IMG/VR virus record: IMGVR_UViG_3300031787_007614
Span: 1 to 64,000 of that record
From: a virus
Length of the DNA: 64,000 bases
Strand: one strand, 5' to 3'
A program made the position numbers and the translations under genes. This document shows positions 1-64,000 of this stretch, piece by piece (positions within the stretch are counted from its first letter, which is position 1; the number at the start of each line of letters is the position of its first letter). The notes under the pieces were generated by a model, which was given only the letters and a program-made list of their open reading frames with translations, searched no databases and was not told the origin of the DNA.

Positions 1-3
1 TTC

Positions 4-153
4 TATAGTCAAGCACCGAGAGATGCTCAATTTATGCGTCCTCCGCTAAGAGTGCAATAGCCGATAGCAGTTATATTAGGATCCGTTCCCGGCCGGTTGG
101 ACCCGAATAGCGTAAGCGTCCTTACACGATACCTTTATCGGTGCTTGACTATA
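4..153 (-). ncRNA. Structured RNA element closed by a 16-bp perfect stem
   Basis: Bases 4-19 (TATAGTCAAGCACCGA) are the exact reverse complement of bases 138-153, so a transcript of either strand would close a 118-nt internal region with an uninterrupted 16-bp helix. No ORF occupies it. It lies at the far end of the minus-strand tRNA region, so minus-strand transcription is inferred from context only. The family is not recognised. It may be the terminal domain of a larger structured RNA reaching to about 600 or beyond the window edge. Confidence 0.45.
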
Positions 154-603
154 AAAACTAAAAGTTCGGATTTGAAAATCAAATCCTCCCACTGCTAACT
201 ACTGCTTCCCAATTTATCGTCCATCGGCACCCGTGGTAGGGCTTGCGATGCTCATCGGCCCTGAGTTCTGGCTCAGGTGATCCTTGGGATAGGACTGCTG
301 GGCCTTGTCCTGCCCAGCATCAGGAAAATTAGTTGCTCTGCATCCCCCGGCGGTAATTGTAGTGCATCATCTCTTGGGTTGCCCCGCAATTCTCACACAC
401 CTTCCACCCGCTTCCCGACAGGGACCGCTATCGTGTTGCTAACGGCCTTTCGGTAAGAAGACTACCACCCTTGAGAGTCACCTCACTTCTTATCCTGCGG
501 GTCACAGTATCCGCTAACCAAGCGGAACGTCGGGGAGAAGCCACGGTTGCAGGACCTAGTGCTCTTGCGAGGAAGTGTCCAGGCGATGTGGCTTCAAACT
601 TGA
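154..603 (-). ncRNA. Non-coding, hairpin-rich stretch, probable part of a large structured RNA
   Basis: No convincing gene covers these 450 bases. Several perfect hairpins are visible: 168-174 with 180-186 (GGATTTG/CAAATCC), 260-265 with 272-277 (CCTGAG/CTCAGG) and 297-303 with 312-318 (GCTGGGC/GCCCAGC). Longer-range complementarity links TAAGAAG near 454 with CTTCTTA near 488, and CCGCTTCCCGAC near 410 with a near-complement near 520. This density of pairing, beside tRNA genes and without an ORF, fits a large ornate non-coding RNA. Strand and exact ends are inferred; no known family was recognised by sequence. Confidence 0.35.
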
Positions 604-692
604 GGCATCATGTGGGATTCGAACCCACGCAAGAAAACCTTGATGATCATTCAAGGTTGAAGCAAACCACACTCCGTTACATCCTATGACGC
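604..692 (-). tRNA. tRNA-like element with canonical T-arm, isotype unassigned
   Basis: Read on the minus strand, it has a 7-bp acceptor stem (GCGTCAT with ATGATGC, one G-T pair) and a perfect T-arm (GTGGG, TTCGAAT, CCCAC). At about 89 nt it is class II size, but the middle does not fold as a standard D-arm, 7-nt anticodon loop and variable arm. A strong 8-bp hairpin (AACCTTGA with TCAAGGTT, loop ATGATCA) sits where the anticodon or variable arm should be, leaving about 26 nt before it instead of about 16. I cannot name an anticodon. It may be a degenerate tRNA or a tRNA-like domain of a larger RNA. Confidence 0.4.
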
Positions 693-701
693 CATAAACT
701 T

Positions 702-791
702 GGTGGACAACAATGGGAATCTAACCCACTTCTTCCTCGTATGCTATTACGAAGTTTCATACCAGCCTCAGGTAATTGACACATCATGTCC
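702..791 (-). tRNA. tRNA-like element, isotype unassigned
   Basis: The minus strand shows a T-arm (GTGGG, TTAGATT, CCCAT) and partly paired ends (GGACA near the 5' end with TGTCC near the 3' end), followed by CCACCAAGTTTATG. The same trailing sequence, CCAAGTTTATG, follows tRNA-Asp directly upstream, which suggests duplication of a tRNA-plus-spacer unit. As in the neighbour at 604-692, the segment between acceptor and T-arm is about 12 nt longer than in a class I tRNA, and a stem (TTCGT with ACGAG) replaces a normal anticodon arm. The T-loop has A instead of C at the usual TTC position. A functional isotype cannot be given. Confidence 0.3.
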
Positions 792-798
792 ATAAACT

Positions 799-873
799 TG
801 GCGGTCCCAGGGGGTAACGATCCCCCTCCTCAGCAGTGACAGTGCTGTGTGCGTCCATGAACACCTTGAGACC
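799..873 (-). tRNA. tRNA-Asp (GTC)
   Basis: All arms fold on the minus strand: acceptor GGTCTCA/TGGGACC, D-arm GTGT...GCAC, anticodon stem CAGCA/TGCTG with loop CTGTCAC giving anticodon GTC, T-stem GGGGG/CCCCC and an encoded 3' CCA. The T-loop reads ATCGTTA instead of the usual TTCRANN, which is unusual and could affect modification or folding. It lies between tRNA-Glu upstream and a tRNA-like element beginning 8 nt downstream. Confidence 0.85.
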
Positions 874-1076
874 AAATTAGGATAAGCTACTGGGTTCCAC
901 GCCAGCCCTTAATTGAGCAGTTACTCTGTCCATCTCATTTATTCAAAGTCTGTGTGCAGTGAGATTCTGCCTATCAGAGTCTGTAAGGGTAGTCTCCATC
1001 CTTACGCTTACGGTCTTCTGCCACCGGATCTCTATCGCTAATCAAACGCTACTTTAACGAAAGTAGTAACGGGATT
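874..1076 (-). other. Inter-tRNA spacer with strong hairpins, no gene seen
   Basis: This 203-nt gap between tRNA-Glu and tRNA-Asp contains no plausible CDS. Two clear hairpins are present: 983-988 with 1000-1005 (GTAAGG/CCTTAC) and 1049-1055 with 1060-1066 (CTACTTT/AAAGTAG around a 4-nt loop). The spacer is much longer than needed between co-transcribed tRNAs and may hold a structured RNA domain like its flanks. Confidence 0.3.
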
Positions 1077-1151
1077 TGGTAGAGCGTAGGGGAATCGAAC
1101 CCCTCTTACAGGCGTGAAAGGCTTGTGTCCTAACCGATAGACGAACGCTCC
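1077..1151 (-). tRNA. tRNA-Glu (TTC)
   Basis: It folds on the minus strand with acceptor GGAGCGT/ACGCTCT, D-arm GTC...GAC, anticodon stem CAAGC/GCCTG (one A-C mismatch), loop CTTTCAC giving anticodon TTC, T-arm GGGG TTCGATT CCCC and an encoded CCA. The 5' end lies only 6 nt downstream of the long closing stem of the structured RNA at 1158-1392, so 5' processing would separate the two. Confidence 0.9.
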
Positions 1152-1157
1152 ATAGTT

Positions 1158-1392
1158 CACTATATGAAAACACATTAGGGAAGTTCTTGACACGCATCAC
1201 CAACTTGCATCAAGACCTCATTACAGGCCCAGTAGTTCCGCCGCCTTCCTGGAGTTTGGTGTAGCCTTATCCCTCACGCTCGATGGTGTCTCGCGCTACT
1301 CTTAGGCCCTCCTGCTTCATGGGTATCCGGCTCGAATCAGCCTTTGTTCACCCCTAACGGACTAGGTAACCCTAATGTGTTTACATATAGTG
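1158..1392 (-). ncRNA. Structured RNA with 22-bp closing helix, directly upstream of tRNA-Glu
   Basis: Bases 1158-1166 plus 1168-1180 (CACTATATG, AAACACATTAGGG) pair with 1370-1382 plus 1384-1392 (CCCTAATGTGTTT, CATATAGTG), giving 22 bp interrupted by one internal mismatch and enclosing about 190 nt without an ORF. The element is downstream of two tandem minus-strand promoters and 6 nt from the tRNA-Glu 5' end, so it probably belongs to the same primary transcript. The family is not recognised. A giant phage RNA of the type found near tRNA arrays is the leading idea, by context only. Confidence 0.5.
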
Positions 1393-1417
1393 CCCAGAAC
1401 TTAATCTGGGGCACTAT
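1387..1417 (-). other. Strong hairpin overlapping the closing stem of the structured RNA
   Basis: ATAGTGCCCAGA (1387-1398) pairs with TCTGGGGCACTAT (1405-1417) around a 6-nt loop, leaving one unpaired G. On the minus strand it would be the first structure in the transcript. Its inner arm shares the CACTAT sequence with the 22-bp closing helix at 1158-1392, so both cannot form fully together. No U-tract follows, so it is probably not a simple terminator. Confidence 0.5.
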
Positions 1418-1486
1418 ACAAAATTAAATTTTTAACGAACTTCAAAGTAGTTTCGATCAACTGCCTTTGTTTTCTAACTAGTCTCT

Positions 1487-1515
1487 AGTATAGCATCTCC
1501 TGCTTTACTGGTCAA
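1487..1515 (-). promoter_or_regulatory. Sigma70-type promoter, proximal copy for the tRNA/RNA region
   Basis: On the minus strand, -35 TTGACC and -10 TATACT (preceded by TGC) are separated by exactly 17 bp. The segment from the -10 onward (TGCTATACTAGA, then AGTTAGAAAA) is almost identical to that of a second promoter 98 bp upstream at 1585-1613. It points into the structured RNA and tRNA block. Confidence 0.75.
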
Positions 1516-1584
1516 CTTGTTTTGTAAATGCCCCGCCTTGTTGCAGGGTCTTTACAAACTTCGCTGTTTTTCTAACTTGTGTCT

Positions 1585-1613
1585 AGTATAGCACCAATCC
1601 AATTATTGGTCTA
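1585..1613 (-). promoter_or_regulatory. Sigma70-type promoter, distal copy for the tRNA/RNA region
   Basis: On the minus strand, -35 TAGACC and -10 TATACT (TGC before it) are separated by 17 bp. The initiation region repeats that of the promoter at 1487-1515, so this is a tandem promoter pair. It lies just beyond the terminator that ends the upstream porin gene. Confidence 0.7.
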
Positions 1614-1620
1614 CTGCCAT

Positions 1621-1650
1621 AAAAAAACCCGCCTACTTGGCGGGTTTTTT
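1621..1650 (-). terminator. Rho-independent terminator after the porin gene
   Basis: A 6-bp GC stem (CCCGCC/GGCGGG, loop TACTT) is flanked by seven A and six T, so it can act in both directions. It begins 20 bp after the porin stop codon on the minus strand and isolates that gene from the RNA promoters that follow. Confidence 0.85.
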
Positions 1651-1669
1651 GGTTTGTACTACTTCTGTT

Positions 1670-2560
1670 TTAGAACTGTACGACCAACCCGCCTGCTACT
1701 TGTTTGACATCAGTGGCTGCTGAGGTTCCCTCAACTGTACGATACAAAACTTGTGCATAGGTCTTTTTGCTGAAAGCATACTCAGCACCTACGTTGTAAC
1801 TCTTGATGCCATTTTCAATGCGACCATAGCTGGCCTTCACTGTGACTGGTCCACCAAGTTTGTGTGCCACGCCGACCAACTGAGCACGGTTGGTGTTGGC
1901 AGCAACGCCTTTGTTGTCGCTTGCGCTGGCAAACACAGTGGTTGCACCAAATTTAGCACGAGCAGCCAACACGTCACTGGTTTCTGCGCCAGCTTCGTAA
2001 CGAGCATAAGTCAACACAGCAGGTCCAACTGCGGCAATCACGGATGCGGCATAAGGATCAGCGGCAGTGCCAACAGCACCAGTGCTACGATCAAAGTTAG
2101 CAGAGACATTGCCAAAGTTCACAGAAGTGAAAGCGGCATTGCTCAAACGCAAACCACGCAGGTTATGCACGTCGGCAGCTGAGCTACCAATCAATGTGCC
2201 AAATGGATCATTGTCGCTGATGGCCAAGAAGTGAGTGTGAACATTGCGACCAAGATCAACGCTACCCATTTTGTGAGCAATACCCACGGTGCTTTGGCGA
2301 TCGCCAAGTCTAGTGTCAGTACCAGTGTCTGGGCTGTTGGCTTGGATGCCGGTCTCGTATGTGGCACGAGCTGTTAATCCGCCACCTAAGTTTTCAGTAG
2401 CACGAATGCCAAAGTGACTCAAGTCATTGGCCATGCCTTGCACGGTGGAAGCACCAGTTTTGGTGTTGTCAAGGTAAGTGCCAACACGACCATAGATACC
2501 AACTTGTGCGCTTGCAACACCAGCAACTGCCAGGGTCAACGCAATTAGAACTTTCTTCAT
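1670..2560 (-). CDS. Outer-membrane porin, betaproteobacterial general porin type
   Basis: The 296-residue product begins with a classic Sec signal peptide (MKK, hydrophobic core, ASA cleavage site near residue 18). The mature protein is rich in alternating beta-strand patterns, starts with a VGIYGRVGTYL-like first strand, and ends in the terminal phenylalanine (VVQF) used for outer-membrane assembly. This is the layout of trimeric porins of Burkholderiales, though short for the family (usually 330-400 residues). The start has a good RBS (AAGGAA) and its own promoter at 2609-2638, and a terminator follows. A porin is not a standard phage gene. It was probably taken from a host and could change outer-membrane permeability or exclude competing phages; both roles are inferred. 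Confidence 0.85.
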   Translation of the reverse strand: MKKVLIALTLAVAGVASAQVGIYGRVGTYLDNTKTGASTVQGMANDLSHFGIRATENLGGGLTARATYETGIQANSPDTGTDTRLGDRQSTVGIAHKMGSVDLGRNVHTHFLAISDNDPFGTLIGSSAADVHNLRGLRLSNAAFTSVNFGNVSANFDRSTGAVGTAADPYAASVIAAVGPAVLTYARYEAGAETSDVLAARAKFGATTVFASASDNKGVAANTNRAQLVGVAHKLGGPVTVKASYGRIENGIKSYNVGAEYAFSKKTYAQVLYRTVEGTSAATDVKQVAGGLVVQF

Positions 2561-2608
2561 AAGTAATTTTTCCTTGTTAATGAAATGATCAAATGTCGAT
2601 CATAGAGT

Positions 2609-2638
2609 ATTATATAGCACAAACACTGAGAATGTCAA
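2609..2638 (-). promoter_or_regulatory. Sigma70-type promoter of the porin gene
   Basis: The minus strand shows -35 TTGACA and -10 TATAAT with an 18-bp spacer, about 50 bp upstream of the porin start codon. It begins immediately after the hairpin that ends the tmRNA locus. Confidence 0.7.
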
Positions 2639-2640
2639 AG

Positions 2641-2666
2641 AAAATGGCTACTTTCGCAGCCATTTT
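2641..2666 (-). terminator. Hairpin ending the tmRNA transcript
   Basis: AAAATGGCT (2641-2649) pairs with AGCCATTTT (2658-2666) in a perfect 9-bp stem with an 8-nt loop. On the minus strand it lies about 40 nt after the tmRNA tag stop codon and its 3' arm ends in four U residues, so it is a likely terminator or 3' end structure for the tmRNA precursor. Confidence 0.5.
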
Positions 2667-2826
2667 GGTGGTTTCTGTTACGAGGTATTTCCTACCCTAG
2701 ACGACCTTAAGCGGCCATCAAGAATTTTTCATCATTTGCAGATAAAAGTTTTGCTTGATTTACGGTCATCGCCTACCGTGCTGTCCACTCTGTTACTCTT
2801 TGCCCTGTCGAATCTAGGTCAGGCCC
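2667..2826 (-). ncRNA. ssrA: tmRNA, coding piece of a permuted two-piece gene
   Basis: The 5' end GGGCCTG (2826-2820) pairs over 7 bp with CAGGTCC, which precedes the discriminator and CCA of the acceptor piece at 3042-3106. The conserved tmRNA motif GATTCGACAGG is at 2804-2814. A tag reading frame follows at 2739-2707: GCA resume codon, peptide ANDEKFLMAA, stop TAA. It closely resembles the betaproteobacterial ANDERFALAA-type tag. Because the CCA-bearing half lies upstream on the same strand, the gene is circularly permuted, the form whose precursor is processed into two RNAs. It would rescue stalled ribosomes and mark products for proteolysis. The 3' boundary is estimated. Confidence 0.88.
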
Positions 2827-3041
2827 ATCATAAAGAAACTTAATCTACGCTTAATGTTGTTAACAACAAGCATAATATTGGAAAAACAATTAATAAAAAT
2901 TTTGCTAAATTTTCCATATTACCATAACTCACAGTTTTTTATTTTCTCTTCGTCCAATGTGGTATCACGTGTAAAATAAAATACACCAAACACTAACCAA
3001 AATAACAAAAATAAAACATAACCTATCATTAAACTTCCTTA
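2827..3041 (-). other. Intervening segment of the permuted tmRNA precursor
   Basis: These 215 nt lie between the encoded CCA of the acceptor piece and the 5' end of the coding piece and should be removed during maturation. The stretch is AT-rich. It includes a perfect inverted repeat, TTGTTAACAA, near 2860-2871 and the possible small ORF at 2919-3029. Intervening segments in known permuted tmRNAs are generally shorter, as far as I recall. Confidence 0.6.
2919..3029 (-). CDS. Possible 36-residue membrane peptide inside the tmRNA intervening segment
   Basis: An ATG with an upstream AAGGAAG, spaced like a Shine-Dalgarno site, opens 36 codons. Residues 3-18 are strongly hydrophobic (MIGYVLFLLFWLVFGV) and the rest is polar and charged (TRDTTLDEEK). 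A single-pass small membrane protein is conceivable. Because the frame lies entirely in the excised part of the tmRNA precursor and begins 12 nt after its CCA, it may be a chance ORF. No homologue is recognised. Confidence 0.3.
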   Translation of the reverse strand: MIGYVLFLLFWLVFGVFYFTRDTTLDEEKIKNCELW

Positions 3042-3106
3042 TGGTGGACCTGGGGGGATTCGCACCCCCGTCCAGAACACTTTTCTCTCGGCTTCATACA
3101 GCAATA
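3042..3106 (-). ncRNA. ssrA: tmRNA, acceptor piece with encoded CCA
   Basis: On the minus strand the segment ends TTCTGGACGGGGG, TGCGAAT, CCCCC, CAGGTCC, A, CCA: a T-arm of 5 bp, an acceptor strand complementary to the 5' end of the coding piece at 2826-2820, discriminator A and CCA at 3044-3042. The TCTGGACG sequence before the T-stem matches the usual tmRNA 3' domain. GCTGT near 3095 can pair with ACAGC of the coding piece, as expected for the helix joining the two RNAs. A consensus promoter at 3113-3141 would start transcription near 3106. Confidence 0.85.
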
Positions 3107-3112
3107 ACTCGC

Positions 3113-3141
3113 AGTATATATTTATTCTTTGGGCTTGTCAA
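3113..3141 (-). promoter_or_regulatory. Sigma70-type promoter of the permuted tmRNA
   Basis: The minus strand has a perfect -35 TTGACA and -10 TATACT with a 17-bp spacer, pointing directly at the acceptor piece. It overlaps the 3' end of the small CDS at 3122-3283. An AATAAATA octamer (3119-3126), resembling a T4 late promoter, lies inside the spacer. Confidence 0.75.
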
Positions 3142-3283
3142 CTGCTTTGGAGATGATGTCATACACTTGTGCGTATGCATCAGTAATTTTGTCTAGTTGT
3201 TGTTCCGACACCAAGTCTGTGTCCTCCAGACTGACCAAGTCTCGGGCTAGATTTTCTTGTAGTTTTTTTATGGGATTGAGCAC
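3122..3283 (-). CDS. Hypothetical protein, 53 residues, GTG start
   Basis: A GTG codon 8 nt after the stop of the gene at 3292 opens a frame reading VLNPIKKLQENLARDL..., ending DKPKE. The peptide is alpha-helical and charged (alternating D/E/K with L/I), with no cysteine or membrane segment. The RBS is weak (ATAGG). Gene-like composition and the tight spacing to the upstream gene support it; the end of the frame overlaps the tmRNA promoter. Function is unknown. Confidence 0.5.
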   Translation of the reverse strand: MLNPIKKLQENLARDLVSLEDTDLVSEQQLDKITDAYAQVYDIISKAVDKPKE

Positions 3284-3291
3284 ATACCTAT

Positions 3292-3825
3292 TTATTCATC
3301 CCCGCTATCTACTGGGATCCAGCCCAACTTAAAAAAGTCTTCCTGGATTTCTTCTGTGACATGTCCTTCGGGTACATATCTTTTAACACCGTCAGCATCA
3401 CCATTGCCCAGTCCATCGCCTATGCCCGAACAGTACCAATCAATATAGTCACCTTGTTCACGCATGTCGGCAACAATACCCCCGGCATAGCGCCACGAAC
3501 AACTGTAGGTCTCTCCCTTTAGCAAAGGCCATACTTCGTTGCGTTGCCAGTCTTGATTGCACAAGGCTGCGTAGATGTTTTGAGCGTAGGTATCGCTGGC
3601 CTTGGCTTTGTCGCAAACCCACTTGGTGCTACGCAAATCATATTCAAGATTGTTTTCTCGCCACCGTTCGTCGGCTTCGCGTTGAGCCTGATGTTCGTTG
3701 ATCATGCGTTCAAGATCTAAAGCTCGTTGAACATCTTCGTCAGTGGCAGGATCTCCTCCTTCCGCAATGACATCTTCAATTCTGCATTGACTGTGAAAGG
3801 TTCCGCGAGTAGGACTTTTGTTCAT
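3292..3825 (-). CDS. Hypothetical phage protein, 177 residues
   Basis: The start is placed at the ATG at 3825 (MNKSPTRG), because the longer frame runs through the tRNA-Leu gene just upstream. The N-terminal half is a charged helix (residues 30-60, many E, R and Q). The C-terminal half has tryptophans and paired Cys residues (DWYCSG, LCNQDW) and ends in an acidic tail. No family is recognised. It lies between the tRNA trio and the tmRNA locus and is presumably co-transcribed with them. Confidence 0.7.
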   Translation of the reverse strand: MNKSPTRGTFHSQCRIEDVIAEGGDPATDEDVQRALDLERMINEHQAQREADERWRENNLEYDLRSTKWVCDKAKASDTYAQNIYAALCNQDWQRNEVWPLLKGETYSCSWRYAGGIVADMREQGDYIDWYCSGIGDGLGNGDADGVKRYVPEGHVTEEIQEDFFKLGWIPVDSGDE

Positions 3826-3831
3826 AATGTT

Positions 3832-3917
3832 TGGTACCAGAGACGGGACTCGAACCCGTATGCCCTTGCAAGCGGCAGATTTTAAGTCTGCTGTGTATAC
3901 CATTCCACCACTCTGGC
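3832..3917 (-). tRNA. tRNA-Leu (TAA)
   Basis: This class II tRNA on the minus strand has acceptor GCCAGAG/CTCTGGT, anticodon stem GCAGA/TCTGC with loop CTTAAAA giving anticodon TAA, a long variable arm, T-arm ACGGG TTCGAGT CCCGT, discriminator A and an encoded CCA. It is the last of three closely spaced tRNA genes. Confidence 0.93.
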
Positions 3918-3935
3918 TTTGCGTTATTTAATACA

Positions 3936-4010
3936 TGGTCCGGCGTAGAGGAATCGAACCTCTATAATGACTTTAGAAGAATCATGTCCTATCCGTTGAA
4001 CGAACGCCAG
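3936..4010 (-). tRNA. tRNA-Arg (TCT)
   Basis: On the minus strand it has acceptor CTGGCGT/ACGCCGG, D-arm GTTC...GGAC, anticodon stem TGATT/AGTCA with loop CTTCTAA giving anticodon TCT, T-arm AGAGG TTCGATT CCTCT and an encoded CCA. TCT reads AGA/AGG codons, which are commonly supplemented by phages relative to GC-richer hosts. Confidence 0.9.
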
Positions 4011-4015
4011 ATGTT

Positions 4016-4090
4016 TGGTGGGCCAACTTGGAATTGAACCAAGACTCGACCGATTATGAGTCGGTTGCTTTACCATTAAGCTATTGGCCC
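4016..4090 (-). tRNA. tRNA with CAT anticodon (elongator Met or Ile2)
   Basis: On the minus strand it has acceptor GGGCCAA/TTGGCCC, D-arm GCTT...AAGC, anticodon stem ACCGA/TCGGT with loop CTCATAA, T-arm CTTGG TTCAATT CCAAG, discriminator A and an encoded CCA. The anticodon CAT fits elongator tRNA-Met or a lysidine-modified tRNA-Ile; sequence alone does not decide. It is not an initiator, since the first acceptor pair is G-C. Confidence 0.92.
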
Positions 4091-4113
4091 TGTGCTACAT
4101 TGTAGCAGGAAAA

Positions 4114-4494
4114 CTATTTAGTGTCAACTGTTCCGTCGGCCAGGTGGTCATGTTTGATTTCTTTTACAGGATGCCCTAAAATGCTGGCAACAGAATTTTT
4201 GTAAGCAATACGTTTGTTGTTATGATCTCTAATGGCAATGGCTCGGCGACCAATCTCCTGAAGGCTCAACATTTGCTCCACGCCTGATTTGAGCTGCCAT
4301 TCTAGATCCCAGATAGCATGATGGATGTCGGTCATTGCTTGAATGTCCTCATCTAGTTCTGCGCTTTGTGGTAGTTGTCGAAACTTGTCCTCGTACCAAT
4401 CAAGTTCAACTTGGTTGGCGCCTTTGGTTCGTGCATGTTTTACTCTGGCAATGCAGAGTCGATCAATTAGTTCTAATACTGGAAGAAATTCCAT
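4114..4494 (-). CDS. Hypothetical phage protein, 126 residues, helical
   Basis: The protein is mostly alpha-helical with heptad-like spacing (MEFLPVLELIDRLCIARVKH at the start, then a helix around IHHAIWDLEWQL). No catalytic motif is seen. It is the first gene after a perfect sigma70 promoter (4524-4552) and may carry the tRNA trio downstream on the same transcript. Small helical proteins of this kind are common in the early regions of T4-like phages. Function is unknown. Confidence 0.75.
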   Translation of the reverse strand: MEFLPVLELIDRLCIARVKHARTKGANQVELDWYEDKFRQLPQSAELDEDIQAMTDIHHAIWDLEWQLKSGVEQMLSLQEIGRRAIAIRDHNNKRIAYKNSVASILGHPVKEIKHDHLADGTVDTK

Positions 4495-4523
4495 AGCATA
4501 CCCTTTCTATTTTGTATAGAATT

Positions 4524-4552
4524 ATTATACAAAAATGCTAAGTGTTTGTCAA
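4524..4552 (-). promoter_or_regulatory. Consensus sigma70 promoter
   Basis: The minus strand has TTGACA and TATAAT, both perfect, with a 17-bp spacer, about 30 bp upstream of the gene at 4114-4494. The -35 box overlaps the stop codon of the desaturase gene. Confidence 0.85.
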
Positions 4553-5313
4553 CGGTCTTTGTCAGTTCTTACCAATTGAATTAAGCGGTATCCAGGATCA
4601 AATTCCCACCATTTTTTGCCAAACTGTGGATCTGCGGCAGCGGCGTGATGATTGTTGTGCCAGCCCTCTCCACCAGTCAAATATCCTACCAGCAGGTTAT
4701 TTGAACTTTGATCACGTGTGTCAAAATTTCTATATCCTGATGGACTGTGAGTGAGAGAGTTGGTCAGTGAACTGGCATGTTGCAACAATAGTGACGGAAC
4801 CAAATAAGCATACACTACTGCATAAGGATCTATCATGTAAACTGCCACCCCGACCAAGATAGTGTACAACCAATGATTGTAGTACATGTGCATGTGAAAT
4901 TTGGATTTCACAATCTCTGGAGCATAACTTAATTTTGGAGTAGCAGGTGTGAGTCTAAATTGCACGGCTAGATAACCGTATACCGCAGGTGAGTGCGGAT
5001 CATCTTTTGTGTCAGAGTGTCTATGATGCGCTCGATGTATTGCTACCCAATACAACATTGGTAAAGTTGTGCCAGGAATAGCAATCAATGTTCCTAGATA
5101 TTCAAACCATTTTGGTGCTTGAAAAGAACGATGGGTGATCAGCCGATGAACTGTTACAGTTCCGACTACCATCTTGATATAGTAGACCAACAGACATATT
5201 GCCCACTGCCATGCTTCACTGTTGAAGATAAAGTAGACCAGGATCACATGTAGACAGGCACTGTATGCAATCATTTCGTTGTGCGAAGGCACAAACCAGT
5301 TTTTCTTTTTCAT
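4549..5313 (-). CDS. Fatty acid (acyl) desaturase, membrane di-iron type
   Basis: The 254-residue protein has the three histidine clusters of stearoyl-CoA/acyl-lipid desaturases: HRLITHRSF near residue 56, HRAHHRHSD near 89 and HNNHHAAAA near 217. These bind the two irons. At least four hydrophobic segments flank them. The enzyme would introduce a double bond into membrane lipid acyl chains using electrons from a host donor. It is a metabolic gene in a phage early region, expected to alter host membrane fluidity or lipid composition during infection. Length fits the shorter bacterial family members. Confidence 0.88.
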   Translation of the reverse strand: MKKKNWFVPSHNEMIAYSACLHVILVYFIFNSEAWQWAICLLVYYIKMVVGTVTVHRLITHRSFQAPKWFEYLGTLIAIPGTTLPMLYWVAIHRAHHRHSDTKDDPHSPAVYGYLAVQFRLTPATPKLSYAPEIVKSKFHMHMYYNHWLYTILVGVAVYMIDPYAVVYAYLVPSLLLQHASSLTNSLTHSPSGYRNFDTRDQSSNNLLVGYLTGGEGWHNNHHAAAADPQFGKKWWEFDPGYRLIQLVRTDKDR

Positions 5314-5321
5314 GCAGATAC

Positions 5322-5480
5322 TTATGCATCTACTTGCAGTAGGTCAGCCTCTTGATCCATTTCCATTTCGGTAATCAGCAGGTCAGCAAATTGCTGACAG
5401 AAGATAGCAAACCAAAGTTGGTCCATCGCTTCTTCGGGTGCGCCAGCGGCCCGCACCAGGCGTTCAAGTTCAGTATTCAT
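5322..5480 (-). CDS. Small acidic hypothetical protein, 52 residues
   Basis: The start ATG overlaps the stop of the gene at 5477-5773 (ATGA), supporting translational coupling. The product is acidic and helical (MNTELERLVRAAGAP, then ITEMEMDQEADLL) with a hydrophobic middle (LWFAIFCQQFADLL). The family is not recognised. It sits at the end of the operon running from the gene at 9.6 kb, just before the desaturase. Confidence 0.7.
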   Translation of the reverse strand: MNTELERLVRAAGAPEEAMDQLWFAIFCQQFADLLITEMEMDQEADLLQVDA

Positions 5481-5773
5481 AGCCTGGAATCATAAGTGAA
5501 GGCAGCAAGATATCGCATGCTGGCACGGCTGGGAATGTGCTGATTACAGAACCGTTGGTATGCCGCACGCCAACGCTTTTGGACAGGTGCTGGCGCATGG
5601 CAAGCAAGATAATGCAAGTGGCCAAATCTGCGCCCAATGCTGATGTGATTGGGCTTCCAGCCTGCAGGATACCATTTGTCGCGAGTTTGCCAATTGTAGT
5701 TTACCCAGACACCCATTCGGCGTTCTTGCATGATATACTTTTTAGATATATCTTGTGGTCTAAATCGGTTCAT
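5477..5773 (-). CDS. Hypothetical protein, 98 residues, basic
   Basis: A basic, tryptophan-rich protein (WVNYNW, DKWYPAGWKP, RWRAAYQRF). It is linked by ATGA overlaps to both neighbours: the SPFH lipoprotein upstream and the 52-residue gene downstream. No recognised domain, signal or membrane segment. Confidence 0.7.
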   Translation of the reverse strand: MNRFRPQDISKKYIMQERRMGVWVNYNWQTRDKWYPAGWKPNHISIGRRFGHLHYLACHAPAPVQKRWRAAYQRFCNQHIPSRASMRYLAAFTYDSRL

Positions 5774-6564
5774 TTTTGCATCATCAGCGCATTGAAGTTT
5801 GCAGGAACAACAATTGTTTGCACACGACCGTTCTTGATACCTTCTGAGATATTCATCATAGCCTGCGCTTGCATGTAAGCAATTGACTGAGCACCTTGAT
5901 TACTCAATGCTTGCATACGTTCTGCTTCCATCTTAGCAGTCTTAACTTCAACTTCTTTTTGTTTCAATTCATTCTTGGCACGAACCAACTCATTTGCACT
6001 CGCAACCACAGAATCTGCAGGTACAATATTCCGAATCAACACTTGACCAACAACCAAACTACCATCAAGTTTTTCATCAGCCAAACTCTTTTGAATTTGT
6101 TCTTTAATTGCTTGTTCCATCACTTGGCGATTATCAGCCATGTCTAGTGCCTCGTACTTTCGGGCTTCTTTGTAGATGGCATTACGAGTGGTTTGAACCA
6201 TATAGTTGTACATCAAGTAGATGTCGCCGTTGTGCCGAGCATGGAATGCTTGACTCTTTTGGCTATACAACTCGGCTACCTGTGCTTGATTGATGTTATA
6301 GATAACCACTGCATCAAAGTCTTTCATTGTTGAGTTATCTTTAGCAACAGGTGTCATGTCCTCCAGTTTGACATTAACGTCCTTGATTGGGAATGTAAGA
6401 ACATCACCCCAAAAGGTTTGATTAAACGAGCCAGGCATTAATTCACCTTGCTGGACTTGTTTATCAAAGCCAACACGTACACCAACTTCACCTGTTTCGA
6501 TACGAGTACAACCTGTTGCCAGCACAGCCGCGGCAAGAACGGAGAGAGTCAAAATACGTTTCAT
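5770..6564 (-). CDS. SPFH/band-7 (prohibitin-like) lipoprotein
   Basis: The N-terminus is a lipoprotein signal with a lipobox (LATGC, Cys19). An SPFH domain follows: the GEVGVRVGF strand, a central helix-strand region, and a long C-terminal coiled coil rich in K, E and A (VRAKNELKQKEVEVKTAKMEAE). At 264 residues it is close to prohibitin or HflC in size. SPFH proteins form large membrane rings that regulate proteases such as FtsH, which in lambda and E. coli affects lysogeny and protein turnover. Here it is predicted to be anchored at the periplasmic face. Its role in infection is unknown; host membrane or protease control is inferred. Confidence 0.82.
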   Translation of the reverse strand: MKRILTLSVLAAAVLATGCTRIETGEVGVRVGFDKQVQQGELMPGSFNQTFWGDVLTFPIKDVNVKLEDMTPVAKDNSTMKDFDAVVIYNINQAQVAELYSQKSQAFHARHNGDIYLMYNYMVQTTRNAIYKEARKYEALDMADNRQVMEQAIKEQIQKSLADEKLDGSLVVGQVLIRNIVPADSVVASANELVRAKNELKQKEVEVKTAKMEAERMQALSNQGAQSIAYMQAQAMMNISEGIKNGRVQTIVVPANFNALMMQK

Positions 6565-6573
6565 TTTATTTCC

Positions 6574-6750
6574 TTAAAAAAGTACCACAAGGGCAAGTAG
6601 ACTACCAAAAGTAAGTATAGCACAAAATGCACTGTAAGTCAAGAGTTTTACCAAACTCCACGATTCTTTTCCGGACATGTTCCGTAGGTACTGAATGCCG
6701 AAAAAGAACATGCCAAACACAACAACAAAAGCCAATAGGATTCTAATCAT
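6574..6750 (-). CDS. Small membrane protein with two TM segments
   Basis: Start ATG at 6750 shares one base with the stop of the kinase gene and is preceded by GGAG within the end of that gene, so it was chosen over an upstream TTG. The 58-residue product has hydrophobic segments at about 3-20 (ILLAFVVVFGMFFFGI) and 37-57 (YSAFCAILTFGSLLALVVL) joined by a basic loop. No family is recognised. Confidence 0.7.
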   Translation of the reverse strand: MIRILLAFVVVFGMFFFGIQYLRNMSGKESWSLVKLLTYSAFCAILTFGSLLALVVLF

Positions 6751-7211
6751 CACACTCTCCAAATTTCTTCAAAACCTTCCGACAAGTCTGGCTCTTCCCA
6801 GTCCCGAATCATGCGAGCAATCACCTCAGATGGGATTGTTTTGCCCGGACGGCCGGCCAATCGTCTAGCCAATTCTTCAGGCTCGGGCGTTCGAAATACC
6901 ACAGCAATGGCCGAGTATTCCGGCAACATGCGAAACTTTTTGGCCCGGCTTGCCCGTGTGGTGCTGGTCTGATCCCAGATGATGTCGTTGTTGTTAGCCT
7001 GTGCAGTCAACGCATGGTTGGTCATCAGGCGAACAGCAATAGGCATGTATTCTTCAAACACTTCTGAATAGGTCTTGCCTTGGCTCCGGGCATAATCTTC
7101 CACCCAGGGGTCTGTGCTGACCACACTCAAGCCCAAGGCCCAGACCTGGTCTTTGATCCAGGTGCTTTTGCCTGATCCTGGCACTCCTACCAACATGTAC
7201 AATTTAGGCAC
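6750..7211 (-). CDS. P-loop kinase, polynucleotide-kinase / zeta-like
   Basis: A Walker A motif, GVPGSGKST, sits near the N-terminus, with a later TSTTRASRAKKFR region resembling the substrate-binding helix of T4 Pnk-type kinases (AAA_33 family). There is no phosphatase domain, so only the kinase half of a Pnk-like enzyme is present. A GTG start at 7211 is chosen because GGAG lies 6 nt upstream, inside the last codons of the previous gene; a TTG at 7223 is the alternative. The substrate could be RNA/DNA 5' ends or a small nucleoside. Confidence 0.75.
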   Translation of the reverse strand: MPKLYMLVGVPGSGKSTWIKDQVWALGLSVVSTDPWVEDYARSQGKTYSEVFEEYMPIAVRLMTNHALTAQANNNDIIWDQTSTTRASRAKKFRMLPEYSAIAVVFRTPEPEELARRLAGRPGKTIPSEVIARMIRDWEEPDLSEGFEEIWRV

Positions 7212-7431
7212 TTTCAACTCCAAAATGTTCTTTGATATTCTTTGCAGAAAAGGTCAACGCTCTATCCCATTGATTATTACCGTGCCCGTTACCAATGCTT
7301 GCTTGTTCAATACATTCTCTCACAATCAACTCGGCGAATTTTTTACACTCTGGCATATCCCAGTGTCCAATGCCAAACATATCTTTTTCGTAGCCAGCCT
7401 GTTCAGCAAGTTGTCGAATTCGTTCGTTCAT
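7204..7431 (-). CDS. Hypothetical protein ending in an HFGVE motif, 75 residues
   Basis: It contains KFAELIVRECIEQ in the middle and ends IKEHFGVESA. The central motif is shared with the gene at 7798-8091, making the two paralogous. The HFGVE codons include TTTGGAG, which places a Shine-Dalgarno sequence before the downstream kinase start. The start overlaps the upstream stop (ATGA). Function is unknown. Confidence 0.75.
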   Translation of the reverse strand: MNERIRQLAEQAGYEKDMFGIGHWDMPECKKFAELIVRECIEQASIGNGHGNNQWDRALTFSAKNIKEHFGVESA

Positions 7432-7637
7432 ATCATACCCTCAAACAATTTTTTAACCGATATCGCCTGACCTGTAGTATAAACAATATCAAAACTATCA
7501 TTCTCAATGTGATACCGATTGCGGTTGCAATTTACATACTCACCCTTGTCATCAGTATACACTTGTCGCATCTGTGTATAGGTTTTATCCACAGCACCAT
7601 CAAAGATAACCCGTGTAGTGATTTTACGCTTGTTCAT
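7428..7637 (-). CDS. Hypothetical protein, 69 residues
   Basis: A small basic protein (MNKRKITTRVIFDG...) predicted to be beta-rich. ATGA overlaps couple it to the genes on both sides. No motif is recognised. Confidence 0.65.
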   Translation of the reverse strand: MNKRKITTRVIFDGAVDKTYTQMRQVYTDDKGEYVNCNRNRYHIENDSFDIVYTTGQAISVKKLFEGMI

Positions 7638-7801
7638 TCTTCAACCTCTGTTTCAAAAGTAGAAATTTCTTGATCTTCTGTCAGATCCAGACTTTCTAGT
7701 GCGTATTCTAAATTGTTCCTGGATGCAAACACACGGACACTCACATCGGGCACTTCACTGTCTTTGTCAAATGTTTGAACAGCATAGCCGTAGACTTTCA
7801 T
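7634..7801 (-). CDS. Hypothetical protein, 55 residues, acidic C-terminus
   Basis: ATGA overlaps at both ends tie it into the operon. The sequence begins MKVYGYAVQTFDKD and ends ETEVEE. The last codons (GAGGTTGAAGA, then ATGA) supply a Shine-Dalgarno for the following gene, as in its HFGVE-ending neighbours. Function is unknown. Confidence 0.65.
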   Translation of the reverse strand: MKVYGYAVQTFDKDSEVPDVSVRVFASRNNLEYALESLDLTEDQEISTFETEVEE

Positions 7802-8091
7802 TCTTCAACTCCAAATTTCTTTTTCGCTAATTCTTGTTCGCATTGAGCAATGGAGGCGTCAAGCATAGCAGTTGTGATTTCTTTGGGATTCATTCCAAAA
7901 TGCAATTTAATCAAATCTACTCCCTGACCGCGACTGATCATGTCACGCAACATGGGATTCAATGCTATGCAACATTCCCGCACAATCAACTCGGCGAACT
8001 TTTCAATTTCGTCATCTAACAATGAAACAGCATGGTCATTGCTGTATACTGCGCCAGCCTCAACCGCAAGTAGTTTAATTTGTTCGTTCAT
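7798..8091 (-). CDS. Hypothetical protein ending in FGVEE, 97 residues
   Basis: It shares the KFAELIVREC core with the gene at 7204-7431 and ends KKKFGVEE, so it is a paralogue with an inserted helical region. TTTGGAG in its last codons serves as RBS for the next gene. ATGA overlaps at both ends. Small tandem paralogues of this sort are typical of phage early regions. Function is unknown. Confidence 0.72.
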   Translation of the reverse strand: MNEQIKLLAVEAGAVYSNDHAVSLLDDEIEKFAELIVRECCIALNPMLRDMISRGQGVDLIKLHFGMNPKEITTAMLDASIAQCEQELAKKKFGVEE

Positions 8092-8195
8092 TTTACATCC
8101 TTATATAACCATCGGCGGAATCTTGTTGATACTGTTGTTAGCACATTTATGCCAATAATAACAACGACTGCAATAACAATAACAATTTCAATCAT
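8088..8195 (-). CDS. Tiny single-pass membrane protein, 35 residues
   Basis: Its start overlaps the stop of 8192-8302 and its stop overlaps the start of 8091 (ATGA twice). Residues 2-20 are almost entirely I and V (IEIVIVIAVVVIIGI), a transmembrane helix, followed by a basic tail (RFRRWLYKDVK). The upstream gene provides a well spaced GGAG. Function is unknown. Confidence 0.65.
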   Translation of the reverse strand: MIEIVIVIAVVVIIGINVLTTVSTRFRRWLYKDVK

Positions 8196-8302
8196 TCTTT
8201 AACTCCAAAATGTTTTTTACATTTGTGAAATGGCATAATACGACCAAGCCATCCAATCAGTTCACCGCAATTTTGGCAACAGTATGATGGGTATTTCTTC
8301 AT
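8192..8302 (-). CDS. Small putative zinc-binding protein ending in HFGVKE, 36 residues
   Basis: The start at 8302 overlaps the preceding stop (ATGA); a longer in-frame ORF upstream only overlaps the previous gene. The product has CCQNCG and HKCKKH, so a C-x2-C plus H-x-C set could bind one zinc ion. It ends in the same HFGV motif as two neighbours, again encoding GGAG before the next start codon. Confidence 0.6.
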   Translation of the reverse strand: MKKYPSYCCQNCGELIGWLGRIMPFHKCKKHFGVKE

Positions 8303-8568
8303 TTCAAATCGCCACGCAGGGTGTGCCACATTTTGGGATCGGTGCCCAAGTAGATGCGATACTTTTGATAATTGCGCCACTGGCTCAGTCGGTTCACACC
8401 ACGCTCGACCCAGTCAAACATGGCACTGCGGAACCACAAGGGATTCACAATGGCCACAATCAGTGCTGCCGCCACAGGCACAATCAGCACAGCCACAACC
8501 ACCCAATGAAATGTCATGGCACGGTAGTAACGGCCACCACCAGGCACCAGTTCAATTTCTTTACTCAT
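8299..8568 (-). CDS. Hypothetical membrane protein, 89 residues
   Basis: Start at the ATG at 8568, overlapping the upstream stop (ATGA). A single strong hydrophobic helix lies at about residues 20-43 (WVVVAVLIVPVAAALIVAIV), with a soluble basic C-terminal half rich in R, W and Y. No family is recognised. Confidence 0.7.
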   Translation of the reverse strand: MSKEIELVPGGGRYYRAMTFHWVVVAVLIVPVAAALIVAIVNPLWFRSAMFDWVERGVNRLSQWRNYQKYRIYLGTDPKMWHTLRGDLK

Positions 8569-8978
8569 ATTTGCCATTCCTTTTTTGTTTTGCGTTTGAA
8601 AGTTGTTGGGTCAATCACTGCCGACAGGGCTTGCGTGACATCTTCCGCAGTGTCTGGGTCAGTGCTCTTTTTGAGTCCTAGTGCAACCTTTTCTTCTGCT
8701 GTGAGTTTACGCAGGGCCGCACGCCGCAGGCGCAGACGCTCTTGTTTGCGTTCTTCCTTTTCGCGGGCCTTGCGGTCTGCTTCTTTGTGTTTAGCCCACC
8801 ATTCACGCACCTCGTCATCACGGAGCAACAACAGATCTTCAATCTTGTTGTTTTCCAGTTCAGTCATGGCCTTGCAGGCAATGCGAGCCAGCATGTCAGC
8901 ACGGTCTTTGAGATCGCGATACTGCCAACTGTCAGTGGGGCTGGAATAACTGTCTGATGCATAATCTCTACAGGGCAT
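8565..8978 (-). CDS. Conserved-type phage protein with charged coiled coil, 137 residues
   Basis: It begins MPCRDYASDSYSS and continues with ADMLARIACKAMTELE and LLLLRDDEVREWWAKHKEAD, followed by an extended K/R/E helix. I recognise this layout as a hypothetical protein recurring in T4-like phages, without known function. A good RBS (AAGGAGAG) precedes the start. Confidence 0.78.
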   Translation of the reverse strand: MPCRDYASDSYSSPTDSWQYRDLKDRADMLARIACKAMTELENNKIEDLLLLRDDEVREWWAKHKEADRKAREKEERKQERLRLRRAALRKLTAEEKVALGLKKSTDPDTAEDVTQALSAVIDPTTFKRKTKKEWQI

Positions 8979-8979
8979 G

Positions 8980-9372
8980 TTACTCTCCTTGTGTCTGCAG
9001 GGCTTTCAAAAACTCCACACATGCGGCCTCGGTGCGCTTGGTCACTACCACCCGGCCACCCCAGAAGCCCACATACAGACTGCGGTGCTCCACAAACTTC
9101 ACTTCACCGTCAGCACCAGTATGCTTTTGACGAGCCGCTGGCTTTGCAGGCACTGCCTTTTTTGCAGGTGCTTTAGGCACTGCGGCCACCACAGGCTTTG
9201 CTGTCACTGCCTTTGCAGGTGCAGGCACTGCAAGCGGACGATGCTCAAAGCCATGTTTCTTATCATACTTGGCAATGGCTTTTTCATCCATGCCCCATGT
9301 GGCCAGTAGTCGGCGAACTTCAGTGCCGGGCAGTTGATTCCAGTGTATGATAGGGTCAGTCCAGTTGGTCAT
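8980..9372 (-). CDS. Hypothetical protein with Ala/Pro/Lys-rich linker, 130 residues
   Basis: A short N-terminal domain (DPIIHWNQLPGTEVRRLLATWG) is followed by a low-complexity A/P/K/V linker at about residues 48-85 and a C-terminal basic domain (YVGFWGGRVVVTKRTEAACVEFLKAL). The layout resembles a flexible two-domain nucleic-acid-binding protein, but no family is recognised. RBS AAGGAG. Confidence 0.7.
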   Translation of the reverse strand: MTNWTDPIIHWNQLPGTEVRRLLATWGMDEKAIAKYDKKHGFEHRPLAVPAPAKAVTAKPVVAAVPKAPAKKAVPAKPAARQKHTGADGEVKFVEHRSLYVGFWGGRVVVTKRTEAACVEFLKALQTQGE

Positions 9373-9382
9373 GTTGGGCTCC

Positions 9383-9583
9383 TTAATAAGATTGATGTGA
9401 ATGTCCGATACGATACACGGGTGCGCCTGGCGTCAAATCATTTTCCGGAGTATACACTTCCGGCAACATGATATCCGCAAACTCACCGTAGGAGTAATAA
9501 CCAGACTCGGTCACTACCAAGCGAGCATCAGCGGGCAGGGCACGGAGTGCCTCAATCATTTGTGCTACAGTTATAGTGGTCAT
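9383..9583 (-). CDS. Hypothetical protein, 66 residues
   Basis: The start at 9583 is preceded by GGAG and follows the promoter at 9611-9639; the longer ORF upstream runs through that promoter and was rejected. It starts TITVAQMIEALRALPADARLVV, typical of small phage proteins with a helix-strand repeat, and ends YRIGHSHQSY. Function is unknown. It is the first gene of the operon reading down to about 5.3 kb. Confidence 0.75.
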   Translation of the reverse strand: MTTITVAQMIEALRALPADARLVVTESGYYSYGEFADIMLPEVYTPENDLTPGAPVYRIGHSHQSY

Positions 9584-9610
9584 CTCAAGCTCCTTAGTGT
9601 CTATGTGTGT

Positions 9611-9639
9611 ATTATAGCAAATTGGGAATTTTTGGTCAA
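9611..9639 (-). promoter_or_regulatory. Consensus sigma70 promoter
   Basis: -35 TTGACC, 17 bp, then TGC-TATAAT, followed by ACACACATAGACAC on the minus strand. The downstream transcript start sequence is shared with the promoters at 9864-9892 and 10225-10253. The -35 overlaps the stop region of the gene at 9636-9836. Confidence 0.88.
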
Positions 9640-9836
9640 CCGTGCAGAGCAGTCCAGGTTTCCCAGGGCTGATCGCGAATGTATTGTATTGCCTTAACAC
9701 CACCTTTAACCCTGCAGGCATACTGCATGGCTGTGGCAAATTTGCCACGCTGACGATGTGTTTTGCGAGCTAATCCTACCGGATTGAGCTTCCATTTCCA
9801 CAGCGAGTCATATTTGCCGCGAATCATCTTGTGCAT
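9636..9836 (-). CDS. Small basic hypothetical protein, 66 residues
   Basis: Strongly basic (MIRGKYDSLWKWKLNP, ARKTHRQRGKFATAM), with RBS GAGGAG before the start and its own promoter. A nucleic-acid-binding role is conceivable from charge alone. No family is recognised. Confidence 0.65.
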   Translation of the reverse strand: MHKMIRGKYDSLWKWKLNPVGLARKTHRQRGKFATAMQYACRVKGGVKAIQYIRDQPWETWTALHG

Positions 9837-9863
9837 GGTGGCTCCTCTGTTGTCTATGTGTGT

Positions 9864-9892
9864 ATTATAGCAAAACGGTGATTTGGTGTCAA
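9864..9892 (-). promoter_or_regulatory. Perfect sigma70 promoter
   Basis: -35 TTGACA, 17 bp ending TGC, -10 TATAAT on the minus strand, followed by ACACACATAGACAAC. The -35 box overlaps the stop region of the GIY-YIG gene. Confidence 0.9.
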
Positions 9893-10218
9893 CCGTTTTG
9901 CTTCACGCGAACGTCCGTGTTCAGCGCAGGTGCATACTTTTGTATTAACTCGCGCTCCAACTTATGTGCGGCATCTTTGCCACGCACAATGTCCACGATA
10001 GCCACGTTCATTGCTTCAGTACCGTTTGCGCGAATTGCTTCGTACAAGTTCCAGCCTTTGTCTTCTGTGCGGCTACGGTAGATGTGCTTGTTCACACGGC
10101 TACGGAGCGACATGTTGATTGTGCGCTGGGTTTTTGCGGTAATACCAATGTAGTACTCAAATCCAATTTGGATCATGTACACTATGTGGCTGCGATCAGT
10201 ACGTTTCTTTCTCATCAT
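9889..10218 (-). CDS. GIY-YIG nuclease-like protein, 109 residues
   Basis: The N-terminal segment [17 protein letters not shown] has the two GIY-YIG strands (VYMI and YYIG), followed by R-rich helices ([15 protein letters not shown]) and a conserved Glu (LERELIQ). The size is that of a single-domain GIY-YIG endonuclease as found in T4-like phages, without an added DNA-binding domain. Its promoter places the transcript start at or next to the ATG, so the mRNA may be leaderless. ATG at 10218 and 10215 are both possible starts. Confidence 0.78.
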
Positions 10219-10224
10219 GTGTGT

Positions 10225-10253
10225 ATTATAGCATTTTGGGCATTTTTGGTCAA
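10225..10253 (-). promoter_or_regulatory. Consensus sigma70 promoter, possibly leaderless
   Basis: -35 TTGACC, 17 bp ending TGC, -10 TATAAT on the minus strand. Only 6 bases (ACACAC) separate the -10 from the ATG of the GIY-YIG gene, so initiation would fall on the start codon. Confidence 0.85.
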
Positions 10254-10280
10254 CCGAAATGCCTGTTGCAAAAATACAAC

Positions 10281-10319
10281 AAAAGTACTACTTTTTTTAG
10301 CCCTAAAAGTAGTACTTTT
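10281..10319. terminator. Bidirectional AT-rich hairpin between divergent genes
   Basis: AAAAGTACTACTTTT (10281-10295) and AAAAGTAGTACTTTT (10305-10319) form a perfect 15-bp stem around 9 nt, flanked by T and A runs. The flanking genes diverge from it, so it probably insulates them from read-through. It could also be an operator. Confidence 0.6.
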
Positions 10320-10359
10320 TTCAGCAAAAATTGAATATTTGGTCAACCAAAGTGTGGGC

Positions 10360-10367
10360 TATAAGTA
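10360..10367 (+). promoter_or_regulatory. T4-late-type promoter octamer TATAAGTA
   Basis: TATAAGTA differs in one base from the T4 late consensus TATAAATA. It ends 6 bases before the ATG at 10373, so a late transcript would begin at the start codon. Confidence 0.5.
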
Positions 10368-10372
10368 ACAGC

Positions 10373-11446
10373 ATGGACACTGATCTTTACCACGACATTT
10401 ACACTAGCGAAATTTTTGACACCAGCCAATGCATATGGCACGAAAATAATACCATGAATTTCTTTCACAGTTTGTTGATCAAACTGGGATATGAGCCTGT
10501 GCAAGATGGACACAAAACATGGCGCCGTGGAGACCGTACTGTGGTGCTGTGTCTGGTAGACGACTACATCTCTACCACATACGACTATGACACACCAGTG
10601 GCATATCGATTTGATCGCAATACCACAGTGATCACAGACAACTATGTTACCAGTCCAACCTTGTACAAGGTGTTTCAACTGCCATCCAGTTTCTTTGGCA
10701 TCTATCATTATGAACCCAAGCTGACCAATTTCAATCCCACACGCAGATTTAATTTTTCAGTCAATCGCATTGATTCCAAACGCATGTTGACCATGCTGGA
10801 AATTGCGTTGCGTTGTGAAAAGTATCCAGATGCTGAAACGTTGGACTTTATCAATTTCAACTGCTGGAGTTGGGAAGGTGACAATTCCACAGCTGAAGGA
10901 TGCAATCAAAATTTCAGAGATGCCTACGAAAAACTAGAGCCACAATACAAAGCAGTGTATGGTGACACTTTTGAACGCATTGCTCAAACCATGCCATTTA
11001 AAAATCATGACATGTCAGTTGAGCAGGCACACCTCAGTGCTTATGTGAACATGGTAATTGAAACCTACTCCAGTGACAGTTCAATTGCTCTCAGCGAGAA
11101 GATATTCCGTGCATTGGTCACTCCGGCACCCTGGCAAGTGTATGCTGGCCGCCATGCAGTGGCCTATCTGGAAAGTCTAGGATTTGACACACTCAAAGAC
11201 ATTGTCAATCACAGTTACGATGTCATGATGGAAAACAAAACTGCTGCCTATGGTGACAAACTGGTTGAATACATCTTTGCTGGCGCAGATACATTTACCA
11301 AACTCAGTGCTATGGATCGCACAGAACTGCGACATCGTTGCCTTACTGCCAGCAGACAAAATCAAAAGGTGCTCAAAGACATGAGTGCTCGTTGGCCTGC
11401 AGAGTTTGCCGCTTGGTTGCCGGCTGTTATAGACCATATCAAATAA
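10373..11446 (+). CDS. Glycosyltransferase-like protein, SEK...LGF...SYD family (paralogue 1)
   Basis: The start at ATG 10373 (MDTDLYHD) is preferred to an upstream TTG because a late promoter lies between them. The 357-residue protein has the C-terminal signature shared by four proteins in the window: SEKIFRALV, then YLESLGFDTLKDIVNHSYD. The signature resembles the nucleotide-sugar-binding half of GT10-like transferases, where SEK contacts the donor. The N-terminal half is unique. It is followed after one base by an asparagine-synthetase-like gene. The transferase function is inferred. Confidence 0.6.
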   Translation: MDTDLYHDIYTSEIFDTSQCIWHENNTMNFFHSLLIKLGYEPVQDGHKTWRRGDRTVVLCLVDDYISTTYDYDTPVAYRFDRNTTVITDNYVTSPTLYKVFQLPSSFFGIYHYEPKLTNFNPTRRFNFSVNRIDSKRMLTMLEIALRCEKYPDAETLDFINFNCWSWEGDNSTAEGCNQNFRDAYEKLEPQYKAVYGDTFERIAQTMPFKNHDMSVEQAHLSAYVNMVIETYSSDSSIALSEKIFRALVTPAPWQVYAGRHAVAYLESLGFDTLKDIVNHSYDVMMENKTAAYGDKLVEYIFAGADTFTKLSAMDRTELRHRCLTASRQNQKVLKDMSARWPAEFAAWLPAVIDHIK

Positions 11447-11447
11447 C

Positions 11448-12989
11448 ATGTGTGGTGTTCTATACGTAAAAAGCACCACTGATATACCGCTAGAAAAGCA
11501 CAACCAAGCTCTAGAAATTTTAAAAGATCGCGGTCCAGATTTTACCTGTTACCAACATCATGGTCGTGTGTTCTGTGCGCAAACAGTTCTGCACATCACT
11601 GGCAACACACAATTTTACAATCGACAGTCAGATGATTTTTTTGCATTCAATGGCGAAATCTACAACTATCGCTGGTTTGGTTCCTACAGCAACGACACTG
11701 AGCTGATGTATCGTGCTGTAAAAGACGCACCAGTAAAAAAACTCAAATACTTTGAAGGACCGTGGGCGTGGGTGTATGCTCAAGGCGACCAAGTGATATA
11801 TGCCACTGATCCACAAGGCGAAAGATGCCTGTACAGATATCAAGACAACAACATACTGATTGTGAGTTCTGAGGTGGCAGCTATTTTGGTATACATCCGA
11901 CCAAAATTACAAGACATTGATTACACAACCAAACACTATCCAATTTGGCAAAACACGCCTTGGCAAGGAATTGAACGATGTGTGCCAGGTGTGATGTATG
12001 ATCAGTCGGGCAACACCACAGTGATTGACAGTATCTTTTCATGGGCCAAACCCAGTAGTATTCAAACATTGGACCAGGCCTGGGAAGAATATCAACCCTT
12101 GTGGGAACGGGTAATCACTGACATGCGGCCAGAAACATCTTATGCCTGCACATTCAGTGGTGGGCTTGATTCTGGCGTGGTTGCAAAAAGTCTTCCACAA
12201 AGTCAGCACTATTATACCACCAACATGCTGGGCAAAGACCCAGTGAGTGAACAATCTCAACGTATGTTGGAAGGCAGTCAACGAGACAAAATCATCAACA
12301 TTGGTGTTACAGAACAGCAATGGGCCGATGCATTTGAGCAAGTGTGTCGTCGCACACTGATGCCAGTTCAAAGCTACAGTTTTGTTGGCCAGTGGATAAT
12401 TGCTCAACACTGCAAAGAACGTGTGTTGTTTACTGGTGTAGGCGCTGATGAACTGTTTGGTGGCTATGGCGTTTACTCACAGCTTGAATACACCACACAA
12501 ACAAGTGCAAGTCCTTACAGTTCATTTGGCAATGACACTCACGCTCAACAACTGTGGCAACAATGTTTGCATGCACATCAAGGTCAAGCAGAGCCAGCCA
12601 CTCTGTTGATGGATTATATCACTCAAATTTGTGCAATAGACATGCGTGGCATTGACGTTTGTACCATGGCACATGGCATTGAACCACGCTCGCCATTTGT
12701 GCATCCTAAGATCATTCGGTTTGCACTTGGCCTTCCCATGCACCTGAGGCGCGGCAAACCTTTGATTCGTCGACAGTTTTTGGCCTCCTGGCCTGAAGAA
12801 ATGATACTTCCCAAAAAAGGATTCACTGGACATTGCAATGATTCATTGCCTTGGATGAAATTCACTGTGCCAGATCAGGCTCGGGCACCACAGTGGAAGC
12901 AAATTGTCAAAACTGGATTTAGATATTATGCCAATCAATATCTTGATCAAACCACTCAGGACTTATCCGCACATGCGGATGTTGCTTGA
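11448..12989 (+). CDS. Asparagine-synthetase-like glutamine amidotransferase
   Basis: An N-terminal class II amidotransferase domain starts with the catalytic Cys2 (MCGVLY) and contains FNGEIYN near 67-73. A PP-loop ATP pyrophosphatase domain follows with SGGLDSG at 237-243, GVGADELFGGY near 338, and a C-terminal KKGF segment. The 513 residues match AsnB. It would use glutamine and ATP to amidate a carboxylate: aspartate, or a sugar acid in glycan pathways. It is sandwiched between two SEK-family proteins on the plus strand, which favours a role in glycan modification. Its 3' end overlaps a convergent gene by 71 bp. Confidence 0.88.
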   Translation: MCGVLYVKSTTDIPLEKHNQALEILKDRGPDFTCYQHHGRVFCAQTVLHITGNTQFYNRQSDDFFAFNGEIYNYRWFGSYSNDTELMYRAVKDAPVKKLKYFEGPWAWVYAQGDQVIYATDPQGERCLYRYQDNNILIVSSEVAAILVYIRPKLQDIDYTTKHYPIWQNTPWQGIERCVPGVMYDQSGNTTVIDSIFSWAKPSSIQTLDQAWEEYQPLWERVITDMRPETSYACTFSGGLDSGVVAKSLPQSQHYYTTNMLGKDPVSEQSQRMLEGSQRDKIINIGVTEQQWADAFEQVCRRTLMPVQSYSFVGQWIIAQHCKERVLFTGVGADELFGGYGVYSQLEYTTQTSASPYSSFGNDTHAQQLWQQCLHAHQGQAEPATLLMDYITQICAIDMRGIDVCTMAHGIEPRSPFVHPKIIRFALGLPMHLRRGKPLIRRQFLASWPEEMILPKKGFTGHCNDSLPWMKFTVPDQARAPQWKQIVKTGFRYYANQYLDQTTQDLSAHADVA

Positions 12990-13635
12990 AATATTTTTCA
13001 ACCCAATCCAAGCATTGTGATTCGCTAGGAGTCACTGACCTAGTGCGAGAACTGTTGAATTCATACCAGTACAACCCGTATGGTGCCTGAGAATCTGTAA
13101 ATCTAAAAGTAAACAACTGTCCGGGATCTGCTCCGCACAGTTTGGCAAATCTATCAAAAGTTGTGATTGGTTCAAAGTCTGAATACAAGTGTGCTCGACT
13201 GTGATGTGTGGTAATAAATCCTGGCACAGTTTGTATTTCGGGCAATCGTTCTAGACATCGCAATCGTGAATCTCCATTGCCAGCAAGATATGTGCCATCA
13301 CCCTGATCTAACACCAAAAATGGTTTTATAATGCCCTGTGCTCGTATGTCTCGTATCCACATGTTGAGCTTGACAAGATTGGCAATGTCATAGTGATTGC
13401 GCGGCTCAGCTAGAAACCCTGCTGGCCCATCATGATCTAGCCACTGATTGGCCCATTCGCAAAGATCATTCAGTCGTTGGTTGGTTGAAAAGTGTCGAAA
13501 TTCGCAACTGGGATTCCAGAACAAGCAATGCATGCCTTGATTTGAACTGATCTGAATGGGATCTTGTTTGCTGGGCCAGTGAAATTCCACAAGAGGATTA
13601 TTCCAATACATAGATCTACTTAGTAAATAGGTCAT
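12919..13635 (-). CDS. ParB-like (sulfiredoxin-fold) domain protein, putative
   Basis: The segment IKPFLVLDQGDGTYLAGNGD followed by SRLRCLERLP resembles the ParB/Srx nuclease fold, where a substrate loop precedes a GxxR helix. The remaining N- and C-terminal regions are not recognised. It is the only minus-strand gene in an otherwise plus-strand cassette and overlaps the asparagine-synthetase gene by 71 bp. Its start at 13635 shares bases with the start of the divergent gene at 13634; a second ATG at 13611 is possible. Confidence 0.55.
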   Translation of the reverse strand: MTYLLSRSMYWNNPLVEFHWPSKQDPIQISSNQGMHCLFWNPSCEFRHFSTNQRLNDLCEWANQWLDHDGPAGFLAEPRNHYDIANLVKLNMWIRDIRAQGIIKPFLVLDQGDGTYLAGNGDSRLRCLERLPEIQTVPGFITTHHSRAHLYSDFEPITTFDRFAKLCGADPGQLFTFRFTDSQAPYGLYWYEFNSSRTRSVTPSESQCLDWVEKYFKQHPHVRISPEWFDQDIDWHNI

Positions 13636-14593
13636 GGACTATACATCTTTGTTTGCCAACACACTCTCTGGCTTGGGGTTTGATCTGCATGCAGTTTACA
13701 ACTGCTTTGATCCGCCATATCGTCCAGAAACTGGTTGGCCGTTAAAGTTGCCCAACATTGAATTCAAACACAACACACTGCTGTTGTTGCATTTTCAAGA
13801 TTTCATAACACCATGTCAGGGTCGCATACTTGAACTGGAACAAGTAGAACGCCACTATGGCGCCAATGCACATCGTGTGCTGGTAACTTATTGGAGTCAT
13901 AATTTACAAAAATACTATCAAGGACCAGTGAACCTTATCGAATTCAGCAATCACAACATGGCCACTGTGACTGCTATCCAAGCTCGTGAGTCACAATGGA
14001 CCAATTCAATAAATGCAAAAACTTCAGCATGGCAATGCCTCAATGGTCGCATGTGCTTGCATCGTCGACGTGCTGTGGACATCTTGCAACATTGGCCTAA
14101 TGGTGTGTTAAGTTACGGCAACGACATTCCACTTGATGCTTGGGCTTATGACACCTATCGCGGCACAGAAAACGAAGATAACTTCATGCGACTGTTGCCG
14201 GTATATGCAAAATGTCAAGTGAACATTGTGACTGAAACACAGTATGATGAGCCGCCAGGCATTGTGAGCGAAAAAACATTGATGGCGATGATTGCACAGC
14301 AGGTACCCATTGTGATTGGTCACCAAGGTATTGTGCAAGACTGTAGAGAGCTTGGGTTTGACATGTTTGACGACCTGGTGGACACCAGCTATGATAGCAT
14401 GTCCAATGACGTTCGAGTCGAACAAGCCATAATGAAAAATCAAGATCTCATACTGGGAAAAATTAACCTTGCGCCATACCAAGAGCGACTGCAAAAACAA
14501 AGAAGTTTTTTGCTTGATGAATTTATAACTGGCACACAACAACGGTACATTCAAGACGTTGAACAGTTGGCTAAAAAACTAAGTGCGATTTAA
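13634..14593 (+). CDS. Glycosyltransferase-like protein, SEK...LGF...SYD family (paralogue 2)
   Basis: 319 residues ending with the family signature: VSEKTLMAMI, GHQGIVQDCRELGFDMFDDL and DTSYD. The middle contains WNDIPL-like and RRRAVDIL segments. An AGTAAATA element at 13622-13629 lies 5 bases before the start, like the late promoters elsewhere on this strand. It overlaps the convergent gene at 14579 by 15 bp. A nucleotide-sugar-dependent transferase is inferred from the signature. Confidence 0.6.
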   Translation: MDYTSLFANTLSGLGFDLHAVYNCFDPPYRPETGWPLKLPNIEFKHNTLLLLHFQDFITPCQGRILELEQVERHYGANAHRVLVTYWSHNLQKYYQGPVNLIEFSNHNMATVTAIQARESQWTNSINAKTSAWQCLNGRMCLHRRRAVDILQHWPNGVLSYGNDIPLDAWAYDTYRGTENEDNFMRLLPVYAKCQVNIVTETQYDEPPGIVSEKTLMAMIAQQVPIVIGHQGIVQDCRELGFDMFDDLVDTSYDSMSNDVRVEQAIMKNQDLILGKINLAPYQERLQKQRSFLLDEFITGTQQRYIQDVEQLAKKLSAI

Positions 14594-14944
14594 AAACTTC
14601 AACCACTTTTCTAGATCGCCGTACATGGCCAACATCACTGCCTGCTGACTGCCAAACAAAACAATTTGCGGATGCTTGCCAATTTTAATGTAGTAAGGGC
14701 AATCTAACTTTTTATCCAAGGTCAGTAAATGTTTGGGTTTAGCAACCAAGTCAGAAGGAGCATCAAATGCGTATGTTTCTAAGTCACAAGTACCAATTGC
14801 TGTATATCCAGCATTGGTCAGTCTGAATCCGCCGCCATCTCTAAAGTTCATCCACCATGACTTGCAGGCTTCGTCGTAGGTCAGTTGGTCTTCCGACGGA
14901 AGACCTGTCAGTATGCGTTCGGTAATCTGTTGTTTAGTTAACAT
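14579..14944 (-). CDS. Hypothetical T4-like phage protein, 121 residues
   Basis: Compact mixed protein with KSWWMNFRDGGGFRLTNAGY near residues 28-47 and a C-terminal helix (QQAVMLAMYGDLEKWLKFL). I recognise the WWMNFRDGGG pattern as recurrent in T4-like phages of aquatic bacteria, without known function. Its start overlaps the upstream gene by 11 bp. Confidence 0.72.
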   Translation of the reverse strand: MLTKQQITERILTGLPSEDQLTYDEACKSWWMNFRDGGGFRLTNAGYTAIGTCDLETYAFDAPSDLVAKPKHLLTLDKKLDCPYYIKIGKHPQIVLFGSQQAVMLAMYGDLEKWLKFLNRT

Positions 14945-15230
14945 TGGGGTACACTTGTTCCCCTTGTGTTAACAGCATGACTGTGAATTTGTCAGTCTTG
15001 AACTGTGCATTTAATTTTTTTGCCAAATTTTTAGCATGCCCTGGATTTGAGAAACTGACTTTTTTGTACTTGGGTCCGGGGTATTGCGTAAGCATGTTAC
15101 CAGTCTTGAGATTGATTGGCTTTTGATCGTAAAAGACCGCCCACACACCTTCAGAGGCCAATACTTGTTCGGTCTTATAGGTTTGTTTCTCAGTGTGCTC
15201 AATTAGAACTAGCGGTTTGGGTCTACTCAT
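14934..15230 (-). CDS. Hypothetical protein, 98 residues
   Basis: The start at 15230 has a strong RBS (GGGAGAA) and a late-type octamer GATAAATA at 15246-15253. Basic beta-rich protein (PLVLIEHTEKQTYKTEQVL, KYKKVSFSNPGHAKNLAKKL) ending in FTVMLLTQGEQVY. No recognised domain. Confidence 0.68.
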   Translation of the reverse strand: MSRPKPLVLIEHTEKQTYKTEQVLASEGVWAVFYDQKPINLKTGNMLTQYPGPKYKKVSFSNPGHAKNLAKKLNAQFKTDKFTVMLLTQGEQVYPNVN

Positions 15231-15245
15231 ATTTTCTCCCAAGTT

Positions 15246-15253
15246 TATTTATC
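15246..15253 (-). promoter_or_regulatory. T4-late-type octamer GATAAATA
   Basis: One mismatch to TATAAATA, in a short gap, 15 bp upstream of the start codon at 15230 with an RBS in between. Confidence 0.4.
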
Positions 15254-15260
15254 TAATAAA

Positions 15261-15476
15261 CTAGGTGTTTTTGAAGCTTCCGCCTGCGAGTTCTACCGTA
15301 ATCACTTCATTGGAATTTGTAGCAGTGTTTGACCGTAGTTCTTCCAAAGTTACCAATAGCTTGGTAATGTCTGCATGCAGATCCTTAGCGTCACGAAGTG
15401 TCATGATAAAATCACGTTGGTTGCGTGACTCATGCGCCTTGATAGAATCAACAAATCGGTGTATGTGTAAACTCAT
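15261..15476 (-). CDS. Hypothetical T4-like phage protein, 71 residues
   Basis: Begins MSLHIHRFVDSIKAHESRNQ, then DFIMTLRDAKDLHADITKLL and a short beta tail (VITVELAGGSF). This pattern recurs in T4-like phages of aquatic bacteria but has no assigned function. ATGA overlap with the upstream MazG-like gene. Confidence 0.75.
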   Translation of the reverse strand: MSLHIHRFVDSIKAHESRNQRDFIMTLRDAKDLHADITKLLVTLEELRSNTATNSNEVITVELAGGSFKNT

Positions 15477-15841
15477 TTTTTAAGATATGGGTTGAGATCA
15501 GGTGGCGTCCAGCCTACAGGTTTGAGTACCTTACCATCTTCGCGCTTGCGAACCTTGCCGGTGTCTCGATCAATCTTGGCAAAGTTAGTTTTCATGACTT
15601 CTTTCCAAGCACCTTCGGCATCTGCGCCCATACTGTGTAATGCACCAATAGTAACAACCAAAATGTCAATAAGTGCATCAACAGTTTCGACTTGGTCGTG
15701 TGCTGTGATTGCATCAGCCAATTCGTTGGCTTCTTCTTCAATCAATGTAACATACAAGTTAAATTGATCTTTGTTAAACTCGTTGACACTTTGGTCGCAA
15801 GCCTTCATAAATTTTTCTTGATCTCTAAACGGATTGGTCAT
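15473..15841 (-). CDS. MazG-like nucleotide pyrophosphohydrolase
   Basis: The start at 15841 overlaps the upstream stop (ATGA) and follows GGGAG. The 122-residue all-helical protein has the EExxE and ExxD metal-binding pattern of the MazG/dUTPase-like superfamily: LIEEEANELADAI near 40-52 and ETVDALIDILVVTIGAL near 58-75. A GKVLKPxGWxPPDL tail follows. It would hydrolyse non-canonical or regulatory nucleotides to monophosphates. Phage MazG proteins have been proposed to modify host ppGpp or dNTP pools. Confidence 0.78.
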   Translation of the reverse strand: MTNPFRDQEKFMKACDQSVNEFNKDQFNLYVTLIEEEANELADAITAHDQVETVDALIDILVVTIGALHSMGADAEGAWKEVMKTNFAKIDRDTGKVRKREDGKVLKPVGWTPPDLNPYLKK

Positions 15842-16464
15842 AAGTTCTCCCGAAGTTCCCAAAGTGCTACCCAGCCATTAGATTTTGGAAAATAACTGGT
15901 TTGTAATTTATGTGATATTTTTAAATCATATCCCATATTTGACAGTGATTGATTAATAATAAAGAAGGGAGTTTTAAAATTGACCCCACAATGCTTCCAA
16001 GATTTTCGAAGTTGTCTCGACCCGCTGATATTAATATCTTCTGGTAGATAAGCTAACGGATGCTCGGCAGTTACACAATCAAGCATTATGTATTTTGGTG
16101 TATTATAATTTACAAATAGTTCCAACAGATGCAATGAACTATGATGATGATACAACACACCAAAACAAATTACAACATCAAATGGTTTAGCATCTCTCAT
16201 AAGCCAAACATCATCAACCACAACTTTGTCTACTCCAGGAATATCTTCTAATGTAGATTGGTGAACTATATTCCCTTCAATGCATTCTAAGTAACATGGT
16301 GCATGTTTTGCAATTAATTTAGTGTGTTTTCCAACATGCGGCCCTACTTCAAGTACTCGAGCATTAGCACATACCTTCAAATAGTTTTCATCTATAAAAT
16401 TATAATATTCAGTCTCATTACCAGTAACAGTTTTTACATCTTCTTTAAAGTCATAAGGATGCAT
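15838..16464 (-). CDS. SAM-dependent methyltransferase, class I
   Basis: 208 residues with motif I VLEVGPHVGKHT, an acidic end of strand 2 (LECIEGN) and FDVVICFGVLYHHHS as motif IV, typical of small-molecule or glycan methyltransferases. Its start overlaps the preceding frame by 14 bp. The sequence looks more AT-rich than its neighbours. The substrate is unknown. Confidence 0.78.
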   Translation of the reverse strand: MHPYDFKEDVKTVTGNETEYYNFIDENYLKVCANARVLEVGPHVGKHTKLIAKHAPCYLECIEGNIVHQSTLEDIPGVDKVVVDDVWLMRDAKPFDVVICFGVLYHHHSSLHLLELFVNYNTPKYIMLDCVTAEHPLAYLPEDINISGSRQLRKSWKHCGVNFKTPFFIINQSLSNMGYDLKISHKLQTSYFPKSNGWVALWELRENL

Positions 16465-16894
16465 TTGCTTGCTCCTCGGTGTAAAATGGTCCTTGATAGG
16501 TATAACGTTCTAGCACAATTAGTTTGGGATTCTGTAGCACTTTCCAACTGCGATGTTGTTTGATCGAATACCATCCGGCAGCAAACCATGATTTGCTTTT
16601 GGTTGTTTTGGTAAACAACGGCAATTTTAACTGCACATTCCACATGCCATTGTGTGTTCGGCAACCTGTAGGATAACCATGCACACAATCTTTTGGAATA
16701 GGCGTGACATGTTCTGGTTCAGCAAATTCAATGTTGGCCTGTCGGCGCAACATTCGAATGGTTTTAAATTTAGCAACCTTGTTGCGGATGGTAAGAGCAA
16801 ACCCACCATCTACAGCTTGAACGTTGCCAATTTTTTCATCGTCTTGTTTGAGTATCCAGTATTGATTGTCAATTACCGGTTTTGCTACTATCAT
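16451..16894 (-). CDS. Hypothetical T4-like phage protein, 147 residues
   Basis: Begins MIVAKPVIDNQYWILKQDD, with PTGC, LPLFTKTTKSKSWFAAGWY and a PKLIVLERYTYQGPF tail. The pattern is familiar from T4-like phages of aquatic bacteria and lies next to the RNase H gene; no function is known. The stop overlaps the methyltransferase start. Confidence 0.75.
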   Translation of the reverse strand: MIVAKPVIDNQYWILKQDDEKIGNVQAVDGGFALTIRNKVAKFKTIRMLRRQANIEFAEPEHVTPIPKDCVHGYPTGCRTHNGMWNVQLKLPLFTKTTKSKSWFAAGWYSIKQHRSWKVLQNPKLIVLERYTYQGPFYTEEQANASL

Positions 16895-17925
16895 TTTAAC
16901 ACTCCTTGATATGTTTGATTCAGCCAGCGACCAATTGGTTCGGCTTGGTCACTCAGCTTGGTAAGCTCATACTTGCCACAGAACTTGAGAAAGTGTGCGC
17001 CCACCATCCCTATGTCTTTGTTACTGACTTGTTCACCAATCACAGCATCCACAGTATCTTTTACTTCTTGTGGTTGTGCAGTAAGGTCAATTAGTGTGAC
17101 ATTGCGTTCGTAGTCTTCGAGCACCTTGTGTTCTTTTTCTTCGTGGTCGGTCCAACGTTGCAACATGAGATTGTTCCAATTGTAGCCTTTTTTGTTGCGA
17201 TCTTCAAATGCTTCTGTAATGCCTACACGATTCTTTGTGCCTTTTACTGGTGCACCAGGGTATGCTGAGAACACATTGTCGCCGGGATCACCGCGCACAC
17301 ATTTCAAGAACAGCACCCATTTCTGATAGTCAGTTGGGGCCACAAAGCTCCGGTCGGCTTTGCCTACTTTGATCTTTGAATTGCTTTCGATTGTGAAACT
17401 CAATTTGTTGCCTTTGGCATCAGTTACGCCATCAATACTGAACAGGTGGTCGTTTATGCCATTGTACAATTGCACATTTGGTGCAACCAACTGAACGAAG
17501 TCTGAATCACTGCTGACAATAATATGTTCATCTTGGGGGTGTAGTGCAATCCAGCGGCCTATGATATCGTCCGCTTCTGCTGTTGCGCAACGAATCACGC
17601 TACAATTTGTTTTCTCAGACAAGTATTTAGTCAGCTCATCATAGGTTTCCCAAAACAACTTGTCCTCTTCTGCTTCAGTTTCACTCATGGCACCACGGGC
17701 CACAGCACGATTAGCTTTGTAGGGCTTGTAGTGATCTTTACGCCAGCTACGCCCTTCTAGTGCAAAAACCACATGGTCTACACCAAAACGCCTAGCTACT
17801 TTATTTGCACTCATCATGGTCAAGTGCAGTGCAAAGCCTAATTTAGTCCATGTGTCGCTGGCCCTGTGTGCTGAATGGCGGGCACGGAAAAACATGTTAG
17901 CAGTATCAATCAGTAGATATTTCAT
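16891..17925 (-). CDS. rnh: T4-type RNase H / 5'-3' flap exonuclease
   Basis: The 344-residue FEN-family protein starts MKYLLIDTANMFFRARHSAH (Asp7 metal ligand). A second acidic cluster is TAEADDIIGRWI, a third SSDSDFVQLV, and the helix-three-turn-helix segment carries GDPGDNV. It removes RNA primers and 5' flaps on the lagging strand. The length is close to T4 RNase H (305). It overlaps the SGNH gene upstream by 20 bp. Confidence 0.9.
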   Translation of the reverse strand: MKYLLIDTANMFFRARHSAHRASDTWTKLGFALHLTMMSANKVARRFGVDHVVFALEGRSWRKDHYKPYKANRAVARGAMSETEAEEDKLFWETYDELTKYLSEKTNCSVIRCATAEADDIIGRWIALHPQDEHIIVSSDSDFVQLVAPNVQLYNGINDHLFSIDGVTDAKGNKLSFTIESNSKIKVGKADRSFVAPTDYQKWVLFLKCVRGDPGDNVFSAYPGAPVKGTKNRVGITEAFEDRNKKGYNWNNLMLQRWTDHEEKEHKVLEDYERNVTLIDLTAQPQEVKDTVDAVIGEQVSNKDIGMVGAHFLKFCGKYELTKLSDQAEPIGRWLNQTYQGVLK

Positions 17926-18634
17926 TAGGGCGGTCCAGAAGTTTGTGTTCCTTCAAGTATTGTAACACATATTCCGACCAAAATCTATGACCATCGGCTC
18001 CAAAGTGATAACTTTTGGGATTCACATGCTCAAATCCGTTGTTTTTTAGTATGGCATTCCAACTGTGGTCTCTTGAATATGGCTCAATGTAATGCCCTTG
18101 CCAATCTCTTAGATTAAATAAATCACTAAATGTACTGTTGCCACTGTAGAATAAATGTCGTACATTTAGATCTTTCAACCGACAATGCAGGTGCCATATT
18201 TTGTTATGCCATTCATCTGTTTTTTGAGTCCAGTTGACATCCAAAATGTACTGACGATACCTATCTTCAAGCTCTGGTGGTACCATGTCCACACCACTGG
18301 CGTTTACTTGATAGCATCGGCCTTCATACTCCCATTCTTCTCGTTCCCAAGTGGTCCATTGGATTACCATCACAGTGTCATACAAACGGCTATAGTTCTC
18401 ATGAATCCACTTGTTAGTGGTACGCAGTATGCGGTCATTGCTGGCTGCTGACTCAGCATCACAGTAAAATTCAGTGTTGAGCATTCGGCTCAATTGCTTG
18501 CCCCAGCTGGCTTCCAAGTTGATTGGATGAGGTCTACGGTCAATGCCATATCTACCATCATCCACAGCAAAGCAATCAGGCACCACTGCTTCGGCAGCCG
18601 CTGTATGGCTGCATCCATTTACATACAAGATCAT
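17906..18634 (-). CDS. SGNH/GDSL-like protein (copy 1 of 5)
   Basis: 242 residues beginning MILYVNGCSHTAAAEAV, where the GCSHT segment takes the place of the SGNH nucleophile block (G-x-S). A central VIQWTTWEREEWEY follows and a late HFGADGHRFW provides the Asp-His pair. The fold of SGNH hydrolases (esterases, deacetylases) is inferred. Five proteins of this layout occur in the window. It overlaps neighbours at both ends. Confidence 0.65.
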   Translation of the reverse strand: MILYVNGCSHTAAAEAVVPDCFAVDDGRYGIDRRPHPINLEASWGKQLSRMLNTEFYCDAESAASNDRILRTTNKWIHENYSRLYDTVMVIQWTTWEREEWEYEGRCYQVNASGVDMVPPELEDRYRQYILDVNWTQKTDEWHNKIWHLHCRLKDLNVRHLFYSGNSTFSDLFNLRDWQGHYIEPYSRDHSWNAILKNNGFEHVNPKSYHFGADGHRFWSEYVLQYLKEHKLLDRPNEISTD

Positions 18635-19107
18635 TTTTGTAGCAGTACTTTTTCGGTCTCTGCGGCAACCACACGCTTGCGCAGGCTACTGGATGAGAAT
18701 GAGTGATCTCGGCCGTTGAATACTAGTTCAATCCCGCGGTCATAGCATTCGTCGCGACCGGTAAAGTCTTTGTGTTCGTATTCTACTCCCAGTACTCGAA
18801 CATCTAATGGCAGAATTAGTAGAAGGTCACGTAGATCTTGTTCGGTTTGGTACACAACAACTTCATCAACGTAACGGCATGCAGCCAGCTGTATCTGTCT
18901 CTCCACAATACTTTGTATCGGACGATTCTTAGTCTCAGGCCTATCGATAGTTGGGTCCGTTTGGAGCCCACAGATGAGGTAGTCACAGTGATTTTTTGCT
19001 TCAGAAAGCATGGCAATGTGGCCTGCGTGGAGCATGTCAAAGGTTGAGAAAGTGATGCCAATTTTTTTGCCTTCTGCTTTGAGTTGTTTGATGTGATTGA
19101 ATATCAT
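18631..19107 (-). CDS. Cytidylyl/adenylyltransferase-like protein (TagD/HldE-C family)
   Basis: The start at 19107 has a GCGAGG RBS and ATGA overlap; the longer ORF is out of context. 158 residues with the HxGH motif in STFDMLHAGHIAML and the C-terminal SSSSLRKRV, matching the nucleotidyltransferase fold used to make CDP-glycerol or ADP-heptose. It would activate a phosphorylated polyol or sugar for glycan synthesis. Confidence 0.83.
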   Translation of the reverse strand: MIFNHIKQLKAEGKKIGITFSTFDMLHAGHIAMLSEAKNHCDYLICGLQTDPTIDRPETKNRPIQSIVERQIQLAACRYVDEVVVYQTEQDLRDLLLILPLDVRVLGVEYEHKDFTGRDECYDRGIELVFNGRDHSFSSSSLRKRVVAAETEKVLLQK

Positions 19108-19502
19108 GATACCTCGCTCCTGCCATCGCCAAGATCTCGCTTTTGAACATACATGCCGGAGTTCTTGATGGCTTGTTCTTGTTCCCATGTTTCCATCACA
19201 ACATGGCGGCATACATTTTGAAACCAACGGTCAACAATGTCCCCATCAGTGTCTGTAGGTTTCATCATATAGCCAGCCTTTACCAGTCGAGCCACAAAGA
19301 TTTCATTCCAATCCAACTCAAATGCACCTTGATGCAGATTGTCAGGATCCACATCCATACTGAGCACAGCCACGTAAGGTTCTCCCTTTTCAGTAGCAAG
19401 TTGTTTTTCAGTTTTAGCTGGTGGTTCGGCAACTCTAGGCTTAGTGACTTTTTCTACCACAGGTGGTGGTTTCTTTTGAGATTTTTTAAACCAATCAAAC
19501 AT
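19104..19502 (-). CDS. Hypothetical T4-like phage protein, 132 residues
   Basis: After MFDWFKKSQKKPPPVVEKV the protein continues EKGEPYVAVLSMDVDPDNL, GAFELDWNEIFVARLVKAGY and CRHVVMETWEQEQAI. This pattern is familiar from T4-like phages of aquatic bacteria; no function is known. Start chosen at 19502 after AGGA. Confidence 0.78.
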   Translation of the reverse strand: MFDWFKKSQKKPPPVVEKVTKPRVAEPPAKTEKQLATEKGEPYVAVLSMDVDPDNLHQGAFELDWNEIFVARLVKAGYMMKPTDTDGDIVDRWFQNVCRHVVMETWEQEQAIKNSGMYVQKRDLGDGRSEVS

Positions 19503-19677
19503 CAATCCTACCCCATTTAATTTTTAACCAAATACGTTCCATACTGTATTGCAAGAATGCTAACACAATATGGATTGCAACTGCATCACCCAGTCCGGTC
19601 CACAATGCAGTAATCAGCAATGCAGCAATTCGATAAGTTAGAGTTCGGATCCATGTTCTTGTATGAGTTTCTGACAT
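19495..19677 (-). CDS. DUF2061-like small membrane protein, 60 residues
   Basis: The start at 19677 lies 2 bp after the queE stop. The protein reads MSETHTRTWIRTLTYRIAAL, then LITALWTGLGDAVAIHIVL and YSMERIWLKIKWG, the two-helix pattern of DUF2061 membrane proteins. Function of that family is unknown. The neighbouring queE gene gives no clear hint. Confidence 0.75.
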   Translation of the reverse strand: MSETHTRTWIRTLTYRIAALLITALWTGLGDAVAIHIVLAFLQYSMERIWLKIKWGRIDV

Positions 19678-19678
19678 G

Positions 19679-20524
19679 TTATTTGCCCCATCCATTACCC
19701 CAGAGGTCCACATGCAATCGTGGGCTGTACCAATAACCTCGTTTGAGTGCTTCGTCGGCAACGTGAATTCTATTGCCATCATACACACTCACAACACCGC
19801 CAACAGGCATCACAAAAACTGGTCCGCTAAATCCACGGGTTCGATAGTCGTCAACTACTAGATCAAGCTCTTTGAAATCATCAATGTGACCAACAACAAA
19901 CTTCAAATAGGTAACACCGTGAGTTTCGTAATCCCAAATAATGTCAGGTTTGATAGCATCTTCATACTTTTCACCACTGACACTAAGTTTAGGACTTACT
20001 GAGAATGTGATCTCGCCAAACCATTCAGACAGATACTGTTTGAATTCTCTTGTGAGTTCTTGAGTACCATTGGTTTCAAATGTAATGTGTCGCAGTCCAC
20101 GTTCGTGCAACAGATTCAACAGTTCAGGATATGCACGTTGCCAACCTAGCAATGGCTCGCCACCTGTGATCACAAGATGCACTGAATTGCCGTTTGGTTG
20201 TTGCCAGTGGCCATTGGGCAACAGCGCAGCCATTTTGTCAACTAACTCTTGTGCTGTGTATGTGGGACTTAGATGTTTAAAGTCAGGATGCCAACTTGCA
20301 TACGAATCGCATCCTGTATTAACCAACGGGAGCTCTTCAAAAGTCTTGTAGAGATGAACGCTCTTTGCGACGTCATCTGCCTCAGTGCTCTTATCACCGG
20401 GTTGGCATCCAAATCCCGAACACGTAAAGTTGCAACCGAAGGTTCGTAAGAAGATAGAAGGAACTCCAATATAGCGTCCTTCGCCCTGAGCAGAATAAAA
20501 TAGTTCACTTACTTTTAATTTCAT
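19679..20524 (-). CDS. queE: QueE, 7-carboxy-7-deazaguanine synthase (radical SAM)
   Basis: 281 residues: N-terminal ELFYSAQGEGRYIGVPSIFL is the QueE signature. A radical-SAM cluster region CNFTCSGFGC (Cys31, Cys35, Cys40) and VITGGEPLL follow, then FETNGT and SVSPKLS. It converts 6-carboxytetrahydropterin to 7-carboxy-7-deazaguanine. The cysteine spacing is C-x3-C-x4-C instead of the usual C-x3-C-x2-C, with an extra cysteine-bearing insertion. Partners in the window are FolE, QueD, DpdA and a YhhQ-type transporter. Confidence 0.9.
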   Translation of the reverse strand: MKLKVSELFYSAQGEGRYIGVPSIFLRTFGCNFTCSGFGCQPGDKSTEADDVAKSVHLYKTFEELPLVNTGCDSYASWHPDFKHLSPTYTAQELVDKMAALLPNGHWQQPNGNSVHLVITGGEPLLGWQRAYPELLNLLHERGLRHITFETNGTQELTREFKQYLSEWFGEITFSVSPKLSVSGEKYEDAIKPDIIWDYETHGVTYLKFVVGHIDDFKELDLVVDDYRTRGFSGPVFVMPVGGVVSVYDGNRIHVADEALKRGYWYSPRLHVDLWGNGWGK

Positions 20525-20527
20525 TGT

Positions 20528-21238
20528 TTATAACCTTGTTACCTTTGACATTCCCGACTTGCGGGGATTCTTATTTAGATTGATACTTTCATCATGCATT
20601 TTAACACGAGTAGATTGTTTTGTCACCCAACCCGGTAATACTGCATCTAAATAGGCCAAATGTTCTTCGGGGCTGGGATGTGGGTCACCGTTTCTATTAG
20701 GATATCCAGTGTTTTTAAATACAGTTTTGTCATACCCTGGTTTGATACTTAAAACCACATTTTCGTACAATCGCATGACATCTCTGTGTTTGCTAACATT
20801 GTCGGACGGAAATGGCATGGCCATTAATTCTACCATACTCAAAAATTCCCATTTTAGATTGTGTCGAGATTCCAGTAGAGTTTTAACTGCTTTGATGCAT
20901 GCCAGATCTCTAATTAGGAATCCTCTTTCATCCATGTGTGTTTTAAGGTATTCTTTGTTAAACACATTGGTTGCGAAGTGTGCATTTCCGGGTGTGTGCC
21001 ATCGACCGTCAACATATCGATCCTCTCGATCTAAACTGGTCCAGCATACAACAACAGTATCTCCGTCACCAAAACAATGCCTTTGATCAGCCTCCATGAC
21101 TGAATTGAAAATATATTGATTTCCTCCTCCTGCCTGGCCCCAATTTTCAAAGTGATCAAATTCTGGAGCAAGACAATCTGCCCAGGTGCTCCAGCGATAG
21201 TTTGTAAAACTACAACCAAACGTAAACAGTCGGCGCAT
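20528..21238 (-). CDS. SGNH-like protein (copy 2 of 5)
   Basis: 236 residues starting MRRLFTFGCSFTNYRWSTW; GCSFT is the putative nucleophile block. Then LAPEFDHFENWGQAGGGNQY (the G and N blocks), TVVVCWTSLDREDRY and a late GDPHPSPEEHLAYLD. The overall pattern matches SGNH/GDSL hydrolases seen in phage glycan regions. The substrate is unknown. Confidence 0.65.
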   Translation of the reverse strand: MRRLFTFGCSFTNYRWSTWADCLAPEFDHFENWGQAGGGNQYIFNSVMEADQRHCFGDGDTVVVCWTSLDREDRYVDGRWHTPGNAHFATNVFNKEYLKTHMDERGFLIRDLACIKAVKTLLESRHNLKWEFLSMVELMAMPFPSDNVSKHRDVMRLYENVVLSIKPGYDKTVFKNTGYPNRNGDPHPSPEEHLAYLDAVLPGWVTKQSTRVKMHDESINLNKNPRKSGMSKVTRL

Positions 21239-21240
21239 TG

Positions 21241-23223
21241 TTAGGCTGCTAGTTTTGCCCTGGCGCCAGCATCTCCGCGTTTGGCAACGTCTACCTGCGT
21301 GTCAGCGTTCAAGCATTCAACTGTGGCTTTTCCAAAATTTCTACGTCTAGCAAAATAAAATAGTTCTAAGAAACGTGGAAAGCTCATAGTTTTATCTTCT
21401 GGAAACTCCAGTTGATATTCTCTTGGCGCATGTACAAGTTTGTGATCAAAGCTGAGATATTCCCAGATGTTGTAGTCTAATTCTAAAACCTCAGGATAAG
21501 TGTTCATAGCATCGTAAGCCACATGGTATCTGCGTTGGAATCGCATGATGTTCTCCAACAACACAGGCGGTAAATCATAACGACTCATGAACTTTTCTAA
21601 CATGTCAAAGATATTGTGATTTTGTTTTTCCACATGCATGTTCAACACAGTTCTGTGTATGAGGTTCCATCCGTGAATTTCAATGCCAATCTTGGGATGA
21701 TTGATTCGGCCATTGGTCATCCAACTGCGATAGTACTCGCGAACTTCTTCTTGTTCGCGGTGGATCCATTCATGACCTTGCACGTATTCAAACAGGTCTG
21801 CATAAAACTCGCTGTAGGGCACACCCTGATACTTGAACACCAATCGACTCAACAGTGTGCTGATGCCATTGATGTGGAAGGTATTGATAAACCATGAAAA
21901 AATATGTGCTTCCATCATGACATCAAACGGCATGTCTTTGGTGCCAGTGATAATGTCAATGGCTTCTTCAATGTGTTCGTTGGAGTATGATCCAGAAAAA
22001 TAGTCTGTTACACTTTGATTGGTAATCTTAAACAACTTCTTCTGCAACAGGTTCATTTCGGCATTTTCCAACAACTGAGCCTGGAACACCGTGAGACCAG
22101 TATGATTGCCCATTTCAAACAAAGTCCAAAAGTTTTTCTTCCAAGACTCAAGACTTTCACCAGGTAGGCCCAAGATAAGTTCAGTGTAGGTTGGAATGTT
22201 ACGTTGCTCACACAGCTCAAATACTTCGTTGAGCTTGTTCATTTCCATGTTTTTGCGACGAATGTTTTCCAATACATCCAAGTCAAGACTTTGCACACTC
22301 AGCGTTAGACCTTGATTGAAGCCTCGGGCATCCAGCAATTTTTTAACAATGTCCACAACTTCTTTCTTTTGATTCTTGGCCCAGGCCACAGAGAAAGTTC
22401 TCGGAGAACCATACTTTTCTTGACATTCAATAATCTTGTCTGCAATCAAACTGTCACGTTCGGCAAACATGCCAAAGTTAGCGTCAGTAATTGATATGAA
22501 ATCAAAGTTGTGCTTAGCCATCCATTCCAACTCATGGTACACACGTTCTAAACCAAACTTCTTGACCTTGTTGTATGTCAAGCTACCCCAGTCACAAAAC
22601 GTACAAGCAAATGGGCAACCACGAGAAGTTTCTAGTGTGCCTTGCCACATGATGTCAGGATTTGCAGCCATTAGGTCATCAAATACACCTGCCAGATACG
22701 GGCTAGGAATATCTTCAAGAGTTTCAATGCGCTTGGCATCACCTGTGCTTATAGCTTCGCCGTCTCGATTGATCAGCAAGCCAGGTATTGACTCCCAGTC
22801 TTTGCTGTCATATGCCAGCATGAGATTTCTAAATGTGATTTCACCTTCGTAGCAAATCACAATGTCCATGAATGGTTCTTTGCGAAACAGATCTTTGTCT
22901 GTGATTGCAGGTTCGGGACCGCCAAATATGGTCAACACGCCAGGATTGATCTCCTTGAGCCTGCGAGCCAATGCATAGTTGAAATTGTGATTCCACACAT
23001 AAGTGCTAAAAGTCACAACATCATTTTCAGCCAGTCGTTGTGCAATTGGCTCTATGTTGTCCCGGCGCCACACCCATTCAGTCACTTGCCATGCATCACG
23101 TATGCTGGGTTCCGCAACTGCATAACTCCAAATCACACCTGCTGAGTATGGCAGGTAGTAGGCATTGAGTTCTTTAGGACCTTGTTGGAAGTTTGGTTGT
23201 ACCCAGGCAATTTTTCTTTTCAT
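21241..23223 (-). CDS. B12-binding-type radical SAM protein, 660 residues
   Basis: The N-terminal part (residues 1-190) looks like a cobalamin-binding Rossmann domain (VTFSTYVWNHNFNYALARRL, TIFGGPEPA). The radical SAM domain has SRGCPFACTFCDWG (C-x3-C-x2-C). A long C-terminal region with a conserved EIHGW segment follows. Such enzymes carry out methylations or C-C rearrangements. In phages they lie near glycan or DNA-modification genes; here queE and SGNH proteins are upstream in transcription order or adjacent. The reaction is unknown. Confidence 0.82.
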   Translation of the reverse strand: MKRKIAWVQPNFQQGPKELNAYYLPYSAGVIWSYAVAEPSIRDAWQVTEWVWRRDNIEPIAQRLAENDVVTFSTYVWNHNFNYALARRLKEINPGVLTIFGGPEPAITDKDLFRKEPFMDIVICYEGEITFRNLMLAYDSKDWESIPGLLINRDGEAISTGDAKRIETLEDIPSPYLAGVFDDLMAANPDIMWQGTLETSRGCPFACTFCDWGSLTYNKVKKFGLERVYHELEWMAKHNFDFISITDANFGMFAERDSLIADKIIECQEKYGSPRTFSVAWAKNQKKEVVDIVKKLLDARGFNQGLTLSVQSLDLDVLENIRRKNMEMNKLNEVFELCEQRNIPTYTELILGLPGESLESWKKNFWTLFEMGNHTGLTVFQAQLLENAEMNLLQKKLFKITNQSVTDYFSGSYSNEHIEEAIDIITGTKDMPFDVMMEAHIFSWFINTFHINGISTLLSRLVFKYQGVPYSEFYADLFEYVQGHEWIHREQEEVREYYRSWMTNGRINHPKIGIEIHGWNLIHRTVLNMHVEKQNHNIFDMLEKFMSRYDLPPVLLENIMRFQRRYHVAYDAMNTYPEVLELDYNIWEYLSFDHKLVHAPREYQLEFPEDKTMSFPRFLELFYFARRRNFGKATVECLNADTQVDVAKRGDAGARAKLAA

Positions 23224-24089
23224 GCATTATTTACTTGTTTTTGATCAGTATCTTTTTTTGCAAAATGTGTATGCGGGTTGGCAAATTGAACCATTTGACT
23301 GTTTACATCATTCTGTGCTAGTTTTTCCCAGGGATCTTGACTGCCGTTGAACACGTTGGTAAAGAATGAAAGATCCATACCTAATTCACTGCGCATGTAT
23401 GTGGCCAATTTTGCACAGTCTCGGTGTCGCAGGTCCATTTGCTGAACGCTGTGAAAGTCCAACGGATCATCGGGGCGACCTTCTAGCATGGCACGATTTT
23501 TAAATGTTTCATCGCCGTTGTTGCCAGTCAAGTCGTGGCGATCATGTTCTACCCATACTGGAATTCTTTCCCAAATGTCCAGCATGTATGCCTGTTGACT
23601 CAACCACCCATCTTGTGTGGGATGGGGACTGATGTATCCCAACAGTTCATACCATTTGCGTGGAACTATTGGAAAAATTGAGTAGGGGTGGTCGTTGTGA
23701 GTATGGAATGCCAGCAATCTAAACTTGCCATTGTATTTCAAAATCTCACTGTCCCACCCCTGGGTTTGCATGATGGCATCATCATTCCAAATAACAAACC
23801 AAGGAGCCAGGGCTTTCTCAGCCATCTTGTTGTTGTAGATATGCAATCTGATATATCCCAATGGGTCAAACAACATGGCGGTATAGTGATAACCGTGTGA
23901 GTCTAACCAAGGCTGCAATTCAGTTTGGAAGTACGTTTTGCCTTTGTCATCGTCTTTGTCAAATCCAAACATGATTTGCAAACGATGAGGATTGTCAGCC
24001 AGTTCAAACAAACTGCGAACACTTTTGCCCAACGCTTCTGTACGACCTCGAGTGGCCAACAGTAAAGATATATCAAATTCTTGTGCCAT
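23220..24089 (-). CDS. GT-A type glycosyltransferase-like protein, 289 residues
   Basis: Opens with FDISLLLATRGRTEALGKSV, the nucleotide-binding start of family 2 transferases. VIWNDDAIM supplies the DxD-like metal site, and PHPTQDGWLSQQAY and HDLTGNNGDETF follow. The ATGA overlap links it to the downstream radical SAM gene. A sugar donor cannot be deduced. Confidence 0.72.
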   Translation of the reverse strand: MAQEFDISLLLATRGRTEALGKSVRSLFELADNPHRLQIMFGFDKDDDKGKTYFQTELQPWLDSHGYHYTAMLFDPLGYIRLHIYNNKMAEKALAPWFVIWNDDAIMQTQGWDSEILKYNGKFRLLAFHTHNDHPYSIFPIVPRKWYELLGYISPHPTQDGWLSQQAYMLDIWERIPVWVEHDRHDLTGNNGDETFKNRAMLEGRPDDPLDFHSVQQMDLRHRDCAKLATYMRSELGMDLSFFTNVFNGSQDPWEKLAQNDVNSQMVQFANPHTHFAKKDTDQKQVNNA

Positions 24090-24112
24090 AAATTCCTACC
24101 AATTTGATGTAA

Positions 24113-24733
24113 TTATGCTTGATTGTCTGCAGCCAGCTTTTTCTGCAAGTGATTCAACAAGAAACCATACGCAGGCAGAATAACCAACAGACTCACAATG
24201 ATCTTACTGATTGAATTGTTGGTTGCAACAATGTGCCAGTTAGCAGCCATGAACTCATTTGCGCCACCAGCAAAGGCAGTAAAGAAGAACACATAGGTAT
24301 CAAAGAATGTGCTCACAATTGAACTCAATGCAGGAGCAATCCACCAAGTGGCGTACTTTTCACGAATGTATTGGAACACGTACACATCAAGCAAGTTGCT
24401 CACAAAGTATGCAACACCCGAGCCAAGACCAATGCGGAAAGCAACTGAGTCAGGAGCACCGCCCAGTTTGACCACTGCCATTGACACAATGATAGCAGGG
24501 ATGAATGCCAATGCAATCACCGCACGACCAGTTTGTTTGCCTAACATTCGCACAGTCAAGTCGGTCAACACAACCACTAGTGGGAATGTGAATGCGGCTG
24601 CTGCCAATGGTGCACCAAACACTGAGAATTTGAATTGCACAATGTAGTTGCTGATAGCAATGATAATGATATGTGCCAGCATGAGCTTGTAGGCCAATGC
24701 ACGGTCAACGCCACTTAAGATTCGATCTAACAT
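24113..24733 (-). CDS. YhhQ/VUT-type queuosine-precursor transporter
   Basis: 206 residues with six hydrophobic helices, PLVVVLTDLTVRMLGKQTGR in the middle, and FVSNLLDVYVFQYIREKYATWW, SSIVSTFFDTYVF matching the VUT (YhhQ) family. E. coli YhhQ imports preQ0 and preQ1. It lies directly upstream of, and in the opposite order to, QueD on the same strand. In this set it would bring in precursors and could compensate for the missing QueC. Confidence 0.85.
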   Translation of the reverse strand: MLDRILSGVDRALAYKLMLAHIIIIAISNYIVQFKFSVFGAPLAAAAFTFPLVVVLTDLTVRMLGKQTGRAVIALAFIPAIIVSMAVVKLGGAPDSVAFRIGLGSGVAYFVSNLLDVYVFQYIREKYATWWIAPALSSIVSTFFDTYVFFFTAFAGGANEFMAANWHIVATNNSISKIIVSLLVILPAYGFLLNHLQKKLAADNQA

Positions 24734-24750
24734 GATTTTTCCTTGTTATA

Positions 24751-25257
24751 TTAAACGAATAGATCTTCCATCCACTCGCGATGGCCTTCTCTAAAAGCCA
24801 TATTGCTCTGTGTTTCGCGCACTTCCACACGATAGCACCAGAGACGCTCTGCTTCACCCGGTCCCCACAGGTCCGGAATGTAAACACCGTTCACATACTT
24901 GTACAGCATGTCTGCCAAGCCTTCACACCCTAAGCGTGGCAGGATTGTGAGTTTGGCCATTTTTTTCTCTTGCAAGAGCTTGTATGTCGCCAGCTCTGGA
25001 TCATCTGCAGACACCAGCAAGGTATGATCAAATTGATCTTCTAATGTCTTTTTAAGTTCTTTGAGACCGCCATAGTCAGCGGCCCAGTTACGCACATCCA
25101 GGTTGTCTGTGCCAAAGTAGAACTTCATTGAGAATGAGTAACCGTGAATTAGATTGCAGTGGCTGTCGGCACGCCATTGACGGTATGCGCAGGGAAAAGC
25201 ATCATGATACTCTTTGGTGCTGGTGTACTTGTATTGTACTGGTTGATTTGTTGCCAT
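24751..25257 (-). CDS. queD: QueD, 6-carboxytetrahydropterin synthase
   Basis: 168 residues of the 6-pyruvoyltetrahydropterin synthase fold. HDAFPCAYRQ carries the first zinc His, SHCNLIHGYSFSMKF the catalytic Cys and further His ligands (HGY instead of HGH), and DQFDHTLLV the Asp-His of the active site. C-terminal YRVEVRET. It converts dihydroneopterin triphosphate to carboxytetrahydropterin, upstream of QueE. A promoter lies at 25273-25301. Confidence 0.85.
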   Translation of the reverse strand: MATNQPVQYKYTSTKEYHDAFPCAYRQWRADSHCNLIHGYSFSMKFYFGTDNLDVRNWAADYGGLKELKKTLEDQFDHTLLVSADDPELATYKLLQEKKMAKLTILPRLGCEGLADMLYKYVNGVYIPDLWGPGEAERLWCYRVEVRETQSNMAFREGHREWMEDLFV

Positions 25258-25272
25258 ATTGTCCTCCTATGT

Positions 25273-25301
25273 ATTATAGCATAGGCAGCAGAGTTTGTAT
25301 A
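25273..25301 (-). promoter_or_regulatory. Sigma70-type promoter of queD
   Basis: Perfect -10 TATAAT with an extended TGC before it and a weaker -35 TATACA 17 bp upstream on the minus strand. RBS AGGAGG follows before the start at 25257. Confidence 0.7.
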
Positions 25302-25359
25302 GCGGGATGATGCCGGACAGGCCGCTTAGAGAAATACTTATATTAAATATCAACAGAGG

Positions 25360-26016
25360 TTAAGGTTCACGCCAGGTTTCTATTGAAAGAAACTCTTTAG
25401 ACCAAGTTTCTCGATCATATGTGACATCGCCCCATTGGCACGATCCGTGCCATTGGAAACTTTCAAACGCAATTAGATCACCAGGTGACTCCCATTTTAT
25501 GATTTTTCTTACACTGAAATTTCTTGCTTCTTCAGTGTATTGGTCAGAATACGCTGGCAAGATGTTTGGCATATCTGTATATAATGGTTCATTCAAATTG
25601 GCTGGACAACTATAAAATGCAGTACCAGGAGTATGACCGTCTTTCCACCACAAAGGAATTAAAAAAGTAAGACCTTCTTTGAAACCTTTGCTTTTATTTT
25701 CTTTGAGCCAATCGACTCCTCTAATGTCGCTATGTGGCAAAATTGGTGCTGACAAATATCGGATACTGGAATCGTGGATGATAAACTCACCAAAGTCTGT
25801 TTTTAACTGGTTGACTATTTTATGAATAGGACTTCGGGGCAGTTCATAGTGCAACTGACGATCCCAACAACTTGCCCATCCCAGTTTAGATTTTGGATTA
25901 GGATAAGGTCCAGCTGAGTCTAACAATGAATCATTTATTTTTTCATAGTATGATTTTATATCATTGACAACGCTCAATGAAATATACTTTTTTTTGTATA
26001 TAATTTTTTTTTGCAT
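25360..26016 (-). CDS. Putative 2-oxoglutarate/Fe(II) oxygenase-like protein, 218 residues
   Basis: A possible facial triad is visible: ILPHSDIRG gives HxD and FESFQWHGSCQWG gives the distal His, with an Arg further on. The N-terminus is lysine-rich (QKKIIYKKKYISL). Phages often carry such oxygenases. The identification rests on motif spacing only. Base composition looks more AT-rich than the neighbours, hinting at separate acquisition. Confidence 0.5.
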   Translation of the reverse strand: MQKKIIYKKKYISLSVVNDIKSYYEKINDSLLDSAGPYPNPKSKLGWASCWDRQLHYELPRSPIHKIVNQLKTDFGEFIIHDSSIRYLSAPILPHSDIRGVDWLKENKSKGFKEGLTFLIPLWWKDGHTPGTAFYSCPANLNEPLYTDMPNILPAYSDQYTEEARNFSVRKIIKWESPGDLIAFESFQWHGSCQWGDVTYDRETWSKEFLSIETWREP

Positions 26017-26021
26017 GTTAA

Positions 26022-26426
26022 TTATGGTTTTTGGTAACTACCTGTTTTGTAGTTAGCTTGTCCAATAATAACCCCACGTACTCCGCCCACTGGGTCAGCA
26101 CAGTCACCTGCTCGGCGTGGAATCAAATGCACATGTGGATACATCACAGTTTGACCTGCTTCACGACCCATGTTGATGCCGATATTAAATGCATCACATT
26201 CGCCATTGACAACCATTCTGCGACCATGCAGCATGGCTGATTCAAAACAGTCCATGATTACCGCATCGTTATTGTACTGTGGCACAAACAACAAATGACC
26301 GGGTGTGACAGGATAACGATCACGAAACACAGCCACGTGATAGTCTGACAGTTCTGTCACACGGTCGTCCCAGGGTGCAATATCTTGTTGATATGCAATT
26401 TCTAAATCAGTCATAATAGTTTTCAT
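26022..26426 (-). CDS. HIT-family nucleotide hydrolase/transferase
   Basis: 134 residues with the histidine triad in QTVMYPHVHLIPRRAGD (HxHxx), preceded by PVTPGHLLFVPQYN and FNIGINMGREAG, exactly in HIT order. Acts on nucleoside 5'-phosphates linked to another group. It overlaps the downstream oxygenase-like frame arrangement by ATGA. Confidence 0.88.
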   Translation of the reverse strand: MKTIMTDLEIAYQQDIAPWDDRVTELSDYHVAVFRDRYPVTPGHLLFVPQYNNDAVIMDCFESAMLHGRRMVVNGECDAFNIGINMGREAGQTVMYPHVHLIPRRAGDCADPVGGVRGVIIGQANYKTGSYQKP

Positions 26427-26869
26427 TCAATTGGTAACGGAAAAACTCTTCCAGTCAAGCTGAATCTAGTATGTCCAGATTCTATGCCTTCTACACTATG
26501 ATATCTGCTGGCATGCAATATGTGCCATTGATGTGTTGGAATAACAAAACTGTGTGTTATGGTAGTTTTATCATCTTCAAAAAAATTGGTCCTAACATTG
26601 CTTCCACCAGCGTCAATCAAATACGTTAATTTTACTTCAGTACCAACATCTTTGTGTGCAATGATATCGTTGTTCATAAACTGAAATCCCCAATGCATAG
26701 TGTCACAAATATTTTGCTTGCACCATGTATCTATCTGTTGGGTAAAATCGTCTGACCACTTGTAAGCACCGTTAAGATAGTTGGCCTTAAACGAGTATTG
26801 ATCAAAATTGTAATTGAGGCTGTCTAAAATCTCAACTGGAATTTTAGGCAGATTCAGATATCTAATCAC
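26423..26869 (-). CDS. Putative 2-oxoglutarate/Fe(II) oxygenase-like protein, 148 residues
   Basis: IIAHKDVGTEVKLTYLID provides HxD, and PTHQWHILHASRYHSVEG the second His with a following SGHTRFSLTGRVF (Arg) segment. This is the classic HxD...H...R order of small double-stranded beta-helix dioxygenases. It is smaller than the typical 200 residues. The substrate is unknown; nucleic acid or glycan are both possible. Confidence 0.5.
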   Translation of the reverse strand: MIRYLNLPKIPVEILDSLNYNFDQYSFKANYLNGAYKWSDDFTQQIDTWCKQNICDTMHWGFQFMNNDIIAHKDVGTEVKLTYLIDAGGSNVRTNFFEDDKTTITHSFVIPTHQWHILHASRYHSVEGIESGHTRFSLTGRVFPLPIE

Positions 26870-27039
26870 TCTTGATCCAAGGCCTCAATAGCATTGTCAT
26901 ATCCACGTTGGAAGTCGTCAGCATCTGCTTCGGCATCTTCCAGTTTCAAATAGGGGTTGAGGCATTTTTCGCCGGCCTTGGCCTGCTCATAGCCTTGTTG
27001 ATAAGGCGCTTGTTCATAAGGAGTGATTTTCTTAGCCAT
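26866..27039 (-). CDS. Hypothetical protein, 57 residues
   Basis: ATGA and TAATG overlaps join it to both neighbours. The peptide has two short repeats of a Q/Y-G-Y motif (YQQGYEQAKAGE and FQRGYDNAIEALD), suggesting a duplicated helical hairpin. Function is unknown. Confidence 0.65.
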   Translation of the reverse strand: MAKKITPYEQAPYQQGYEQAKAGEKCLNPYLKLEDAEADADDFQRGYDNAIEALDQE

Positions 27040-27377
27040 TATTCTGCCCTTTCAATTTCAGTTGCTTCACGAACCAACACCAACAGTTCGTCTACAGTGT
27101 CAACGATGATCTTGGAAGTTTTCCAGTTGTCTTCATCGTCCCTACCGCTTACTTCAATCATGTAGCCATTGTCATACATGTTGATGCTAAAGTTTTCGTT
27201 AACTTTGACCAGCTTGTCGCTGAGTTTTTTTACAGACCCTTCAGTCTTTGTTTTTGCTTTTGATTTTGCCATTTGATTTTCCTCTGTAGTAAATGTAGTT
27301 AGTGCTTCAAATTCCAGTTTTAACTCTTCAAGAGCTAATAGTTCTGCTTTGGACACCATTGGTTTTCGTCCGGCCAT
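27039..27377 (-). CDS. Hypothetical T4-like phage protein, 112 residues, two possible starts
   Basis: The C-terminal part (VNENFSINMYDNGYMIEVSG, DDEDNWKTSKII) is a pattern recurring in T4-like phages and those forms begin near MAKSKAK. An ATG at 27272 with GAGGAA upstream would give that 77-residue form. The ATG at 27377 (RBS GGAGGAG) adds a helical N-terminus. Both may be used. Confidence 0.72.
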   Translation of the reverse strand: MAGRKPMVSKAELLALEELKLEFEALTTFTTEENQMAKSKAKTKTEGSVKKLSDKLVKVNENFSINMYDNGYMIEVSGRDDEDNWKTSKIIVDTVDELLVLVREATEIERAE

Positions 27378-27491
27378 TTAGATCTCCTCCAAATGGTATT
27401 GTGAGTAGGGATAGTTCGCTTGCAACCATTCCAACAATCCTTCTTCAACTGGAAATTGAATGTTGCCAGTATAATTAGTAATAATTATCAT
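27378..27491 (-). CDS. Small hypothetical protein, 37 residues
   Basis: ATGA overlap with the glycosylase gene upstream; its final codons (TTGGAGGAGATC) contain the RBS of the next gene. Sequence MIIITNYTGNIQF...NYPYSQYHLEEI. Function is unknown. Confidence 0.55.
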   Translation of the reverse strand: MIIITNYTGNIQFPVEEGLLEWLQANYPYSQYHLEEI

Positions 27492-27898
27492 ACGCAAACT
27501 TCCTCTTTGAGATATCGTTTGAGTTCTTTGTCATTGGGTTCTACAGTATAGTTCTTCTTGAAAAAAATTTCATAACTATCACTGCCGTATTTGCCAATGC
27601 CGTACAAATCGGTAGCATCATCACCATTCCAAGTCATGTAGTCTTGACTCATTTTTTTCAATCTGGTGTATCTTACATTAGCCATACCTAATGGTGCAAT
27701 AATGCTTTTTACAAAATCTTCATCGGCTGCGATCAATGCTTCCGGCGTTGGGAACCAGTATAAAAATTCTGGCAAGGTTGTTTTTACAGATTTGCGGCCT
27801 GTTTGATTCAACATGATCACTCCAACCATGTGTTCCCATGAGTTAGAGATTTGTTGTTGAACCATCAGATCATCTCGTAATGCATGAAAAAATATCAT
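27488..27898 (-). CDS. HhH-GPD DNA glycosylase, MBD4 catalytic-domain-like
   Basis: 136 residues aligning along their length to the glycosylase domain of MBD4 (from memory): VGVIMLNQTGRKS, FPTPEALIAADEDFVKSIIA with PLGM, then LYGIGKYGSDSYEIF, which is the helix-hairpin-helix plus catalytic Asp, and the end DKELKRYL. MBD4-type enzymes excise T or U from G mismatches. Here it lies directly after FolE in the deazaguanine set. A repair or base-processing role is inferred. Confidence 0.82.
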   Translation of the reverse strand: MIFFHALRDDLMVQQQISNSWEHMVGVIMLNQTGRKSVKTTLPEFLYWFPTPEALIAADEDFVKSIIAPLGMANVRYTRLKKMSQDYMTWNGDDATDLYGIGKYGSDSYEIFFKKNYTVEPNDKELKRYLKEEVCV

Positions 27899-28587
27899 CG
27901 TGGTGCAAAGTCCTGTTGTAGTTTGATGTTGTCAAAGAATTCTTTTTTTACACTTTGGTCTGATTTAAACGCACCGTGTAAAACTGTTGTTTGGGTGAGA
28001 CTAGAGTGAGCCATGATACCGCGATTCTCACAACAACCATGGGTAGCTTGTATATAAACTGCAACATCCTTGGACCCGGTCGCGAATTCAATTTCGCGAG
28101 CAATATCCATACATAGCTCTTCTTGGAGAGTGCCTCGACGGGCACACCATTGCGCAATCCTGGTATACTTGGATAGACCAATAAGTTTGGGGCCAGCAAT
28201 GATTCCAATATAAGCCACACCCGTAACAGGCTGGTGATGATGCGAACACATGCTCTTAAGCTCTGAACGCACCACAAGCATACCTTCGTATGCTCCGTCC
28301 GTATCGTTTGGGAAAGCCGTAGCATTAGGGCTCGTCTCATAGCGACCAGCCATAATTTCATTGAAGTACATTTTTGCAAGGCGTTGCGCCGTGCCTTGTG
28401 AGTTAGGATCATTTTCCCTGTCAATTAGTAGTGTATCGAGAACTTGTTCAAATGCTTGAGTGGCCTCCATAATCAAATGTTCACGATCTGACTCAGCAAC
28501 ATAATCACTGATGTTGTCACCAGCCCAGAATCTCTTGCCGTCTGCCTTCATGCGTTCGCGAAGGACTTGTGATAGATTTTTTTCCAA
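27895..28587 (-). CDS. folE: FolE, GTP cyclohydrolase I
   Basis: 230 residues with SMCSHHHQPVTG (Cys114, His117 region), LIGLSKYTRIAQWCARR and HGCCENRG supplying zinc ligands and active-site residues of GTP cyclohydrolase I. It makes dihydroneopterin triphosphate, the first step to 7-deazaguanines. A consensus promoter precedes it. Confidence 0.93.
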   Translation of the reverse strand: MEKNLSQVLRERMKADGKRFWAGDNISDYVAESDREHLIMEATQAFEQVLDTLLIDRENDPNSQGTAQRLAKMYFNEIMAGRYETSPNATAFPNDTDGAYEGMLVVRSELKSMCSHHHQPVTGVAYIGIIAGPKLIGLSKYTRIAQWCARRGTLQEELCMDIAREIEFATGSKDVAVYIQATHGCCENRGIMAHSSLTQTTVLHGAFKSDQSVKKEFFDNIKLQQDFAPR

Positions 28588-28629
28588 TTGTTATTCTCCG
28601 AGTTATAAGACGTGGATGTCTATGTGTTA

Positions 28630-28658
28630 ATTGTAAACTATTTAGATTGACTTGTCAA
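28630..28658 (-). promoter_or_regulatory. Sigma70-type promoter of folE
   Basis: -35 TTGACA, 17 bp, -10 TACAAT, then TAACACATAGACATCC on the minus strand. The initiation region resembles those at 9611 and 9864. Confidence 0.82.
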
Positions 28659-29326
28659 TAGATTAATTGATTTGTGACCCATCTAATTAACCTATCTGCT
28701 ATAACTTGATGGCCCAGTTGATTGGGATGGCCACCACTACTGCTAAACAATTCATGTCCTCGTTCCATACTGGTAAATTTCACTCCCAGTATGTCAGCAC
28801 AAGTTACCTTGCCATTCTCATACATGTATCTAGTGTCTACTTCAGACCAAAATTTTATCTTTTGCCAGCCAGCAACAAATAGTGCATTTACCCTGGCTTC
28901 TCTGCAAATTCCTTGCACAGTCAAGATAGCAGTGTTCACAGCATAATCGTGTGCGGCATCGCTAGAAAAATACTTGTAATACAATTCGTTTAGATTGTGT
29001 TCTGTGGGATTGGCATTGGGCACAGCCACTCCGTTGGGTTGCAAATGTACCAGCCGATCATGCCAGGTCATGTGACGTTGTTGAGAAGTCAAAAACACCA
29101 ATACAGTGTACCTATTGTCTGGATTTTCTCTTTCAGTGCGGTACTTGTCTAAAAAGCCTTTGAGTTGCAACACTGTGTGAGGAATGCTGGATCCAGGTAC
29201 TGCAACATTATCCACACTGGTCACATTCAAACGGTCACCAATGATCTGGCCAAATGATTTTTCGCCTGGCTCAAGTTCTGCACCATATGCCCAACTGTCT
29301 CCTAAAATAGCAAGTCTATGAATCAT
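28655..29326 (-). CDS. SGNH/GDSL-like hydrolase (copy 3 of 5)
   Basis: The start at 29326 gives MIHRLAILGDSWAYGAELEPG with a clear GDSW nucleophile block, VDNVAVPGSSI as the G block, TVLVFLTSQQRH, and GGHPNQLGHQVIADRL as the final DxxH-like block (HPNxxGH). This is the clearest SGNH member of the five. Such proteins hydrolyse esters or remove acyl groups from glycans. It overlaps the upstream gene by 11 bp. Confidence 0.78.
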   Translation of the reverse strand: MIHRLAILGDSWAYGAELEPGEKSFGQIIGDRLNVTSVDNVAVPGSSIPHTVLQLKGFLDKYRTERENPDNRYTVLVFLTSQQRHMTWHDRLVHLQPNGVAVPNANPTEHNLNELYYKYFSSDAAHDYAVNTAILTVQGICREARVNALFVAGWQKIKFWSEVDTRYMYENGKVTCADILGVKFTSMERGHELFSSSGGHPNQLGHQVIADRLIRWVTNQLIY

Positions 29327-30317
29327 TCTTATCAAACTCTGTTTCCACGCGGCTGTACCAAGCATCTACGTCTCGTGCATATTCTCTCAACAGATTATAG
29401 TTGTTTTCAATGCGTGTGGACAACTGTTGTTTTAACTCACAACATTGTCCCACAGTCAATTGATCTAGCCTGTGTATTTCTTTCAGCACAGCATGTAATC
29501 TCTGATCTTCATCTGTGATGTTGTCATAACTGTGTGTGACAATGTCATCAAACACATCAAACCCCAGTTTACGCACTTCAGCAACCAGACCAGGAACTGC
29601 AAACCAAATTGGAATTTGTCTCAAGCCAAATGCCTTGAATGTTTTTTCACTGATAAAATGACTGCGCCACACGCCAACATCAGACTGACTGCCAGACTCT
29701 GCAACAATATTGAACATGCAGGTTTTGAACATGCTGTTGGTTTGGTCATGTTCTAGCCCAGTTGATCGTTCCACAATCCCATCCAACAACAGCGGCAATT
29801 CTCTTGGTATAATTTCTCGGTATTCGTTGGTAATGTTATTGGCACCCATGCTACCAAAGCTGAGTCTGACACTAGAGATGTCCGTCAACCCAGCAGCAAG
29901 TCTAGCACGACTTATACTGGGCCTACGAATCAAACACAAAAACTTTGTGTCAATGCCAGTAGCGGCACCAGACGCATCAAGACGATCAAACCAACCGGCA
30001 AAATTTGTTAGAAAAGTAGGTTGCGACAGTGCTTTGTACGAAAGGCCATCAACGTCAACCACAGCGTTGAATACCACCAGGATATCTTCAACTGGTAGTG
30101 TTTGCAAATACGTAATTAGATTGCCGATCACTTTGTCACACTGGCCTTCGGCTCTAAAATCTACTATGAGTTTTTTGCCGTGCAAGTCGGCTCGTGACAT
30201 TCCGCTGGTTGCTAAATCTTGTTCTACTCTAGGACCAGGGTTATCAAGATACCATTGTGCCATGTGCAATGCACCATAATGCACAAGATTGCGTCTTGAA
30301 AAACTAAACCACTTCAT
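29316..30317 (-). CDS. Glycosyltransferase-like protein, SEK...LGF...SYD family (paralogue 3)
   Basis: 333 residues with the family signature: ISEKTFKAFGLRQIPIWFAV, VRKLGFDVFDDIV and THSYD. The N-terminal half has a Rossmann-like VEDILVVFNAVVDVDG. It sits in a run of glycan genes (aminotransferase, GalE, GT4-like), supporting a transferase role. Confidence 0.62.
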   Translation of the reverse strand: MKWFSFSRRNLVHYGALHMAQWYLDNPGPRVEQDLATSGMSRADLHGKKLIVDFRAEGQCDKVIGNLITYLQTLPVEDILVVFNAVVDVDGLSYKALSQPTFLTNFAGWFDRLDASGAATGIDTKFLCLIRRPSISRARLAAGLTDISSVRLSFGSMGANNITNEYREIIPRELPLLLDGIVERSTGLEHDQTNSMFKTCMFNIVAESGSQSDVGVWRSHFISEKTFKAFGLRQIPIWFAVPGLVAEVRKLGFDVFDDIVTHSYDNITDEDQRLHAVLKEIHRLDQLTVGQCCELKQQLSTRIENNYNLLREYARDVDAWYSRVETEFDKNDS

Positions 30318-30910
30318 TCAACAATCTTGATATTTCTTAGATCAGGATATGGCACATACACAGGTTTAGGATTGTGTTCCTTGACACCTTGTAGCAATGC
30401 CACACCTTGAATGGCATCTTCAATACTGGGCTTGTAGTGATAGCCCACATGAAATGTCTTTTGGTCCTGCCAAGGTGCCACAGTCAAGTCTCTGCCATCA
30501 TAGCGTTGGCGCAATATGGTTTCATATGCTTTTTTATCATCCAACAATATAGCACCACCATGCCCAATAGCCAATGGCTTTGTATGTCCAAAACTCAAAC
30601 ACTGCATGGTGCCTGGCCGATACATATCCTGTTCCAATCTGCGAGCTGAGTCCCAAATTCTAGTGTAAGTGAATTCATACTCGCCTTCCCAATGCTGCCA
30701 GTCAATATCGTGATAGACATAGTGAATGCCTAACTTGTGCATGGTCATAGGAATGCTCAAATAAGTGTAAGGTGTAAACTTACAAGCTCGTACTCGATCA
30801 TATCGCAAGCAAAGTTCAATGGCATGTGTACAGCAATCAGTCATGATTGCATACGGTGCTCCTGTGAACTCTGCTAGTTCTTCTTCAAACTTTTTTATCT
30901 TGTCGAACAT
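30314..30910 (-). CDS. Short DegT/DnrJ/EryC1-type aminotransferase
   Basis: 198 residues, about half the family length (usually near 370). N-terminal FTGAPYAIMTDCCTHAIEL, then FTPYTYLSIPMT, and the PLP lysine region LSFGHTKPLAIGHGGAILL are present. The C-terminal small domain is mostly missing, although ATGA and frame overlaps show the gene is not truncated by the next one. It would make an aminosugar, or act as a scaffold if inactive. Confidence 0.75.
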   Translation of the reverse strand: MFDKIKKFEEELAEFTGAPYAIMTDCCTHAIELCLRYDRVRACKFTPYTYLSIPMTMHKLGIHYVYHDIDWQHWEGEYEFTYTRIWDSARRLEQDMYRPGTMQCLSFGHTKPLAIGHGGAILLDDKKAYETILRQRYDGRDLTVAPWQDQKTFHVGYHYKPSIEDAIQGVALLQGVKEHNPKPVYVPYPDLRNIKIVE

Positions 30911-31847
30911 ACCAGTTCCATGCGTGTTGAATCATGTCATCTAGCTCATAATGACGCCATGCTCCTGCTATCAAATTAAACTTTTCTGAACTGGCAGTAA
31001 GTACAGGAGGGTCACCGGCTCTACGCTTGCCAACAACAACATTCAATGGTTGTTGTGTTTCATCAAGTGCGGCTTCAATAATGCCGTGATTGCTTGTGCC
31101 CATGCTGGAGCCAAGATTGTAAACGCCCGCAGGGATTTTGTGATATAACGCCAGAACGTGGGCCCGGGCAATATCATCCACATGCACGTAATCACGCACA
31201 CATGTACCATCCTCAGTGGGGAAATCGTTTCCGTTTAACACAAAATCTTTTTGATCCCTTATGCTTTCAAGCACTCTAGCAATAATATGTGTGGCACCAG
31301 GCTCTTGACCATGCCTGCCTTTGGGGTCTGCACCACATGCATTGAAATAGCGAAAACTAACATAGTCAAGACCGTATGCCCGGTGATAGCTTTCCAGCAT
31401 CATGTCAATCATCAGTTTAGATTCGCCATAAGGACTAACAGGTTCGTTGGGATCCACTTCATGTATGGGATTCATGACGGGCTCACCGTATGTGGCTGCT
31501 GAACTTGAAAACACCAATCTACAACGAGGCATGCTTTGTTTAACAATATCCAACAACTTCAATGTTTTGGCCACATTGTTGTTGTAGTATTCTGAAGGGT
31601 TCTGTACTGAAGGCCCCACAAGGCTGGTGCCAGCACAATGAATGATAGCATTGGGTTGCTTTTGTATGATCCAACTCAGTGCTACATCACTTGCAAAGTC
31701 CTGATACAAGAATCCATCGGGCACACCTCTAAGATGTTCAGGAGGCTGTCTGCGATCAATGCCGTATACTTCATGCCCGGCATCTTTCAATGCCAGCATG
31801 GTCTGACCACCAATGTACCCGGCTGATCCAGTTACAATTACAATCAT
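30885..31847 (-). CDS. galE: UDP-glucose 4-epimerase (GalE-type)
   Basis: 320 residues of the extended SDR family: GSAGYIGGQT binds NAD, FSSSAATYGEP and PYGESKLMID give the catalytic Ser-Tyr-Lys, and RYFNACGADPKGRHGQ is the GalE signature. Interconverts UDP-glucose and UDP-galactose or N-acetyl forms. Lies in the glycan operon. Confidence 0.93.
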   Translation of the reverse strand: MIVIVTGSAGYIGGQTMLALKDAGHEVYGIDRRQPPEHLRGVPDGFLYQDFASDVALSWIIQKQPNAIIHCAGTSLVGPSVQNPSEYYNNNVAKTLKLLDIVKQSMPRCRLVFSSSAATYGEPVMNPIHEVDPNEPVSPYGESKLMIDMMLESYHRAYGLDYVSFRYFNACGADPKGRHGQEPGATHIIARVLESIRDQKDFVLNGNDFPTEDGTCVRDYVHVDDIARAHVLALYHKIPAGVYNLGSSMGTSNHGIIEAALDETQQPLNVVVGKRRAGDPPVLTASSEKFNLIAGAWRHYELDDMIQHAWNWYVRQDKKV

Positions 31848-33058
31848 TTTTCAATCTTTACAACTTGATATTTTTCGTGAGAAGCGTGGTCACGATAGCG
31901 GTTGCCCGCTCTATTCCATTGCTCACCGCTACCACTAATAATATCAATAACGCGATCCACAGTGGCATTGTTCCAATCTGAAATAAGTCCCATGTTGTGG
32001 TGCGGCTCGCGAAGTAGGTTTTGCATTTTGTGATAAGCATCATCTATGCTCCAGGGAATATACAGTCTATTGGGATCGTTCGCGAAGGTTTCAGGAAAAC
32101 TGCGATACGCTGGATATAGCACATTGCATCCAACAGTATCGGCCTCTGATACGGTGTTTGAAACCCAATCTTGTAAAGCACAATTAAACAACACACGAGT
32201 ATTGTTGAGATGACTATAGTATTCATTCTTGCTTATATTGTCGTAGATCTTGAGCTTGCCTTCTGCCTCCATACGGAGGGCACGTTCAATATAGTCTGGA
32301 TTGTTGGATCGGAGAGGTCCGCCACTGTATATTGCAAACTCACACGGTTCGGAGGTAAGCTCACCATACATCTCAATAAGGTCCATGAAGAATCCAGGTT
32401 GTTTTTCCTGATCGAAACGGGCTGCAAAACCCACTCGTCTCGGTCTTTCAGCAAACGGCGTGATATTCTCTGTACCGCCAATTCTTTCCAGAACCTCTGA
32501 TTTTCCAAATGCCAGACCGGAAATGTTGTAGATTGGAGCAGTCCATCCAGCGATGCGCATGTGCGCGACCATTTCTTCATTGGTAGCCAATACTGCACCC
32601 CCCGAGAAAGCCACCATCTCATTGACCATTTGTTCATACAAGTTCATCCACTTTGCCATACCCCACACATGCACAAAGTCATCAGGATCAATGGCCTGTG
32701 CCAAACAACGAACATAAATCTTTGGACATTGTTCTTGTGGAATCTGATTCATGATGTAACCAAGGCTTTCAAAGCCCGGCTGGAACATGTCTTCAAAGTA
32801 GATCACATCGTCACCGGTAACATCGCCGTTCTTCATGAGCTGAACCAAGTTCATCATTTGGCTCATGGCAAAGAAACTGCGTCCGTGTGCGTCTAACACT
32901 TGACCTACTGAGATAGCTTGTGTGTTGTCAATTGTAGTGCCAGGCACATACACAACATCAAGACCTCTGCGGTCAAACACACGTCGATTCCACTCTGTGA
33001 GTTGTAGTGTGTAGCGGGCTTCATAACTTTCCAAGCCCATGTAAAATAGTTTTCTCAT
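31844..33058 (-). CDS. GT4/GT1-like glycosyltransferase, 404 residues
   Basis: Two-Rossmann layout: RKLFYMGLESYEARYTLQL at the start, GGAVLATNEEMVAHM at the end of the first lobe, PRRVGFAARFDQEKQPGFFM opening the donor lobe (the 'G-R-x-x-x-x-K' type step), and DWVSNTVSEADTVGCNVLYP as the E-x7-E-like donor site. Probably transfers a sugar from a nucleotide donor. It is linked by ATGA to GalE. Confidence 0.78.
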   Translation of the reverse strand: MRKLFYMGLESYEARYTLQLTEWNRRVFDRRGLDVVYVPGTTIDNTQAISVGQVLDAHGRSFFAMSQMMNLVQLMKNGDVTGDDVIYFEDMFQPGFESLGYIMNQIPQEQCPKIYVRCLAQAIDPDDFVHVWGMAKWMNLYEQMVNEMVAFSGGAVLATNEEMVAHMRIAGWTAPIYNISGLAFGKSEVLERIGGTENITPFAERPRRVGFAARFDQEKQPGFFMDLIEMYGELTSEPCEFAIYSGGPLRSNNPDYIERALRMEAEGKLKIYDNISKNEYYSHLNNTRVLFNCALQDWVSNTVSEADTVGCNVLYPAYRSFPETFANDPNRLYIPWSIDDAYHKMQNLLREPHHNMGLISDWNNATVDRVIDIISGSGEQWNRAGNRYRDHASHEKYQVVKIEK

Positions 33059-33762
33059 TGATGTTCCTGTAAAAATTTTATCACTGTGGGTTTTAAATGT
33101 TCTGCAAACAGTACATTGCCTTTGAAGTTTGGATGAACATTGTTGAACAAATCTTGTGTTTCAAGTTGTTTCCAAAAAAAGAATGTGTCCCACACACTGT
33201 CTACCAAACTTGGTTCTGGATCGATGTTAGGGGTTTCGTGCATGAACCTGTGTATAACTTCAGCACCCCAACAATGATGCATATCAAATTCTGTGCCATC
33301 GTTTAGTATAACACAAACCGACCCATTATTAATAGTCATTCCGGCTTTGTCTGCTAGAAATTTTTGCCAGGAAAGATGTCCTATAGTAATGTTTGGATAA
33401 TTGCAATTAACAATGTCACTGTGTGCTCCAATTAACAACACAGGTTTATTTAAACTGTTGATTTTGTTCAGACAAAATTGATTGCATTCTTCCCAAATAT
33501 CTTTCCAGTCTGAACGCTGAATAAATTCTTTGAAAGTTAACTTAGTTGCATCTTGTAAACACAAAATAGGTTCATTATAGATCCAAATTACAGGTACATT
33601 AGGCGATCGTACCAATCTAATATAACTTCCCAACACACTAGTTCCAGATTGAGCATGGTCATAGAACTCAAACCCCCATTCCTTGGCAAGATTAGTTGTT
33701 GGTACATCCAGCGGCCAACTAGATGCCGCCCAACTTGGTCCAGTGTATGTAAATTTTTTCAT
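33055..33762 (-). CDS. SGNH-like protein (copy 4 of 5)
   Basis: Start placed at 33762 (MKKFTYTGPSWAASSW); the longer frame only shadows the upstream gene. GPSWA is the putative nucleophile block. DHAQSGTSVLGSYIRL and NVPVIWIYNEPILC follow, with a final NNVHPNFKGNVLFAEHL where HPN is the Asp/His block. 235 residues. Substrate unknown. Confidence 0.62.
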   Translation of the reverse strand: MKKFTYTGPSWAASSWPLDVPTTNLAKEWGFEFYDHAQSGTSVLGSYIRLVRSPNVPVIWIYNEPILCLQDATKLTFKEFIQRSDWKDIWEECNQFCLNKINSLNKPVLLIGAHSDIVNCNYPNITIGHLSWQKFLADKAGMTINNGSVCVILNDGTEFDMHHCWGAEVIHRFMHETPNIDPEPSLVDSVWDTFFFWKQLETQDLFNNVHPNFKGNVLFAEHLKPTVIKFLQEHQ

Positions 33763-33769
33763 CAGCCAC

Positions 33770-33997
33770 TTAGTTACGAAATGCTCCGGCAAAGCGACGA
33801 GTGTCTTCGTCCCACATGTTCTTGGCATTCTTGCCTTGTGAAAACTTGTTGAACTGCTGCCAGGCATAACTCTTAAAGTTATACAAATCGGCTTCGTTGT
33901 AACGATAACCGTAGTCTTGGCAGAACTCCTGGAAGTGCTCAAGATGCTCAAAGAGCTCGGCCACACGTGGGTTAGATTTAATAGCGATTTTTGCCAT
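33770..33997 (-). CDS. Hypothetical T4-like phage protein, 75 residues
   Basis: MAKIAIKSNPRVAELFEHLE, YGYRYNEADLYNFKSYAWQQ and GKNAKNMWDED form a pattern that recurs in T4-like phages. Helical, no known function. RBS ATAGGAAA. Confidence 0.75.
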   Translation of the reverse strand: MAKIAIKSNPRVAELFEHLEHFQEFCQDYGYRYNEADLYNFKSYAWQQFNKFSQGKNAKNMWDEDTRRFAGAFRN

Positions 33998-34008
33998 TTT
34001 GTTTCCTA

Positions 34009-34452
34009 TTAGATAGCAATGTTAATACTAGGGCGGTGAGTTTCATACTTAATAAGAGCTCCGTTTTCACCATCTTCGGAGACCTCAATCCAGACTGAGC
34101 GTTCTGGATACCGTGCGGCAATTTGCAAATACAAATCGTCTGACATCATTTCACATGACTTGTAGTCGAGTTGGACGGTTCCTGACTCGTAGAGTTTTTG
34201 TAGCCATCGTTTGAACTGGATGAATTCAATGTCTCGATCATTGTGTACAACATCAATCCACACCCGGAAGTGGAAGATATGACGGTGAGGAGTACCAAGG
34301 AAACTAACATCATACTCATCGCCCGTCTTAAGGGCTGGATCTGTTGCGGCTGCGGGGTAGAAGTGGATGCCTTCTTTTTGGAAGGTAACCCAGATTCTTC
34401 TTTGTGCGGCATATTTGATTCTTTCAATTTGTTCACGTTCATCTTGTATCAT
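34009..34452 (-). CDS. Conserved-type phage protein, possible T-fold (PTPS-like)
   Basis: 147 residues. FLGTPHRHIFHFRVWIDV resembles the histidine-rich strand pair of the tunnelling fold used by QueD and FolE, and RYPERSVWIEVSEDGENGA the C-terminal strand. The typical catalytic Cys is not in place. It may therefore be a distant QueD relative or an unrelated protein. A pattern of this type recurs beside similar genes in T4-like phages of aquatic bacteria. Confidence 0.5.
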   Translation of the reverse strand: MIQDEREQIERIKYAAQRRIWVTFQKEGIHFYPAAATDPALKTGDEYDVSFLGTPHRHIFHFRVWIDVVHNDRDIEFIQFKRWLQKLYESGTVQLDYKSCEMMSDDLYLQIAARYPERSVWIEVSEDGENGALIKYETHRPSINIAI

Positions 34453-34982
34453 TTGATTACTTCATCCTTTGTGTATTGGTCCCAAGAGGTAAATGTTTTT
34501 CTATCCAGCAAGTCATGCAGGCTGTGACACCATACTCCTGGGTTGGTTGCTTTGAAATCTTTGTCGTCTAGCTTGATAGTGGCATTGTAGCCTAGCAGTT
34601 TAATATAAGGCAGTTTCACTGAAATCATAGGAACAAATTGTGCTTGTTCGCACAAGCTACCTTCGCACAATCCTTCCACAGCACTTGAATCAAGATCCAA
34701 GGTACACCAGTATCCTCGATCCAGCCACGGTTGAATCATCTGTTCCCAGGCAGTCCAGACTCCAGCATCGTTCATAGTGGGGTTTGGAAAACTTTGATTG
34801 GCGCCAAAGTAGATGTGTGTGATTGGATTTTTACTCTTGTGGTCTGACTCACCCAGTTGCCACATGATTTGATCTGCATCTTGCAGTCCGACCACAAACA
34901 ATGTACGGTGACCGGCTACAGGACTGGCCTCAACTTCTGTACCTACAAAGAAATTGGTATCTTCGTGTCCGGGTCTATTCAT
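34449..34982 (-). CDS. Hypothetical T4-like phage protein, 177 residues
   Basis: Begins MNRPGHEDTNFFVGTEVEAS, with TLFVVGLQDADQI, ITHIYFGANQSF, RGYWCTLDLDSS and KATNPGVWCHSLHDL. A strongly patterned protein that I recognise as recurrent in T4-like phages without a function. The pair with 34009-34452 is joined by ATGA. Confidence 0.75.
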   Translation of the reverse strand: MNRPGHEDTNFFVGTEVEASPVAGHRTLFVVGLQDADQIMWQLGESDHKSKNPITHIYFGANQSFPNPTMNDAGVWTAWEQMIQPWLDRGYWCTLDLDSSAVEGLCEGSLCEQAQFVPMISVKLPYIKLLGYNATIKLDDKDFKATNPGVWCHSLHDLLDRKTFTSWDQYTKDEVIK

Positions 34983-35956
34983 AATGTAATCTCAAATAAG
35001 TTAGATAAATGTTTGTTGTTTGCTTTTTTGTCTGTCTTAGTTTTTTTCATGCCAGGGTGTACCTTTTTATTTTTAAATTCAGTAGCATCAAAAATTGATC
35101 TTGGCACAAAGAAACGATCCATAACTCCAGATACTTTGGTATAACTTTTACCAAGGTCATTGCCGTTAAAATCACACATCACATAATCACCTAACCCCAT
35201 CATAAGATTGATAATATCATTGCAAGTGTACCCAAATCGTTTACAATGTGTATCTCGCAGTTCGACCTGAACCACGGGTTGATACTTAGCAATGGTTTGT
35301 GTTGCACCTTCTAATGCAAACAGTTCAGAACCTTCAATATCAATCTTAATAAGATCAACATTTTCAAACCCAAAACTGTCAAGTGTGCGTTGCTCTGCAG
35401 TCTGTGTGGGATTGTTGGTAGTTTTGCCATCAAGTAACACAGCATCACCGCGACTGCACTCGTTGGTTTTTTGTTCCATGGTAATAATTCCAGCGACTTT
35501 ACCTAATGCATATTCAAAAAACTCAATCTCTCCTATCAAGTCAAGACTGGCAAATGTGCCATTGGGGAACTTGAACCAGCCATCTGGACGATCCGGCTGA
35601 TGTCTTACTTGTTGCAGTTTGCTATCCCAATAACGACCTTGAAGTTTTGCATTTTTTGCAATGTCTACATTGAGTTTCATTAGTTCCATGCTAGACTGCA
35701 TGGGCTCAAAGGTTTTTACATGTTGGCACCAGGTGGCATATTCAATTGCGTTCATGCCAATGTTGCCACCAATGTCAATTACAGTTCTTGCATTAGGTAG
35801 CAAGCGACGATTCATTACCAAATTGCGAGCCTGGTATGGACCGTTTTCTCTTGCCATACGCTGTTCATAAAGTTTGTCATTGTCCCAGATCCAATATTGC
35901 CTGCCTATGCGGTTTGTTACTAGTTTTTTGTTGTTGATATCAAATAGTTGTGCCAT
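34979..35956 (-). CDS. FkbM-family methyltransferase
   Basis: 325 residues: VIDIGGNIGMNAIEYATWCQ is motif I, VKTFEPMQSSMELMKLNV the acidic strand 2, and VDLIKIDIEGSELFALEGA the FkbM signature that follows a GFENVDLIK segment. FkbM enzymes O-methylate sugars or other small molecules. A promoter with TATACT lies upstream. Confidence 0.85.
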   Translation of the reverse strand: MAQLFDINNKKLVTNRIGRQYWIWDNDKLYEQRMARENGPYQARNLVMNRRLLPNARTVIDIGGNIGMNAIEYATWCQHVKTFEPMQSSMELMKLNVDIAKNAKLQGRYWDSKLQQVRHQPDRPDGWFKFPNGTFASLDLIGEIEFFEYALGKVAGIITMEQKTNECSRGDAVLLDGKTTNNPTQTAEQRTLDSFGFENVDLIKIDIEGSELFALEGATQTIAKYQPVVQVELRDTHCKRFGYTCNDIINLMMGLGDYVMCDFNGNDLGKSYTKVSGVMDRFFVPRSIFDATEFKNKKVHPGMKKTKTDKKANNKHLSNLFEITL

Positions 35957-35995
35957 GTTGTTGCCTTATAAAGAAATCCTGCATACATATTTAAC

Positions 35996-36024
35996 AGTAT
36001 ACAGGATCACGAGAGAGAAAGCAA
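35996..36024 (-). promoter_or_regulatory. Sigma70-type promoter
   Basis: -35 TTGCTT, 17 bp, -10 TATACT on the minus strand, about 40 bp before the FkbM start. The -35 lies just before the end of the gene at 36028. Confidence 0.6.
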
Positions 36025-36027
36025 GAG

Positions 36028-36951
36028 TTACTTCTTCTTTTTCCAACGATCTTTGAAGGCATCAGGGCACCATCTGGTTGCAATTTCCATTGGATCATTT
36101 TGAGCCAATACATCTAATGCTTCAGGAGTCAAATCGATTAACTTGCGTTCTGTCGAACCAGGAGTTATATTGTAGAGACTCTGCTTTGTTTCTTCCCTAA
36201 CATCTTCAAAATTTGAATCAGGAAGATCTTCAAACAAGCAAATAAATTCCTTGTAGTAAGAATTACGATTCCATCTATTATAGGTTACTTCTTGTATTGT
36301 TGCATTGGTTACGTCAATGAATCTTCCGTCAACATACTGTAACACTCCGTCGTTATATTTTTCAAACGGACGTAAATTTTCGTTAGTAGTGGGACCACCG
36401 TGTGTTCTTTCTGACGTATGAACGGTCGTTGCTAAAGCATGATTCATTGCATATCTAGCCATGTCTTTAGGGCTGACTCTCCTGCTGTTTTCGATCACTT
36501 CTCGAATTAAATCTTTTTCAATTTGTTTAATAGGATATGTGTGCTCGCAATGCCATTCATTGGCAAAGTTATCACCTGATAAACCGGCCAACCCTAGCTC
36601 ATGCATTCTTCCAATGGCCTTGCCAGTGATTAGATCTGTACCGCTATTGCCGGTAGCATGTTGTAATCCCATAACATCTGAATGAAATTTTCTGATACCG
36701 CCATTACTCCAATGCACAGTGTCACCAGAAATGCTCGCCTGGTTATATTCAGGTCCTGCGGCAAAACCACCATTGAAAAATCTTTTGTAATAGCAATATT
36801 CTTTGAGTTCTTCGATTGTGCGGGCTTTAACATGATTAGCAAATTTTCGCAAGTCGCCGGCCATAAATGCTAATCTTACACCGGCCGTTATAGCCTTTAG
36901 AACGGCTTTGTTGGGATCTTGTGCAAGTAGTTTCTGAATATTCAAAACCAA
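36028..36951 (-). CDS. Hypothetical protein with HCEH motif, 307 residues
   Basis: The central segment NEWHCEHTYPIKQIEKDLI resembles the metal-binding core of an HNH-type nuclease, followed by AMNHALATTVHTSERTHGG with further His and by NENLRPFEKYNDG (an N and H-rich third block). No known family is recognised by eye. The ends are helical and charged. It has its own consensus promoter and lies directly before dpdA. Confidence 0.5.
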   Translation of the reverse strand: MVLNIQKLLAQDPNKAVLKAITAGVRLAFMAGDLRKFANHVKARTIEELKEYCYYKRFFNGGFAAGPEYNQASISGDTVHWSNGGIRKFHSDVMGLQHATGNSGTDLITGKAIGRMHELGLAGLSGDNFANEWHCEHTYPIKQIEKDLIREVIENSRRVSPKDMARYAMNHALATTVHTSERTHGGPTTNENLRPFEKYNDGVLQYVDGRFIDVTNATIQEVTYNRWNRNSYYKEFICLFEDLPDSNFEDVREETKQSLYNITPGSTERKLIDLTPEALDVLAQNDPMEIATRWCPDAFKDRWKKKK

Positions 36952-36975
36952 CTCCTAAGTTGTTACAATGCACAC

Positions 36976-37004
36976 ACTATAACACAAGAACAATTTTGAG
37001 TCAA
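36976..37004 (-). promoter_or_regulatory. Sigma70-type promoter
   Basis: -35 TTGACT, 17 bp, -10 TATAGT followed by GTGTGCATTG on the minus strand, just upstream of the gene at 36028-36951. RBS TTAGGAG follows. Confidence 0.8.
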
Positions 37005-37026
37005 TCAAATTGTTAAAATAAAAGTA

Positions 37027-38565
37027 TTATATTTCTGTGCTCAGGTTGTCCAATTTGTCACTGTCCAAATCTACTTCGTCGGGCTCCGACTCACTGTCCT
37101 CATATTCAAACAATGCATTGAATTGAGTAGTAGCATTCACAGTCTTCTTGCCCTTAAAGCCTCGTGTGCCCACAATCTCCATCCAATATGTACTGTATTT
37201 CTCAACAATAGATTCGGCTTGTTCTCTTGTGGGTGCAGTGAAAATATCTTCCACAATGTCTTCAAAGTAAGCATAGTCACCAGTGCTACGACGCATCATG
37301 GCAGGATGTTCTCCTGCATCAAAACGTCTATTGGCTTCTTGTACTGCGGTCAAGTGCATCCAGACATTATGGCCCATGAGTAAAGCATATGAGAAACTGT
37401 CCCACGATGTCTTGCCTTCTTTACCATTTTTATTTAGGTCGCCTGGCTTGTAGATACAGATGTCTTTCATCTTGAGAAGTTTGCTTATGGGGCTATCTTC
37501 CCAACGTGGTACTACTCCATCGGCAACTATACTTGTACCCCAGGCACGTGTGTCAGTGGCGTACTTTTTGTCGTCGGCTGTAGGAGCCATGCGATACGAC
37601 CATTTTGAGTTGTTTTCAAAGACATTTTCAAAGTAGACCTGTCCGTTTGCTGTTGCAAGGAACGGACTGGCGCAGTCAAACGAGATTGTGAAGTTTGGAT
37701 TGACATATTTTCTCACGGCCCTTTGGATTACAGTTAATAAAACAGCCCACTCCAGTTTGGAGGTTCCCAAGAAGTGCATCCAATCATGGACACCTTCTTG
37801 AAGTAAATTGTCATAGCGCAATGCCACAATACGTTTGAGTACCAAGTGAACATCACACATGTTTTGTCCGCCCATGGCCCAGCCATTGAAATGCGTATCT
37901 GGATATTTTTGTGGATCGCAATAATCCTTCATCATCTGATACCATTCTTCTGCATGAGTATGGTTACCACCTTGCAACACATTCAAGAACTTGGTACCAC
38001 CGTTTGCCACACCCTTGCGATGTTTCATGAAGTATTCGTTGTTGTAATGTGTTGCCTTGACTGCCTCATCCAAAGTGCTAATGCCAGACTTCCATCCATT
38101 CTTTTCATTGATAACAAAACTTGGAATATCAAGTGTCATAGCATAGTCTGCTATACCATCTAACCAGGCTAGTGCTTGTTCTCGTTTGGCCTGAGCCTTG
38201 GCACAACCTGAGTTGGCTCGCCAATCACCTTCCCACACACCTTTAGCAATCTGGAAACCACCAGAGTCGCCCAGCATGATTGTGCCAGGCTCTCTGTTCC
38301 GTACCATGTCTTCTGACCAGTCTTGTTTAGCAAGATCGAGATTTGCATGCCCTCCAGAGTATAGGGACCAACGGTAAGGGAAAAGTGCTTTGGTAGAGTT
38401 AAGCCAATTAAGTTGCTCCATGTCACTAAGGCCCTGAGGCAATCTCGCCGGATCCACATATGGTTCATTCCTTTGCTTGCCTATGAACGTGGCATAGAAC
38501 CCGCTGATGGCCGGAAGGAACACAGCGTAGTCCGATTGCTTGGCAGTTAAGTCGTCTTGGGTCAT
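37027..38565 (-). CDS. dpdA: DpdA, 7-deazaguanine DNA transglycosylase
   Basis: 512 residues related to tRNA-guanine transglycosylase: IMLGDSGGFQIAKG near 96-109 carries the nucleophile-region Asp, FLNVLQGGN near 193-201, FNGWAMGG near 226-233 and TISFDCASPF near the second catalytic Asp. The length and the lack of the TGT zinc site fit the DNA enzyme DpdA, which exchanges guanine for a deazaguanine base in DNA. Together with FolE, QueD, QueE and the transporter it forms the modification set. It protects phage DNA from restriction in known cases. Confidence 0.85.
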   Translation of the reverse strand: MTQDDLTAKQSDYAVFLPAISGFYATFIGKQRNEPYVDPARLPQGLSDMEQLNWLNSTKALFPYRWSLYSGGHANLDLAKQDWSEDMVRNREPGTIMLGDSGGFQIAKGVWEGDWRANSGCAKAQAKREQALAWLDGIADYAMTLDIPSFVINEKNGWKSGISTLDEAVKATHYNNEYFMKHRKGVANGGTKFLNVLQGGNHTHAEEWYQMMKDYCDPQKYPDTHFNGWAMGGQNMCDVHLVLKRIVALRYDNLLQEGVHDWMHFLGTSKLEWAVLLTVIQRAVRKYVNPNFTISFDCASPFLATANGQVYFENVFENNSKWSYRMAPTADDKKYATDTRAWGTSIVADGVVPRWEDSPISKLLKMKDICIYKPGDLNKNGKEGKTSWDSFSYALLMGHNVWMHLTAVQEANRRFDAGEHPAMMRRSTGDYAYFEDIVEDIFTAPTREQAESIVEKYSTYWMEIVGTRGFKGKKTVNATTQFNALFEYEDSESEPDEVDLDSDKLDNLSTEI

Positions 38566-39320
38566 GCTTGGTAAAAGTTTACTGTTTCAAATAGTTCACA
38601 GTCCTCTTTATAGAAACTGCGAAGTCTATTTAGATAGTCTGGATTGCTTGAAAGTTTTTCATTGATACGATCTACTATATTTTGTTGTAACTCTGTAGTG
38701 AACAATTCTGTCACTGTGGGGTTGATCTTTTTAGTAATATTAAACACATTGGTAGGATCTTGATCTTCTGTTGTGAGATTAAACGGTGTACCAGTAAACT
38801 GTTCCATCATCTTGCCAAAGTTTTTGGCCAGCTCATCATCACACCGTAACCAAGTGATCTTAGAATGATCGATACCTTTAATAAAATCACATTGTGGTTG
38901 AGTGTGACTGTCGAACATTACAGTATCGAATATCATATCCCAATCAACATTGTTTATATGCAATGGATGTTCTGGATCCCATCCTTGCAGATACTGTGCT
39001 AGTCCAGTCACCCACCGATTGATAGGATCTCTAAGTATCACAGCATACTGGGCATTCTGTAAATGTTCTGACCATGTTGAAACGTTGATATTGTATTGTG
39101 TTGGAATATCTTCGTAAAATTTTTGTGTACGGTAGTTAAACAAATATCCCGGTGTATGATGCTTGGTCCAGCTGCTGGCATTTTTAGGAATGTGAACGTA
39201 AATCAAACATCTTGATGGATTATCTTTGACAATGCAATAGCTTTGTCCATTCCCAGCTTGGTTAGGTCCTGCCGGATCACCATCATCAACAAATTTAGGT
39301 CCTGTTGGTTTTTTAAACAT
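38562..39320 (-). CDS. Sulfotransferase-like protein
   Basis: The start at 39320 follows the upstream stop at 2 bp. YVHIPKNASSWTKHH is the 5'-phosphosulfate loop (PAPS binding) and YAVILRDPINRWVTGLAQYL the 3'-phosphate loop of sulfotransferases. 252 residues. It would transfer sulfate from PAPS to a glycan or other acceptor. No partner for PAPS synthesis is seen here. Confidence 0.78.
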   Translation of the reverse strand: MFKKPTGPKFVDDGDPAGPNQAGNGQSYCIVKDNPSRCLIYVHIPKNASSWTKHHTPGYLFNYRTQKFYEDIPTQYNINVSTWSEHLQNAQYAVILRDPINRWVTGLAQYLQGWDPEHPLHINNVDWDMIFDTVMFDSHTQPQCDFIKGIDHSKITWLRCDDELAKNFGKMMEQFTGTPFNLTTEDQDPTNVFNITKKINPTVTELFTTELQQNIVDRINEKLSSNPDYLNRLRSFYKEDCELFETVNFYQA

Positions 39321-39321
39321 A

Positions 39322-40044
39322 TCACTTGCTTTGTGCTGGTAAGATATAATTGTAAACAGCAATGCCACTATCCACCGTGATCTTGGCAGCACCATCATCA
39401 CTGATACGAACGGTCTTGTCCCCAGTCAATGACAGGATACTCATGACTTGTTGAGCAGGCCACGACCAAGCACGTTTCAATTGACCATTTACACCTGGGT
39501 GGAACACAAAGTTACCAGCATGTGTGCTATGATCACCAAAGAAAAACTTCAAGTCTCCGTTTTCAGTCTTGGCCTGGAAATGTGGTTCTTCAGCATTGGC
39601 CTGTGCTTGCATACGCAGGCGTTGGATGGCAGCCACAGTGGGTTCAAATTCAATGTGCCAGTTTACACCTTTGAACTTGGGCGTCTTGAGTTTTTCAGTC
39701 ACAATGGCTTCGGCCATGAAACGATAGTTGTTTTGAAAATCGCCTGCGGCATTTTCAAACTTGATGCCATCTGGCTCGCCGCCTGCTCGGCGACTCAAGC
39801 TGAGTTTGGCGTTTTCTTTGTACTCCTGCAAGTTCAACAGAATTTTGATCTTGGCCAAGTTTGGCATGCCAAATGTGCCCACAAAGTCTGGATGTGGATT
39901 TTTGAATTCACCTTCCACAACCACGCTCATGTCTTCAGCAAGGCCTACAATTTGTGTGGCTTTGTCATCGCCTACAATCTTGATCAAATCAATGCAGCCA
40001 AGATCGTGTGTGTGTTGTACTAAGTCTAATAGATAATCTCTCAT
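39322..40044 (-). CDS. Probable DNA polymerase sliding clamp
   Basis: 240 residues with a beta-rich, two-fold pattern: VGDDKATQIVGLAED, FGMPNLAKIKILLNLQEYKE and the ending VMSILSLTGDKTVRISDDGA, then ITVDSGIAVYNYILPA. The arrangement resembles clamp proteins of T4-like phages of aquatic bacteria, and the gene lies just after the polymerase and a methyltransferase-like gene. T4 gp45 itself is only weakly similar. RBS AGGAG. Confidence 0.62.
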   Translation of the reverse strand: MRDYLLDLVQHTHDLGCIDLIKIVGDDKATQIVGLAEDMSVVVEGEFKNPHPDFVGTFGMPNLAKIKILLNLQEYKENAKLSLSRRAGGEPDGIKFENAAGDFQNNYRFMAEAIVTEKLKTPKFKGVNWHIEFEPTVAAIQRLRMQAQANAEEPHFQAKTENGDLKFFFGDHSTHAGNFVFHPGVNGQLKRAWSWPAQQVMSILSLTGDKTVRISDDGAAKITVDSGIAVYNYILPAQSK

Positions 40045-40077
40045 TTTGTATACTCCTAATGTTTAAGTTTAACAGGT

Positions 40078-41022
40078 TTATTTAGAATTTGCAACTATTC
40101 TGGCTAATGTTTGTCCGCCTCTAAGCGAATCTATTTCTCCAGGTTTTTGGAACTCAAACCATGCAACGTCAGCAGGGCCATTGTGACGATGCATGAGCTC
40201 AAATCCCAATGTTTCAGCATGTTCTTGAATCAACGATCCTGGAGTGTAGCACATGTAACTGCGCTCGGCCAATGCAACTCCGTGAGCACGATCACAGTCG
40301 TTGTAGGTAAAAAACACCACTCCGCCAGGCCGAAGTTTTTTCCACAGCTCATCCAAGTACTGACATATCAATTCCAATGGTTTGTAATTGAAGTAATTGT
40401 AAGCAAAGCAATATCCAAACTGAGCATCTGGCAACAGTGCAAGTATTGGTTTGCCTAGAATCTCTTCAGCTGTGTATAATCTCAGTCTACGTCGATATTC
40501 TTCAGTAAATCCTTGACAGGCAGGTTCTAGCAATTCAAGATTGTTGTCAATCATGTACAACGGGTCCAATGGTACCAATTGCTCCACGTGTTGTTCCAGT
40601 GCTGGTCTGAAAATCAATCCAGGCACACGCCAATCTGTGTAGCGTAAAATTCTACCTTGTAGTAGTTCAGCACTTTCGGGATCGCAACGTAGCCTACGAT
40701 TAAGAATGTGTTCGGTAGTGTCATAACACATTTCATGCTGGAACAATCTCAAACTTTCACGCAAGTATTCTGGATGCTGTGCAGTCATAGCGTCAATCAC
40801 GTGACTGCGTATAGCGTCAATGGTATGATTGAATTGCTGGAAACTTTCATTAATTTTGTTACCATTGGCAATGATGCCTTGTGTAAATTTGTTAAATTGC
40901 ACATTGTGGTTGGCAATTTTGTGTATCACAGCATCAAGTCTGTGACGGGCTTCTTGATGAATTTGACCTAACTCAAATTCATCAATGTGGTTCAAGTAAT
41001 CAACAAGTTCGCTCAGTTTCAT
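40078..41022 (-). CDS. Methyltransferase-like protein with coiled coil, 314 residues
   Basis: Start at 41022, overlapping the polymerase stop (ATGA). Residues 1-100 are helical and coiled (KLSELVDYLNHIDEFELGQI, FNKFTQGIIANGN). The C-terminal half resembles a class I methyltransferase: LELLEPACQGF, LLPDAQFGYCFAYNYFNYKP and LRPGGVVFFTYNDCDRAHG. A canonical motif I is not seen, so the enzyme may be divergent. Confidence 0.58.
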   Translation of the reverse strand: MKLSELVDYLNHIDEFELGQIHQEARHRLDAVIHKIANHNVQFNKFTQGIIANGNKINESFQQFNHTIDAIRSHVIDAMTAQHPEYLRESLRLFQHEMCYDTTEHILNRRLRCDPESAELLQGRILRYTDWRVPGLIFRPALEQHVEQLVPLDPLYMIDNNLELLEPACQGFTEEYRRRLRLYTAEEILGKPILALLPDAQFGYCFAYNYFNYKPLELICQYLDELWKKLRPGGVVFFTYNDCDRAHGVALAERSYMCYTPGSLIQEHAETLGFELMHRHNGPADVAWFEFQKPGEIDSLRGGQTLARIVANSK

Positions 41023-43679
41023 TCGAATGAAAATAGTGATGTAAAAGTATTTTCTGTGTTGGTAGCAGACGCAAGGTCCCATTCCAACACACCCAGCAAG
41101 TTGTCGACCTTTTGATCCACAACAGTTGCTTCCATTAGCCCATCGTCAAACGGCAGTTCAGTAAACCATGCAGGCAATCTTTGCTCATCTGTAGGATAGC
41201 CAATTGATGTCCATCCAAGTGCATTTGATTTGAGTTTGCACACAATGGTTTTCATACCATCCACAACCTGCATTGAGTAGTTGTCTGAATTCATTCTACG
41301 CATTTGATTCCAATTCATTGCGGCACGAACGTGTCCTGGCATGTTTGCTTTGCCCAGGCGTGCTTCCTCTGCCGCATATTTGGTCAAGTTGTTCACACGC
41401 TTAGGCGATCCTTTTTCCCAGCCTGGACGCTCTTTAAACTCATACTTGAATTCTCTAATGCGTTCAATGATCTCATCTCGTTGTGTACCTGCCAGTACTT
41501 TATTTAGAATTTCTAACAGGAAGTCTTGAATTACTTTGGGGGTATCTGAACGCTTGAGATCCAAGCCCATGGCCTTGGTCTTGCCAATCTTGCCGTCTAC
41601 ATCCAGTCGCTTGCCTTCCAAGTCAATGATGTTCACAGCATAACGCTTCTTGGTAATGAACAAACTGCGGTCAGCAACCAGTTCACGACCTGCTTTGATC
41701 AACGCACCCATGTCTCGGGGACAATGGAACGCCTGTTCCATAAACGCTGGAAAGCTCTCATTCACTTGATCAGCAATTGAGTCGTACAGTTGGATGCAGA
41801 TTTCTTTTGACCATTCCATCCGTCCTTCTGCAACTTCTTTTTCCAGTATGGGCCACGCAGAAAAATAGCATGAGTCTGTATCACCATAGATGATGGCCTT
41901 GCCTGTGTGATCATATTCGCCTGTGATGCACTCATTGATGTGAGCATCCATGTGCTTGGCAATACTTCGACCTGCCAGTGTGGTTGACTGCCCAATACGC
42001 TTGTCAAAGAATCTACAGCCTGGATTCAAAATAGCACCATACAAGCTATTCAAGTTAATCTTCTTGACCAATTGACGTTTGTCCCAGAACGCAATCTCTT
42101 TGGGATCCTTGGTCTGCTTCTTCTTGGCTTGCAGTTCTTGTCGTTCACGATACCAGCGTTCCAGCAGGCCAGGGATGATACCTTTCTTCTCGTAAGTGAG
42201 AATGGTACCATTGGCAGTAAGGATCCAAGGTTGATTTGAGTCAAAGATCATGTGCCAGATTTCCATAGCAGAGTGTACTGACTCTTCGCCACCTTCCCAG
42301 TCAATGGTAATTTCTGTACCACGTTGCTGTTCCATCACAGCAGTATACTCTAAACTGGCAAACAAGCCTTCCCATGCAGCCGCAAAACTTTGTCCCTTGG
42401 CCATGTTGGATTTGATCAACTGATCAGTCATGGTTTGCCGCAATTGGCCCACCACAGTTTCTGGACCCATGTTCATGGCACGAATTGCAGATGGATATAG
42501 ACTGTTGATGTCCACTGACCCAATCCACATGTGCAGGCCCTTTTTAGGATATGCCACATAAGCACCTGCGGCCTGGGTGTCATCATCTGTAAGGCGTTGC
42601 TTACGATTGGGCACAACCATTCCACGCTCGTGTGCTTCATTGATAATGGCCTGTTCAGTCACTGCCACAGCACCCATTGTGGTTTGTAGCAACACAGTAT
42701 TGGCGTGTGCCAGTTCATTGGCTAGGTCCAAGAAACGCAATTTCTTGTCTAACTTGGCAATGATCATGGTGTCTTGGCGGTTGTACTCAATAAACTTTTT
42801 GAAGTGCTGGTTGTACAACTGATCCAGTGTGCCTTCAAATTGTGTTTTGCGTTCACCCAGCTCGTACTCGCCGATAGCATCCAAACTATATGAGTGGCGT
42901 TCCTCGTATGTGTACTTGCGATACAACTGCATGTAGTCCATATGCACACGACCGACTAAGTCGTAAGTTTGATTCTCTGCGCCAAAGCGTTCAAACATTC
43001 TTTGCTTGGGAAACTGTCCCCACAAACAAAAGCGTCGTGTGTCATCCTTGCTGAGTATTCTTGTGGTACGATTTACTGTGTAAGGAATGTCGTAACCTTC
43101 TGAGTTCCAACCTGTAAGTACATCCGCACCTTCAATCACATCCAAGAACATTTTGATCATGTCTTCTTCACGCTCAAACAAGATGGTATTTTCAAACTCG
43201 GCCACCAGCTCTTGTGCAGTATCCCAGCTTAGATGTTTAGGCGGCACCGCCAGTGTGATCATCTGATCCAGCCAATCTAAATATACAGATATAGCAGTGA
43301 TAGGATTGAAGGGATCTGCCACAGGCGAGAATCCACGCTCTGCATCAAACGCAACTTCGATGTCAAAAAATGCTGTGTGCAGTTCTGGAGCATCTTGGTC
43401 TTTGTAGTTCTCTTCCAAACATCTAAAGATAGGATTGATGTCTGATTCATACAACTGCTTGCCCGACTGGCTGCGAACTTCCTTGCGAAATTCTTTGTTG
43501 TTGCGCGATGAGAATCTATTTACAGGTGTGCCGTAGATGCTTTGAAACTTGCCTCTAGGATCGTCATAATAGAAAATGTAGTTGGCAGGATATTCCTTGT
43601 AGACTCGTTCGCCATCGCGGCGTTCTACTACATGTATGCGATCGTGTTCACGATCAAAAAGTGCGTCGATATAACTCAT
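41019..43679 (-). CDS. 43: Family B DNA polymerase, T4 gp43-like
   Basis: 886 residues: exonuclease motifs HTAFFDIEVAFD and GWNSEGYDIPYT, then the polymerase motifs DINSLYPSAIRAMN (A), KKINLNSLYGAIL (B) and IYGDTDSCYF (C), and KKRYAVN. This is the full replicative polymerase with proofreading. A T4-late-type octamer lies 60 bp upstream and an RBS GGAGAA directly before the start. Confidence 0.97.
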   Translation of the reverse strand: MSYIDALFDREHDRIHVVERRDGERVYKEYPANYIFYYDDPRGKFQSIYGTPVNRFSSRNNKEFRKEVRSQSGKQLYESDINPIFRCLEENYKDQDAPELHTAFFDIEVAFDAERGFSPVADPFNPITAISVYLDWLDQMITLAVPPKHLSWDTAQELVAEFENTILFEREEDMIKMFLDVIEGADVLTGWNSEGYDIPYTVNRTTRILSKDDTRRFCLWGQFPKQRMFERFGAENQTYDLVGRVHMDYMQLYRKYTYEERHSYSLDAIGEYELGERKTQFEGTLDQLYNQHFKKFIEYNRQDTMIIAKLDKKLRFLDLANELAHANTVLLQTTMGAVAVTEQAIINEAHERGMVVPNRKQRLTDDDTQAAGAYVAYPKKGLHMWIGSVDINSLYPSAIRAMNMGPETVVGQLRQTMTDQLIKSNMAKGQSFAAAWEGLFASLEYTAVMEQQRGTEITIDWEGGEESVHSAMEIWHMIFDSNQPWILTANGTILTYEKKGIIPGLLERWYRERQELQAKKKQTKDPKEIAFWDKRQLVKKINLNSLYGAILNPGCRFFDKRIGQSTTLAGRSIAKHMDAHINECITGEYDHTGKAIIYGDTDSCYFSAWPILEKEVAEGRMEWSKEICIQLYDSIADQVNESFPAFMEQAFHCPRDMGALIKAGRELVADRSLFITKKRYAVNIIDLEGKRLDVDGKIGKTKAMGLDLKRSDTPKVIQDFLLEILNKVLAGTQRDEIIERIREFKYEFKERPGWEKGSPKRVNNLTKYAAEEARLGKANMPGHVRAAMNWNQMRRMNSDNYSMQVVDGMKTIVCKLKSNALGWTSIGYPTDEQRLPAWFTELPFDDGLMEATVVDQKVDNLLGVLEWDLASATNTENTFTSLFSFE

Positions 43680-43739
43680 TGTTCTCCGTTTGTGGCCGGT
43701 AAGCCATGATTCATGCTCGTAACGAGAGCGACTCGCAGA

Positions 43740-43747
43740 TATTTATA
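43740..43747 (-). promoter_or_regulatory. T4-late-type promoter octamer TATAAATA
   Basis: A perfect TATAAATA on the minus strand, 60 bp upstream of the DNA polymerase start in the only gap of this stretch (43680-43775). Confidence 0.55.
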
Positions 43748-43775
43748 TTAGACAGTGTGTTGACAGGAAATCTTA

Positions 43776-44840
43776 TCATGCTCGACTCAAGTCGTTTGTG
43801 ATACAGTGTATACCAGCGTCCCAAAAATAACGATGCCTAAACGGCGACACATGAACTTCAATACCGTGTCTAGCACAGGCTTTTTCAACTTGATCATTGT
43901 GGCTGGATACCACAATGTTCTTTTGATCTATCACAAGTATGTTGACATCAAACACAGTTTCACTAGCATTGCCTACCCAAGACTCAAAGTAATGTTCAAC
44001 CATGTGTACAAGATTAGGATCTGATTCAAAGCCCGGAATGTTCCAGCGGCCTCGATTGTGCTTCATGCTGGCTCGAAATTCCGCAGTGTCTGCATAATCA
44101 CTTGGTGGCAAGTACACCACTTCCCATCCAGGAAAAGTGTCTGCGTAAGTTGGCACATCTCGTAGGCTAATGATCAATCCAGGAGTAACTGGGCAATAGG
44201 TAGCATCTCCGTGACCGCCAGCATTCACAATGCGATTGCGTGTGCGCGGGAACAGTTGATTGACTTTGGCCAACAGTTGTGTTTGATCTTCATCATAACT
44301 TTGAGTGGCAAAATACAAGTCTTGACCAATGCGACTCACAAAGCATCCTGACACTACATCAAGATCTGTATGTCGTACTGTGTTGCCTTGTGACAACACA
44401 TGCTCAACGACGTTTTGATAACAACTCAATTTAGCACGATGTTGTGCAAGATCTCTATGTTGAAATTCTGTCCAAGTCAGTTCAGTTTGATTGGCGTATG
44501 CTCTTTGAGCATGTGAGCTGTTTGGCTGTTGCGGAACCCACAGTTCATCATGAATCATGATGAAATAATCTCTTGGAGTTACAGGCGGTGGCACCCAATG
44601 ATCATGAATTTTCAAAGCACTGAGATCCTCAGGCAGTTGAGGCCGCAACACACGGATTCCGAACCGGCTTTGCAATAGTGCAATAAGGGCTTGATAATCT
44701 TGTTCAGTTTCTTCTGCCAACGTTTGGAAACGTTGGCGTGTGTTGCGATCTTGGATCCAATAGTAATAATCCGGCGGGTACGTCATACCGACCACGCATA
44801 CCTGTAATGGATCCCAGTGTTGAAAAACTTGATAGCTCAA
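43776..44840 (-). CDS. Amidinotransferase-like protein (GATM/PAD superfamily)
   Basis: 354 residues: DPLQVCVVGMTYPPDYYY opens the first blade, RIVNAGGHGDATYCPVTPGL and SETVFDVNILVIDQKNIVVS are internal blade motifs, and the C-terminus has HRYFWDAGIHCITNDLSR, the conserved cysteine-containing end of glycine/inosamine amidinotransferases. It starts with TTG, overlapping the upstream stop (TTGA); the first ATG would delete the first strand. It would move an amidino group from arginine to an amine acceptor. Confidence 0.78.
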   Translation of the reverse strand: MSYQVFQHWDPLQVCVVGMTYPPDYYYWIQDRNTRQRFQTLAEETEQDYQALIALLQSRFGIRVLRPQLPEDLSALKIHDHWVPPPVTPRDYFIMIHDELWVPQQPNSSHAQRAYANQTELTWTEFQHRDLAQHRAKLSCYQNVVEHVLSQGNTVRHTDLDVVSGCFVSRIGQDLYFATQSYDEDQTQLLAKVNQLFPRTRNRIVNAGGHGDATYCPVTPGLIISLRDVPTYADTFPGWEVVYLPPSDYADTAEFRASMKHNRGRWNIPGFESDPNLVHMVEHYFESWVGNASETVFDVNILVIDQKNIVVSSHNDQVEKACARHGIEVHVSPFRHRYFWDAGIHCITNDLSRA

Positions 44841-45097
44841 AGAGTTTTACCAACTGTTTCTAAAATAGTTTCCAGGGTTTCGTGATCCTGTTTGGCTTTG
44901 CCAAATTCAGCTTTGTGTGCCAGCTTGATTGCTTTTTTAAGTACAGCAGGCTTGATTTCCAGTTCTTCAGCCACAGCCTTGATGGTGTCAGTAAGTCCGC
45001 CGTTGAGAGTTTCAATTTCGTGCATGACTTGCATGCCTTCGTTGATGATCTGAGTGAGTTTGAGTTTTTGCTCGCCGTTAAATGTTTTGCCGCTCAT
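44837..45097 (-). CDS. dsbA: DsbA-like double-stranded DNA-binding protein
   Basis: 86 residues, helical and basic-acidic: GLTDTIKAVAEELEIKPAVL followed by KKAIKLAHKAEF, similar in size and layout to T4 DsbA (89 residues), which binds late promoters and supports late transcription. The upstream promoter at 45116-45144 and RBS AGGAGG are strong. Identification is by pattern and size. Confidence 0.6.
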   Translation of the reverse strand: MSGKTFNGEQKLKLTQIINEGMQVMHEIETLNGGLTDTIKAVAEELEIKPAVLKKAIKLAHKAEFGKAKQDHETLETILETVGKTL

Positions 45098-45115
45098 AGA
45101 GCCTCCTAAAACAAT

Positions 45116-45144
45116 AGTATATAGATTTATTTAAAGAAAGTCAA
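45116..45144 (-). promoter_or_regulatory. Sigma70-type promoter
   Basis: -35 TTGACT, 17 bp, -10 TATACT on the minus strand, followed within 20 bp by an AGGAGG RBS and the start at 45097. Confidence 0.82.
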
Positions 45145-45149
45145 TGTAT

Positions 45150-45229
45150 GGTTGCTCGTTTTGGATCATTGGGTAGCGAATCCAATGACCCGGGCAGAAG
45201 CCGCCCACTCGGTCCTAAGGCCAGAGTTC
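45150..45229 (-). other. Hairpin-rich gap after the 514-residue gene
   Basis: The gap contains TCATTGG (45166-45172) pairing with CCAATGA (45182-45188), and GGGC/GCCC at 45192-45206. Both lie directly after the gene at 45230 on the minus strand and before the promoter at 45116. They may end that transcript, but no U-tract is present. Confidence 0.4.
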
Positions 45230-46774
45230 TTATGTACGACGGATTTGTTTGATTAGGTGGCGGCTTGGATCAAAGTTTTTGCTCCAAGTCAAAGTTTCTG
45301 CAACAATCTTCTCTCTTAGTTTTTTCTTTTTAGTCTTTGTGGGCAGAGTTTTTGTTTGCTTTGTAGGCAGTTTGACCTTGCGACCTGTGTATCCAGGAAC
45401 CTTGCCGGCTGCTCCTGAGCCAGAGGCGTCTGCTGGAGCAGGTGCGGGTGGTCTACTAGCTCTTTTTGCTATCTCAGCATCAAGAACTGCTTTCATTTTT
45501 GGATGTAAATCTGTTCTTGCGGCAAATCTGGATAATACTTCATCAGGTCCTTTCTGAACATCTCTAACTAAATTAGCTATTTGAACATCACTTGGTTCAT
45601 GTGCTGTCGCTCCTGGTGCTGGCGCTGGTGCTGGAGCAGGCTCTGCTGCTGTGACTCCCAGTTGATTTACAAAACTCAACAATGCTTTGGCATCTTCTAC
45701 TGACAGATTGGCCAATTCAACTTGTATATCGTCCCAGCTCAATTCGCCTTGCCCTACATACTTGGTACCAGCTTGTTTGCCTTTAGCGTATGCTTGTGAC
45801 ATTCCAGTGAATGCACCTCTTGTGGCACCAGCAGCAGTTGAAAGCGCACGTGGTGTTGCAGCAATTGCTGAACCTGTGGTTTTTAGAGCTTGTTTGCCCA
45901 TGTCGTATGCTTGGCTCATTCTGCTTTTGTTTGGTACCACAGGTGCGACTGTAGGAGGCAAACGTTCTTCCAATGCACCAGCGGCCTTTTTAGACAATAT
46001 CTGTTTGACTATTTCCAACTGCTTGGCGTCAAGAGCTTGAATGGATTGCACTAGAGGTTTGTTTTGCATCACTTGTGATGCGGCAATTTTGGCATACAAC
46101 GGATCGCTTGGAGAAATCTTTTGTCCACCAATGCTGACTGTTTCAGGCTTGCCACCAGTTGGGGTTCCTGCAATTGCTGATCCCAATGCACCGGTTGCGG
46201 GTTCTGCAGTAGGTTCTGTGCCAGCATCACCAGCAGGTGTTGATGACAGTGCTTCAAGTTCTTTGTTTAGCGCATTGCGTCTTGTTTTGTAGGCTGCATC
46301 TAAATTGCGCAGTTCTGTTTTGACTGTGTCAGCATCTCGTGTGGCTGCTGCGCCACCGCCACCGCCAGAAGCAGCAGGTGCAGGTGTTGCTGTTGCACTA
46401 CCACCTGACGGCCCAGAAAAATCACTAGGCACATAGGGCTTGCCGGTACGAGGATTAATCGTATTAGATCCAATTGGCATTTCTGCTTTACCGCCGGCCT
46501 TGGCGCCAGATGTGTCACCATAGGCTGCGCCGGGCACTGTGCTGCCAGCATCATCTTCGCCACCAATGCCTTTTACTGATCCACGATAACCTTTTTTAAT
46601 TGCTCGACCCAGGCCTTGCGGAATACCTGCCACAGCGCCTGCTGTTTTACCAATGCCGCCGACAAGGCCGCCAATGCCTCGACCAACCTGGTCCAGGCTA
46701 ATTTCGTCAAGCTGTTGCTCGTTGATTGTGGTAGTTGGTTTGATTAGATCAGTGTATATCATTTTAGCGTTCAT
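45230..46774 (-). CDS. Large low-complexity, probably virion-associated protein, 514 residues
   Basis: Rich in G, A, P and T: GRGIGGLVGGIGKTAGAVAG near the N-terminus, long A/P/G linkers, and a C-terminal basic patch TKKKKLREKIVAETLTWSK. The three helical blocks between linkers include YDMGKQALKTTGSAIAAT and its near-repeat YAKGKQAGTKYV. No enzyme motif. Such proteins are typical virion or ejected proteins of T4-like phages. ATG at 46774 or 46762 is possible. Confidence 0.65.
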   Translation of the reverse strand: MNAKMIYTDLIKPTTTINEQQLDEISLDQVGRGIGGLVGGIGKTAGAVAGIPQGLGRAIKKGYRGSVKGIGGEDDAGSTVPGAAYGDTSGAKAGGKAEMPIGSNTINPRTGKPYVPSDFSGPSGGSATATPAPAASGGGGGAAATRDADTVKTELRNLDAAYKTRRNALNKELEALSSTPAGDAGTEPTAEPATGALGSAIAGTPTGGKPETVSIGGQKISPSDPLYAKIAASQVMQNKPLVQSIQALDAKQLEIVKQILSKKAAGALEERLPPTVAPVVPNKSRMSQAYDMGKQALKTTGSAIAATPRALSTAAGATRGAFTGMSQAYAKGKQAGTKYVGQGELSWDDIQVELANLSVEDAKALLSFVNQLGVTAAEPAPAPAPAPGATAHEPSDVQIANLVRDVQKGPDEVLSRFAARTDLHPKMKAVLDAEIAKRASRPPAPAPADASGSGAAGKVPGYTGRKVKLPTKQTKTLPTKTKKKKLREKIVAETLTWSKNFDPSRHLIKQIRRT

Positions 46775-47489
46775 CCAAATAATCTTGTTGGCTTGTTTGT
46801 TGAGCCTGTTGTTTCATTGCTCTGCGTTTTTGAAACAACTTTACTGCCATGTCAGCATGGTCTAGGTTTTTAAATTTGCTGGGCATGGATCTATTACCTT
46901 GCCGCAGTTCAAATCCATCCTTTTCGTTGCCATAACATTCAAAGGTAACACCATATTCCATGGCGTAACTTTTTACCGGAGCAGATGATGTTTCTGACAT
47001 GTCATTGATAGGCTGTTGTGGGTTGCCTAGCTGAGTGTCTACTTTGTCCTCGATGCCATGCACTGTGCTGGGATCTGTCAACTCGTAGTCATCTTCTTCA
47101 ATTTCTTCTTCGGCTTGACCTTTTTCCACAGCGTCAACTGCTTTGTCTTTGAGTTCACGATCAACTCGAACTTTTTGTTCCAACTGATCAAGATATTGTG
47201 TAAGGTCCTTCTTGACCTTGCTCAACATATCTTCTTCAACTTCTTGCATGGCTTCTTCTAGTGCGGATTTTCTGGGCTCTACAGAATCACCCACCATGTA
47301 TCCATCCATTGGATGTGCTGGATCTTTTTTGGCACGCAACGCAGGACTGGCTGATTTAGGCTTGAACAGCGCAGGCAACTGTGGCACACCTTTTTGTTGT
47401 GTGTTAAGCCCATGCTTGACGCCTACTGGCGTAAGTTTACCTTCTACCGCCGCAAGGCGTTCCAGTATTGATCTAATGTCCGAACTCAT
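46764..47489 (-). CDS. Hypothetical protein, 241 residues, acidic centre
   Basis: Starts MSSDIRSILERLAAVEGKL, then a proline-rich segment, a long E/K coiled coil near residues 75-130 and an acidic EEEIEEDDYEL patch. The C-terminal KFKNLDHADMAVKLFQKRRA is a compact domain, with YGVTFECYGNEKDGFELR before it. Probably an internal virion or scaffold-type protein; no homologue recognised. Confidence 0.65.
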   Translation of the reverse strand: MSSDIRSILERLAAVEGKLTPVGVKHGLNTQQKGVPQLPALFKPKSASPALRAKKDPAHPMDGYMVGDSVEPRKSALEEAMQEVEEDMLSKVKKDLTQYLDQLEQKVRVDRELKDKAVDAVEKGQAEEEIEEDDYELTDPSTVHGIEDKVDTQLGNPQQPINDMSETSSAPVKSYAMEYGVTFECYGNEKDGFELRQGNRSMPSKFKNLDHADMAVKLFQKRRAMKQQAQQTSQQDYLDER

Positions 47490-47926
47490 GCTCTTTCTTC
47501 TTTCAGGTAACTTCTCAGCATCCAGCCATGCTTTTGATGAGCATCGATGCGTTCAGCAATGAAGTTAGCAATACCTTGTTGGTTTTCTTCAGTTGCTACT
47601 TGGAAGACTTGATTGAGAAGATCCAACATTTGGCCGTTGTTGGCCAAGAGTTCTTCTAGCATGAGTCGGGCACGTGGAATTTTTGTTTGGCCCTGTATTT
47701 TTGTTAATTCTACAAATCGTTCAAAACTACCAGGAGCATAGTCGCCCAGGGCACGTATGTATTCTGCTGTGGGATCTGTAGCACCATAAACATCGTCATG
47801 GATTGCGTCAAAGAAAGCGTGAAGCTGGCCAAAGTCTGGGCCTTCAACGTTCCAGTGGAACTGTTTGGCTTTGAGAGCAAAAGCCTCCTCAGTTGCCAGG
47901 AGTGTTTTTAAAGCGTCCGCTAACAT
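47486..47926 (-). CDS. Dps/ferritin-like protein
   Basis: The start at 47926 (MLADALKTLL) follows GGAATAAG. The 146-residue four-helix protein has FALKAKQFHWNVEGPDFGQL and FFDAIHDDVYGATDPTAEYI, the two-helix ferroxidase motif of the Dps family (H and D/E at the dimer interface). Dps proteins bind and oxidise iron and can bind DNA. Phage copies are uncommon; a protective role for DNA during infection is inferred. ATGA with the downstream gene. Confidence 0.85.
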   Translation of the reverse strand: MLADALKTLLATEEAFALKAKQFHWNVEGPDFGQLHAFFDAIHDDVYGATDPTAEYIRALGDYAPGSFERFVELTKIQGQTKIPRARLMLEELLANNGQMLDLLNQVFQVATEENQQGIANFIAERIDAHQKHGWMLRSYLKEERA

Positions 47927-48101
47927 TCTTATTCCTTTTGTATTCCTTGGGCGTGTTAGGCGTAGGATCAGTTGTATATTTACCACTCAACAAGGATCCG
48001 CCTGATCTTGACACCATGCCTAAGGCCTGGCTCACAGGTGCTATACTACCAGCACTGGTGCCGCCCACTGACGCATTTTCCATGATTTCTTGAATTTTCA
48101 T
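47889..48101 (-). CDS. Small protein, prohead-core-like, 70 residues
   Basis: MKIQEIMENASVGGTSAGSI and a basic tail KEYKRNKNVSGRFKN. The ENASVGGTSAG segment recurs in small proteins of T4-like phages that lie near structural genes. It overlaps the dps frame by 38 bp in another frame. TAATG overlap with the gene upstream. Confidence 0.65.
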   Translation of the reverse strand: MKIQEIMENASVGGTSAGSIAPVSQALGMVSRSGGSLLSGKYTTDPTPNTPKEYKRNKNVSGRFKNTPGN

Positions 48102-48385
48102 TATAGTATTTCCAACTCGCCGCCGCTGTCTATCATGCCCGGGCCATCAACCACACGCCAATTCAGCTGCTGTATTGACGCTAATGTTCCAGGCAATAAT
48201 TCATAGCGCAACTTGTACTTACCTGGTTCTGCGGCAATTTGAAAAGACTCTTCCAAATGCTGATCACGCCAAACCCAGGTGCGTTCGGTAAACAATTCAT
48301 TATTGACATAAGCTCGGTAGGTTGGAGGGTCAGTCCAACCTTGGCAATAAACTTCGCAAATTACCTTGACAAACTTTTTGTTCAT
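48101..48385 (-). CDS. Hypothetical beta-rich protein, 94 residues
   Basis: The start at 48385 (MNKKFVKVICEVYC) is preferred over ATG 48400, which falls inside a GATAAATA element. YVNNELFTERTWVWRDQH and YKLRYELLPGT suggest a beta-sandwich like small virion proteins. No family is recognised. It ends in TAATG coupled to the next gene. Confidence 0.65.
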   Translation of the reverse strand: MNKKFVKVICEVYCQGWTDPPTYRAYVNNELFTERTWVWRDQHLEESFQIAAEPGKYKLRYELLPGTLASIQQLNWRVVDGPGMIDSGGELEIL

Positions 48386-48410
48386 AAAGATATTTATCAT
48401 TAAGTGGGTC

Positions 48411-48418
48411 TATAAATA
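48411..48418 (+). promoter_or_regulatory. T4-late-type promoter TATAAATA, next to a start codon
   Basis: Perfect TATAAATA ending 5 bases before the ATG at 48423. With the usual T4 late spacing, transcription would start at the ATG itself. Confidence 0.7.
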
Positions 48419-48422
48419 TTGC

Positions 48423-49469
48423 ATGCTAAAATTGAATGATATACGCAAAGTGCATGTGGAATTGACCACTAGATGCAATGCCAGATGCCCCATGTGCATG
48501 AGAAACTATCGAGGGTATGATTACAATAGTGGATATCCGCTGTGTGAACTCAGTGTTGGAGATTTCAAGAAAATTCTAACTCCTAACGTTTTAGCACAAC
48601 TAATTCAGCCCGATCCGCCCATTGGAGATCGTGTGCCAATCATATATGAATTTAGAGGTGTGGCATTCAATGGAAATCTGGGTGATTTTGCTTCTGCACG
48701 TGATGCTGTTGAAATAGTAGAATACCTGGTAGAGCATCAGGTACCTGTTATTATCAATACCAATGGTTCTGTGCGCAGTCCAGAATGGTGGGCAAGACTG
48801 GCTCTACCCAAAGTTACAGTGGGTTTTGCCATTGATGGCCTAGCAGACACGCATCATTTGTATCGCCAAGACACAGACTGGCATAGAATAATTTCACATG
48901 CTCAAGCACTGATCAACGCTGGTGGACAAGCTGTATGGAGGTTTGTGCCGTTTGATCATAACCGTCATCAGGAACAGGCCTGCAGAGATATGGCTGCCCA
49001 AATGGGCTTTGCAAAGTTTGAAAATATCTATGATGGAAGAGATCGCACGTCGGTATACAATCGAGACGGCACATTCAGTCACAAGATTGGTCCAGACCCT
49101 GGCGGTCTTACCAATCAAACAGTGCATCCTTTTTTGGAAAGTCATATCACTTGGTACGATGCCAAAACAATCACACATCACAAAGATACTCCTGTGCTAG
49201 ACATGCAGTGTCATCACAAACGCAATCGAGAAATATACATAGCTGCCGACGGCTCTGTTTATCCCTGCTGCTTTTTGGGGTTTTATCCGCATACCATGAA
49301 TCATCCCGGCAATCAAGAACTGGCTCCATTAGTAACAGAAAACAATGCATTGGAATATCCTCTTGAACACTGTCTTGAATGGTTTGAACGTGTGGAACAA
49401 ACCTGGAATGAGTCTAGCATTGCGGCTGGCAGAACTTATCAATGTGTAGTAACTTGTAATCGAACATGA
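48423..49469 (+). CDS. Radical SAM protein, SPASM-like, 348 residues
   Basis: VELTTRCNARCPMCMRNYRG gives the C-x3-C-x2-C cluster. Further motifs are PVIINTNGSVR and KVTVGFAIDG, and the C-terminal MQCHHKRNREIYIAADGSVYP plus CCFLGFYPH resembles a SPASM/twitch cluster, with CVVTC near the end. The start at 48423 directly follows a late promoter with no space for an RBS. A 16-codon ORF follows coupled by ATGA. The substrate is unknown; a peptide or glycan are possible. Confidence 0.82.
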   Translation: MLKLNDIRKVHVELTTRCNARCPMCMRNYRGYDYNSGYPLCELSVGDFKKILTPNVLAQLIQPDPPIGDRVPIIYEFRGVAFNGNLGDFASARDAVEIVEYLVEHQVPVIINTNGSVRSPEWWARLALPKVTVGFAIDGLADTHHLYRQDTDWHRIISHAQALINAGGQAVWRFVPFDHNRHQEQACRDMAAQMGFAKFENIYDGRDRTSVYNRDGTFSHKIGPDPGGLTNQTVHPFLESHITWYDAKTITHHKDTPVLDMQCHHKRNREIYIAADGSVYPCCFLGFYPHTMNHPGNQELAPLVTENNALEYPLEHCLEWFERVEQTWNESSIAAGRTYQCVVTCNRT

Positions 49470-49516
49470 ATAAAGATCTACAACAATTCATGAATCAAAT
49501 TGTCAACTTGTTATGA
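49466..49516 (+). CDS. Tiny ORF, 16 residues, coupled on both sides
   Basis: ATGA overlap with the radical SAM stop at its 5' end, and the TGA stop overlaps the next ATG (ATGA) at its 3' end. The peptide is MNKDLQQFMNQIVNLL, amphipathic. It may only serve translational coupling, or be a peptide substrate of the radical SAM enzyme. No RBS was seen. Too short to judge by composition. Confidence 0.4.
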   Translation: MNKDLQQFMNQIVNLL

Positions 49517-50382
49517 CTGTAGCAAGAGTATTGTTCCTAGCAAGATATCGTGTGCCACATGCATGTTTTGCCATGCAGTGGGACCATAATTTACTGGGCA
49601 TAGATTACACCATAATAGCTTCGCCAGTGCCACAGCATGAACTATGGCCAGTGTTTGAACGCTATGGTATTGATACTTCACAGCTAAAGTACATGAATGA
49701 CAGTGTGATATACCAACGCTATCCTGAAGTCAACAACTGGGTGTTTGACCATGACTATCGGGGCTGGTGGTTGCGACAACAAGCAATCAAACTGGCCTAC
49801 CGAGACCTGTTGGAAGAAGATGTCATACTCATGCATGACTGTGACACTTTTATGATTGAACCTTATAGATGCTGGGATGGTGAACAACTGAATTATCTTG
49901 TGATACCTGACACCAAGCACGGCAGTTATCATGGGGTATTTGAAAGCATTACTGGATTGCCAGAGGCCAGCCCGCATTGTTTTGTGTCAGAGCTTGTGCC
50001 TGTACTGCGCACACACTGGCTTGAATTGCGCAAACTGCTGGCCCAACGTTGGCCCAACAAACTGTGGCTGGACGCTATTATTGACGCTGTTCCTGGCATG
50101 CCCACAATACCTCCCTGGGGCACAGGCGAAATAATCAAATGGTTTTCAGAATATGAATTGATAGGAAACTGGGCAGCATGTTGTGATCCCATCAACTACA
50201 CTTTTCAGAAACGTTTTGAATACAATCAATTGGAGCTGTTGTCTACATTGAATGCCAAAGAGTTCAATGCAGTATGTGATGCTGTGCCGGACCTAAGTCA
50301 AAGCATGCAACTTGATTGGGACACATTGGACATACCTAATTTTGAACATTATCAACACATGGTGAAGCAATGTACACAATAA
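49513..50382 (+). CDS. Glycosyltransferase-like protein, DUF6492/GT-A type
   Basis: 289 residues. VILMHDCDTFMIEPYR supplies the DxD metal site, and IPPWGTGEIIKWFSEYE with a preceding KLWLDAIID occurs before the donor-site end. N-terminal ARVLFLARYRVPHACFA resembles the nucleotide-binding start of GT-A transferases. It shares the layout with the gene at 52795. It overlaps the next gene by 13 bp. Confidence 0.7.
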   Translation: MTVARVLFLARYRVPHACFAMQWDHNLLGIDYTIIASPVPQHELWPVFERYGIDTSQLKYMNDSVIYQRYPEVNNWVFDHDYRGWWLRQQAIKLAYRDLLEEDVILMHDCDTFMIEPYRCWDGEQLNYLVIPDTKHGSYHGVFESITGLPEASPHCFVSELVPVLRTHWLELRKLLAQRWPNKLWLDAIIDAVPGMPTIPPWGTGEIIKWFSEYELIGNWAACCDPINYTFQKRFEYNQLELLSTLNAKEFNAVCDAVPDLSQSMQLDWDTLDIPNFEHYQHMVKQCTQ

Positions 50383-51497
50383 CATACCCAGCAAAGTTCC
50401 GATATCCTGTGTATCAACCTGCATCACAAAGTATTGATGTCACAGCTGATTGGGGTCTGGGCAGATTTGAAACTACCAACGATCCTGCACTGGCGCTGAG
50501 TCAACCGTGGTCTGTAGCAGCATTTCGTGTGCTGTGCAACGAGCCCGGCGTGTTTGATTATGATCCAGCACTGGCTGACATGGATCTCAGTCAGTTTGAT
50601 TTGGTACTGCTGAGTGACATTGAATACTACAGTGTTAAAGAAATACGTGCCTGGATTGAAAAAAACAAAATTCAACGTTATGTGTTGGCAGTAGGCGGTC
50701 TTGTGCAAGGAGAAGAATTGGATCAATCCTGCATGGTGTATCGCCCTTGGTGGGCTTACAATCTCTTGCGACACAACGAATACCAAGACACCTACCAAGA
50801 TCAAAAACCCTACATGTTTGAAGCACTGTTAGGAGCACGTAGACCGCACCGTGACTATGTGATGATGGCCATGGACAAAACTGGGCTGTTGGATCGTAGC
50901 ATTGTGACCTACAGAGATTGCTTTGAAGGCAAATTGATTGACAGAAACTGTGATCAATTTCAGCAGACTTTTTATGACACTCCGCTAAAGTGGCCTTACG
51001 TGAGTGCAAACTTAAATCCTGCATGGGAAGTCACGGACAACATCACTCGCAGTATCAGTCCATATGTGCCCTGGAACATCTATCAACGCAGTCATTACAG
51101 CATTGTGTGTGAAACACTGGGCACTGGCACAACATTTTTCTGGAGTGAAAAAGTTACCAAGTGTTTGTTAGCCAGAAGAATTTTTGTGTTTTTTGGCGCA
51201 CAAGGATTTCTTGCTCGCATGCGCGAACTAGGGTTTGAAACATTTAGCAGTATCCTTGACGAAAGCTACGATGAACATCCTGTGGACAGCATACGATTTG
51301 AACGGGCCATGCATCAGGTATTGCAGTTGGCATATTTTGAAAATCCCAAAGTGTTGTATGAACGCATACAAGCCATACTGGATCACAACCAAGCTAGATT
51401 GCGCAGTTACCAGATTCAGTTTCAAGCCACAATGTCTGATCTACTGCATCAACACATTGAAGGTGGCCATTGGTTATGGGATGACGAAGTGGGTTGA
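50370..51497 (+). CDS. Glycosyltransferase-like protein, SEK...LGF...SYD family (paralogue 4)
   Basis: 375 residues. The signature is FFWSEKVTKCLLARRIFVFF, ARMRELGFETFSSIL and DESYDEH. N-terminal half has ALLGARRPHRDYVMMAMDKT. It overlaps the convergent SGNH gene by 24 bp. Together with the two genes upstream it forms a plus-strand glycan cassette. Confidence 0.62.
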   Translation: MYTITYPAKFRYPVYQPASQSIDVTADWGLGRFETTNDPALALSQPWSVAAFRVLCNEPGVFDYDPALADMDLSQFDLVLLSDIEYYSVKEIRAWIEKNKIQRYVLAVGGLVQGEELDQSCMVYRPWWAYNLLRHNEYQDTYQDQKPYMFEALLGARRPHRDYVMMAMDKTGLLDRSIVTYRDCFEGKLIDRNCDQFQQTFYDTPLKWPYVSANLNPAWEVTDNITRSISPYVPWNIYQRSHYSIVCETLGTGTTFFWSEKVTKCLLARRIFVFFGAQGFLARMRELGFETFSSILDESYDEHPVDSIRFERAMHQVLQLAYFENPKVLYERIQAILDHNQARLRSYQIQFQATMSDLLHQHIEGGHWLWDDEVG

Positions 51498-52289
51498 AAT
51501 GTGCTGATAGAAGTTTTCAGCAATTTTTTCCTGTCCTTCGGGACCAGAATGATATCCAGGGTCGTCTCCTGAAAATGGGTAACTGCCACATATGGCTTGA
51601 GGACTTTTAGTTGTGTCCAATTGTATGTAGTGATCAGGGATAAGTTTAGGAAACGCATCACGCCATAAGGTATGATTGTCAGGATCGAATGGCCACAGCA
51701 AGTTGGGTAGCACTAAAAACTTGATGTCATCCAAGAACATGGTAATCACACCTTCTCGGATCATCCACTCGTCCTGTTGCTTTTTCCAAGCATTGTCATA
51801 GATTGAATCAATCCAGTGACGTATGCCGTTCTGCGCTTGTTTGGTAATGCGGCCCTGTCTGTACGGATGATCAAAGTTTTCTGCAAGAGTAAAAATAGTT
51901 TCGCAGATCATGTTTGATGGCTCCCGACCATAATTTACATTGCGTATGCCATCTTGTCTGTTGTAGCCATTGCCCAGTTTTCTATTTTGTAGGTGTCGTT
52001 CTAGTGGAGGATTTTCCCCGGCGCTGGGTGCCTGTGACCAATCATATGGCACAGAGTTTGCAGGTATTTCCATACGATCCCAGAAGGTAGGACCAATCAC
52101 AGCAAAGTCTGGACGCTGTCTGCGTATCTCGTCTATTTGTATACGGATGCCGCCGTTTGAACAACCTTGGCGTGCTAGGTTAACCAACTCCCAGCCACCT
52201 AGTTTTTCGGCCAAGCGTTCACTCCAAGCAGTGCCTGGCAAAGTTTGACTCACTGCCGAAAACGAGCAGCCTGCTACCATTAATTTCAT
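51474..52289 (-). CDS. SGNH-like hydrolase (copy 5 of 5)
   Basis: 271 residues opening MKLMVAGCSFSAVSQTLPGT (GCSFS nucleophile block), then VNLARQGCSNGGIRIQID (the GxN block), FAVIGPTFWDRME and the ending DPGYHSGPEGQEKIAENF. Its ATGA overlap couples it to the PIG-L deacetylase gene, supporting a deacylation role on a glycan. Confidence 0.72.
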   Translation of the reverse strand: MKLMVAGCSFSAVSQTLPGTAWSERLAEKLGGWELVNLARQGCSNGGIRIQIDEIRRQRPDFAVIGPTFWDRMEIPANSVPYDWSQAPSAGENPPLERHLQNRKLGNGYNRQDGIRNVNYGREPSNMICETIFTLAENFDHPYRQGRITKQAQNGIRHWIDSIYDNAWKKQQDEWMIREGVITMFLDDIKFLVLPNLLWPFDPDNHTLWRDAFPKLIPDHYIQLDTTKSPQAICGSYPFSGDDPGYHSGPEGQEKIAENFYQHISTHFVIP

Positions 52290-52798
52290 AGTGTTTCCTT
52301 GTAACTGTTTCGGTGTTCTTCGCTGTGAAAACTAGCAATAATTTCTTTGTGCATGGGCAATTCGTCTAAGTTGTATGTGCCAGGTGGAATTGTATGTGTA
52401 ACTCCTTCACCAGGCCGTGCAAAAGTTACCAGTCTAGGATGCCACTGCACTGCACGATGTACCAGCACATGATGTATGTGTCCATAGTCTCCTAGTTCGT
52501 CATGGGTGAGCACTAGATCATAATCACGAGCAAGGTGCCAGCAGGCACGGTCGGCAGATTCTTCAGCCCAGCGTGTGAATACTTTTTGCTCGTTGTCATG
52601 CCAGTGGTCTTCAAAGCCCAAAAACACACAGTCGATTCCCCGACGTTTCCAAAACGCCAAAAGTTCTTGGCCTCGGGGATCATGCTCAGTGTACGTTAAA
52701 TAGCCAATGGTCCATTTGTGCTCAGGGTGCGCATGAATATAACTGTAACCAAATATCACACAGTCATCTGGATGCGCTACCATACACAATGCGTTCAT
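52286..52798 (-). CDS. PIG-L/LmbE-family deacetylase
   Basis: 170 residues with VAHPDDCVIFGYSYI (AHPDD zinc motif) and LVLTHDELGDYGHIHHVLVH (HxxH distal ligands). The family removes N-acetyl groups from GlcNAc-type sugars. With an SGNH protein and a glycosyltransferase on either side it fits glycan tailoring. Confidence 0.88.
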   Translation of the reverse strand: MNALCMVAHPDDCVIFGYSYIHAHPEHKWTIGYLTYTEHDPRGQELLAFWKRRGIDCVFLGFEDHWHDNEQKVFTRWAEESADRACWHLARDYDLVLTHDELGDYGHIHHVLVHRAVQWHPRLVTFARPGEGVTHTIPPGTYNLDELPMHKEIIASFHSEEHRNSYKETL

Positions 52799-53640
52799 TC
52801 AAGTTCCCAAGCAGCAAAATGGCCGCGATCAATCAACAACATCTTAAATGCAGTTTTTTGTTCTGGTAACATTTTTGACCAAGCATTTCGATGAATACTC
52901 ACTGTGAGAGCATTTTTATCACGCATGAGTTCAAGTTTCTTATCAAACTGGTCAACTTCGCTATGACAAACATTTACCACACCGCCAAGTGTGTTTTGTT
53001 TGGTATAAAAATGATCCAAATGTCCATACTTGTATTGACAAAATCCTGAGTACAACATGAATTCTGTCAGCATGCCTTGGCGCTGAAACCATGTGGGAAA
53101 ACTTTCATGTGTTTTGATTGTGGTATCAGCAATCATAAAGCGTACAGTGTCATTGTGGAAGAAAAATGGCACACCGCCAGGGCCAGCTTGTTTGGTCATG
53201 TTGATGTCAAACAGCTGATCCACAATGTTCTTACTGGGTTTAAAAACATCAAATATATCCAATTGTCCCACAGTAAGCTGACCTTGTTCGTTAACCAATT
53301 TGGATATTTCCAAGGGTCTAACAAATATAGTCTTGGCGTCTAATACCATGGTGTAGACATTGTAACTTATAGACGCGGTGAGAAGTTTTAGAATCTGCTG
53401 GCTTACCCAGCCGTTTGCTATCCAAGCACTGCTGAATGCTGTGCGCGGCACTACCAAGACAGAGCTTGCTAGATCACCCCACCATGCTGGATCAATTTTT
53501 TCCGCTAGGGTTTCGTAATCATTGAGCACCACATAGATATTTCTTATGCCTATGTTGCGACAATAATTGTTTATGCTTTGTGCCTGAATTTTAAGGATCG
53601 GCAGTTCCTGTTCAAATACTACTGTGCAGATATCAATCAT
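52795..53640 (-). CDS. Glycosyltransferase-like protein, GT-A type (DUF6492-like)
   Basis: 281 residues. VVLNDYETLAEKIDPAWW, YNVYTMVLDAKTIFVRPLE carrying the metal-site DAK in place of DxD, and GGVPFFFHNDTVRFMI. It resembles the plus-strand protein at 49513. ATGA-coupled to the PIG-L deacetylase. Confidence 0.65.
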   Translation of the reverse strand: MIDICTVVFEQELPILKIQAQSINNYCRNIGIRNIYVVLNDYETLAEKIDPAWWGDLASSVLVVPRTAFSSAWIANGWVSQQILKLLTASISYNVYTMVLDAKTIFVRPLEISKLVNEQGQLTVGQLDIFDVFKPSKNIVDQLFDINMTKQAGPGGVPFFFHNDTVRFMIADTTIKTHESFPTWFQRQGMLTEFMLYSGFCQYKYGHLDHFYTKQNTLGGVVNVCHSEVDQFDKKLELMRDKNALTVSIHRNAWSKMLPEQKTAFKMLLIDRGHFAAWELE

Positions 53641-53673
53641 GCAGTTATGTATTTGGGTTTTGGGGTGGCCTAA

Positions 53674-54030
53674 TTATTTTCCTGCTGCAAACAGTGCGGC
53701 ACCGCGATTGAAACTGTCGCTCCAACTTGCAGGTTGTCGGCCACCGCGCTTTTGACTCCAGGCATATCCTGCTCTGTGACCAGAACAGTCTTTGGTGCAT
53801 TGTGAACCTAGAAAACTTAATTCACGCAGTTGCTCGCGGGTCCACTTGTCTGGAATTGTGCCGTGTTTTTTCACAAACTCGTCGTGCAGTTGTTTGCCAG
53901 TAATGCCGTAGTCACGAGCAATGGTTTGCATCATGTGATCAATTGCGCTGTAGCTCTTGGGATCATCTAGATCTTTTTCCAAATCTTCTACAGCGCCTTC
54001 TTTCAACTGTGCAAACTCGTATGCTCTCAT
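53674..54030 (-). CDS. Hypothetical phage protein with GxxCTKDCSGHR motif, 118 residues
   Basis: Helical N-terminus (RAYEFAQLKEGAVEDLEK), then GSQCTKDCSGHRAGYAWSQK and SWSDSFNRGAALFAAGK. The cysteine-histidine motif may bind metal; the C-terminal motif recurs in larger phage proteins. No function known. ATGA-coupled to the next gene. Confidence 0.7.
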   Translation of the reverse strand: MRAYEFAQLKEGAVEDLEKDLDDPKSYSAIDHMMQTIARDYGITGKQLHDEFVKKHGTIPDKWTREQLRELSFLGSQCTKDCSGHRAGYAWSQKRGGRQPASWSDSFNRGAALFAAGK

Positions 54031-55862
54031 TTTTTAGGTTGCACCGCTGTGGGCATGTTGCGATACACACGCTTTTGGGGATCATACACAGTTTTAAGTG
54101 GGCCCAAGCCAGCCAGTTTCTTTACTCTAGCAATCATGTCTTGATAATCATCACCGTAGTCGGCTTCTTTTTCTTTGGGAGTTGATTTGCTTTCGTCAGC
54201 CTTTTTAGGCAAGTCTGCATAGTCCTGCTTGCGATCAGCACCGTGGAACTCTTGAGCAACGTCTTGGCTGATGCCAACTTTTTTTGCAAATTCAGGATTG
54301 TGTGCGGCTGCTGCCATGGTGCGGAATTGTGCTTGGCTGGTTGACTTTTCATTCAAGTCACCTTCTTGCATGTTCTTTAATAGTTCTTTTGCTTTTTCAA
54401 CACTAACCATTGGTCTTGGGTGCTTGCCGTCTATTACACTTTGTAAATATTCTTTGCTAAAGCCTTTTGGTGCTTCTGCAGCCGGTTTATTATCAGCAGG
54501 TGATGTCATTGTTGCACTTGGCTTGAATCCGCCAGTGAAACCGCCTTGGCCATCAGGAGTAACTCTAGCATTGGCACCACCTGCGCCCAGTGCCATTGCA
54601 CCTGCCAATGCCGCGCCACCTAATTTTTCTTTCCAGCCTTCGTCAAGATCACCTTCCGCTACACCTTGTTCTCTTACACTACTGCGGAAATGTCTGGCAT
54701 CATTTGCATCGTGTTTGCCGCGTTCTAATCCTTTGGCCCATTCGTCATTTTTACGGGCTTCTCTTGTGGCACTATATGGATTGTCTCTGATGGTCATACC
54801 TTGTTTGTATGCTCGACGACCCAGTTCGTATGCTACGCCAACACCTGCTAGTTCATACTCTTCCGCCATGCCTTTCTTCTTCAATGCTTCCTTATTTCTC
54901 ACCCAGCCTTTGCCACCGCATTCTGGGCACTCATCATCGTGTGTATCTATTCCAGTGCCATCGCAAGAACCACATTCATGCTTTTCACCAGTGTTACCGT
55001 AAGCATCTGACTCCGAGCCTTCCGCCATGCCTTGTCCTAGATTGGCTATGTAACCATCAGGGCCAGTCCATTGATCTTTATAGTCTTGCCATTCTTTTAG
55101 ACCCCAAGCTATAGGAAACTGATGCCAAGCCCACATTCCGTGGGTATTAAACTCGCTAGAAAATTCCTGTATGTCAGCCTGTGTAATGCCTGAGGTATTG
55201 GATTGTTTGGCGACCTCAATCAACCAGTGCGCCATAGTTTCGCCACCGTCGTCAAGATTACCTACTTTTTCTAATTTATTAAACCTATCTACACCTTGCC
55301 TTTCAAAGTTGCGGCAAATTTTTTCAAGCCAATTTATAAATTCCTGGCCCCATTTGGCCAATGCTGTTTCTGGGTCGCTGCCTGTTCTTGCAGTGAGAGA
55401 CTTATTCAAACTATCTACACTTTGCCTAGCAGTAGCACCACCTGTGATCTGACCCATCATTGAGTCAAACTTTTGATCGCCAGTTGCTTCCGCCACACCT
55501 TGCTTCTTGTTTAACTCTTTGTTTAGAATCTTTTCAGCATCCTTGGCTACTTTTTTAGCAGTGGTTGCTTTAGCAGTGTATTCTTTTTTGCCGCCTTCAT
55601 CGTTACTACCATCACGCCCTGGAGGTGTTTGTGATTTGTCCATTTCCATCACACCTTCAGACTTGTTGCCATAATTGCCAGCGCCTTTTTTGCGACACTG
55701 AACCAAGCGTCCAGATGCATAGGCTGATGGCCATACTTTTGCTGACGCTTTTACTTTGTAGTAGCAGGCGTCTTTCTTTTCCATCATCAGCATTTCACTG
55801 AACATGGGACCACCACAGTGTGGGCATGACTGTGAGGCTTCAAATAAGTCGTCTATAATCAT
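54027..55862 (-). CDS. Large protein with zinc motifs and QGVAE repeats, 611 residues
   Basis: N-terminal CPHCGGPM zinc motif (residues 13-20). A half DnaJ zinc finger at 297-317 (CGSCDGTG and CPECGGKG). Four short QG(V/M)AE-type repeats at 121-125, 277-281, 330-334 and 399-403 separate helical domains. A glycine/alanine-rich segment lies near 415-430. The repeats are coded by near-identical DNA. Domains include EFAKKVGISQDVAQEFH. It may be a virion protein cut at the repeats, or a scaffold; role is unknown. Confidence 0.65.
   Translation of the reverse strand: MIIDDLFEASQSCPHCGGPMFSEMLMMEKKDACYYKVKASAKVWPSAYASGRLVQCRKKGAGNYGNKSEGVMEMDKSQTPPGRDGSNDEGGKKEYTAKATTAKKVAKDAEKILNKELNKKQGVAEATGDQKFDSMMGQITGGATARQSVDSLNKSLTARTGSDPETALAKWGQEFINWLEKICRNFERQGVDRFNKLEKVGNLDDGGETMAHWLIEVAKQSNTSGITQADIQEFSSEFNTHGMWAWHQFPIAWGLKEWQDYKDQWTGPDGYIANLGQGMAEGSESDAYGNTGEKHECGSCDGTGIDTHDDECPECGGKGWVRNKEALKKKGMAEEYELAGVGVAYELGRRAYKQGMTIRDNPYSATREARKNDEWAKGLERGKHDANDARHFRSSVREQGVAEGDLDEGWKEKLGGAALAGAMALGAGGANARVTPDGQGGFTGGFKPSATMTSPADNKPAAEAPKGFSKEYLQSVIDGKHPRPMVSVEKAKELLKNMQEGDLNEKSTSQAQFRTMAAAAHNPEFAKKVGISQDVAQEFHGADRKQDYADLPKKADESKSTPKEKEADYGDDYQDMIARVKKLAGLGPLKTVYDPQKRVYRNMPTAVQPKK
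54654..55502 (-). repeat. Four dispersed 15-bp repeats coding (Q/K)G(V/M)AE
   Basis: Copies at 55488-55502, 55020-55034, 54861-54875 and 54654-54668 read CAAGGTGTGGCGGAA, CAAGGCATGGCGGAA, AAAGGCATGGCGGAA and CAAGGTGTAGCGGAA. The GCGGAA part is invariant although alanine codons elsewhere in the gene are varied. This points to recent duplication or to constraint at the DNA level. Confidence 0.55.
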
Positions 55863-56212
55863 TTCTTTTTAGTGGCCACGTTGATGGCCTTTCCTGTGCG
55901 GTTGGGGTTGGGATCTTGTCTGCGTTTTCTTGCGGCTGCTGACGCACGACCTTTTTTGCCCAGGGCATGTGCTTTGGCTTGCGGCAAACACTTGGGCTTG
56001 CCTTCTTTTGAACTGCCTCTAGCACAATCACCACGGATCTTGCCGTCGGGCCCAAAGCGTACCCACTTGTCTTTGAACCAATCACGGAGATTTTCTTCCA
56101 ACTCGGTTTCGCTCACAGGCACACAATTGGGCACCTGACGACCACCTTTGTTTTTCATGCCTGCTTGGCGATAACCAGTCCAGCAGGCTTCAAGAATTTC
56201 TTTATATCTCAT
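55859..56212 (-). CDS. DUF5872-like small basic protein, 117 residues
   Basis: Begins MRYKEILEACWTGYRQAGMK, then WVRFGPDGKIRGDCARGSS with KPKCLPQAKAHALGKKGR and a basic tail. This order of GRxVPNC, C and K-rich segments matches the DUF5872-type phage proteins as far as I recall. Function is unknown; position between two large proteins suggests virion association. RBS not evident. Confidence 0.68.
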   Translation of the reverse strand: MRYKEILEACWTGYRQAGMKNKGGRQVPNCVPVSETELEENLRDWFKDKWVRFGPDGKIRGDCARGSSKEGKPKCLPQAKAHALGKKGRASAAARKRRQDPNPNRTGKAINVATKKK

Positions 56213-56218
56213 GATGGG

Positions 56219-59200
56219 TTATTTATTGCGTTTGGCTCGAGCCCGTCCAGCCTTCATGTTGGCCATCCAGTGTGCCAATTGTCCTTTGCGACCGCCTTGT
56301 TTGGCCACTTTACGCAGGGTGCTTACTGATGCTTTGGTGGGCACGCCGTGTCGCTTTGAATCGCCTTTGTCTTGGGGATTCCGACCGTCAGCAAAGTTTT
56401 CACCTACGTTGTATGTGGGATCAGTTTTTTGACGCTTGATGCCAGCAGGTTGATTGGGATCTACAGGATCAATGTCAGTGGTGGTTAACCCTAGTTTTTC
56501 CAACTGCTTGATGTATTCATGTTCAAGATCTTCGTCGCCAAAACTCACAATAGTACTGGGTGGTCCTTTGCCAAAATCGTCAGTGTTATCTCTGTCTAAG
56601 TTAGCAATGTTCTTGCCCAACTTGTACCAGTCATACATGTCTGACACATCCACTCGCACAGTGCCCGCTGGCATTGTGGGTCGGCTTTCAGGACCAGGAG
56701 GATCAAAGTTTCCGTAGCGATCCTTGCCTTCGGCTACACCTTCTGTCATGATTGGCACAACTTCAAAGCCTTCGCCTGACACTCCCCGACCATTGTTTCG
56801 CAACCATTGAGCCGCTACACGGTTAGCATCGCCTTGATTGTTGCCCACGCCTGAAAATCTATGAACTTCTTCACCATTGACCAACACCTTCCATGCACCA
56901 GAGAATGTGCCTGGCGTGGCTCGCTGTTGTGCCAAGGCTGCTGTGCTTCCAGGGTAGACCACCTCTATATCTGGTTCAATGTCAATGATACCACCCGATG
57001 CTGCATCTGCAGGCCGATCCCATTGTTCAGTATCCACCACCATGTAGTCAGCAGCAACCACATTGTTTCTAGCAGCCCAGGCTTGGAGAACATATCTGCC
57101 TTGTGCCTGTTCCGCTGGATTGCCCATGTTAAATCTAAACTGATAGTCAGGTGCTGGGCCAGTAAAACTGCCATACAGGCCTGGATCCGAGCGTAGCACA
57201 ATGGCATAGCGACCGTTGGGGTCATTGGGGCGGCCACCACCTTGAGAACCTGGCGGTGCAGTAAAGGCACTAGCTGTGTCGTCGTCTTGTGTAGATTGTG
57301 CATCCAAATTATACGGACGCACAGGTTCAGCCACAATAGATTGTCGTGTGTTGGCCCAAGACGGATAGCCATCATCCCCCAAGGCTTTTTCAATGGCTTC
57401 TTCTCGAGAGGTGGCAACAACTTCTACACTGGCATAACTATTGCCAGGATTGGAAACGTTCCACCACATCTTTTCACCGCTTGTTTTATTACGCTCCGTC
57501 TTGCGTTGTAGTTGTGCTTGCTTGACAAAACTACGCAAGGCAGCCTTGGGAATCTTGCCAGCCACATAGTCAGCAAAGTATCGGATTGTGTCTGACCCTT
57601 TTTGATCCTGAGTCAACAGTTTGTATAGTTTCTTTTGATACTCTTCTCGATAGGCTTCAGGGTTAAGTGCTGCACTCATGGCCACTGTGAAACGCAACAG
57701 AGTGTTTTCAATCTTGTCAAAGTTGTCATCCAGCCAGTCACCACCCGGCGAACGGAATTCAATGTGTCCGCTCTTGGTGTTGATTGATGTGTACTTGTCT
57801 GTGCTGCCTGAATGGATGGCCTTGGAAGCCAGTTCACCCATTTGACCTTTCATCTTGTCCAGCAAACGCTGTGCGTCTTCGGGGTTGGACCGCACACGAT
57901 CACGCACCTTGCCTAGTGCTGATTTGGTGTAGGTATTGGAACTGCGACCAAATTGTTTGAGCACATACTCGTCGCCCAACAGCAAGGCCAGTTTTACATA
58001 GTCCAAACGATCTAAACTGTAGTCAGGCACTGATATGTTGATGTGCAGGCCAGTCGAACTGTTGGTATAAACGCCCATGCGTCCAGCCCAGGCCTTCACG
58101 GCATTTAAATCTTTCAGCAGTTCATCTATGGGCATGGGCGGGCTCACAAACTCCAAGCCTTCGTCGCCGTCATTGTCGCCTTCCAAACTGGCGTCTGGTT
58201 CTACTACATAGAATTGATTGTTGGGTCCAGGTCTGTCGCCGGACTGATGATATCTTGTGTTCACTCGCACTTCACGACCCACAGCCTGACTGAATTCGTC
58301 AGCCACTTGATCTGCGTCAATCTCGCCGCTGTTCATGCTAGTCCAGTAGGGCCAATTCATTCCATACATTTGCTCAACCTCACTCATTCTGTCAAGGTCT
58401 GTGGCGTCTAACCAGTCGCTTTCGTCATAATTTTCTTGGAATTCTTCCCGCCATTCATCAAAGGCTTCATTGTAGTAAGTACTCGAAGGATCAGCGTCTA
58501 CATTGGCTGCAAATTCATCAAATGCTTCGTTTCGTTCATCACCAGTTAACTCGTTAGGATTCCATTCATCTTCATTTACATTATTCCGAAGCCAGTCACG
58601 AATGTAATCTTGGCTTTCACCGCCCCAGTCATCGCGAAGTTTTTCATCCAGCCATTCCTGGAAATCGTCCTGCATTCTTTCACGCAGGCGTTCAACATCT
58701 CTACGGCCGTTGTAGTCGCCATCATGAAAGAATCGCACAGCATCATCAATGCTAACACAGCGTTCATCCTGATCATAGTCTGGTTCCATTTCAGGATCTT
58801 CGGATTCCATACCAGGCACAATCATTTCAAATTCCATGCCAGCAATGGCACCTGTTTTGGCAGCTTCCCTGCGCAAATTTTTGCTGCCCATGTTTATTTC
58901 AAACAGGTCTTGTTCTTCAAACAGTTCAAATTCTTGTGCTAGACTTTCTGCTAACTTTACCTTGCCATCTGCTCGCAACAGTTGTGGATGGCCTTGCGAA
59001 TCAGTGGCCAGTCGCATCTTGTTGGCTTCTGTGCCAGTTTGTCCTGGATGCACATCCACACTCAGTGCCATTTCAAATCGAGGATCGTTGCGTTCGGCCC
59101 AGGTGGGAATGTATCCAGATGACTCACGAATGTCTTCATGGTCAAACAGTTCTGGGTGTGCATCAGCAAAGTCTCGCATGATAATGCCAGCCACAGCGTT

Positions 59201-60388
59201 TGCTTCGTTCTCCACAGGAGAGCCTGTGTTGCCAGATGTGTGATCCAATTGTTCTAATTCCTGTTGGCGGCAGTGTGCCAGTTCGTGTGCCACAGTGCGA
59301 AGAATATCCATCACATGTCGATCGCGCAGATTCACATGCAAAACATGCAGCTCTGGTTGGTACATGCCAAATGAACGATTTTGTTCACTCCATCCGTCAT
59401 TGTCATGTAGTACAATTTCAGGCATGCGTTCAATGCCCAAGCGTTCAGCAGTGTCTTGAATAAACTGTTGCACCATGCTCTCAGTGTCATCTTCATTCAA
59501 GAACATTTGTGTGCTGGCAGCAACACCATCTTCTGAACTGTAGGGTTGTCCTTGATGGCCTTCGCGCATGCTTTCGCCACCACCACCGTCACCACCTTCG
59601 CCTGATTCTCCTCCGTAGCCAAATCCAGGAGACCAATAGCTGCCAAATCCATAACGCACTCGGGATTTCTTTTTTCGGCGTTCTTGTAGACTCAGCTCGT
59701 GATCTTGTGCGGCTGTTCTAGCTGTGCGCAAATCCTTGATGCAACCTTTGTTACGCAGGATTTTGAACACAATGTTTTCACACCCAAACTCGCCGTGAGC
59801 ATCCAAGCCACTTTGGCGCATGGCCTTGATCTTGTCCCACAGTCTGCTCATGGATTCAGCGTTGCCAGATTCAATTGCTGAATGTATTCTAGCATCCAAA
59901 TCTTCGACCTTGGCTCGCACACAGGTGTCGTCAATTCTGGCACGTTTTCTGCGTGGCACTTGAATCCATTCGTCACGTGGGATAGAATACTCACCTTGAC
60001 TCACAGGAGACTCGGCTGCATTTTGCACATACAGTTCCACAGGCACGCCGCCGATGCTCAACTTGTGTTCATCGTTATATTGGTATTTTTTGGCATTGAA
60101 CAGTTCCTGATAAACTTCGTCGTCAGCAGGAAACTCCACCACAAGGTGTAGATCAATGTCGGAATATGGGGTATAGCTGTAGGCAGCATTACTGCCTGAG
60201 ATGGTTATGTCACGGACGTCAAGGTCACCTACGCCAAGAAATTCGCGAAAATTGTCAGCAATGGCCAACAGCTTTTCGCGTACTTCGGGTAACAATTGCT
60301 CGTCCCTGCCCCAGATTTTAGGGTTGAGACGATTGTGAAACTTTACAGCATCACTCAGCTTGAAGGAATCCAGTTCGTTGATGTTCAT
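56219..60388 (-). CDS. Giant multidomain protein: nucleotidyltransferase, HExxH protease, amidoligase-like
   Basis: 1389 residues in three recognisable parts. Residues 50-130 form a polymerase-beta-type nucleotidyltransferase (SGS at 64-66, DIDLHLVVE with DxD at 77-79). Residues 360-405 form a zinc protease with HELAH at 368-372 and a downstream ENEANA Glu. Residues 515-930 resemble an amidoligase: IAGMEFEMIVPG, GLEFVSPPMP, STGLHINISVP near 778-788 and IEFRSPGGDW. The tail has TEGVAEG at 1215-1221 and a basic C-terminus. It begins shortly after a GGTAAATA octamer. Confidence 0.75.
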   Translation of the reverse strand: MNINELDSFKLSDAVKFHNRLNPKIWGRDEQLLPEVREKLLAIADNFREFLGVGDLDVRDITISGSNAAYSYTPYSDIDLHLVVEFPADDEVYQELFNAKKYQYNDEHKLSIGGVPVELYVQNAAESPVSQGEYSIPRDEWIQVPRRKRARIDDTCVRAKVEDLDARIHSAIESGNAESMSRLWDKIKAMRQSGLDAHGEFGCENIVFKILRNKGCIKDLRTARTAAQDHELSLQERRKKKSRVRYGFGSYWSPGFGYGGESGEGGDGGGGESMREGHQGQPYSSEDGVAASTQMFLNEDDTESMVQQFIQDTAERLGIERMPEIVLHDNDGWSEQNRSFGMYQPELHVLHVNLRDRHVMDILRTVAHELAHCRQQELEQLDHTSGNTGSPVENEANAVAGIIMRDFADAHPELFDHEDIRESSGYIPTWAERNDPRFEMALSVDVHPGQTGTEANKMRLATDSQGHPQLLRADGKVKLAESLAQEFELFEEQDLFEINMGSKNLRREAAKTGAIAGMEFEMIVPGMESEDPEMEPDYDQDERCVSIDDAVRFFHDGDYNGRRDVERLRERMQDDFQEWLDEKLRDDWGGESQDYIRDWLRNNVNEDEWNPNELTGDERNEAFDEFAANVDADPSSTYYNEAFDEWREEFQENYDESDWLDATDLDRMSEVEQMYGMNWPYWTSMNSGEIDADQVADEFSQAVGREVRVNTRYHQSGDRPGPNNQFYVVEPDASLEGDNDGDEGLEFVSPPMPIDELLKDLNAVKAWAGRMGVYTNSSTGLHINISVPDYSLDRLDYVKLALLLGDEYVLKQFGRSSNTYTKSALGKVRDRVRSNPEDAQRLLDKMKGQMGELASKAIHSGSTDKYTSINTKSGHIEFRSPGGDWLDDNFDKIENTLLRFTVAMSAALNPEAYREEYQKKLYKLLTQDQKGSDTIRYFADYVAGKIPKAALRSFVKQAQLQRKTERNKTSGEKMWWNVSNPGNSYASVEVVATSREEAIEKALGDDGYPSWANTRQSIVAEPVRPYNLDAQSTQDDDTASAFTAPPGSQGGGRPNDPNGRYAIVLRSDPGLYGSFTGPAPDYQFRFNMGNPAEQAQGRYVLQAWAARNNVVAADYMVVDTEQWDRPADAASGGIIDIEPDIEVVYPGSTAALAQQRATPGTFSGAWKVLVNGEEVHRFSGVGNNQGDANRVAAQWLRNNGRGVSGEGFEVVPIMTEGVAEGKDRYGNFDPPGPESRPTMPAGTVRVDVSDMYDWYKLGKNIANLDRDNTDDFGKGPPSTIVSFGDEDLEHEYIKQLEKLGLTTTDIDPVDPNQPAGIKRQKTDPTYNVGENFADGRNPQDKGDSKRHGVPTKASVSTLRKVAKQGGRKGQLAHWMANMKAGRARAKRNK
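56726..56740 (-). repeat. GVAE-coding repeat, copy in the 1389-residue gene
   Basis: GAAGGTGTAGCCGAAGG, coding EGVAEG, is the fifth and most divergent copy of the repeat seen four times in the next gene downstream (54654-55502). Confidence 0.4.
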
Positions 60389-60396
60389 ACGAACTG

Positions 60397-60404
60397 TATT
60401 TACC
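60397..60404 (-). promoter_or_regulatory. T4-late-type octamer GGTAAATA
   Basis: Two mismatches to TATAAATA, ending 8 bp before the ATG of the 1389-residue gene, with no evident RBS between. It overlaps the last codons of the glycosyltransferase gene at 60406. Confidence 0.35.
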
Positions 60405-60405
60405 G

Positions 60406-61266
60406 TTACTTGGCTGTAGCTGGTTCTTCCACGGGCACAACATCCACAGGGGTGCTGGATGCCATGATTTCAGGCTCAGTTATATCAACTGGTTGCTTGG
60501 CTGCATCATGTGCATTGGCAATCTTAGGAGCAGCAATAGCATGCAAGTCTTGGTACAACTTGTCCTGTGTTTGCGCATCAAACACATAGGTGCCCACGTG
60601 TTTCAACAACACACGTTTGTCGATATACACTTTGCCGCCTAGATCACGCCAGTTTTCGCAGAATGTCCAGTCTTCTGAATAGTAGCGGTTTTCACGCACA
60701 GCAGTGTCAAAGTAGGTTTTCATGTACTTGTCCAGCGCAGGATCTAGACCAATGTCATTGTTGAAATGACGCACAGCAGGGTGTGCATTCAGTTTGTCAA
60801 ACACATCTTTCTTGATCAACAAGAATCCTGTGCCAGTCTTGGTAACTTCTACCAAGTTGTCCACGCCTTCTTCTTGACCTGGAATGCCATTCACACACCA
60901 TTTAACTGGCAGTGATTTCATGGGATACAATCCACCAATCACATCCACTTGGCGATTTAGCAACACCAACAAATGCCAGGGTTCCCAGCCAATGTCCGCG
61001 TCAATAAACATCAAGTGTGTTGAACCTTCTGTATTCAAAAACTTTGCAGTCAGAGTGTTTCTAGCACGACTAATCAAACTTTCATTAGTCATGGTTTCTA
61101 CAGTCCAATCAATGCCTAGTTGTCGGCAGGTATTGCCCCATTTGATAAAACTCATGAATGTTGCTTCTGTCAGCTGGCCCCCATAACAGGGCATACAGAT
61201 GTGAACACGAGTGGTTTTTAGATATTCAAGGTCGACTTGAATTTGAACTTGTTGTGGCTCTGCCAT
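60406..61266 (-). CDS. GT-A type glycosyltransferase, 286 residues
   Basis: TRVHICMPCYGGQLTEATFM opens the nucleotide-binding domain, LMFIDADIGWEPWHLL is the DxD metal site, and RYYSEDWTFCENWRDLGGKV the later acidic segment. The C-terminal 50 residues are proline/valine rich. RBS GGAGA precedes. It would transfer a sugar to a virion or host acceptor; donor unknown. Confidence 0.82.
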   Translation of the reverse strand: MAEPQQVQIQVDLEYLKTTRVHICMPCYGGQLTEATFMSFIKWGNTCRQLGIDWTVETMTNESLISRARNTLTAKFLNTEGSTHLMFIDADIGWEPWHLLVLLNRQVDVIGGLYPMKSLPVKWCVNGIPGQEEGVDNLVEVTKTGTGFLLIKKDVFDKLNAHPAVRHFNNDIGLDPALDKYMKTYFDTAVRENRYYSEDWTFCENWRDLGGKVYIDKRVLLKHVGTYVFDAQTQDKLYQDLHAIAAPKIANAHDAAKQPVDITEPEIMASSTPVDVVPVEEPATAK

Positions 61267-61322
61267 TTAGATCTCCGTAAAAAAGTGTAGTATTTACGGA
61301 TTATACAGCCAAGGCAAAATTT

Positions 61323-62039
61323 TTACGACCTAGACTCTTCCATGTAGTCAATAACGGGCTGATTTTCTCTAGCTTGATAGCCTGCCTTCATGCCACCCAC
61401 ACTCAGTTGATTCTCGCTGGTAAATGTCGCGGCCCAGCCTTGATTCTCAGCCACAGTACCAATGGCAGTGTCCAACAGTTTGACAACATTAGCAGCCAAT
61501 TTGGGATTCTTTTGTGTTGCTGGATACAAGCTCATCACAAGAGCTGTTTTGCGTTTTTCGTTTAGTGTGGGCCATGCGCCACGAATCTCTGTGGCCGACG
61601 TCATGCCTGGACCAAACTCCACTGTGGGTAGGTAGGCCATGTAGGCATGTTTTGCAAATGGCTCTAATCGCTTTGCACCTATCAGTGGTTGCAAGTATGC
61701 AGGATTGCCATCTTTCTTTATGCCGCCTGCTTGTGGAGGTTTGTTGGCGTCTTTATCAGAACGCACAAAAATTAATGTGTCTGTAGCAGGGTTAAATTGC
61801 GCAGTAATTTCTTCAGCACGAAACGGTGATTTGACCTGCACAAAATGTCCAGCATCTACTCCAGCCAGCTTGGCCAACTTTTCTTTTACTGCAAATGGAA
61901 ATGGTCTAGCTGAGGTATCGTTTGTGGCCGCAACAAAAACTTCAGCATCAGGGAATGCCCGTTGTGCGGATTGATAAAGTGCTAGGTGCCCTGCATGGAA
62001 AGGATGAAATCCCCCGGGCATGATTACTACAGTGCTCAT
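61323..62039 (-). CDS. NMNAT-like nucleotidylyltransferase, 238 residues
   Basis: VVIMPGGFHPFHAGHLALYQ has the HxGH motif. VFVAATNDTSARPFPFAVKE and LIFVRSDKDANKPP are further fold motifs, and SATEIRGAW is the second phosphate-binding block (analogous to ISSTxxR). Could transfer a nucleotidyl group to nicotinamide mononucleotide or another phosphate. Its start is next to a late-type octamer. Confidence 0.78.
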   Translation of the reverse strand: MSTVVIMPGGFHPFHAGHLALYQSAQRAFPDAEVFVAATNDTSARPFPFAVKEKLAKLAGVDAGHFVQVKSPFRAEEITAQFNPATDTLIFVRSDKDANKPPQAGGIKKDGNPAYLQPLIGAKRLEPFAKHAYMAYLPTVEFGPGMTSATEIRGAWPTLNEKRKTALVMSLYPATQKNPKLAANVVKLLDTAIGTVAENQGWAATFTSENQLSVGGMKAGYQARENQPVIDYMEESRS

Positions 62040-62045
62040 ACACTG

Positions 62046-62053
62046 TATTTAGT
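62046..62053 (-). promoter_or_regulatory. T4-late-type octamer ACTAAATA next to a start codon
   Basis: Two mismatches to TATAAATA. Only 6 bases separate it from the ATG at 62039, matching the leaderless spacing seen at 48411. Confidence 0.4.
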
Positions 62054-62055
62054 GC

Positions 62056-62496
62056 TTACATGTGTTCCAGCAACCACAGATAAAATGGTGTGGTAAATTC
62101 AAGTGTTATTGAGCCGTTACAGCCCATGGCTCCATAGAACTTGTCTTTTATGGGATCTTGTGTGCCATTGAAATCGTGTGCATAATCTGCTGTTTCATTC
62201 AACAACTGAGTGATATCAACTCCGTCAATTGACACAGTATCAATGGTCAACATGGCATCAGCAGTGATATTGCCCTGATCATCAACTTGTGTGTGTTCTG
62301 TAGTTTTGCCTGACATCACCAGTTGTAGTTTTTGTTCAGTGTCATCTGTATCTGGAATGTCAAATGTTACCTGACAGTTATCAGTCACATGATCTAACTT
62401 AAAAACACTTTGGCCATTTAGTAAAGCTTCAAAACTCAGTGGTGCAGCGGACGAGGTGGTGCCTAACGTACACTGAAATTTAACAACTTCTGACAT
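62056..62496 (-). CDS. Hypothetical beta-rich, probably virion, protein, 146 residues
   Basis: Alternating beta strands and acidic loops (VVKFQCTLGTTSSAAPLSFE, VTFDIPDTDDTEQKLQLVM). It ends with LEFTTPFYLWLLEHM. Resembles a small structural or carbohydrate-binding virion protein. RBS AAGGAAATCC. Family not recognised. Confidence 0.62.
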   Translation of the reverse strand: MSEVVKFQCTLGTTSSAAPLSFEALLNGQSVFKLDHVTDNCQVTFDIPDTDDTEQKLQLVMSGKTTEHTQVDDQGNITADAMLTIDTVSIDGVDITQLLNETADYAHDFNGTQDPIKDKFYGAMGCNGSITLEFTTPFYLWLLEHM

Positions 62497-62504
62497 GGAT
62501 TTCC

Positions 62505-62867
62505 TTAGTAAGTGGCGGTGACAGAATTTATAGTGCCACCAGAAAAGTTTTCAATTCTGCAACGCAGCCACACAAAATTACCAGTTATTGTTGCAGGATG
62601 GTAATCAGTTATTGGTATAGTAGACCCATCATCAAAAATAAATGTGTTAAACCAAGTGGCTGATTCTGGTAGTGTATCCAGCGTGGCGTCAAGATAAATG
62701 GTACCTTCAAAATTTTCAACACTAAAAGTCACAGTTTGCAAGCCGCCACGGCCGCGATAATAACTGGCTGCTGGCACAGCGTCTGATGCCCAGTCTTGAC
62801 TTGACCCGTCGTAGTTGCCCGAAGGTTCTCCGTAAACTGTGGTGCCAAGAATGATTTCAGTGGTCAT
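62505..62867 (-). CDS. Hypothetical beta-rich, probably virion, protein, 120 residues
   Basis: Short strands with G, S and T (TTVYGEPSGNYDGSSQDW, RGGLQTVTFSVENFEGTIYL, WLRCRIENFSGGTINSVTAT). The pattern is that of small tail or capsid decoration proteins. TAATG overlap with the gene upstream. Confidence 0.62.
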   Translation of the reverse strand: MTTEIILGTTVYGEPSGNYDGSSQDWASDAVPAASYYRGRGGLQTVTFSVENFEGTIYLDATLDTLPESATWFNTFIFDDGSTIPITDYHPATITGNFVWLRCRIENFSGGTINSVTATY

Positions 62868-63031
62868 TATGCGCGATCAGCTTCCACAACAACACCGCTG
62901 CCGGCTAGTTCTTCTGCAACTGATTGCAGGGCTGCCACAATGTCATCAGTGGCAATTGCTTCTGCTGTTGCATCGTCTTTGACCAATTTTGATAGTTTGA
63001 TCACAACTATTTCTTCATGTATTTTTGCCAT
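62867..63031 (-). CDS. Small hypothetical protein, 54 residues
   Basis: MAKIHEEIVVIKLSKLVKDD followed by an alanine-rich helix and acidic end (AATDDIVAALQSVAEEL). Its TAA overlaps the next start (TAATG). An AATAAATA octamer lies 7 bp before the ATG. Function is unknown. Confidence 0.65.
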   Translation of the reverse strand: MAKIHEEIVVIKLSKLVKDDATAEAIATDDIVAALQSVAEELAGSGVVVEADRA

Positions 63032-63038
63032 AGTGTGT

Positions 63039-63046
63039 TATTTATT
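63039..63046 (-). promoter_or_regulatory. T4-late-type octamer AATAAATA
   Basis: One mismatch to TATAAATA, overlapping the stop codon of the gene at 63042 and ending 7 bp before the ATG at 63031. Confidence 0.4.
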
Positions 63047-63737
63047 GTTTTTTCACTATGGGCAGAGTTTTCCTAACCATGCCCGGGCATACCATACTCA
63101 GCATGGTTTCATATTGTAGGCTATTGTGCTCGATGTAGTAATAGCTTTCAGTAACATCATTGCGCCACCAATACACCCGTGTTGGCCTAATTTCAATATC
63201 TAAAAATTCTCGCAAACTCTTGCTGGCTGCAACGTCATTGCCCTGGGTGGTTATCCATGCAGCCAGTCGAGACTTTTGTGTTTTGCCAAGTGATCGCCCA
63301 CGGAAATAAGTGCGGTATTGATACTGTGGATTTTTTAATAAAATTGTATCAGGTGGCAAATTGAGTTCTGCTCGTTTGAGATCTACAGACTCAATCCAAT
63401 CGCATGCCATCAATCGACCATGCAAGCCAAGATTGTTTGTGTACACTGTGAGATAATTGTTGAAAAACACCATTTTCTTTGGGGGAGTTTCTGCTGCCAA
63501 CAGTGCTCGCATGCCTTCTAAATTGTCACAACAGCGTGTGGTAAATTTGCTTATAAATTTTTCGCCATAGCGTTGGTAATGAGAATTTCTACTAGCTTCG
63601 TACTCCATTCTCACGCGAATGTGTGACTGCATTTTCTTTTGATCAAGACTGCGAATACACCCAATTTCGTCCTGCTGCCAGGTCATGGCATATTCATATG
63701 CGTTGTAGTACAACGAACTACGCGATTCACTTCTCAT
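63042..63737 (-). CDS. Hypothetical T4-like phage protein, 231 residues
   Basis: RSSLYYNAYEYAMTWQQDEI, SHIRVRMEYEASRNSHYQRY, MVFFNNYLTVYTNNLGL and YRTYFRGRSLGKTQKSRLAA. The basic, aromatic-rich layout recurs in T4-like phages of aquatic bacteria. No domain recognised. Its start overlaps the end of the Clp-like gene upstream by 11 bp. Confidence 0.68.
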   Translation of the reverse strand: MRSESRSSLYYNAYEYAMTWQQDEIGCIRSLDQKKMQSHIRVRMEYEASRNSHYQRYGEKFISKFTTRCCDNLEGMRALLAAETPPKKMVFFNNYLTVYTNNLGLHGRLMACDWIESVDLKRAELNLPPDTILLKNPQYQYRTYFRGRSLGKTQKSRLAAWITTQGNDVAASKSLREFLDIEIRPTRVYWWRNDVTESYYYIEHNSLQYETMLSMVCPGMVRKTLPIVKKQ

Positions 63738-64000
63738 TGTCCACCACTATAATTCCATCAACATTTACACTTGCAATCACTTCCACAGGTGCGTCCGCTT
63801 GAACATCAAACACAATTTTGTCCGCCACAACATCCGCAGTGATAGTACAATCACGCAAGCGATCAAACAGGATCTTCTTGCTCAACGGCACACGAATCAG
63901 TTCATCAATCTTCCTCGAGAGTGGTCGCGCACCCAGCTTCGAATCATAGCCCTTGTCAGCAAGCAGGTCAACTGCGCCTTCGGATAAGTTGAGACGTATA
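63727..64000 (-). CDS. ClpA/ClpB-type ATPase, C-terminal fragment (window edge)
   Basis: The reading frame enters from the window edge and reads LNLSEGAVDLLADKGYDSKL then GARPLSRKIDELIRVPLSKK ILF, the conserved D2-small-domain end of Hsp100/Clp ATPases (GYD...GARPL.R.I). About 90 codons are inside the window and the gene continues beyond 64000. It would be a chaperone or protease partner; the phage may use it in virion assembly or host protein turnover. Confidence 0.78.
   Translation of the reverse strand, partial: IRLNLSEGAVDLLADKGYDSKLGARPLSRKIDELIRVPLSKKILFDRLRDCTITADVVADKIVFDVQADAPVEVIASVNVDGIIVVDNEK

Follow-up and report, generated by a model that had tools for sequence, protein, structure and literature searches.

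A two-piece tmRNA gene in a jumbo phage that also carries Clp genes

A jumbo phage of 364,404 bases, IMG/VR record IMGVR_UViG_3300031787_007614, carries a circularly permuted, two-piece tmRNA gene together with a near-complete Clp system of its own, and it is this combination, not the gene alone, that is noteworthy. A tmRNA frees stuck ribosomes and marks unfinished proteins for destruction, and the Clp machinery normally reads the mark. The gene lies on the minus strand of what we call the window—positions 1 to 64,000 of the record—and it is real, well conserved and a member of an already known class of phage-borne permuted tmRNAs.

An earlier note, made from the letters of the window, had thought a permuted tmRNA unusual for a phage. 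The numbers say otherwise: 53 two-piece tmRNAs, nearly all aquatic, were counted among 18,146 phage genomes in 2022, and the same source gives an account of phage Melnitz and its two-piece tmRNA (PMC9004378); a degenerate pattern matches at least 120 stretches of IMG/VR; and several isolates carry such genes. Counted with all forms together, unique phage tmRNAs number 79 (PMC11915505).

The gene and its precursor

The Rfam model of permuted tmRNA (RF04321, tmRNA_permuted; curated cut-off 47 bits) matches 3103-2707 on the minus strand over the whole model (positions 1-213) with 115 bits (E 1e-21), and ARAGORN places a permuted tmRNA at 2616-3134 (minus strand), with the tag ANDEKFLMAA and a TAA stop. 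Both confirm the permuted two-piece gene and the tag frame that the earlier note had read from the sequence, and its placing of the CCA, of G1, of the tag frame and of the order of the pieces agrees with our own reading. The covariance search that it proposed as a check succeeded with RF04321, over its cut-off at the expected position, and failed with beta_tmRNA (RF01850), which matches in two separate pieces of 65.2 and 18.7 bits, below its cut-off of 84; the alpha_tmRNA model gives 57 bits (cut-off 50). Because the tmRNAs of sister phages clear the beta cut-off, with 112 and 109.6 bits, the window gene counts as beta-like but diverged. Gene order, the acceptor, T and P2 helices, the G3-U70 pair, the CCA, the GCA at which translation resumes and a tag of 10 amino acids are as in RF04321 and RF01850; what sets the gene apart from other permuted tmRNAs is a spacer longer than most and the ending FLMAA, which none of the 1273 tags in ARAGORN's table has.

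By sequence, the acceptor piece (3042-3106, minus strand) stands 5' of the coding piece (2667-2826, minus strand). The acceptor piece, drawn from the models, the sequence and covariation, with an approximate 5' end, holds the 5' strands of P2b and P2a, the T arm, the acceptor 3' strand and an encoded ACCA, that is, the discriminator A and the CCA read at 3044-3042. The coding piece, drawn from RF04321, the sequence and covariation, with an estimated 3' end, starts with G1 at 2826 and holds the acceptor 5' strand GGGCCTG, the D-loop-like GATTCGACAGG, the 3' strands of P2a and P2b, the PK1 region, the tag frame (GCA to TAA, 2707-2739 with the stop included, minus strand), a 3' helix and an AACAGAA motif. 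GGGCCTG pairs with CAGGTCC in the 7-bp acceptor helix that the earlier note had described, G3-U70 included. Between the pieces lies a spacer of 215 nt (2827-3041, minus strand), whose complementary ends, by folding and spacer-end pairing, prolong the acceptor helix. The uncut precursor folds more stably than its shuffles (z = -4.1), and its minimum-energy structure contains the P2, T and acceptor helices; the spacer ends pair at -11.4 kcal/mol against -5.7 for shuffled ones, and among phage permuted tmRNA genes, they pair more strongly than their own shuffles in 96% of 97 cases.

Ahead of the gene, the promoter scan finds a sigma70-type promoter, TTGACA-17-TATACT (3113-3141, minus strand), which had been described as perfect; it scores 11/12, and the perfect 12/12 site (2638-2609, minus strand) is that of the downstream porin gene. 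In this region, promoter-like sites often arise by chance (4 observed, 2.5 expected), and one sister phage (G029, tmRNA L218) has identical hexamers with identical spacing ahead of its tmRNA. The hairpin reported after the coding piece is indeed there, at 2666-2641 on the minus strand, and is a probable terminator by its sequence and folding; the scan scored it on the plus strand only, and CTTTG follows it on the minus strand.

Relatives, neighbours and hosts

Who are the relatives of this phage, and do they keep the gene? Its polymerase is a family-B, T4-type DNA polymerase, which bears out the description of the carrier as T4-like, and among named phages this polymerase is closest to those of the jumbo phages Phosso (51% identity), Atu_ph07, 121Q and GAP32, with Rak2-like jumbo phages among the nearest. 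Host-like phage genes in the window, all on the minus strand, are a fatty-acid desaturase (4549-5313), a Band_7 protein (5770-6564), a protein of a vitamin-uptake transporter family (24113-24733) and GTP cyclohydrolase I (27895-28587). Further assemblies of the same virus have the identical tmRNA gene and tag. In sister phages, whose polymerase is 88% identical, the permuted tmRNA is flanked on one side by tRNA-Met/Arg and an orf3292 homologue and on the other by tRNA-Glu/Asp. This is the place that the gene holds in the window, where ARAGORN puts tRNA-Leu, -Arg and -Met upstream (3832-4090) and tRNA-Asp and tRNA-Glu downstream (799-1151), all on the minus strand. The sister tags are ANDEQFALAA and ANDSQFALAA, the second stopped by TGA, and the same place with other tags points to a gene that the ancestor of this phage group probably already had, with a tag that has been changing. 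The sister-phage tmRNAs L218 and L221 (G029 and G027) have a spacer of 23 nt and encode ACCU at the 3' end instead of ACCA; they would need CCA repair.

An exact 30-base core matched 88 stretches of IMG/VR, and the contigs with pattern matches span about 4 to 345 kb. About 120 distinct permuted tmRNA genes were taken from the IMG/VR matches and related loci, and 100 representatives, nearly all of them IMG/VR contigs, served for helix covariation and tag counts. Of 37 distinct genes for which the acceptor partner was chosen without regard to its pairing, 35 paired at 7/7, in eight stem types, against 25% (maximum 49%) with shuffled partners; the remaining two look like one-base register errors of the search pattern. 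G3-U70 is kept in all 37, and ACCA is encoded in 33, the window gene among them. Across the 100 representatives, the acceptor helix shows 105 double-change cells, the T stem 94, P2b 57 and P2a 48—counts of sequences, not of independent events, in a set that the acceptor and T stem had served to find—and the PK1 stem covaries too. The earlier note had staked its reading on relatives that keep the acceptor helix and the tag frame; beside the 35 paired genes, all 100 tags are open. Four true relatives (L214, L215, L218 and L221) escaped ARAGORN but not the covariance model, so the number of phage tmRNAs that ARAGORN reports is a minimum. The one-piece tmRNA model gave nothing over cut-off in related phages.

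Directly downstream of the tmRNA gene is a porin gene (Porin_4, 296 aa; 1670-2560, minus strand). Outer-membrane beta-barrel genes, for a porin or a small barrel, are the first long downstream gene in 16 of 72 distinct phage tmRNA loci (the window at 1670-2560, L264, L018, L242, L245, L248, L269, L290, L301, L313 and others), against 8 of 688 other nearby ORFs (Fisher p 3e-12, with barrels recognised by a sequence rule and loci not fully independent); the four barrel proteins tested have no counterpart among the PHROGs families. Other genes also recur 3' of the tmRNA, with L235 4397-4681 and L073 1189-1719 among the examples: a short conserved protein (MSNMTPFEIRLELLKMAK..) in 13 loci and a cell-wall hydrolase (Hydrolase_2) in 7.

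A search of genome_contigs with the porin found no relative, and an acceptor pattern gave no match; in the plasmid collection, the porin matches were distant and all in Burkholderiales genera. On such sequence evidence, the host of the window phage is likely betaproteobacterial. A BLAST search with the acceptor piece as query brought up isolates with a permuted tmRNA, each confirmed by RF04321: Stenotrophomonas phages QDWS359, DLP_6 and Marzo; Xanthomonas phages Rb1, X1 and XacN1; Bordetella phage PHB04; and Alcaligenes phage QDWS595. These genes are annotated in some records only. Permuted tmRNAs that are unannotated in public records lie in PV764938 (349596-350198), AP018399 (37231 and 356026), OQ427096 (121009), PQ569993 (16300) and ON331942 (34792), the last with a hypothetical protein annotated across the gene. 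Xanthomonas and Stenotrophomonas (Xanthomonadales) are reported with a one-piece tmRNA, and their phages would carry a form other than the host's. The permuted form has been described for alpha- and betaproteobacteria and for cyanobacteria (PMC11915505).

The tag, the Clp proteins and what the RNA may do

Does the tag itself matter? The earlier note had proposed that the FLMAA ending would alter protease recognition, and as stated, the proposal goes unsupported: 50 of the 1273 tags in ARAGORN's table end MAA, and E. coli ClpXP depends most on the last two alanines and modestly on the antepenultimate residue (PMC7652416). Because MAA endings are ordinary and the residue before the last two alanines matters modestly, ANDEKFLMAA is unremarkable as a degron. 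As a general claim, MAA as a mark of altered recognition is rejected on account of those 50 tags. The Burkholderiales tags printed from the table end LAA; LAA closes 86 of the 100 phage tags and MAA 4, and FLMAA recurs, with other codons, in phage L283 (ANDERFLMAA). At L023, L095, L118, L291 and L305, the tags have 27-29 aa, share VTVSGKNxKFSAR and end LAV or FAV, not LAA; synonymous codon differences in them suggest selection on the peptide.

The protease idea gains substance from another side because the phage encodes its own ClpX, ClpA, ClpP and ClpS. The ClpA-like protein (760 aa; record 63727-66009, of which 63727-64000 is in the window, minus strand) has E. coli ClpA as its best match and scores 793 bits with TIGR02639, under the equivalog cut-off of 993. 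Beyond the window, the record holds ClpP1 (124873-125493), a more distant ClpP2 (127089-127664), ClpS (146492-146803; 79.8 bits, cut-off 23) and, near ClpS, ClpX (401 aa; 147851-149056), as well as DnaJ and Hsp20. The catalytic S/H/D triad of ClpP1 is intact, and ClpP scores 312.8 bits with PRK00277 (cut-off 249) and 297.1 with TIGR00493, slightly under 308.6. ClpX reaches 533.6 bits with the equivalog NF003745/PRK05342 (cut-off 359) and has its zinc finger (zf-C4_ClpX). Aligned to E. coli ClpX, it shows GYVGDD in pore-1, SITRDVSGEG in pore-2, GGRKHP (RKH) and IGF and so retains all of the loops needed for ssrA recognition. SmpB is absent from the record and was found in none of ten related or tmRNA-bearing phages; a search for a release-factor-type rescue protein found none.

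We hold with considerable confidence that this is a functional permuted ssrA gene of the phage, the two-piece RNA of which would work with host SmpB in tagging, followed by ClpXP/ClpAP disposal in which phage Clp proteins may take part. That is, the transcript, once expressed, would fold with its two spacer ends paired in continuation of the acceptor helix; host RNase P at G1 and 3' trimming at the CCA would excise the spacer; and the two RNAs would stay joined via the acceptor, P2a and P2b helices. The conserved G3-U70 would lead to alanylation by the host AlaRS. With host SmpB, the tmRNA would then go into stalled ribosomes, release them and append ANDEKFLMAA, and the tagged fragments, of phage or host, would be degraded by ClpXP/ClpAP, a step that phage ClpX, ClpA, the two ClpP and ClpS, if they read this tag, may keep going during infection.

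A ClpX with the ssrA-reading loops, ClpA, two ClpP and ClpS, the lack of SmpB and the parallel in Phosso together make a phage-run tag-and-degrade pathway with host SmpB plausible. Phosso (PV764938), a cultured Sinorhizobium phage, is likewise a jumbo phage with a permuted tmRNA (349596-350198), ClpX, ClpA and two ClpP; it differs in an alpha-type tmRNA with the tag ANDNVSTKVALAA and in an alphaproteobacterial host. The Clp family of Agrobacterium phage Atu_ph07, ClpS included, was described in 2018 (PMC6102473), and its ClpX is 49% identical to that of the window phage, its ClpA 40% and its ClpP 58%; by contrast, a tmRNA goes unmentioned in that paper, and we obtained no RF04321 match under strict filters. 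Methylophilales phage Melnitz and other aquatic phages share with the window phage a permuted tmRNA in a T4-like phage, but the Melnitz tmRNA is alpha-like with a glutamine riboswitch (PMC9004378), whereas the window gene is beta-like with no riboswitch at the Rfam gathering threshold, and the window phage has its own Clp set. Because seven phages have a permuted tmRNA with no Clp genes seen (QDWS359, Rb1, X1, Marzo, DLP_6, PHB04 and QDWS595) and Atu_ph07 has Clp genes without a tmRNA match, the two are not obligately linked in phages, and the link is not general.

Many phages have the RNA without Clp genes, as one would expect if tmRNA mainly recycled ribosomes, host ClpXP removed the tagged proteins and the phage Clp proteins, unrelated to the tag, served virion assembly, replication or chaperoning. 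We give this account, which disputes only the last step of our own, somewhat less than an even chance. Such roles have been proposed for phage Clp, that of Atu_ph07 included (PMC6102473, PMC7824862), and a jumbo-phage review takes phage ClpX and ClpA for translocases or for chaperones of assembly (PMC7824862), but the phage ClpX has every ssrA-recognition loop, and Phosso has the same combination of tmRNA and Clp. The beta-like sequence, the adjoining porin gene and the plasmid-collection matches, all in Burkholderiales, might instead mark an unselected passenger from a betaproteobacterial host, an already disfavoured and quite improbable idea, given that sister phages keep the place, compensate stem changes and keep their tags open. 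Least probable of all is that the RNA acts as a decoy, titrating SmpB or blocking the host tmRNA, a role that has been suggested for the tag-less form of mycobacteriophage DS6A (PMC4131195): the lack of a phage SmpB would suit a decoy, but a decoy needs neither the full tag frame and stop nor the alanine-identity pair nor the CCA, all conserved.

One may go further than a functional phage ssrA gene and imagine a largely self-supplied pathway, in which a private FLMAA tag is read preferentially by phage ClpX/ClpA-ClpP and only SmpB, AlaRS and RNase P are borrowed, and in which permuted tmRNA genes travel among phages independent of the host's tmRNA form; this we think rather unlikely. None of the papers searched, with few subscription papers among them, was seen to treat tmRNA and Clp as a single phage pathway. 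Until now, phage tmRNAs have for the most part been recorded one genome at a time, with loose explanations. With the RNA, an evolving tag and candidate tag-reading proteases in one genome, and with Phosso as a cultured relative, the question of why phages keep tmRNA becomes directly testable, and the permuted genes of Xanthomonas and Stenotrophomonas phages allow a test of two-piece maturation in bacteria reported to have only the one-piece form.
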